Shown here in pieces: positions 1 through 22,655 of a stretch of 22,655 nucleotides of DNA. The first letter of the stretch is position 1, and each line of letters opens with the position of its first letter. The position numbers and the translations under genes are program-made. The stretch comes from a virus: positions 1 through 22,655 of the IMG/VR virus record IMGVR_UViG_3300030109_001570. One strand, written 5' to 3'. The notes beneath the pieces are model-generated. The model saw nothing but the letters and a program-made list of their open reading frames with translations, did no database searches and was not told the origin of the DNA.

Positions 1-2839
1 CAATCATGGTTTTACCTTCTTCAAGAGCGTCGTAAATTGCGCGCTTCATCGTAAGTTCGACCCAGTCTTTCTTCAGTGGTATGTCCGGCACACCGCCTTG
101 CGCAATGATTGCCTTGTCGCGCGACCTATAGAAATCACGCAGGTCTTTCGATGTAAGTTTCTCTAAAAACTCTAGGCCGCGATCATAGCCGTCGCTGTCG
201 ACCATTTTGCTTCCGTAGCGTTTCGGAGATAGATCGCGAACAGCGCCGCCGACTTCATTGCCACCGCCGCGAAAACTTGAAAGCGTCGCGACAAACATAT
301 TAAAAGCATCATACAGCTGCTCGTCGGACATTTTCTTTTTCGGCAGTTCTGCAATCGTTTGCACGATAGCATTTATAGCCTGACTCTCGGCTGAATCCGG
401 GAACACTTTTAGACTAAGTTCTACACCTAGTTTTTTAGACAAATACTTTTCCATTGCCTCGGCACGATCTTTGCCTTTGATCATGCGGCTAAAGCCTTCG
501 TACAAGCCAGACAGGTTTGTCAGGATGTCAACGTCTCTTGCCTGTTCGTTTGGATCAGTGATACGTACCTCGCCATAACCGAAAGCGCGTAGTTTATCTT
601 TCATGCGTTCGTTTATTTCTGTGCCTTCAGCTTTCCATGTGTCCATGACTTCTTCGGTCTGATAACCACGTCTGCCGCCTGCCTGCATTAAATCAGACTG
701 TATCTCTTCAATGAACATCACGCTTTTCGGATCACCGCCGCCGCCGAACATATCCGGCTGATCCGGCTGATCTAGCACGACCTCGCGATCTGTGCTTCGA
801 TAATGCGCAAACGTGTTCTGCTCAAAATGCTGATGAACGTTGGTCTGCGGAAAACGCTTGTCGTCTTCCGGCATTAACAAGCGGACTTCTTTGTAGTTCT
901 CTGGCGGGCCGCTTTCAGTCGGAAATGTAATGCTTGAATATTGCCCCGTGCCATCACCGCCATCTATGTTTTCGATGTAATTGTTTGCTCGGTGAATTGC
1001 TTCGTCTTCGCTGTCAAACTTTCCAATTGTATCATAATTATCGATAACGTCGTAACTCGCACGGTTTTCCATTGCTTCAAAGACTTCGTCTCCGTACAGG
1101 TTTGCGGAGAGGTCTTCATACAGTTCGCTTATTCGATTTTTAATGGGGCTTGGCAAATTGCCAACGCTACCACGTAGCTCGTTTCTAATCTGCTGAATTA
1201 TTTCTTTAGCAGCTTCGCGCGCCGCTTCGGCTTCTTCGTTTCCAAAATACGCAAAGTTATTTTCGATACTCAGCTCTACTTCATCTAAGACGCTTTTGTT
1301 TTTTTCGGCGTCAAATATATCAAAATACTTATTGATCATAATGTCGACGTAATCCGGTTCTCCGACAAAGCCGCCGTCTACATTGCGATATCCGCTGACG
1401 CTTCCCCGCGAAAATTCGTACTCGTCAGTTTCACGACTGCTGATCAAATCATCGAGGTCGTATGCCTCGGTAACAGTATCATATTCGCCGGGCGTGTATC
1501 CGCCGCTCCCCAAGTCGCGCGCCTCATCAAGACGCACCCGATTTGCTTCCAGAAAATCAGCTATATCTGCTTTTGTAATTGCGCCTTCGGCGTCGCGCAA
1601 AAACTTATCGAGGCCGGTTAAACCAATTTCCTCGGCTTTTGCGCCGAACTCAGCAAGTCGCTGTGGATCACTTAACGTCGCAAGCATTTGCTCACCAGAT
1701 GCAGATTCCGGCAGTGCATCAAGCATGTTTATCAGGCCGCTGCGGAACCCCATTTCATCAGGCTGCTGCGCCAGCTGCGCTTCCGGTCGTGTGCCAATTG
1801 GACCGACGCCGCTGCGCAGTACCGCGCCACCTTGAACCGGTCCGTAAACCGCCTCGTTAAAAGCGTCACGCGCCGCGCGTACAACTTTACCGCCTTGCCC
1901 GATAGCAACGCCAAGCCCAGAACCTACAGCATAACCAACGGCTGCGCTCTGCCCTACACTTTCCCAGTTCGGCTGAAACGTGCGCTCTTCGCCGGGATAC
2001 TCCATGCCCCGCAATTCATCGGCCTGCGGCGGCTGAAATTTAAAACGCTGCTGCAGATAGTCTGCCATGCCTGCATAAGCAGAACCCTCGGCACCAACGA
2101 TGCTAGAACCGAGCGCAACCTGCATAAGCTTCTTTCTAACTCCCGATTTTATTCCCGCCTTACCTCCAGCAGACAGAAGCTCCTGCACAAGTTTAAAACT
2201 ACCAACGCCAAGAGCGTTTGCCGGATCAGACAACATATTTTTAATGAAGCGAACAGTTCCCGGCCATGAAAGGTCTGGCGTGCGCTCGTACATTTCAAGC
2301 AATGCAGCTTGAGCCAAGGCGACTTCTGGCGGCATTTCGTCAATTTCTGACCAATTAACTAAACCACCAAAAAAGTTATGATTAAGATGTCCCGCATACT
2401 CGATGCCAAACTCGGCAACCTCGTTAGCGTCGCGGCCTTCAGCTAATTTACGATCTTTGTTACTTGGTCCGCTTCGGTCTGCAGCGCCCGTCATAAGAAA
2501 CATTAAATTATCACGCGCATCAGCTGGACGATCACTGTACGCGCCAATTTTGTTTTTATAGTCGTGTACAATCTTACTTGCTTCGTACCAGTTGCCATCT
2601 AATTGCAGACTATCTGCAGCATCGCCGTCAGTGTAGGACATCTCACCGATGCCTATAGGCTTGGCATCCATGCCGTACGCGATTTCTGGATCTATCTCAG
2701 CGATCCGCAACTGTTTTGCAACTTCGCTATTAGCAAACTCGCGGCGTTCTTCGTTTTCGACGAGGCTATCAGTGAGCGATCCGGGCTTTGCAGGCTGATA
2801 CGGATTGCTCTCCATCATCGATGTCGATCCGATAATCAT
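1..2839 (-). CDS. Large polyvalent-type virion protein (probable ejected internal protein), C-terminus missing
   Basis: An open frame starts at the ATG at 2837-2839 and stays open to the left edge, so at least 946 residues are present and the C-terminus is cut off. The start overlaps the stop of the upstream gene by one base (TAATG), so translation is probably coupled. The C-terminal third carries motifs of the 'large polyvalent protein' family of phages and conjugative elements: a GQYSSITFP segment near residues 631-639 followed by a PENYKEVRLL-like strand, VMFIEEIQSDLMQ near 707-719, and PLKKDWVELTMKRA near 921-934. By position, last after two smaller internal-protein-like genes, it should fill the place of T7 gp16, the big protein ejected into the cell. 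The family assignment rests on visible motifs; the role is inferred from gene order. No lysozyme or transglycosylase motif was recognised in the N-terminal part. Confidence 0.8.
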   Translation of the reverse strand, partial: MIIGSTSMMESNPYQPAKPGSLTDSLVENEERREFANSEVAKQLRIAEIDPEIAYGMDAKPIGIGEMSYTDGDAADSLQLDGNWYEASKIVHDYKNKIGAYSDRPADARDNLMFLMTGAADRSGPSNKDRKLAEGRDANEVAEFGIEYAGHLNHNFFGGLVNWSEIDEMPPEVALAQAALLEMYERTPDLSWPGTVRFIKNMLSDPANALGVGSFKLVQELLSAGGKAGIKSGVRKKLMQVALGSSIVGAEGSAYAGMADYLQQRFKFQPPQADELRGMEYPGEERTFQPNWESVGQSAAVGYAVGSGLGVAIGQGGKVVRAARDAFNEAVYGPVQGGAVLRSGVGPIGTRPEAQLAQQPDEMGFRSGLINMLDALPESASGEQMLATLSDPQRLAEFGAKAEEIGLTGLDKFLRDAEGAITKADIADFLEANRVRLDEARDLGSGGYTPGEYDTVTEAYDLDDLISSRETDEYEFSRGSVSGYRNVDGGFVGEPDYVDIMINKYFDIFDAEKNKSVLDEVELSIENNFAYFGNEEAEAAREAAKEIIQQIRNELRGSVGNLPSPIKNRISELYEDLSANLYGDEVFEAMENRASYDVIDNYDTIGKFDSEDEAIHRANNYIENIDGGDGTGQYSSITFPTESGPPENYKEVRLLMPEDDKRFPQTNVHQHFEQNTFAHYRSTDREVVLDQPDQPDMFGGGGDPKSVMFIEEIQSDLMQAGGRRGYQTEEVMDTWKAEGTEINERMKDKLRAFGYGEVRITDPNEQARDVDILTNLSGLYEGFSRMIKGKDRAEAMEKYLSKKLGVELSLKVFPDSAESQAINAIVQTIAELPKKKMSDEQLYDAFNMFVATLSSFRGGGNEVGGAVRDLSPKRYGSKMVDSDGYDRGLEFLEKLTSKDLRDFYRSRDKAIIAQGGVPDIPLKKDWVELTMKRAIYDALEEGKTMI

Positions 2840-4827
2840 TAATTGCCTCGTCCTTCGTTTGGTGGTTTGGCTGAAACAGCGCCTAATGTTTTTGCGTGCG
2901 TTTCTAACGTCGAAACAATCAATTCGATGCGTTTCTCTAACGTGAACAGTTGACGAATAGACAAACGATCTTTTTGCGAAAGCCGCTTGTCTGGGTCTTT
3001 AACGCGTTGCCGTTCGCCGAGTTCTTGCTGACTTACTGCGCCGCCGTCCATTCGTTCTTGAAACTCAACGCCATCAGCTCTTTCTACGCCATCTATCTCA
3101 AAATCATATTTACGCTCAAAACCTTCTATTTGATCGCGAAGATATTTGAGCATTGTGTTTCGAGATTTTTCAATAAACACAAGATTTTGTTCAAGTGCTT
3201 GTTTAGCGGCAACCTTATCGTCTGCGTCTTTTTCTCCTTTGCCGGGTAAAATTATTTTATTATTGTAAAAATATTTTTCAAACTGCTCGTATAAATTTTG
3301 CGGTAAGCCTTGTATCAAAGCCGTTGCTTTCTCTCCCGTCTCTGCTTTAGCGCGCGCCAGCGCATTGATATAGGCTACGCCGGGGCGCACGTCCTTTTGA
3401 AGCTGGCTATCGTAAAAATCCAAGACCTGCGCTTCCCGCAAAGGCTCGTCTGCTCTACCATACCGCGTACTGAATGCCCCAAGTGCCTGCTTTAAATTAT
3501 CCCGATAGCTTTTGCGTTCGAGAGCTTCCGGCGTTTTCGCTTTCAATCCGTTTATTTGTTTTCGTAATTCAGACGCGGCCTTGCCGCCAAGCTTCAGTCT
3601 CGCAGTGTCCTCGTGTATATCCGCGTTAATTTCGTCGAGATCGCTGTCGGTCGTAGCCTCGTTAATTTGATTTACATAATCTCTATAGAGTTTCGGGTTA
3701 TAAATTGCGTCTTCGCCGCGCATCATCGCACGTAATGAATCACGCTGATCTTTATTGAGTTCACGCAATTGTGAAATGTCAAATGCCGTAATATTTTCAA
3801 CTGGTGGGCCTTCGCCTGTTATCGCGTGTTGACGCGCTGCCAAAGTTTGAGCTTGCAACTTTTCAAATTTTGTAAGCTGCGCTTCCCTACGTTTAGTCTC
3901 ATTACGCGCGTCCTGCGTGTTCAAGTAGTTTGTTTGCGCTCTTTCTGCGCTTTCTTCCTCGCCGCTTACGGTCGCAATTAATCTATTCCGTGTATCATTG
4001 TCTAAATGAGGAAAATTCTTAGCGTCGAGCAATTGCACTTTTAAATTCTCGTATGCATTTTCTTTTTCATCACGCCGCATGCTTTCGATAGTAATCATGC
4101 TCTGTTTAACAAGATCTTCATCTAAAGAAGACAGAAAACCCCTTTCACGCTTTTCTATGTCGACAAGCGATTCACCTTGCTCTAGTCCATTGTCTCGAAT
4201 CTTTGCGACATGCGCCTGCATCGCGGCAATGCGTGTTGCTCCCGTTAGCGTGCCAATACGCCGCCGTTCGGTTTCATCGGACCTATTCATTTCAGCTTTA
4301 TAGCGGTCGAGATAGCGCGTGCGCAGTGTTGTGTTTAAACCCGGCAAGGCTGCGCGCATTTTTGCCGCAGCGGCAGCTTTGAAGCGACGCGCCACGTCCC
4401 TATCGGGTATTTTTGCCGCTTGTTTTGTAATTCGCTCCGATAACAAACTTCGCACTCTTGCCATGTGCGCCTGCTGTGTTTCAGCCGGTAATTGCACCTC
4501 GTTAAAAACGATGCCGTTCGCCGTGTTTTGCGGCGTCGTAATTGTTTGGCTTTGACCAACTGGAGCAGTCAAAACGTCCGTCTGCGCTTGAAAGAGAAAG
4601 TCGCTAAATTTATTCTCTTCAGCTGCCTGCAGCGTCGCGTTTTCTTGCTTTAGTTCGGTGACTGCAATATCGCCGAGTTGCTGACCGCCTTTGACTATTT
4701 GCGCGCCAAGCTGGAAAGCTGCGTTTGCAGGAGCTGCATACGCACTCGGCGAAGCTGACACAGATAACGGTCGCGCACCGCTGTCAGCCGTCAACGCTGT
4801 TTGTCTTCGATACTGCGGTATTTTCAT
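2839..4827 (-). CDS. Putative internal virion (ejection) protein, coiled-coil rich
   Basis: A 662-residue protein beginning MKIPQYRRQTAL. It is rich in Ala, Gln, Glu, Lys and Arg, with long helical stretches (about residues 50-470) and no signal peptide or membrane segment. An N-terminus of this style followed by a long helical body is common in phage internal or ejection proteins encoded between the tail nozzle genes and the largest virion protein, the place held by gp15 in T7. No catalytic motif was seen. The stop overlaps the start of the next gene by one base, and the upstream gene ends directly before its ATG, so the three internal-protein genes form a coupled block. The function is inferred from order and composition, not from a recognised domain. 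Confidence 0.7.
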   Translation of the reverse strand: MKIPQYRRQTALTADSGARPLSVSASPSAYAAPANAAFQLGAQIVKGGQQLGDIAVTELKQENATLQAAEENKFSDFLFQAQTDVLTAPVGQSQTITTPQNTANGIVFNEVQLPAETQQAHMARVRSLLSERITKQAAKIPDRDVARRFKAAAAAKMRAALPGLNTTLRTRYLDRYKAEMNRSDETERRRIGTLTGATRIAAMQAHVAKIRDNGLEQGESLVDIEKRERGFLSSLDEDLVKQSMITIESMRRDEKENAYENLKVQLLDAKNFPHLDNDTRNRLIATVSGEEESAERAQTNYLNTQDARNETKRREAQLTKFEKLQAQTLAARQHAITGEGPPVENITAFDISQLRELNKDQRDSLRAMMRGEDAIYNPKLYRDYVNQINEATTDSDLDEINADIHEDTARLKLGGKAASELRKQINGLKAKTPEALERKSYRDNLKQALGAFSTRYGRADEPLREAQVLDFYDSQLQKDVRPGVAYINALARAKAETGEKATALIQGLPQNLYEQFEKYFYNNKIILPGKGEKDADDKVAAKQALEQNLVFIEKSRNTMLKYLRDQIEGFERKYDFEIDGVERADGVEFQERMDGGAVSQQELGERQRVKDPDKRLSQKDRLSIRQLFTLEKRIELIVSTLETHAKTLGAVSAKPPNEGRGN

Positions 4828-5397
4828 TTAAGCACCCGCTAACATAAAGCCCGTGCGAGCCATGCTCTGCAGACCTTGTATAGTTGCCGCTTTTGCTCGG
4901 ATCTGGCCTTGCTGCAGCGCAAGCTGACCTTGATTGCGGAATAGATCAGCTTGAATGCGCGCGTTAACACCTTGCTCACGTATCGCCAATGCCTGCGCAT
5001 CGGCATTCATGCGTCGAACTTGTATTTCTTCATCAGCTTCACGCGCATTCGCAATCTGCACTTCCCGCGCCGTGCCGGTGTCGCTACGAAAACCTGCTGC
5101 GCGATACCGCGCGCCGACAGTGGCGTTTAGTCGTTCAAAATCGTCGCGGAAATCTTCAATATTTATTTCGCTGACAAGTTCGGAAAAGTCAGCGCGTATT
5201 TCGGCAGCTTTTGCGTTACGCTCTTGAACGCGCGCATTAAAGTCTGCCGCTTGTTTCTGCGCTGCAGCTGCTGCCTTCGCGGCGCGCTTTTGAAACATCA
5301 TGCCAAAGGCTTGCAAGCCAAGACCCGCGCCGCCTAGCGCCATGCCTGCTGTTCCCAATCCCGCCGCCGCTGGCGCGCCTGATCCTGCTGGTAACAT
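4828..5397 (-). CDS. Putative internal virion protein (T7 gp14-like position)
   Basis: A 189-residue protein. Residues about 1-33 are Gly/Ala-rich and hydrophobic and could insert in or cross a membrane; the rest is a charged, Ala/Gln-rich helix (residues 34-180), with 'ERNAKAAEIRADF' and 'QGQLALQQGQIRAKAA' segments. A small protein with a hydrophobic N-terminus and a helical body next to a gp13-like gene matches the place and build of T7 gp14, the ejected protein that reaches the outer membrane. The ATG at 5395-5397 overlaps the preceding stop by one base (TAATG). The family call rests on context and composition; an assembly or scaffold-like virion protein is the alternative. Confidence 0.65.
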   Translation of the reverse strand: MLPAGSGAPAAAGLGTAGMALGGAGLGLQAFGMMFQKRAAKAAAAAQKQAADFNARVQERNAKAAEIRADFSELVSEINIEDFRDDFERLNATVGARYRAAGFRSDTGTAREVQIANAREADEEIQVRRMNADAQALAIREQGVNARIQADLFRNQGQLALQQGQIRAKAATIQGLQSMARTGFMLAGA

Positions 5398-5849
5398 TAT
5401 TTAATCCTCGAATAAATTATATGATCGCTGCCGTCAGGTCCGTAGCCGCGCAGCACGCCTTCGTTTTCAAAACCAAGCCATTCGAGAAACCGACGACCAC
5501 GCACGAAATCGGCATGCGTCGTTGCTTGCACACGCCTAAATCCCTCGCGCTCGGAAATTTCGTCGAGAAACGACCGAACTGCTTTTACTGCCTTTCGCGG
5601 TTTTGCGAGCAAGCGGCTGCTCGGCAATAACCACGCCTCGCCGACGCCTTCCCAAACTTTGTAAAGCCCCGCCGCAGCGACAAGATGACCGTCGTCAATC
5701 ATTGAATACGCCATGTTTGGCATACCGGCGACGACCTCAAAATACGGTTTCATCGTTGTATCAGCATCGGCAAGCACGCCGAAATCTTGACGGCCTTGCT
5801 CGATCAAGTCTTCTGCATGCGCTGCGATAAAGTCGACAACTTTAATCAA
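5397..5849 (-). CDS. GNAT-fold gp13-like internal virion protein
   Basis: About 150 residues with a compact N-acetyltransferase-like pattern: an N-terminal helix (IKVVDFIAAHAEDLIEQG), central strands (MAYSMIDDGHLVAAAGLYKV), then EAWLLPSSRL, and a C-terminal RVQATTHADFVRGRRFLEWLGFENEGVLRGYGPDG. The last segment is the usual GNAT ending 'FLE.LGF..EGVLR.YG.DG'. Phage proteins of this kind at this locus belong to the T7 gp13 group, which keeps a GNAT-like fold but serves virion assembly; enzymatic activity cannot be assumed. I chose the TTG at 5847-5849 because the conserved-looking N-terminus (start-IKVVDFI) begins there and it overlaps the nozzle gene stop by 8 bases. A TTG at 5876 would add nine residues. 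Neither start has a clear Shine-Dalgarno sequence. Confidence 0.7.
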   Translation of the reverse strand: MIKVVDFIAAHAEDLIEQGRQDFGVLADADTTMKPYFEVVAGMPNMAYSMIDDGHLVAAAGLYKVWEGVGEAWLLPSSRLLAKPRKAVKAVRSFLDEISEREGFRRVQATTHADFVRGRRFLEWLGFENEGVLRGYGPDGSDHIIYSRIK

Positions 5850-8445
5850 ACGTCTGCACCCGCGCAAAAGCCGCAATGACCGTCATCGGCAGCGGTAAAT
5901 CTTGCCGCACGACGACAAAGCTGTCCTGATCAAACCCTGCCGGAAACTCGATTTCTTTATCGCCGTCGAATAACGGGATTGCGACGTTCATCGGATCAGC
6001 GCCCGTTCTAAATGGTATTCGGTCAAGCGTACCAACATCACCGCCGACCAACGCATTTACGGTTCGGAAAAATCTTATCGTGACTTCATCAATTCGTTTA
6101 ATTTTACCTTGAGCTGTGCCGTCTGTGCTTCCCGCTTCAAGTCGCATCGTCGTAAGCGTCGAGTTAAAACCAAGACCAACGAATGCGCTGGTTGTCGATC
6201 TGTTCAACGTGATCGCACCGCTCGAAACGGTTGCGCTGGGATGCGTACTGCCTTCCTCCGCAATGTCGACGGGTTCGCCTTCCAAATGATTTAACCCAGA
6301 CAACGACGTTGCTGCGCTGCCGGAATAGGCAAGCGAGCTGTCGACAAACCTTGCATCGAGGATGTCATCGCCAAAATCAAAATTCGCCATACGCTCAACG
6401 TACCGCTTTGTCGCTCCGTTAATTGTCCGCTGTACGATCAGATACAGCTCGTCTTCGGTTGCCGCCGGGACGCAGACAATACTTTCGACAAGCGCATGCG
6501 ACTGACTTGTCACAGCAAGTCGCGTATTATCGCTTGAAACAATACTGAGAAACCCGCCGTTACTTCGACTCGTCTCTTCAATCGTAACGACATTGGCTGC
6601 AGGGTTCGCCACCGTAAAATCTGCATGCGCGTTGATTGCAGCGAAAATATTATCAGCGGTGTTATTGTTGTCCGCTTGTGGCCTAAACCCGAGCGTACTA
6701 TCCGGCGCTGATACACCTACAGCCTCGCTTGTAAAGGTTATAGTTTCGCCATCTGACTTAGTTAATTTCAAAGTCGTGCCGGTAGCAATGTTTGCAAAGT
6801 CGGTTACTGTTACTGTCGCCGCGCCGCTAACGCCGCCGATTATGTGTTTGTGCCAGCCGACAACTTTCTCTTCGCGCTGATACGTCATGCAAGCCATCTG
6901 GCCGTTATTTAAAACGGTCCAAACAATCGTGTCTGGTTCTTGCTGGTAACTCATATCCACAATGCCGGACTCGGTGATGTCTTCAGCCAGGATCGACATG
7001 TCCGGCGCAATATAAGAATCGCTATCGAAGTTATAAGACAGTTCGCGGACCTTGCGGCCTGCGCGTTGCACAAACAGCGTTGTGTATCCGACTTTCACCG
7101 GCTGTATGCTGGTGCTGCCGTGCGCAGACTGTTGTTTAATCTGCGCGTTCGTCGGCGTAATTGGCTCGTCAAATCCAGACGCTCTAACAGCAAACTCGCC
7201 AGCTTGCGTGCCGACGATTAACGACCGCGACGACGACAAGTATTGAATCACGTTTATTTCGTTTGACCCGATTGTAAACGTTAACGCGGCATCATCTTGA
7301 TCGCCAATGCGGAAGTCTTCAAACGATCCACCAACAGACCAGAAAATCGTCTGCGGCTGCGCTGTCGTTGCGGCAAAAACCAGCCGTTCTTCGTCAAACG
7401 TGGCACAGCTTGGAAAGCCCGTTGTCGTCGAAAACGCGCCGAGCTTCCATGACGTGTCAGCTTCGAGCGTTCCGGCAATTGTAAACGAGCTGCCTGCAGC
7501 TTCGTCTGCTAGATCGTCGGACGGCGAAATTATCAGTGTATCTTCAGTCACGGTCACGACTAAATACGTTCCGTTATTTGACGACGTGCCGGAGACGGTC
7601 ACTTTCATGCCGTCTTCAAAACCTTCTTTAATAAAGTTCTTTGCCGAATCTAAAATGCGGTCGTTATGCTCTAGCCCGGTCGACGACGGGTCGCCTTCCT
7701 TAAAAGAAATCGTCGAGGCCGCGTAGCTCGGTTCAAGCTCATCTTCAAAAAGATCATTTTCCTGCACCGTGGCAACGGCTGTAGTCGTGTTTGTTACAGA
7801 CGTTATCTTTGCGTAACCGTGATGTAACTCTACTAGCCGTCCGACATCTGTGCTGATAAACCCGCTGCCGCCGTTGATACCCGTTACCGCCGACGCGCTT
7901 ATTGTCACCGACCCAGTGCGTCCATTTGCTGTCAAGGTCGTCGATGTCGTGTTTGTGTCGCCCATCGGGCCGCGCTTGAAATCGACATCGGCAATCGTCC
8001 ATGCAGTGTCGGACGTTCGACTAATTTTGCGAACAGGATGCGCTGGATGCACGACATACATAACGTCTGCAGACTGCGCAAACTTTAGATCGCGTAGCTG
8101 TGCCGTCGTGTAGGTTGTTGTAACTTCGACCGGAGCTGCTGGCGATCCGGTTTCGATAACACCGCCGTCTTTAAAAACGCGAAAGTAATTATTGCCGAAC
8201 TCCAGCGCATACGCCTGATCGACGTTAAACTCAAACTTGACCAGACGCGTAAATACCGAGCTGTCTTTAACTTCTGCGATAAACCGCGTACCCGGTCGAC
8301 GGCTGACGCCGCCGTGCGCATGCACGATGAAATTCTCTAATTCACTGCAGCCGTTATAGTACTTCGACAGATCAGTACGACCGCCGAGACGTTTCGACAG
8401 ACGGCCTGCCGTGAAGTTAGAAAATGCGAAAGTTGCTTTCGCCAT
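5842..8445 (-). CDS. Tail nozzle / tail tubular protein B-like (gp12-like)
   Basis: An 867-residue structural protein. Residues 1-90 show the diagnostic start of the podovirus nozzle family: FSNFTAGRLSKRLGGRTDL, then YYNGCSELENFIVHAHGGVSRRPGTRF and VKFEFNVDQAYALEFG. Later family blocks are LVFAATTAQPQTIFWS (about 352-367) and EDELYLIVQRTINGATKRYVERM (about 662-684). It would form the distal tail tube below the gatekeeper. Two Thr/Ser/Asn-rich beta modules interrupt the usual framework, near residues 256-325 and 540-648; both look like add-on domains. The gene starts at an ATG next to the gatekeeper stop and overlaps the gp13-like gene at its end. Confidence is high for the family and moderate for domain limits. 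Confidence 0.9.
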   Translation of the reverse strand: MAKATFAFSNFTAGRLSKRLGGRTDLSKYYNGCSELENFIVHAHGGVSRRPGTRFIAEVKDSSVFTRLVKFEFNVDQAYALEFGNNYFRVFKDGGVIETGSPAAPVEVTTTYTTAQLRDLKFAQSADVMYVVHPAHPVRKISRTSDTAWTIADVDFKRGPMGDTNTTSTTLTANGRTGSVTISASAVTGINGGSGFISTDVGRLVELHHGYAKITSVTNTTTAVATVQENDLFEDELEPSYAASTISFKEGDPSSTGLEHNDRILDSAKNFIKEGFEDGMKVTVSGTSSNNGTYLVVTVTEDTLIISPSDDLADEAAGSSFTIAGTLEADTSWKLGAFSTTTGFPSCATFDEERLVFAATTAQPQTIFWSVGGSFEDFRIGDQDDAALTFTIGSNEINVIQYLSSSRSLIVGTQAGEFAVRASGFDEPITPTNAQIKQQSAHGSTSIQPVKVGYTTLFVQRAGRKVRELSYNFDSDSYIAPDMSILAEDITESGIVDMSYQQEPDTIVWTVLNNGQMACMTYQREEKVVGWHKHIIGGVSGAATVTVTDFANIATGTTLKLTKSDGETITFTSEAVGVSAPDSTLGFRPQADNNNTADNIFAAINAHADFTVANPAANVVTIEETSRSNGGFLSIVSSDNTRLAVTSQSHALVESIVCVPAATEDELYLIVQRTINGATKRYVERMANFDFGDDILDARFVDSSLAYSGSAATSLSGLNHLEGEPVDIAEEGSTHPSATVSSGAITLNRSTTSAFVGLGFNSTLTTMRLEAGSTDGTAQGKIKRIDEVTIRFFRTVNALVGGDVGTLDRIPFRTGADPMNVAIPLFDGDKEIEFPAGFDQDSFVVVRQDLPLPMTVIAAFARVQTFD

Positions 8446-9035
8446 TAGAGCCGCGCATTCGTAAAGTAGTCGGCCTGTATTGCGCCGCTGGCCGAGACGC
8501 CGAGTATCGCGCCCGGCGTGCCTTCAGTAGCGTCGACAAATCGCGCTTCTTTAAGCTTAGAGTCGTACAGCTGCCACATTGCTTGCGTCAGAGATGTCGA
8601 CTGCGACAGCGTAAAGCTAACATCCGCCGCAAGACGCGCCGCTATTGTTTCAATAAGCAGCAGATCCCATTCGTTCGGGTCTGTAACGCGCGCTATGTAA
8701 ATCAGATTAATTGTGCTTTCGTCGCTGACGATTTTGCGGCCTTCGACACGAAACTCTAAGTCGAGATGATCGAGGCGCAGAACGCGCAGGCAGAACGGAT
8801 CACTTGGTAACGTAAACGCATTCGTCCAATCGAATGCAGGCTGTTCAGTGTCTGGTGCCAGCGTGCGACGTGTTACCGCGCAGTTCCACGGGTGCGCACG
8901 TAAGACAGCGTCTCTGACGCTGTCGAACCTCTGATTGCTTACCCGCGCGGACTTGCTGTCTTCAGAACGACTAATAATATTCGACGCGCCGATCATGTTC
9001 ATTGCGCTGTTGATGATGTCAACTTCACTCGCCAT
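8445..9035 (-). CDS. Tail gatekeeper / tail tubular protein A-like (gp11-like)
   Basis: A 196-residue protein from the ATG at 9033-9035 (MASEVDIINSAMNMIGASNI). The pattern 'NSAL..IGA..I', RVSNQRFDSVRDAVLRAHPWNCA, TLPSDPFCLRVLRL, and IYIARVTDPNEWDLLLIETIAARLAADV is that of the T7 gp11-type adaptor that joins the portal to the nozzle. The ATG at 9035 is preferred over an upstream start at 9074 because family proteins begin with this motif; it overlaps the oxygenase stop by 11 bases. Its stop shares one base with the ATG of the nozzle gene, so gatekeeper and nozzle are probably made in a coupled way. Confidence 0.9.
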   Translation of the reverse strand: MASEVDIINSAMNMIGASNIISRSEDSKSARVSNQRFDSVRDAVLRAHPWNCAVTRRTLAPDTEQPAFDWTNAFTLPSDPFCLRVLRLDHLDLEFRVEGRKIVSDESTINLIYIARVTDPNEWDLLLIETIAARLAADVSFTLSQSTSLTQAMWQLYDSKLKEARFVDATEGTPGAILGVSASGAIQADYFTNARL

Positions 9036-9444
9036 TTTCGCGCCCCAAAAATAATAAAAGTGCCATGCGATCACCGCCGCCGTGCGGTAAAACGCGGTGA
9101 CGTTCGTCGCTGCTGAACATCAGCAGATCGAGGTAATGTCTGTGCTTCGTACCATCGTCGAACTCAAAGTCACCGCCGACGAAATCTTTTGTTAGCAGAA
9201 CGCTGCCGCTGTAGGCGCACCATTTCATGTGACCCATGTTGCCGGTGTCGCAGTGCCAGTCGTGACCGTCTGCTTTTGACTCGACGCGCACATACGAACT
9301 CGGCGTGATCGCCGCGTCCGGTGCGTGTAATTTGATAATGTCGACCATGCGCTCTACCAGCGGATGATCAAATTGCATTCTTGTGACCGTACGAATCGTT
9401 TCCGCTTCTGCCTCGGTCATGGCGTATTTAACGAGTTTGCGCAT
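9025..9444 (-). CDS. Putative 2-oxoglutarate/Fe(II)-dependent dioxygenase
   Basis: A 139-residue protein with the metal and cosubstrate signature of the 2OG-Fe(II) oxygenase fold: HxD at H64-C65-D66 (HDWHCDTG), a distal His at H116 (DERHRV) and an Arg at R126 (GGDRMALLLFL) placed to bind the 2OG carboxylate. The strands between them (WCAYSGSVLLT, DFVGGDFEFDDG, YLDLLMFSSD) follow the prolyl-4-hydroxylase-like order. Such enzymes hydroxylate proteins or nucleic acids; the substrate is unknown. The gene lies inside the virion operon, after a hairpin that follows the capsid/decoration genes and before the gatekeeper gene, so a virion protein is a reasonable guess as target. All residues needed for activity appear present. 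Family confidence is good; the substrate is speculation. Confidence 0.8.
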   Translation of the reverse strand: MRKLVKYAMTEAEAETIRTVTRMQFDHPLVERMVDIIKLHAPDAAITPSSYVRVESKADGHDWHCDTGNMGHMKWCAYSGSVLLTKDFVGGDFEFDDGTKHRHYLDLLMFSSDERHRVLPHGGGDRMALLLFLGRENGE

Positions 9445-9452
9445 TAAGAATT

Positions 9453-9481
9453 GCGGGGAGCCGCAATCGCCAACTCCCCGC
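9453..9481 (-). terminator. Hairpin after the capsid/decoration gene block
   Basis: A perfect 8-bp inverted repeat (GCGGGGAG at 9453-9460, CTCCCCGC at 9474-9481) with a 13-nt loop lies between the stop at 9492 and the start at 9444. On the - strand it is followed by AATTCTTAAT, which is not a strong U tract, so it would be a leaky terminator or an RNA-end stabiliser. T7 also has a leaky terminator just after its capsid gene, and the same use would explain higher capsid output here. On the + strand the stem is followed by TTTCCTT. Confidence 0.55.
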
Positions 9482-9491
9482 TTTCCTTAGC

Positions 9492-10004
9492 TTACACCAC
9501 GTAGGTTATGAGATACGAGATGTCGCCAGCTGTATCGCCAGCGGCTTCCGACTCAAAACCAATGGTATAAAAACCATTCACTGAAGAATCACTAGAGTCA
9601 CCAGCATCTTCAAAAACGCGCTGTCCCATCTTGTTGATGTCACGCGCCTCGAAAGCTACCTCAGTTCCTGTAGTGACTGCAGCACGACAGTCAGTCGCAG
9701 CACTGCAATACGCATCCACATCTTTGACCGTAACCGTGCCGTCCTCGGCAACGAGATAAAGTCCGATATGCATTGTATGCGTCGTGCCTGAATCAAGATC
9801 ATCGTTAAAAATCTTGATCGACGTGACCGCTGCATTCGCTGGCACATTTGCCAGCATTATTGTATCGCCTGCAGAAAGATCACCAGCAGCTGCTGCCACT
9901 GTACCGCATGCGATACGCATGACGCCGCCCATATTTCTGGTCGGAGTCATTACGTGAGGATCAGCAATAAGGTTACTGACTTCTGTTGAATTGACGTTCG
10001 CCAT
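9492..10004 (-). CDS. Putative capsid decoration or minor head protein
   Basis: A 170-residue protein beginning MANVNSTEVSNLIADP. The sequence is rich in Ala, Thr, Asp and Gly, with alternating beta-type segments (GDTIMLANVPANAAVTSIKIF, THTMHIGLYLVAEDGTV, GFYTIGFESEAAG) and no signal peptide. Small proteins with this kind of start and beta-rich body often follow the capsid gene in T7-like phages and are found in virions. A strong Shine-Dalgarno sequence (AAGGAGG) sits 7 bases before its ATG, only 12 bases after the capsid stop, which points to high expression together with the capsid. No enzyme motif is seen. The role is inferred from context. Confidence 0.6.
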   Translation of the reverse strand: MANVNSTEVSNLIADPHVMTPTRNMGGVMRIACGTVAAAAGDLSAGDTIMLANVPANAAVTSIKIFNDDLDSGTTHTMHIGLYLVAEDGTVTVKDVDAYCSAATDCRAAVTTGTEVAFEARDINKMGQRVFEDAGDSSDSSVNGFYTIGFESEAAGDTAGDISYLITYVV

Positions 10005-10016
10005 TGATCAGCCTCC

Positions 10017-11568
10017 TTATTCTGAACACAAGATTTGAACGACTTTTTCTTCTTCCATGCGAGTCGCACCGAAGCTGGCACAAACGTAGACCTGAGTCGA
10101 ATATGACTTGTCTGCGCGAGGGCCTATCTCAGTTTTCAAGTCTTTACCAACAGCTAACTTGATGCCGTCTTCGGCCCAGCAAAACACTTTACGATGGTCT
10201 GAAGAATCGGTTGCCAAGCGAGTCGAGGTAATGAACTCGAATCCCAAGAACGTATTAATGTCACCTTGAACTAGCGCCTTCCGTCACACTTAGGCTTTCG
10301 CCTCCAGCTTTCGCTGTTCGTGCGCTGGACTTTCTCTTCATCTGCGAGAGATGCGGGCCGTAAAGTCTCTACACCTTCTCCTTGCGGAGCTTGGCTCGGG
10401 ATTGCCATCTTACAGGTTTCCCCGAATTTGACCCGTTTTCAGCTGACCGTCGCCGATCAGTTAGGCGAATCCACCGTATTGAAATCGCTAGAGGTAACAG
10501 TCGTCGAATTTAAAAGATCTTCGACCTGTTCTGGATGAACAGCAATAAAACGCTTAATCGAAGGATCAACGTTATTTTGATCGAGGATCTTTTTGGCGCT
10601 TACGAGTTTTGCAATTGTAAGCCCCGTCGCCGGACTACCGACGGCTACTTTTTGACCAGCTGGTAACGCGGTGCTGGTCGCACCCGCTTTCCCGGTCGAC
10701 GCCGAATCTAGCGCCGCCGCGATTATCGAATCATCCATTGCCCTGCCAATTGCGTACATTTGTTCAACTAAGTTCGCTAGACTTAGCCCGCCTTGCGGCA
10801 GCTGCATATCGCTATGCAGTTCGGATCATATTTTAGTCCGCTAGGGACTCTCGGCGCTTCGGAGCGGCTTCGCTCCTACTCCTTTCGGATGATCTCTGAA
10901 CCTTTCGACTTTCGTCGACTTGGCTGCTGATTATCTCTTAGAGACTTCCCAGCAATTCACCGAGTTATCAGCATCGTATCGCTACGAGCTGGGCCTACAA
11001 TTAAGCCGCTGCATTGGCATATGTGGACGTTGGATCGATCAACATTTGAACCTTGTCGGGATCGTCAATCAAATCGGCGTATTCCCAATGATCCATTGTG
11101 ACCATTCGACGTGAGTGAGGCGTGTCACTTACATTTTTGTTCGCACAAGTTCGCTAAACTTGCACCGCTTTCGCTGCTACACGTCACCGTGCAGATCAGA
11201 CCATGTTATCATCTACTAGAGATGCTAGGCGCTTCGAGCCGCTTGGCTCTACTCGATTTCTCGATGGTCGTTGCACCTTCCGACTTTCGTCGGCTTGGCT
11301 CAAAGTTATCTGTTACCAGACTTTCTTTGAATTCACCTAGTTTTCGAGATGCGTTGCCGCATCAAGCCGCTAAAGCTAACGGTGTGTCTTGGTGCCTCGA
11401 TGTGCGCTTCTGAGCCGTAGCTGAACCGACTTGATCGAAGAAAGCTTTTTCTCCGACAACCGACTCTTCGCTTACTGCCCGACGAAGCAAAGAGCCTTTC
11501 TGTTGGCTCAAGAGCATGACATTAGTCGAGAATTGTTGACTGAATGCCGTGGTAATTTGCGAAGACAA
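10017..11568 (-). CDS. Major capsid protein, split by three group I introns
   Basis: The capsid gene is in four exons on the - strand: 11568-11379, 11131-11004, 10756-10473 and 10281-10017. Joined, they give one uninterrupted frame. Exon 1 ends ...RHQDTP plus T, and exon 2 continues with L-S-DTPHSRRMVTMD through YADLIDDPDKVQMLIDPTS to YANAAA. Exon 3 runs from YAIGRAMDDSI to SSDFNTV, and exon 4 from KALVQGDINTFLGFEF to QVYVCASFGATRMEEEKVV. These blocks are the conserved order of a widespread podophage capsid family, with no residue missing at the junctions. The product is 288 residues if translation starts at the TTG at 11568, which has GGAGG five bases upstream; an ATG at 11580 (292 residues) lacks a Shine-Dalgarno sequence. 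Without splicing, translation stops four codons into intron 1. It forms the head shell with the scaffold encoded upstream. Confidence 0.9.
10282..10472 (-). ncRNA. Group I intron 3 in capsid gene (191 nt)
   Basis: This is a very compact group I intron with a textbook core: AATTCGGGGAAA (P4), GAGCCAAGC, GAAGGTGTAGAGACT (J6/7-P7), and P7 pairing GACTTT (10367-10362) with AAAGTC (10333-10328). P1 is short (GGTG-GATT-CGCC) with the splice-site U at T10473. The final G is G10282, and the exon joins GT to G-AAG, giving V-K-A-L-V-Q-G. The core resembles the small tRNA-type group I introns of bacteria and differs from introns 1 and 2. No internal gene is present. Confidence 0.88.
10757..11003 (-). 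ncRNA. Group I intron 2 in capsid gene (247 nt)
   Basis: P1 is GGCTTA-ATTG-TAGGCC (11007-10992) with the U.G at the splice site after T11004. The P4 strand AATTGCTGGGAA, the P5 hairpin TCTCTAAGAGA, and P6-side AGCCAAG are present. P7 pairs GATCAT (10894-10889) with ATGATC (10829-10824). The terminal G is G10757. The 3' end closely resembles that of intron 1 (TAGCGAACTT...GAACAAATG), and the length is identical. Splicing joins YANAAA to YAIGRAMDD in frame. No internal gene is present. Confidence 0.9.
11132..11378 (-). ncRNA. Group I intron 1 in capsid gene (247 nt)
   Basis: P1 forms between exon end and intron start as CCGTTA-GCTT-TAGCGG (11382-11367), with the U.G pair at the splice site after T11379. 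P2 is GATGCG-GCAA-CGCATC (11363-11348), capped by a GNRA loop. P3 pairs TCTCGA (11349-11344) with TCGAGA (11264-11259). The P4-P6 region contains the conserved GAGCCAAGCC, and P7 pairs about GACCAT (11269-11264) with ATGGTC (11204-11199). The last intron base is G11132, and exon 2 begins TAAGT, which can pair with the P1 loop (P10). Nearly all expected group I elements are visible. No reading frame long enough for an endonuclease is present. Confidence 0.9.
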
Positions 11569-11716
11569 ATTAACCTCCATCAGTTAGAGTTAAAGATGAA
11601 CGGTTATCCGTTTTCACGGGCCTGTTTGCGTGGGCCTTGCGGTTATCCACGACTTCTTCTCAACGACGTTGCTTTGCAGACCGGGCTTGCGCTTGTCAAT
11701 CTGCTCCGTTCAGTCG
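11569..11716 (-). promoter_or_regulatory. Scaffold-capsid leader with hairpin and short direct repeat
   Basis: These 148 bases hold no supported gene. On the - strand the 9-mer GGATAACCG occurs twice (11648-11640 and 11609-11601). The second copy is the core of a perfect 5-bp hairpin AACGG-ATAA-CCGTT (11612-11599), which lies before the capsid Shine-Dalgarno sequence (GGAGG, 11578-11574). It may be an RNA structure that stabilises capsid mRNA or a promoter region, as capsid genes often have their own promoter. TTGACA occurs at 11698-11693, but I see no matching -10 box. Confidence 0.35.
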
Positions 11717-12568
11717 CTATTCTTCATCCATGTCTGGATGAATCATCTCTTGAATACTAAGCGCGCGCTGCACATAAACGTCGTGCTGCGGATGTCGGCT
11801 ATCCCAATAGGGACTATCCGGTCGCATCACTTCTTCCAGCTGTTTCTGCGCTTCACCGGGCGTTACGACATTGCTGTCCTTATCGCCGACAAGCGCATCT
11901 TCGCTAACGCTTTCGTGAATATATTGCGCGGCGTTTACAACGGTGCGAATAAAGGCCGGATGATTCAACAATGGCGTGCCATCATCAAGCCGTAATTCCA
12001 TTAAGCCTTCCGCGCCGAACTCGCCGATAAAATTATTACCTTTTCCGAGACGGTCGTCGAACGCAGCGCCATATTCTTGCCGTAGTTCGGCTGTTGATTG
12101 CGCCTTCGCCGCTTCCAGATCTACTTCCGGCTGACCCATGCCGCCAGTCAACTCGATGTAACTGTCGGCAAGCTGCTGGGCTTGCGACGGGTTTAAACCA
12201 ATTTTGTGCGCCGTGTCCGCAAACCAGCCGGTCAATGCCGGATCTGCCTCGCCGCCGGGAACTTCAAAATTTAACCCATACTCGTCTGCCGACGCCGGTC
12301 GACCAAGCTTATCATAAACTTGGTTCCAGTCGTCCGCATCTGACCACTTTCCCGGCACCGCAATCTTGTCGGCACCGACCATAGATTGTGCATGCACCAT
12401 CGACTTTGCCAAGCTGGCAACGTCCTGCATGCCTGCAATGCTTGGATGATCTCTCAACTCTTCGGGGATTGCCGATTTCCAGTCTGCACCAGATTCTGCT
12501 GCGTTGTCAGACGGCGCTGCCGGTTCTACCGACGCCGCTCCCTGCTCATTTGCAAGCATTTCACTCAT
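11717..12568 (-). CDS. Capsid scaffolding / assembly protein
   Basis: A 283-residue acidic protein. The N-terminus is disordered and Ala/Ser-rich. It is followed by the family block DWKSAIPEELRDHPSIAGMQDVASLAK (about 29-55), then SMVGADKIAVPGKW and VYDKLGRPASADEYGL, then a helical C-terminal half with a Gln/Glu-rich region near 235-250. This is the typical layout of podovirus scaffolding proteins, which guide capsid assembly and leave or are lost before packaging. It lies directly before the capsid gene, as expected, and overlaps the Bbp19-like gene by 8 bases. No protease motif was seen. Confidence 0.85.
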   Translation of the reverse strand: MSEMLANEQGAASVEPAAPSDNAAESGADWKSAIPEELRDHPSIAGMQDVASLAKSMVHAQSMVGADKIAVPGKWSDADDWNQVYDKLGRPASADEYGLNFEVPGGEADPALTGWFADTAHKIGLNPSQAQQLADSYIELTGGMGQPEVDLEAAKAQSTAELRQEYGAAFDDRLGKGNNFIGEFGAEGLMELRLDDGTPLLNHPAFIRTVVNAAQYIHESVSEDALVGDKDSNVVTPGEAQKQLEEVMRPDSPYWDSRHPQHDVYVQRALSIQEMIHPDMDEE

Positions 12569-12788
12569 TTTCCATCATCTCCATTATGTTGTGGTCAAGG
12601 TCTTTGGTCATGTTCTTGATAATCAAAACGACACTGCGCTGCCCTTCCAAATAAGCCATCTCCAACGCGTCAGAGCTGAACGTCGGCTGATCGCCATGAA
12701 ACCGCGTGCGCAAATCTTCTAAAACAATCTGACCGTCGTCGGTCGCAAACAGCGTCTTGTATGTCTTTCGTAATTCCTGCGGGGTCAT
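12561..12788 (-). CDS. Bbp19-like small phage protein
   Basis: A 75-residue protein: MTPQELRKTYKTLFATDDGQIVLEDLRTRF, then PTFSSDALEMAYLEGQRSVVLIIKNM. The pattern 'F.T.dG..VL.DL..rF......f..d...ma..eGqRsVvl.I...' is that of the Bbp19 family found between portal and scaffold genes of podoviruses. Its molecular role is not established; it may be a minor head component. It starts inside the portal gene stop (ATGA, four-base overlap) and ends inside the scaffold gene start, so the three are translationally coupled. Confidence 0.75.
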   Translation of the reverse strand: MTPQELRKTYKTLFATDDGQIVLEDLRTRFHGDQPTFSSDALEMAYLEGQRSVVLIIKNMTKDLDHNIMEMMENE

Positions 12789-14458
12789 GCAGCCTCAACT
12801 GCTTCCGGCGGCAGCGCGCCCTCTTCCATCGGCATATTCATAGCAGCATCATCGACCGCTTTCACCATCGGTGCGGCTTTGCCTGCGGCCTGCGCCACTT
12901 GCATTGCCTCTGCCATTTCTTGCTGCTGGGCCTGCTCGGCAGCGCGTTCGTCACGCTTGCCTAATACCTCTTGCTCGCCACGCACGACCGTCGCCGGGAT
13001 CGACAGCGTTTTAATCAGATGCTGCGCCATGCCGTCCATGTCCAAATAATCGGCAATCGAAGGATCTATGGACATAAGCGGCTGCATGAACTCCATAAGC
13101 TGTACCATCGACTGCGCGTCGCCTTTACGCTGTGCGCGTGCCAACGGTGAAACGTATTCGATCTCGATGTCGCCTGCGCCCTGCAGAAACTCTGGCGGCT
13201 GCGGGAATGCCTCTTGCTTCGACATGATTGCCCAGCAACGATTTATCATCGGCTGCAAAAGCTCCGACTGCAGACGACCAAGCACAGGGCCAAGCATACG
13301 CATCGACTGCTCGGTGCGCTGCAGCACCTCAGTCGCCGTCATGTTCGGGCCTTGGGATAGCTGTAAATGGTCGACATAGAACGCGCTGCGCACCGCTTGG
13401 CGGCGCTGTTCTTCCATATTCAACGCGACCGGCGTGTTGCTGCCGATCTGTAATGGCTCAAGACGATCACGCGTGCCGGATCGATAAAAGTTCAGACCGC
13501 CAGGCACCACGCGAATGGGCAAGAGGAAGCCATCGTCCGGCACCATCAGCGGCGGGTCTGTCATCTTTTGCGCGGCCCGCAGATTAACTTCAGACATGCG
13601 ATTCAATACTTTCGTATCCGCAAGCGCAGTCATTCCACAGCTTCTGCCATAACCCAGCTCAGTCGATGACTTGAGCCAGCGCGGACAAACGAAAGGAAAC
13701 TCATCATAGCCGCTTTCACCGAGAACCTGCTGATCTTCTTTGTCGAGATACATCGACAGAAACGGCTTATTTGTTTTGTTTAACTTTAACGGATCGCGTT
13801 CGTTACGCGGCTGCACCACATGTATGATTTCGACTTGCTCATACGGATCGCGTTTTTCCGTTTCTTTAATGCGGTCTGTAATGTTCTCCGCACCAAACTC
13901 ATCGATGGCGGCGCGTGCCGACATTTTAAACTTTCGGTAAACCGTGTCGACGCGGCCATGCGCATTCTCGGCAAGGTAGACTTCGGCAATGTGTCGCGTT
14001 GAAAACCGGAAGTTATTAACGTCGTCCGGCTCGATCATCATGGTTGCCGTACCAAAAACGACGAGGTCGTCATATAGCTCTTGAATCTGCTCTTGGAAAT
14101 TCGACCTGTGAAAAGCCGTATACATTGCGTCTTCAGCACTCAGTAGCCATTCACGCGCCTCGTCATCTAGTTGCAGATCGCCGTCGCGATAGCGTAGAGA
14201 AAACCAAGATGTCGACATATTGGTCATCATGCCGTGCAACGACGCCGAAAGCATTTCGGCGGCACGAACTGCGGTGCCGTCAAAGATTTGTTCTGTGCGC
14301 TTTTTGCCGGGCGTTTGCGACGTTTGCGTAATATCGGCCTTACGCGGACGCATATAGTCGGCAAGCTCCTGCCAATGGGATTCCCAGGTCGAGCGTTGCT
14401 GCTCTAGCTTCGACAAGCGACGCAGCAGGATTATTGCGCGTTTATCAGCTTCAGCCAT
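12785..14458 (-). CDS. Portal (head-to-tail connector) protein
   Basis: A 557-residue protein whose start (LLRRLSKLEQQRSTWESHW, ELADYMRPRKADI) and later blocks (KKRTEQIFDGTAVRAAEMLSA, HGMMTNMSTSWFSLR, LGYGRSCGMTALADTKVLN, QGPNMTATEVLQR) match the T7-type head-tail connector family. It forms the dodecameric ring through which DNA is packaged and to which the gatekeeper binds. Its length fits the family. The C-terminal 70 residues are Gln/Ala/Met-rich (AAEQAQQQEMAEAMQVAQAAGKAA). The ATG follows the stop of the upstream Pro-rich gene with no gap. Confidence 0.93.
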   Translation of the reverse strand: MAEADKRAIILLRRLSKLEQQRSTWESHWQELADYMRPRKADITQTSQTPGKKRTEQIFDGTAVRAAEMLSASLHGMMTNMSTSWFSLRYRDGDLQLDDEAREWLLSAEDAMYTAFHRSNFQEQIQELYDDLVVFGTATMMIEPDDVNNFRFSTRHIAEVYLAENAHGRVDTVYRKFKMSARAAIDEFGAENITDRIKETEKRDPYEQVEIIHVVQPRNERDPLKLNKTNKPFLSMYLDKEDQQVLGESGYDEFPFVCPRWLKSSTELGYGRSCGMTALADTKVLNRMSEVNLRAAQKMTDPPLMVPDDGFLLPIRVVPGGLNFYRSGTRDRLEPLQIGSNTPVALNMEEQRRQAVRSAFYVDHLQLSQGPNMTATEVLQRTEQSMRMLGPVLGRLQSELLQPMINRCWAIMSKQEAFPQPPEFLQGAGDIEIEYVSPLARAQRKGDAQSMVQLMEFMQPLMSIDPSIADYLDMDGMAQHLIKTLSIPATVVRGEQEVLGKRDERAAEQAQQQEMAEAMQVAQAAGKAAPMVKAVDDAAMNMPMEEGALPPEAVEAA

Positions 14459-14722
14459 TTATTGCCCCAAAAGCGTTTTGCGTGTCGGCTCTACGGTGCT
14501 GGTAACACCTTGACCGCCAGTCAAGACCGTTCCAGATCTGCTTGCGCCGCCACCACCTGCACCAACACGTCGACGAGCGCGCGTCGGTTCTTTTGGTGTT
14601 GCGCCGGGCGCAGAAACGGCGGTGTTAGGCGTCACTTCAGGTTTTGGTTCAGGCGGTGGTGCCACAGGTGCTGGTGCGGGTGCCGGAGCCGGAGCTGGCG
14701 ACGATCTAAAAATACTGCCCAT
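14459..14722 (-). CDS. Small Pro/Ala-rich protein A, upstream of portal
   Basis: An 87-residue protein: a short head (MGSIFRSS), a PAPAPAPAPAP repeat with further Pro-rich sequence (residues 9-35), a basic patch (RARRRVGAGGGG) and a C-terminal SGTVLTGGQGVTS...KTLLGQ. The ending resembles that of its neighbour (14725-14958), suggesting a duplicated pair. Small proteins with this 'TxLTGxxG...LLGQ' ending often precede podophage portal genes; their role is not known to me. The flexible N-terminus and conserved tail suggest a linker or binding peptide in the head or packaging machine. Confidence 0.65.
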   Translation of the reverse strand: MGSIFRSSPAPAPAPAPAPVAPPPEPKPEVTPNTAVSAPGATPKEPTRARRRVGAGGGGASRSGTVLTGGQGVTSTVEPTRKTLLGQ

Positions 14723-14724
14723 AT

Positions 14725-14958
14725 CTATTTTCCTGCCAACAGGTTCGGCGTTGTTGGGCTAACCGCTTCCTCGGTGGTTAGTCCACGCGGCCCAGTTAAA
14801 ATGGTGCTGCTTATGCCCTTCTTTCGACGCTGCCGCTCCTCCTCTCGGTCTACCTCTGACGTTTTCACGTCGACAGGCTTAATCGGTGGTGCTGGCGGTG
14901 GTGGCGGAATCGGTGGTAACGGCGGTGGCGAAGGTATTTTTGGCGATAAAAACGACAT
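14725..14958 (-). CDS. Small Pro-rich protein B, paralogue of the neighbouring gene
   Basis: A 77-residue protein: MSFLSPKIPSPPPLPPIPPP and more Pro (residues 6-29), a charged helix (VDREEERQRRKKG), then SSTILTGPRGLTT and a terminal NLLAGK. The order of polyproline, basic patch, (S/T)xLTGxxG and LL-G(Q/K) is shared with the next gene downstream, which points to tandem duplication and divergence. The ATG overlaps the terL stop by one base (TAATG), and only two bases separate it from the next gene. The function is unknown. Confidence 0.65.
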   Translation of the reverse strand: MSFLSPKIPSPPPLPPIPPPPPAPPIKPVDVKTSEVDREEERQRRKKGISSTILTGPRGLTTEEAVSPTTPNLLAGK

Positions 14959-16292
14959 TACAATACTGCCTGTGCTTGGCTTGTCAGTGGGTTATATGCA
15001 GCCGCAGCAGTAATCTGCGGCGGCGTCGAACTCGGATCAAAATCACGTATTCCTATCGCGGCATAGCGAAATGCGTCGGCACCATGTGAAGCCCAGTCGT
15101 GGACAACGCTAGTGCGAAACGTGCGATTCTTTTCGTCATATTTGCGGTGGTAATAACGCAAAGCTTCTAAGCCTTGGTGGCAGTTATCTGCGTCGAACCA
15201 GCAGCGCGGTATAAGCATCTTTGCCGCATGGATGCCGTCTTCCAAAGGCAGCTTTGGCAAAACCCTAAAATTTATACCTAAATCATATGCCGCCTCGCGC
15301 CGCGATCTGCCGGTCGACATTTCGCGAACCTCGATGTCATGCGGCGCATGATGCGTTCCGTAGAGATAGCCTTTGTCATCTAAAAGTCTGGCATAAAACG
15401 GGAGTCCTTCGTTGCGTTCTTCTTCGTAATCGATGACGTGAATCGCGCGACCGACTTTCTGCGTAAACCAAATTGCTGTCGCGTCGCCTATACCGAGATC
15501 AAAAAACGTATCTACGCGGTGGCTTGGATCATACGGCACTTTGGTAATCTGGCCGTCTTCCTCGATTGCCTGCAATTCTTTGCCGAAAATGCTGCCCGGT
15601 ACTGAAGCAATAAAGCTGCATTGGAACTCTTGCTCGTACTGACTTTCGGACATTGAGGCCGCAGCCGCGTCTAGCTCTTCCTGCGGTAAAATTTTTGTAT
15701 CGCTGGCCTTCAGCATCGAGCGATACCAGCCGCCTTCGTGACCCGCCAATTCCCAATAATCATAAAAAGCGTTATGGCCTGCAGGTGTACCGATAAATAT
15801 ACAATACGTCGGGCATTCTACTGTATTGCGATCTGCTAAAGCGGGACGCAGAATCTCAGGAAAGACGCGTTCCGGCATGCTGCTTACCTCATCGCAGACG
15901 ATGCCATCAGCATAAATTCCACGAAGCCGATCCGGTTCCTCACCGCCGACCAGCTGCAACCTTGAGCCGTTCGGCAAATCACAGCGCAGCTCCGTTTCGT
16001 TGAACTTCACGCCGGGTATCTTGCGTGCAAATTCCTTACAGTAGTCCCATGCAACAGCCTTGGCCTGCACACGCGTCGGAGCGACATAGAAAAACCGCGC
16101 ATTCGGTCGCGGACACAATATCGCGTCACGCAACAGATGATTAATCGCCATCACCGTCTTACCGAAACGACGATGCATGACAAGCACCGACCAACGGTGC
16201 TGGCTAACCTGCTCATGCAGCAACTGCTGAAGCGGACGCGGGGTATACGGAATCTCAATAGCGTTGTCCGCTTTGGCGGCTTTACGGCTCAA
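14958..16292 (-). CDS. terL: Terminase large subunit
   Basis: A 444-residue packaging ATPase/nuclease. The Walker A-like P-loop is HRRFGKT at about residues 40-46. Walker B is IVCDE at 131-135 (catalytic E135), and the coupling motif region is FIGTPAGHNAFYDYW at about 167-180. The C-terminal nuclease shows DTFFDLGIGDATAIWF (first acidic residues D261/D265/D270), then HVIDYEEE. It cuts and translocates DNA into the head through the portal. The start is a TTG at 16290-16292 that overlaps the stop of the 54-residue ORF (TTGA), so coupling is likely. Length and motif order are normal. Confidence 0.93.
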   Translation of the reverse strand: MSRKAAKADNAIEIPYTPRPLQQLLHEQVSQHRWSVLVMHRRFGKTVMAINHLLRDAILCPRPNARFFYVAPTRVQAKAVAWDYCKEFARKIPGVKFNETELRCDLPNGSRLQLVGGEEPDRLRGIYADGIVCDEVSSMPERVFPEILRPALADRNTVECPTYCIFIGTPAGHNAFYDYWELAGHEGGWYRSMLKASDTKILPQEELDAAAASMSESQYEQEFQCSFIASVPGSIFGKELQAIEEDGQITKVPYDPSHRVDTFFDLGIGDATAIWFTQKVGRAIHVIDYEEERNEGLPFYARLLDDKGYLYGTHHAPHDIEVREMSTGRSRREAAYDLGINFRVLPKLPLEDGIHAAKMLIPRCWFDADNCHQGLEALRYYHRKYDEKNRTFRTSVVHDWASHGADAFRYAAIGIRDFDPSSTPPQITAAAAYNPLTSQAQAVL

Positions 16293-16453
16293 TGGAGCGT
16301 CTCCGCAAGCTCGTCAGCCACATGGGGTGCGACGAGTATACTGAGAAACTCGCGCGCCTCTAAAGGCGAGTCGAAGCCTTCCACGGCGATATGCAGAACT
16401 GTTGCACCGTCTTGCGACGTGCGGGTCCATGCAGAGTAAAGAGGCGTGTACAT
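16289..16453 (-). CDS. Small ORF upstream of terL (54 residues)
   Basis: An ATG-to-TGA frame encoding MYTPLYSAWTRTSQDG, then ATVLHIAVEGFDSPLEAREF and a helical ending (LSILVAPHVADELAETLH). The composition is protein-like and acidic, unlike the Arg-rich frames that overlap it. Its TGA overlaps the terL TTG start by four bases, the arrangement expected of a coupled gene pair. An in-frame TAG lies 18 bases before the ATG, so the start cannot move far upstream. No Shine-Dalgarno sequence is visible, and I recognise no family. It could be a real micro-gene or a short leader ORF that feeds ribosomes into terL. Confidence 0.5.
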   Translation of the reverse strand: MYTPLYSAWTRTSQDGATVLHIAVEGFDSPLEAREFLSILVAPHVADELAETLH

Positions 16454-16693
16454 GTGTGCGTGGGTCCACTAATTGTCTATATACGCTATAGAGAGACGCG
16501 CCCAACTTTCGGGGTATACGGGGGTCTGCCAAAACGAGAAAAGTATTTTCCTGCGGCCAGATGTCAGGTGCGCAACCTGACGGTCATGCCTTGGAAACCA
16601 AGGGCTTCAGCTGTACGCGTAACAACCGTGTAACAAAATTAAAAGAAAGCGGCGGGGTATGCTGCTCGGCTGCTTAGTTGTTGCGACTGATTA
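16454..16693 (-). other. Non-coding gap with two adjacent hairpins
   Basis: This 240-base gap between the Cys-rich gene and the 54-residue ORF has no gene I can support. It holds two strong inverted repeats side by side: GTCAGGT/ACCTGAC (16563-16569 with 16575-16581) and CCTTGG/CCAAGG (16589-16594 with 16598-16603). Neither is followed by a U tract on either strand, so they are not good intrinsic terminators. The spacing does not fit a tRNA (no T-arm). They may be a structured RNA, a recombination site, or a packaging recognition site, given their place between terS and terL. Confidence 0.35.
16478..16505 (-). promoter_or_regulatory. Possible promoter before the terL operon
   Basis: On the - strand, TTGGGC (16505-16500) and TATATA (16483-16478) are 16 bases apart and lie about 25 bases before the small ORF and terL. 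The -35 match is poor (3 of 6), so this is only a candidate. The same stretch on the + strand reads TATACGCTATAGAGAGA, which looks partly like a T7-class promoter but points away from the late genes. Confidence 0.3.
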
Positions 16694-16861
16694 TTAGTTT
16701 CGTTCGCTGTTCTCGCGCGAGTTGCTGACCGTGTCCTGCGTGTTACACACACAGCTTCCACCACAACCGCACTTCCCTTTCCGCGTATAAACCTTGCCGC
16801 TCTCCTTACGCCTCTGCCTCCATACCGGCTTCGATAACTGCGCTGCCTCGACACGTCTCAT
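16694..16861 (-). CDS. Small Cys-rich basic protein (55 residues)
   Basis: The frame begins at an ATG that overlaps the HNH gene stop (ATGA, four bases) and runs MRRVEAAQLSKPVWRQRRKE, then SGKVYTRKGKCGCGGSCVC and a polar tail (NTQDTVSNSRENSERN). Four cysteines in CGCGGSCVC (residues 31-39) could bind a metal ion. The stop overlap, protein-like composition and continuation of a chain of coupled small genes favour a real gene over the longer Arg/Ser-rich frame in the same place. No family is recognised. It may be a nucleic-acid-binding micro-protein. Confidence 0.55.
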   Translation of the reverse strand: MRRVEAAQLSKPVWRQRRKESGKVYTRKGKCGCGGSCVCNTQDTVSNSRENSERN

Positions 16862-17073
16862 CGTCTTGACCTGTTCACCTTCTTGCTCACTGCGCGCAGG
16901 TTACTGCGCTTGTTGTTCATCGGATTGCGGTCACGGTGATCGACATCAAGGCCGAGTAACTTCGCGCCGTTCGCTGCCATCTTGCGTCGCGCCTTGTTGC
17001 GTGAGCTGCGTCGCTTCACTTGCTTCGGCTTGCTATGGTAGCTGTCGTATTCTTTGCGGTAATTACGAGCCAT
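16858..17073 (-). CDS. Small HNH-type endonuclease-like protein
   Basis: A 71-residue basic protein: MARNYRKEYDSYHSKPKQ, a basic helix (VKRRSSRNKARRKMAANG), then GLDVDHRDRNPMNNKRSNLR and NRSRR. The core D45-H46...N54...N58-L fits the His-Asn part of an HNH motif (DH.D.NP.NN...NLR); there are no zinc-ribbon cysteines. Such small HNH proteins next to terminase genes are widespread in phages, and in HK97-like phages an HNH protein assists terminase cleavage. The ATG at 17073 shares one base with the preceding stop and has GGAAG upstream; a TTG four codons earlier is less likely. The alternative is a homing-type nuclease. Confidence 0.75.
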   Translation of the reverse strand: MARNYRKEYDSYHSKPKQVKRRSSRNKARRKMAANGAKLLGLDVDHRDRNPMNNKRSNLRAVSKKVNRSRR

Positions 17074-17357
17074 CAGCACTTCCAACGTCTACGTGCTTGC
17101 CTGATTCTGCTGTTCGGATCATTGCGTGTCTTTGCGCTGCTACGCTTCAGCTGGCCTGCAGAGCGTGCGCAGTAACTACTGCGTCGCTTGGCAGCTGCAC
17201 TGCCTTTCTTCACCTTGCCGGTCACAGCTGTCTTCAGCTTGCTGCCGGGGTTCGCCTTGCGGTAAGCACTCACGCCTTTCTTCGTCATGCCTGCGCCGGA
17301 CTTCGTCGGCCTGTAGTTCGCACCTTTGCCCTTCGTCGTGCGCCTGATGCTAGGCAC
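17073..17357 (-). CDS. DUF6321-like small basic protein
   Basis: About 94 residues from a GTG at 17355-17357. The core is GAGMTKKGVSAYRKANPGSK, then LKTAVTGKVKKGSAAAKRRS, SYCARSAGQLK and DPNSRIRQARRRWKC. This matches a conserved phage/bacterial family (DUF6321 as I recall it) in which the Lys/Arg-rich sequence and a Cys near 'FCARSxG' are typical. The function is unknown; nucleic-acid binding is plausible from charge. I chose the GTG because it overlaps the previous stop by 8 bases; the longer upstream frame translates out-of-frame sequence of the preceding gene. Confidence 0.7.
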   Translation of the reverse strand: MPSIRRTTKGKGANYRPTKSGAGMTKKGVSAYRKANPGSKLKTAVTGKVKKGSAAAKRRSSYCARSAGQLKRSSAKTRNDPNSRIRQARRRWKC

Positions 17358-17529
17358 GCAGCAAGCTCTTGCGCTTGCCGCGCTTCGATGTCTTCGCGGC
17401 TGCAGCAAACTGCGCGTCAGTCGGCGCGCCTTTCTCGCCTTTGCGCCGCATGCGCTTCTTGCCTTTTGATGCAGCTACGCGCTTTCGCTTGGCATGGATG
17501 TTTGCGTAAAGTCCCGGCTTTTTCGCCAT
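17350..17529 (-). CDS. Conserved small phage protein (MAKKPGLYANIHAKRKR type)
   Basis: A 59-residue Lys/Arg-rich protein: MAKKPGLYANIHAKRKRVAA, then EKGAPTDAQFAAAAKTSKR. This start and the later 'KGAPT..dF..aAKT.k' are the signature of a short protein conserved in many tailed phages with no known function. The ATG shares one base with the preceding stop (TGATG), and its own stop overlaps the next gene by 8 bases. Strong positive charge suggests DNA, RNA or membrane binding. Confidence 0.7.
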   Translation of the reverse strand: MAKKPGLYANIHAKRKRVAASKGKKRMRRKGEKGAPTDAQFAAAAKTSKRGKRKSLLRA

Positions 17530-17630
17530 CAGTAACTGCGCCTCACTTTGCGCATCTTCTTTACCTTTGGCGTTGTCGACTTCTTCTTTGTCTTCTTCGT
17601 CGTCTTGGACTTGTACTTACTCACTGGCAT
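17529..17630 (-). CDS. Very small Lys-rich protein (33 residues)
   Basis: The frame MPVSKYKSKTTKKTKKKS, then TPKVKKMRKVRRSY, is half Lys/Arg. It begins within the end of terS (ATG at 17630; a GTG at 17624 overlapping the terS stop is equally possible) and ends with TGA sharing one base with the next ATG. The unbroken chain of overlaps and the matching composition of the next two products argue for a real gene. The function is unknown; it may be a DNA-binding or packaging-related peptide. Confidence 0.5.
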   Translation of the reverse strand: MPVSKYKSKTTKKTKKKSTTPKVKKMRKVRRSY

Positions 17631-18105
17631 CATTACCGCTACCTTTCACAAGCTTGATTACATCCGCGCTCGGCTTCTGCGCAGCCGTGTGATCTTGGCC
17701 GCTTCCCCACTGCAGCTTGATCACGCCACCGCTATCCTCTGGCACGTCTTCCTTACGATGCCGCACGTCCCAAGGCCGCATACGTGCAAACACAAACTTC
17801 AGCGTATCGATATGTAAGCGGCGGCGTTGCACCTCCGCGTTGGCAAGAGATCGCTCAACGTCATCGAGCGGCTTGCGCGCCAAGTCGAACATCTCGTCCA
17901 TCAGAAACTCTGCGCCAATCGCACGCGCCTTTGAGTACATGTCGTACAAGTCGTCATCGCGTTGAACGCGACGCAACACTGGCGACCAGTCGGGCAAAGT
18001 GTCGTCGTTGTCGCAAATAGAGCGCAGCGATTTGCCGACGCTTAACTCGTCGCAGATCCGCCGCATGACCGCTTTGGTTATTTTTACAGGTGCTCGTCGT
18101 TTCAT
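17617..18105 (-). CDS. terS: Terminase small subunit
   Basis: A 162-residue protein with an N-terminal HTH segment (KAVMRRICDELSVGKSLRSI, then LPDWSPVLRRVQRDDDLYDMYSKAR), a central helical oligomerisation part (AEFLMDEMFDLARKPLDDVERS...RRLHIDTLKFVFARMRPWDV) and a polar C-terminal tail. This is the standard build of phage small terminases, which recognise the packaging site and load the large subunit. The ATG at 18103-18105 is preferred over a GTG at 18114 that lies in the terminator tail. It is the first gene after the terminator and candidate late promoter, and is separated from terL by six tiny genes, an unusual distance. Confidence 0.85.
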   Translation of the reverse strand: MKRRAPVKITKAVMRRICDELSVGKSLRSICDNDDTLPDWSPVLRRVQRDDDLYDMYSKARAIGAEFLMDEMFDLARKPLDDVERSLANAEVQRRRLHIDTLKFVFARMRPWDVRHRKEDVPEDSGGVIKLQWGSGQDHTAAQKPSADVIKLVKGSGNDASE

Positions 18106-18110
18106 ATGCG

Positions 18111-18146
18111 TCACAAAAGAAGCCCGGCTGCAAAAACAACCGGGCT
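18111..18146 (-). terminator. Intrinsic terminator just before terS
   Basis: On the - strand a 7-bp stem AGCCCGG/CCGGGCT (18146-18140 with 18127-18121), with loop TTGTTTTTGCAG, is followed by TCTTTTGTGA. It ends transcripts coming from the early operon and also lies about 20 bases after the start expected from the promoter at 18197-18170. Late genes could then be expressed only by read-through or antitermination. Confidence 0.75.
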
Positions 18147-18169
18147 AGTTTCAATCAGGGTCTAGGAGA

Positions 18170-18197
18170 ATCATAGTCGACGCATGCAATGCGCCAA
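18170..18197 (-). promoter_or_regulatory. Candidate late promoter
   Basis: TTGGCG (18197-18192) and TATGAT (18175-18170) are separated by 16 bases on the - strand, a good sigma70-type match (4 of 6 and 5 of 6). The predicted start is near 18163, upstream of the terminator and terS. The surrounding gap (18147-18262) holds no gene. This is inferred by eye. Confidence 0.5.
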
Positions 18198-18262
18198 CGC
18201 TAAGAAAATATAACCTCTTTTCGGTACTTTGGATACATCACCTAGCGTGAAAGCTGTGAATG

Positions 18263-18718
18263 TTACAACATGTTGATGTCGTGCAGATGCTCGTAGCTTA
18301 TCCAATACTGCGGCGGCTTGTCTCGTCGCAGCGATTTAAACTCGCCGTGCTTACGCACCTCGCCGCCAGTCATCCAGCCGTTCAGCTGGTATTCGTATCG
18401 GTTCAATTGGCTCACCAAAACAAAGCGCCGATCATCATGGTCGTTTTCAGTCACGTTCAGATGACAGCTTTGCGGCGGTACTTGCGACGTTGTTCGCACC
18501 TCAAGATTACCAACATCACCACGGGTTTTGAACGTATTAACTGACGCATCCCAATACATATCTAGCGCCTTTGCTACTGCCATTTCACCGAGACAACCGG
18601 CGATATGGTTTACATAGAGGCCGCTTGTTTCTTGTGATAGTTGCATAGCGGCCTGACGCATTGTGCCGATCACATTGCCGACGCACAGCTCTCGATCAGT
18701 TAAGTCCACGCGTACCAT
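18263..18718 (-). CDS. Conserved phage protein, possible PD-(D/E)XK-like fold
   Basis: A 151-residue protein: MVRVDLTDRELCVGNVIGTM, then GLYVNHIAGCLGEMAVAKAL, GDVGNLEVRTTSQ, RRFVLVSQLNRYEYQLNGWMTGGEV and a C-terminal helix. The spacing of the Glu in GEMAVAKAL, the Asp in GDVG and the Glu in LEVRTT, followed by a strand RRFVLVS, recalls the nuclease-like core of restriction-type folds, but the usual Lys is replaced by Arg in EVR. I know similar phage proteins only as conserved hypotheticals. It is the last gene before the late promoter and overlaps the preceding gene by 19 bases. Confidence 0.65.
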   Translation of the reverse strand: MVRVDLTDRELCVGNVIGTMRQAAMQLSQETSGLYVNHIAGCLGEMAVAKALDMYWDASVNTFKTRGDVGNLEVRTTSQVPPQSCHLNVTENDHDDRRFVLVSQLNRYEYQLNGWMTGGEVRKHGEFKSLRRDKPPQYWISYEHLHDINML

Positions 18719-19095
18719 AAGTTAATCAAAGCTCCTTCGTAGCGTCGTTTCGCAGTTCTTCTGTCACAATGCAGATACTTGCCGACTTTAACCCAGCTCG
18801 GACCACGCGATCTGAATGCACCGGCATGCGCCACAGCCCATAACAATCTTCTGTCATCAACGCTCGGCATGTTAAGAAGTTGCTTGGCAATAACGTCGTA
18901 TCTCGTCACTTGTTGCGACGTGGCCGCACCGAGTTTCACCTCGGTCGTCTCGTCGGCATAGCTTAACCATTCGGGGTGCGGCTCCGGCCACCAGCTGCCA
19001 CGATAACGCGGCAGAGCTGCAGGCAGTCGTCGCTCGGTTTCAGCTGCCTCGATAAGCCAGTCGTGCAGCTCGTCGATTGAAATCGGCTTGCTCAT
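18700..19095 (-). CDS. DUF6362-like helix-turn-helix protein, possible late regulator
   Basis: A 131-residue protein. The N-terminus (MSKPISIDELHDWLIEAAET, RRLPAALPRYRGSWWPEP) and the C-terminal block DRRLLWAVAHAGAFRS...SWVKVGKYLHCDRRTAKRRYEG (about 81-121) fit the phage DUF6362 family. The end of that block, W-x-x-V-G-x-x-L-x-C-D-R-R-T-A-K-R-R-Y, is a helix-turn-helix like sigma region 4. Its position just before the late promoter is where lambda Q or ArpU/RinA-type late regulators lie, so it may control late genes; this is inference. It overlaps the 186-residue gene by 56 bases. Confidence 0.7.
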   Translation of the reverse strand: MSKPISIDELHDWLIEAAETERRLPAALPRYRGSWWPEPHPEWLSYADETTEVKLGAATSQQVTRYDVIAKQLLNMPSVDDRRLLWAVAHAGAFRSRGPSWVKVGKYLHCDRRTAKRRYEGALINLWYAWT

Positions 19096-19600
19096 GTGCC
19101 GTCAAATTTCCATAAAATTTCCAAAAAGCTGGTCGATCTACGGCAGACATATTCTCTGCGTAAACCTGTGCCGCACGATCAATGCGGCTCGGCATATCGC
19201 CGTCGACCACAGCGCGATAAGCTGGGTTGCTCATCTTCGTATTGCGATTAATCAGATTAATAAGTTGCACTGATAAATCAGTGTTATCAGTGCTACTGAT
19301 TAACTTAGTGCTATTAGATAAATTAGTTGTATGGGGTTTATTAAGCTTAGAGCAGTTAGACTCATTAAGCTGATTAATAAGTTTATCTTCTATAAGCTTA
19401 GTAATAGCATATTCTGTGCCAGAAAAGTTATCCACAGGGTTATCCACAGACTTATCCACAGCCCCAACGCGCATCAATTCATCGATTTTTTGGTCGATAT
19501 CCAGCACGCCACGGGCTGCAGCTGCGGCACGCCAGTCGTCCTCAACTGCCATGCATTGCAGCACGATAAATGCGTCAAAGCTGATCATTTTGTGAGCCAT
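19040..19600 (-). CDS. Unknown 186-residue protein enclosing the DnaA-box cluster
   Basis: A short helical N-terminal part (MAHKMISFDAFIVLQCMAVE; ARGVLDIDQKIDELMRVGAV) is followed by a low-complexity Asn/Ser/Thr/Leu-rich region (about 48-130), then a helical end (DRPAFWKFYGNLTAHEQADF, NRRAARLAYRGS). Codons 48-58 (VDKSVDNPVDN) are encoded by the three DnaA boxes. The middle looks shaped by DNA function rather than protein function: it is AT-rich and full of repeats. In lambda the origin likewise lies inside the initiator gene O, so this could be an initiator whose gene carries the origin, but no known replication domain is recognised. It overlaps the genes on both sides. Confidence 0.6.
   Translation of the reverse strand: MAHKMISFDAFIVLQCMAVEDDWRAAAAARGVLDIDQKIDELMRVGAVDKSVDNPVDNFSGTEYAITKLIEDKLINQLNESNCSKLNKPHTTNLSNSTKLISSTDNTDLSVQLINLINRNTKMSNPAYRAVVDGDMPSRIDRAAQVYAENMSAVDRPAFWKFYGNLTAHEQADFNRRAARLAYRGS
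19255..19460 (+). repeat. Probable replication origin: three DnaA boxes and AT-rich repeats
   Basis: Three perfect DnaA boxes (TTATCCACA) start at 19428, 19440 and 19452, in the same direction and exactly 12 bases apart. Beside them lies an AT-rich stretch (about 19240-19430) with the perfect inverted repeat CACTGAT-AA-ATCAGTG (19268-19283), a second pair ATCAGT...ACTGAT (19286-19291, 19295-19300), a 12-bp direct repeat GATTAATAAGTT (19255-19266 and 19372-19383), and two copies of TAAGCTTAG. Box cluster, iterated sites and AT-rich DNA are the parts of a DnaA-type origin. It lies within the coding sequence of the 186-residue protein. Confidence 0.7.
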
Positions 19601-19899
19601 CGATTTTGCCTCGGCAGGCCGATCTGCTTGGCGTATTGAATGCCGAATCTCATGCCGACAGAAATGCCGCGATCCATGTACACGGCGACTAAGTCTGCTG
19701 TCTCGTACCAGTCGAGCGCCCGGCTCATACCAAGCCTGCGTTCGTCCTTTTTGCGGTCGTCAAGGACTTGTGTGTACAGCAAATGACTCGCAAATGGCGC
19801 TTCGCCGCGATCCAAGCTGTCCTGCAAACAACGCCGCGCATAGTCGATATTCTGCTCGATATTGACGCCTGCGTATGGCGATTCGATTATGACGCGCAT
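19585..19899 (-). CDS. DUF7768-like protein
   Basis: A 104-residue protein: MRVIIESPYAGVNIEQNIDY, ARRCLQDSLDRGEAPFASHL, LYTQVLDD...RRLGMSRALDW, then ADLVAVYMDRGISVGMRFGI. The pattern 'vIiESPYaG....Nv.YAR.clrdsl.rGEaPFaSHLlYtQ...L.D' is that of a small family seen in phages and bacterial islands (DUF7768 as I recall it), with a nucleoside 2-deoxyribosyltransferase-like layout. The biochemical role is not established; nucleotide or NAD-related chemistry is a guess. It overlaps the DnaA-like gene by 13 bases and the 186-residue gene by 16. Confidence 0.75.
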   Translation of the reverse strand: MRVIIESPYAGVNIEQNIDYARRCLQDSLDRGEAPFASHLLYTQVLDDRKKDERRLGMSRALDWYETADLVAVYMDRGISVGMRFGIQYAKQIGLPRQNRWLTK

Positions 19900-20267
19900 A
19901 ACCGCAATCCTTGTCTACGTTCTTTATTCTTTTGCCTGGCAATGGTACGCAGCTTTTTAAGCGCAACCTCGTCCGACTCGGCGGTGTTTGCATACTTGTT
20001 CAGCCCATATCGCACGGTCGAGCTGTCCCGATTCGTCAAAGGGCCTATCTGGTCGCTGGTCATATTGAGGTCTTGATTTGCAAGAAACCACACGCGTTTT
20101 CGCCAAGCGACGTAATGCTTGGCTTGCCGTGCGCTAACCAAATCTTCGACGGTTACGTCTTCATCGATCTGGGTAACGGCATAGAGTAAATCTGCCAGCA
20201 TGTATGGCTTTTGCGGTACGAGGGCCTGTATTGCGGCGCGTTCTTTCTCAATCTGTTCTTCAGTCAT
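19887..20267 (-). CDS. DnaA domain IV-like DNA-binding protein
   Basis: A 126-residue protein without AAA+ motifs. Residues about 37-93 follow the DnaA C-terminal DNA-binding domain: VTVEDLVSARQAKHYVAWRK, RVWFLANQDLNMTSDQIGPL, then NRDSSTVRYGLNKY. In DnaA the signature is 'GGRDHSTVxHA', and here N79-R80-D81-S82-S83-T84-V85 keeps the Arg, Asp, Ser, Thr and Val that contact the box. A free-standing domain IV would bind DnaA boxes without ATP hydrolysis, and three perfect boxes lie about 430 bases downstream in the same operon. It could act as initiator, as recruiter of host helicase or DnaA, or as a competitor of host DnaA. Confidence 0.75.
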   Translation of the reverse strand: MTEEQIEKERAAIQALVPQKPYMLADLLYAVTQIDEDVTVEDLVSARQAKHYVAWRKRVWFLANQDLNMTSDQIGPLTNRDSSTVRYGLNKYANTAESDEVALKKLRTIARQKNKERRQGLRLCAS

Positions 20268-20643
20268 CTCGATTCTCCATCAACGTGTTTAAAAACACCT
20301 CGACATCTTCGACCGACCTAACTGTCTCGACGTGACAGCCTGCCGATCTCAACTCCTGTTGCACTTGTTTTTGAGCAGAGCTTAAACGCCCCGTTTTAGT
20401 CTTTATTTCCAAGAAGATAGGCGACCAATTTACGTCTGTTTGCCACCATGTTTTGCTTACAAATATCTCCAGATCGGGCCAGCCAGCGCGGACGCCCATG
20501 CGTTTCTGCTTAACGCGATATTGGATCTTGTGATTGCCTTCATTTGGACTGTGATGAATGACACTGCCTGGGCCTAACCGTGCTTGCAGATACTCAATTA
20601 TCTGCACATGCAGTTCGTACTCAGTCACGCGAAAACTCTGCAA
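20260..20643 (-). CDS. VRR-NUC domain nuclease
   Basis: A 127-residue protein with the VRR-NUC layout: TEYELHVQIIEYLQARL, HHSPNEGNHK, MGVRAGWPDLEIF (catalytic D57), then PIFLEIKTKTGRLSSAQ (E79, K81, Q91) and a final helix-strand (ELRSAGCHVETVRSVEDV). The D...ExK...Q set of the family is complete. Stand-alone phage VRR-NUC proteins cut branched or flap DNA, such as Holliday junction-like substrates, during replication or recombination. The ATG at 20643 lies inside the Cro-like gene; a GTG at 20628, giving an 8-base overlap and a start at TEYELH, is quite possible. Confidence 0.85.
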   Translation of the reverse strand: MQSFRVTEYELHVQIIEYLQARLGPGSVIHHSPNEGNHKIQYRVKQKRMGVRAGWPDLEIFVSKTWWQTDVNWSPIFLEIKTKTGRLSSAQKQVQQELRSAGCHVETVRSVEDVEVFLNTLMENRDD

Positions 20644-20821
20644 TGAGTTCGTCTGCAGTCACCTGACCATCAGTGATAAGCAAGATTCGCCGACACATTT
20701 CTAACGACGGTTTCCTGCGGCCAAGGCTTATTGATGTGATAGTTGACCGGGAGCAGCCAAGCTGTAACGCCAATTCGTCGTGAGTACGCGCTGTGTGTGA
20801 TATGAAGTCTTTAAAGTTCAT
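20621..20821 (-). CDS. Cro-like helix-turn-helix regulator
   Basis: A 66-residue protein with one HTH at about residues 14-35 (HDELALQLGCSRSTITSISL), then GRRKPSLEMCRRIL and ADELIAEF. The pattern is that of YdaS/Cro-type phage regulators ('S.StIs.w..GrR.ps...c..Ie..T.G.Vt..eL'). It is the first gene of the leftward operon and faces the repressor operon across the operator region, the classic Cro position. It should repress the repressor promoter and, later, its own. No Shine-Dalgarno sequence is visible before its ATG, so the message may be leaderless or nearly so. Confidence 0.8.
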   Translation of the reverse strand: MNFKDFISHTARTHDELALQLGCSRSTITSISLGRRKPSLEMCRRILLITDGQVTADELIAEFSRD

Positions 20822-20830
20822 ATTAAAACG

Positions 20831-20859
20831 TCTTACCGTACTATATGTAACGTTGTCAA
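20831..20859 (-). promoter_or_regulatory. Possible early (cro) promoter
   Basis: TTGACA (20859-20854) is a perfect -35 box, but the best -10 candidates, GTAAGA at 17 bases or TAAGAC at 18 bases, are weak. A start 6-8 bases further on would fall at about 20823, next to the ATG at 20821, and give an almost leaderless message. TGTAAC (20846-20851), similar to the operator half-site at 20920, overlaps the spacer and could let the repressor block it. Confidence 0.4.
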
Positions 20860-20919
20860 TTTTTCCTCTGACGCGCGCGTTTTAGGTGTTGTTATTATTA
20901 TGAACAAGTCTAACCTCTT

Positions 20920-20936
20920 TGTTACTCAGGGTAACA
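20920..20936 (+). promoter_or_regulatory. Operator-like palindrome in the switch region
   Basis: TGTTAC-TCAGG-GTAACA is a perfect 6-bp inverted repeat with a 5-base spacer (17 bp, the size of a lambda-type operator). It lies between the divergent Cro-like and repressor operons, 30 to 60 bases before the + strand start. A related half-site, TGTAAC, occurs at 20846. The rest of the gap (20822-20981) is AT-rich with no gene. It is the best candidate for binding by the XRE repressor or the Cro-like protein. Confidence 0.6.
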
Positions 20937-20981
20937 GATTAACCAAGATGAGACATACAGACATAATTGGAGACAATAAAA

Positions 20982-21644
20982 ATGCGTAAACTGGAAAAGG
21001 TATCACAGCCTGCCGCAGTAACGGCTGATCGAACTAACGTCGTGAAATTATTTTCACCGCGTAAAAGAATAGACCCTCTGCAGAACGAGGGAGTTATAGA
21101 GGCGTGCCGTGATTTTTTTTCTCGTGGTGATTTAACGCCGAGCGGCCAAGCTACAAATAAAATCTTAAAATTGAGCCGACAGGATCAGCTCGACTATGGG
21201 ATGCTTGGCCCGATATTACTCGCACGATCACCGTGTAACTTCGACACGCATCAAGGAATTTACATCAAATTTCTTTGTGACGCTCGATTGCCTCGTTTCT
21301 GCCATTTTATATTCTGCGCCCATATCAATAATCGAACGCTAACGCGAAAATTAGCTATCAATCTTATCGGCAGTGTTAATCATTTGTTGACTGAACGTAT
21401 CGGAACGACAGCTGATGAATGCATTAATGAGCTGATTGACGAAGGCTTATGCATTGAAGAGAACGGCAAGCTTAAATGCACGCGTCGTCTCGCTTATTAC
21501 ATGATTGAGATGCTCGCTTACCTCGTCGATGCGATGAACGGCTGGGGTAGCTTTTCACGTAGCCGTTTTGAAGAAGTATGGGACGCAGATGGTTCAACGA
21601 ACTGGGTGCAAATTGACGCACCGTTGGAGAAAGCCATTGCCTAG
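20982..21644 (+). CDS. Unknown protein (220 residues) in the repressor operon
   Basis: The start is the ATG at 20982 with GGAG nine bases upstream; a TTG at 20967 includes that Shine-Dalgarno sequence and is unlikely. The protein is mixed alpha/beta and soluble: KLEKVSQPAAVTADRTNVVK, then LLARSPCNFDTHQGIYIKFL, and a helical C-terminal half with ECINELIDEGLCIEENGKLK, which reads like a winged-helix tip, followed by CTRRLAYYMIEMLAYLVDAM. I recognise no family. It is the first gene after the operator on the + strand and overlaps the repressor start by 8 bases, so it is made together with the repressor in lysogens. It may be a second regulator, a replication/partition factor or an exclusion protein. 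Confidence 0.65.
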   Translation: MRKLEKVSQPAAVTADRTNVVKLFSPRKRIDPLQNEGVIEACRDFFSRGDLTPSGQATNKILKLSRQDQLDYGMLGPILLARSPCNFDTHQGIYIKFLCDARLPRFCHFIFCAHINNRTLTRKLAINLIGSVNHLLTERIGTTADECINELIDEGLCIEENGKLKCTRRLAYYMIEMLAYLVDAMNGWGSFSRSRFEEVWDADGSTNWVQIDAPLEKAIA

Positions 21645-22056
21645 CAACAATAAAACAAACGCGCTCAAAGAATCCTTTAATAAAAATTTTGGTGAGCGCA
21701 TGCGTGATGCTCGAATTAATTATGGCATCACAGCAGACGAGCTTGGTCGTCGTATCAACTCAAGCGGACAAGCTTATCGCCGGTATGAACGTGGCGAGGT
21801 AATGCCGAAAATCGATCAGCTCTTGAATATCTGTGACGTTCTCGGTGTTCAACTCGACGCGCTTGTTTTTGGAAACACTGCCGATACGCCTGCAATTGAA
21901 GTGACGGTGCGCCCCGGCGACCGCGTAGTGATCAAAGGCGAAGCTGACAGTGCAATTGACGCACCGTACAACTCGCCGGTTAAGATTGCTGGCAACGCAC
22001 AACGTCCAAAACAGACGCGCGTGAAAGGCGTGAAAGCTGTGGAAAACAAGGGTTAG
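21637..22056 (+). CDS. XRE-family phage repressor (CI-like, no peptidase domain)
   Basis: A 139-residue protein from the TTG at 21637, with GGAG upstream and an 8-base overlap with the preceding gene. An XRE domain covers about residues 20-77: FGERMRDARINYGITADELG, RRINSSGQAYRRYERGEVMP, then LLNICDVLGVQLDALVFG. The C-terminal 60 residues form a short beta segment (EVTVRPGDRVVIKGEAD) and a basic, disordered end. The Ser/Lys pair and fold of the S24/LexA-type self-cleaving domain are absent, so induction would not go through RecA-stimulated self-cleavage; an antirepressor or another route is needed. By position it is the lysogeny repressor acting on the operator at 20920. Confidence 0.8.
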   Translation: MPSNNKTNALKESFNKNFGERMRDARINYGITADELGRRINSSGQAYRRYERGEVMPKIDQLLNICDVLGVQLDALVFGNTADTPAIEVTVRPGDRVVIKGEADSAIDAPYNSPVKIAGNAQRPKQTRVKGVKAVENKG

Positions 22057-22106
22057 GATTAATATTTTAATTTACCTTTGCGTCGTGTTTACGTACTCAT
22101 GGTTAT

Positions 22107-22655
22107 ATGGCTTATGACTACGTACCTAATTGGGCATCTCGATATTCTTTTGACGCACACTCCCCAAGTGGGTGCGGCAGACCAGACGATTTAGAATTTT
22201 TTGAGAAGTGTATTGCTCGGCCTCGCGGAATGCGGTGGCCGGGCAACGCCGCTATGGCAGGCGGTCGCGCCGCAGAAACGGCGGTTAATCTTGCCACGGT
22301 ACACAATGAACCTTGGCAGAACGCCTTTAGATCTGCGCTCGCAGAGTTCGACGAACACGAATCACCAGCACACATTGAGAACGACCGCGACAAGCATTCG
22401 CTTATTCGCGACTACGTGCATACCGTTAAGCAATCGAAAGAAGAGAAAGAAGCAGGCGCGCCGGAAGTATCCGGCACGTTCTTCGAGCTTGTCTGTCAGA
22501 ACCTGCTGGCAGGCACGCTAGAGGCGACCAAAGGCGCGAACCGTATCGAAGACGGTCGATGGGTATCAATGCAGTTCGATGGCGTCGAGCTGGACTTTAT
22601 CGGTCAGATCGATCTTGAAGCCGGTGCCGTCGTCGAGCTAAAGACATCATGGCCG
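22107..22655 (+). CDS. PD-(D/E)XK (RecB/Cas4-like) nuclease, partial
   Basis: The frame begins MAYDYVPNWASRYSFDAHSP and is open to the right edge (183 residues seen). It shows an N-terminal 'S.SxL' type region, KSKEEKEAGAPEVSG-like linker sequence, a helix NLLAGTLEATKGANR, and then the nuclease core FDGVELDFIGQIDL, AGAVVELKTSWP. The D in GQID and the E-x-K in VELKT are the catalytic set of RecB/Cas4-type exonucleases, which in phages serve recombination or replication end-processing. The ATG at 22107 has no clear Shine-Dalgarno sequence. It follows the repressor by 50 bases of AT-rich DNA (22057-22106) that could hold a promoter. The C-terminal part lies outside the window. Confidence 0.75.
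   Translation, partial: MAYDYVPNWASRYSFDAHSPSGCGRPDDLEFFEKCIARPRGMRWPGNAAMAGGRAAETAVNLATVHNEPWQNAFRSALAEFDEHESPAHIENDRDKHSLIRDYVHTVKQSKEEKEAGAPEVSGTFFELVCQNLLAGTLEATKGANRIEDGRWVSMQFDGVELDFIGQIDLEAGAVVELKTSWP

What the first reader, a model, noticed from the sequence alone, without database searches (positions are those of the whole stretch)
10017..11568. Major capsid gene interrupted by three group I introns
Seen: the capsid family blocks occur in the right order but in three separated reading frames with stops between them. Each gap has group I P1 (with splice-site U.G), P3, P4-P6 and P7 pairings and ends in G. Removing 11378-11132, 11003-10757 and 10472-10282 leaves a frame with no stop and no missing residue. 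Known: phage group I introns are usually in DNA metabolism genes (td, nrd, pol, some terminase or lysin genes). Three in one capsid gene is unusual and would make head formation depend on RNA splicing. Automated annotation would report the gene as fragments or as a pseudogene.
Basis: partly seen in the sequence, partly recalled or inferred. Interest (0 to 1): 0.92.

Follow-up and report, generated by a model that had tools for sequence, protein, structure and literature searches.

The report
Phage capsid gene with three introns
A marine bacterial virus carries its shell-protein gene in four pieces separated by three tiny self-splicing RNA introns; relatives carry up to four such introns at twelve different places in the same gene, so this gene is a hotspot where introns come and go and where making the virus shell depends on RNA splicing.

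Summary
Confirmed. All three gaps are group I introns (Rfam RF00028: 74.3, 53.5 and 52.4 bits; cut-off 50). Metagenomic relatives give natural empty sites: one 91%-identical capsid has no intron, others have only intron 1 or only intron 3, and the junctions match to the base. The larger finding lies outside the window. In this HTVC010P-type marine podophage lineage, 32 intron-bearing capsid alleles (of 129 sampled) use 12 insertion sites and hold up to four introns each. All are compact (188-269 nt) and without an ORF. Core helices covary, the guide sequence changes with the exon target, and site 204 shows horizontal spread with co-converted exon flanks. A cultured pelagiphage, HTVC120P, has the same kind of capsid intron, annotated today as two capsid genes. 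Precedents exist: one intron in a mycobacteriophage capsid gene (splicing shown), and a crAss-like capsid gene in five fragments. So this is a new variant of a known kind. Splicing and the mobility mechanism remain to be shown experimentally.

The parts
11379..11568 (-). Major capsid protein exon 1, from TTG start at 11568 (SD GGAGG at 11574-11578); an in-frame ATG lies at 11580
   Evidence: spliced alignment; sequence
11132..11378 (-). Group I intron 1 (247 nt, class A, no ORF); IGS GCGG 11367-11370, P3 11334-11340/11225-11231, P4 11325-11330/11300-11305, P7 11264-11269/11199-11204
   Evidence: RF00028 74.3 bits; empty site in L004/L053, same intron in L017/L018; helices
11004..11131 (-). Capsid exon 2
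10757..11003 (-). Group I intron 2 (247 nt, class A, no ORF); IGS GGCC 10992-10995, P3 10958-10964/10850-10856, P4 10949-10954/10925-10930, P7 10889-10894/10824-10829
   Evidence: RF00028 53.5 bits; empty site in L004, L017, L053
10473..10756 (-). Capsid exon 3
10282..10472 (-). Group I intron 3 (191 nt, class B, no ORF); IGS GCC 10464-10466, P3 10430-10435/10354-10359, P4 10421-10426/10395-10400, P7 10364-10367/10328-10331
   Evidence: RF00028 52.4 bits; same site occupied in L053 and 18 other alleles, empty in L004/L017
10017..10281 (-). Capsid exon 4 with stop codon
11717..12568 (-). Upstream neighbour at the scaffold/protease position (context)
   Evidence: phrog_3742 / phrog_458
12785..14458 (-). 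Head-tail connector / portal protein (context)
   Evidence: phrog_332, 6e-156
14958..16292 (-). Terminase large subunit (context)
   Evidence: phrog_2, 1e-34
9492..10004 (-). Downstream virion structural gene (context); in relative L177 its homologue carries the intron instead
   Evidence: phrog_8455

Best explanation
The gene at 10017-11568 (minus strand) encodes the major capsid protein of an HTVC010P-type marine podophage. Three compact group I introns interrupt it. After transcription each RNA folds into a group I ribozyme, cuts at the U ending the upstream exon (held in P1 by the internal guide sequence), joins the exons and restores one open frame; ribosomes are kept out of each ribozyme core by a stop codon 3-17 nt into the intron. 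The introns are mobile: they are gained and lost at many positions of this one gene, and class B introns at site 204 spread between phages at the DNA level, dragging short exon flanks with them. Shown: intron identity, exact junctions by empty-site alleles, conserved and covarying cores, guide/target covariation, presence/absence mosaic, horizontal spread, co-conversion. Inferred: that splicing occurs efficiently in infected cells, and that DNA transfer is by recombination or trans-acting homing rather than an endonuclease of the intron, since none is encoded.
For: RF00028 over cut-off three times. Intronless 91%-identical capsid L004; L017/L018 with only intron 1; L053 with only intron 3; L072 with one at another site. 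12 insertion sites in 32 intron-bearing distinct alleles, up to four introns per gene. Core pairing in class A: 99.3% of cells paired, covariation 0.577 vs 0.202 shuffled, 0/500; class B: 99.2%, 0.329 vs 0.112, 0/500. P1 guide changes with the exon target: CCGU/GCGG, GGCU/GGCC, GCCU/GGGC, GUCCU/GGGAC, CUCU/GGAG, GCGU/GCGC. In every intron the first in-frame stop ends 3-33 nt after the 5' splice site. Window and L184 share an identical intron 1 (100%) although their 4-fold degenerate exon sites are only 57% identical. Site-204 occupancy needs at least 11 changes on the capsid tree. Third-position identity within 45 nt of site 204 is 0.535 vs 0.377 far away among divergent carriers, 0.395 vs 0.392 in non-carriers, 0 of 200 sets as high.
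Against: No RNA data: splicing efficiency and exact in vivo junctions are inferred. The window is a metagenomic contig. Carrier pairs in the co-conversion test are not independent; the control sets are non-carriers not matched for clade. The alignment program imposed U at the donor and G at the acceptor, so these two letters are not independent evidence in the relatives. Intron 2's site in intronless relatives ends in G (GCG), so the window needs a synonymous change to GCT there.
Confidence: 0.9

Rival explanations
1. The introns are old, vertically inherited residents (possibly regulatory, delaying capsid synthesis) rather than currently mobile elements.
For: No intron here encodes an endonuclease; cores are well conserved; site 67 carriers are all within one close group (>=89% aa), with only 4 changes on the tree.
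Against: Intron identity exceeds silent exon identity by far (100% vs 57% at 4-fold sites for site 67; 0.95-0.98 vs 0.36-0.49 at site 87; 0.85-0.88 vs about 0.3 at site 204); closely related capsids differ in intron content (L185 vs window, 100% aa, sites 56+67+204 vs 67+110+204); at least 11 changes for site 204; co-conversion.
Confidence: 0.08
2. Introns move to new positions in the same gene mainly by reverse splicing into capsid mRNA (abundant late transcript), then reverse transcription/recombination, as judged by sister introns at different sites that share the P1 target.
For: Sister introns share targets: 54/56/110 CGGCU, 67/279 CCGU, 204/68 GGU, 87a/264 CCU; no DNA endonuclease gene in any intron.
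Against: Only introns that fit a matching target could persist whatever the route, so shared targets do not prove the route; no reverse transcriptase was looked for or seen; the flanking co-conversion at site 204 points to DNA recombination for same-site spread.
Confidence: 0.3
3. A separately encoded phage homing endonuclease cuts the empty capsid site and drives the introns in trans (collaborative homing, as in the cyanophage psbA intron).
For: Co-converted flanks; HNH_3 genes occur in these genomes, in the window at 16858-17085.
Against: The HNH_3 gene lies beside the terminase, is present in carriers and non-carriers alike, and is missing from many carrier contigs (which are fragments); HNH genes next to terminases commonly serve packaging (general knowledge).
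Confidence: 0.3
4. The gene is a decayed pseudogene, a chimera or an assembly artefact.
For: It comes from a metagenomic contig.
Against: Full-length frame after excision, 292 codons without stop; the same introns recur in independent contigs, some with 100% identity; compensatory changes show selection on the ribozymes.
Confidence: 0.01

Closest known systems
crAss-like phage (Zeta group) MCP gene, cMAG OLRF01000054 (Yutin et al. 2021, PMC7886860)
   Same: Major capsid gene in several fragments (five) separated by group I-type insertions, known from metagenomes.
   Different: Large gut phages with introns in many genes, recognised through intron-encoded endonuclease domains; here ~190-270 nt ORF-less introns, in small marine podophages, concentrated in the capsid gene.
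Mycobacteriophage LittleE capsid intron and BAKA/Optimus tail introns (Pope et al. 2013, PMC3706429)
   Same: Group I intron in a virion gene, empty sites in sister phages, U before and G at the end; splicing shown by RT-PCR; the BAKA intron is ORF-less.
   Different: One intron per gene; the LittleE intron carries an endonuclease gene.
Jug phage mini group I introns (PMC12363816)
   Same: Very many small (about 206 nt on average) group I introns, some splicing supported by metatranscriptomes.
   Different: Huge gut phages, introns spread over the genome (terL, nrdD, polymerase).
T4 td/nrdB/nrdD and Twort introns
   Same: Probably subgroup IA architecture for class A; stop codon close after the 5' splice site (general knowledge).
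   Different: Mostly DNA-metabolism genes, many with homing endonucleases (general knowledge and the introduction of PMC3706429).
Pelagibacter phage HTVC120P capsid (gp29/gp30) and phage Deep1-GF2-KM23-C739 capsid
   Same: Class-B-like group I introns in capsid genes of a cultured and an assembled marine podophage.
   Different: T7-like capsid family, one and two introns; annotated as separate capsid proteins, not as introns.

Membership tests
Group I introns (RF00028) | Covariance-model match over the curated cut-off | tested here: met
   74.3, 53.5, 52.4 bits vs 50
Group I introns (RF00028) | P3-P8 and P4 helices plus P7 guanosine-binding helix, kept by compensatory change | tested here: met
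   Class A P3, P4, P7, P8; class B P3 and P8 covary, P4 and P7 nearly invariant
Group I introns (RF00028) | P1 with U.G at the 5' splice site and intron-terminal G | tested here: met
   All three window introns; junctions fixed by empty sites
Group I introns (RF00028) | GTP-dependent self-splicing with exon ligation | not testable with these tools
   Needs RNA work
Subgroup IA (class A, introns 1 and 2) | Extra hairpins P7.1/P7.2 between P7 and P3 | tested here: inconclusive
   An insertion with two hairpins sits there and in alignment A2; no subgroup model was run
Endonuclease-bearing mobile group I introns | Homing endonuclease gene inside the intron | tested here: not met
   Introns of 188-269 nt, no room for an ORF
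Endonuclease-bearing mobile group I introns | Spread with co-conversion of flanking exon DNA | tested here: met
   Site 204 only, 0 of 200 control sets
HTVC010P-type capsid family (phrog_3437) | Full-length match of the spliced protein | tested here: met
   E 2.1e-94 over 6-291; 56-65% identity to pelagiphage capsids
Intein or programmed frameshift | Insert translated in frame, or continuous reading without excision | tested here: not met
   In-frame stops 17, 3 and 16 nt into the inserts

The most novel reading that the evidence does not exclude
The capsid gene of an abundant marine podophage lineage is a true landing platform for endonuclease-free group I introns, which multiply to new positions inside the same gene by guide-directed reverse splicing into its abundant late mRNA and then spread between phages by ordinary recombination; related capsid introns in other marine phage families (phrog_1328, phrog_267, T4-type phrog_10 heads) would make capsid genes the main home of phage mini-introns in the sea.
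Probability: 0.25. Interest if true: 0.82.

Novelty: new variant of a known kind. Interest (0 to 1): 0.66.

Why it matters
The most abundant protein of a phage would depend on several ribozyme splicing steps, which is surprising for a small phage genome and departs from the textbook picture of phage introns in DNA-metabolism genes. The presence/absence mosaic at 12 sites in one gene is a natural experiment on how introns without endonucleases move. It also shows a practical blind spot: capsid genes used as marker genes are recorded as fragments. A cultured phage (HTVC120P on Pelagibacter HTCC7211) makes it directly testable.

Tried and rejected
Pseudogene, assembly artefact, intein and frameshift were rejected (stops, conserved cores, recurrence). 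The idea that the window's HNH_3 gene (16858-17085) drives the introns was tested by its distribution: present in carriers and non-carriers, beside terL, so not supported. The statement 'introns occur only in the capsid gene' was dropped: one relative (L177) has its intron in the next structural gene, and the same intron families occur in other genes elsewhere. Co-conversion at site 67 could not be tested (no divergent carrier pairs); at site 87 there were only 8 pairs with mixed introns, not used. A near-identity search of the phage collection with the whole window found nothing. Host: two single-cell Pelagibacteraceae contigs and one Pseudomonadota MAG hold capsids only 39-61% identical, so the host of this 51% G+C phage stays unknown. 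My first run of the spliced alignment over all loci timed out and was repeated on the interrupted genes only.

Full report
CHECK. Rfam's group I intron model matches the minus strand at all three gaps above its curated cut-off. The joined frame has no stop and its product matches the 'major head protein' family phrog_3437 over its whole length (2.1e-94), in the place expected for a podophage: terminase, connector, an upstream neighbour at the scaffold position, capsid, tail tubular proteins.

NATURAL EMPTY SITES. Among the 80 best capsid relatives in viral contigs, L004 (91% identical protein) has no intron; L017/L018 carry only an intron at site 1, L053 only at site 3, L072 only at a fourth site near codon 46. 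The alignment shows each insert as a clean gap, and the window's ligated junctions continue the intronless sequence exactly. Each window intron is therefore an insertion into a functional gene, with its ends fixed to the base, independent of any model of splicing.

A HOTSPOT. A search with exon 3 alone, which does not penalise interrupted genes, gave 80 loci: 32 carry at least one intron, 45 are intact, three are partial. Over all searches there are 32 distinct intron-bearing alleles (the window's included), 94 intact ones and three partial ones. They use 12 insertion sites (codon.phase 46.1, 54.0, 56.0, 64.0, 67.1, 68.2, 72.0, 87.2, 110.0, 204.2, 264.1, 279.0), and one allele (contig 3300030102_004614) has four introns. 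All introns are 188-269 nt. In whole records, RF00028 matches fell on the capsid gene, with one exception in the next structural gene (L177).

FUNCTIONAL RIBOZYMES. The introns fall in two classes: A (window introns 1 and 2; extra hairpins between P7 and P3, probably subgroup IA) and B (window intron 3; compact). In class A, P3, P4, P7 and P8 are formed in 99.3% of cells, with 15 of 24 pairs changed on both sides somewhere; the covariation score is 0.577 against 0.202 in shuffles (0/500) and at most 0.14 when partners are slid. Class B gives 99.2% and 0.329 against 0.112. The guide sequence changes with the exon it must pair: CCGU with GCGG, GGCU with GGCC, GCCU with GGGC, GUCCU with GGGAC, CUCU with GGAG, GCGU with GCGC. 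In every intron of every allele the first in-frame stop ends 3-33 nt after the 5' splice site, which by general knowledge of phage introns keeps ribosomes off the ribozyme core; by my estimate from 3 stops in 64 codons, a stop that early would be expected by chance in about 40% of introns.

MOBILITY. Introns are more alike than the exons around them. Window and L184 share intron 1 letter for letter, while their fourfold-degenerate exon sites are 57% identical; at site 87 introns are 95-98% identical where such sites are 36-49%; at site 204, 85-88% against about 30%. Conversely, L185 has the same capsid protein as the window (100%) but a different intron set (56, 67, 204) and a site-204 intron only 91% identical. 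With the region round the site masked, site-204 occupancy needs at least 11 changes on the capsid tree. Among diverged carriers of site 204, third codon positions within 45 nt of the site are 0.535 identical against 0.377 further away; non-carriers show 0.395 and 0.392, and none of 200 non-carrier sets reached the difference. That is the footprint of DNA transfer with co-conversion of flanking exon. Pairs are not independent, so the number is an indication rather than a probability.

NEW SITES. In the intron tree, introns at different sites are sisters when their targets match: 54, 56 and 110 (CGGCU), 67 and 279 (CCGU), 204 and 68 (GGU), one of the two unrelated introns at 87 and that at 264 (CCU). 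This suggests repeated jumps within one gene guided by P1, as reverse splicing would do, but selection for working introns would leave the same pattern, so the route stays open. A trans-acting endonuclease is also possible; the only candidate seen, an HNH_3 gene beside the terminase, does not follow the introns.

BEYOND THIS LINEAGE. Of 134 other flanking frames tested, the commonest single family was again a major head protein (phrog_1328, 24 members), next to various HNH and homing endonucleases, further head families, and a few ribonucleotide reductases and portals. In two cases both flanks match adjoining parts of one head-protein profile (phrog_1328: 3-117 and 123-308; T4-type phrog_10: 260-441 and 444-635), so the intron is inside the gene. 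The signatures came from capsid introns, so this does not measure a general preference. Among annotated phages, Pelagibacter phage HTVC120P, a cultured isolate, has a class-B-like intron (48.6 bits, just under the cut-off of 50, E 2e-11) of 197 nt between two CDS both called 'capsid protein'; removing it gives a capsid of the same length as that of phage Bylgja (326 aa). Phage Deep1-GF2-KM23-C739 has two such introns (78 and 76.9 bits) in its capsid gene.

PRIOR KNOWLEDGE. A capsid intron with proven splicing is known in mycobacteriophage LittleE, and that paper cites one in lactococcal phage Tuc2009 (PMC3706429). A crAss-like capsid gene in five fragments is known (PMC7886860). Mini-introns by the thousand are known in Jug phages (PMC12363816). 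I found no paper reporting capsid introns in HTVC010P-type or other pelagiphages, within an open-access library only. The finding is thus a new variant of a known kind: ORF-less introns, many sites, one gene, small marine phages, a cultured representative.

Noticed in passing
L439 (MH598807.1 HTVC120P) 3470-3666: Cultured Pelagibacter phage whose capsid is annotated as two genes (gp29, gp30) around a 197-nt class-B-like group I intron; best experimental system.
   Followed up: yes
L440 (KT997847.1) 3469-3648 and 4178-4357: Uncultured Autographiviridae phage with two group I introns in its capsid gene, annotated as two capsid proteins.
   Followed up: partly
L441 (OP793884.1 Vibrio phage vB_VpaM_R16F) 591-3081: Terminase large subunit annotated as several fragments with four RF00028 matches (72-94 bits): a terminase gene with four group I introns.
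   Followed up: partly
L177 about 1400-1700, minus strand: Relative with an intact capsid but an intron in the virion structural gene just downstream (homologue of window 9492-10004).
   Followed up: partly
loci (L084-L161, L005, L057): All 32 intron-bearing loci have 51-61% G+C; none of 29 close relatives under 50% G+C carries a capsid intron, against 32 of 48 at 50% or more. Clade or host effect not separated.
   Followed up: no
capsid codon 87, phase 2 (L172/L174 versus L139/L155/L179): Two unrelated introns (about 62% identical) occupy exactly the same insertion site in different phages.
   Followed up: no
window 16858-17085, minus strand: Small HNH_3 protein next to a DUF6321 protein and the terminase; homologues lie next to the scaffolding gene in pelagiphages HTVC011P and HTVC025P.
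   Followed up: partly
L404 2047-3497: T4-type major head protein (phrog_10) interrupted by a class A intron in a viral contig.
   Followed up: partly
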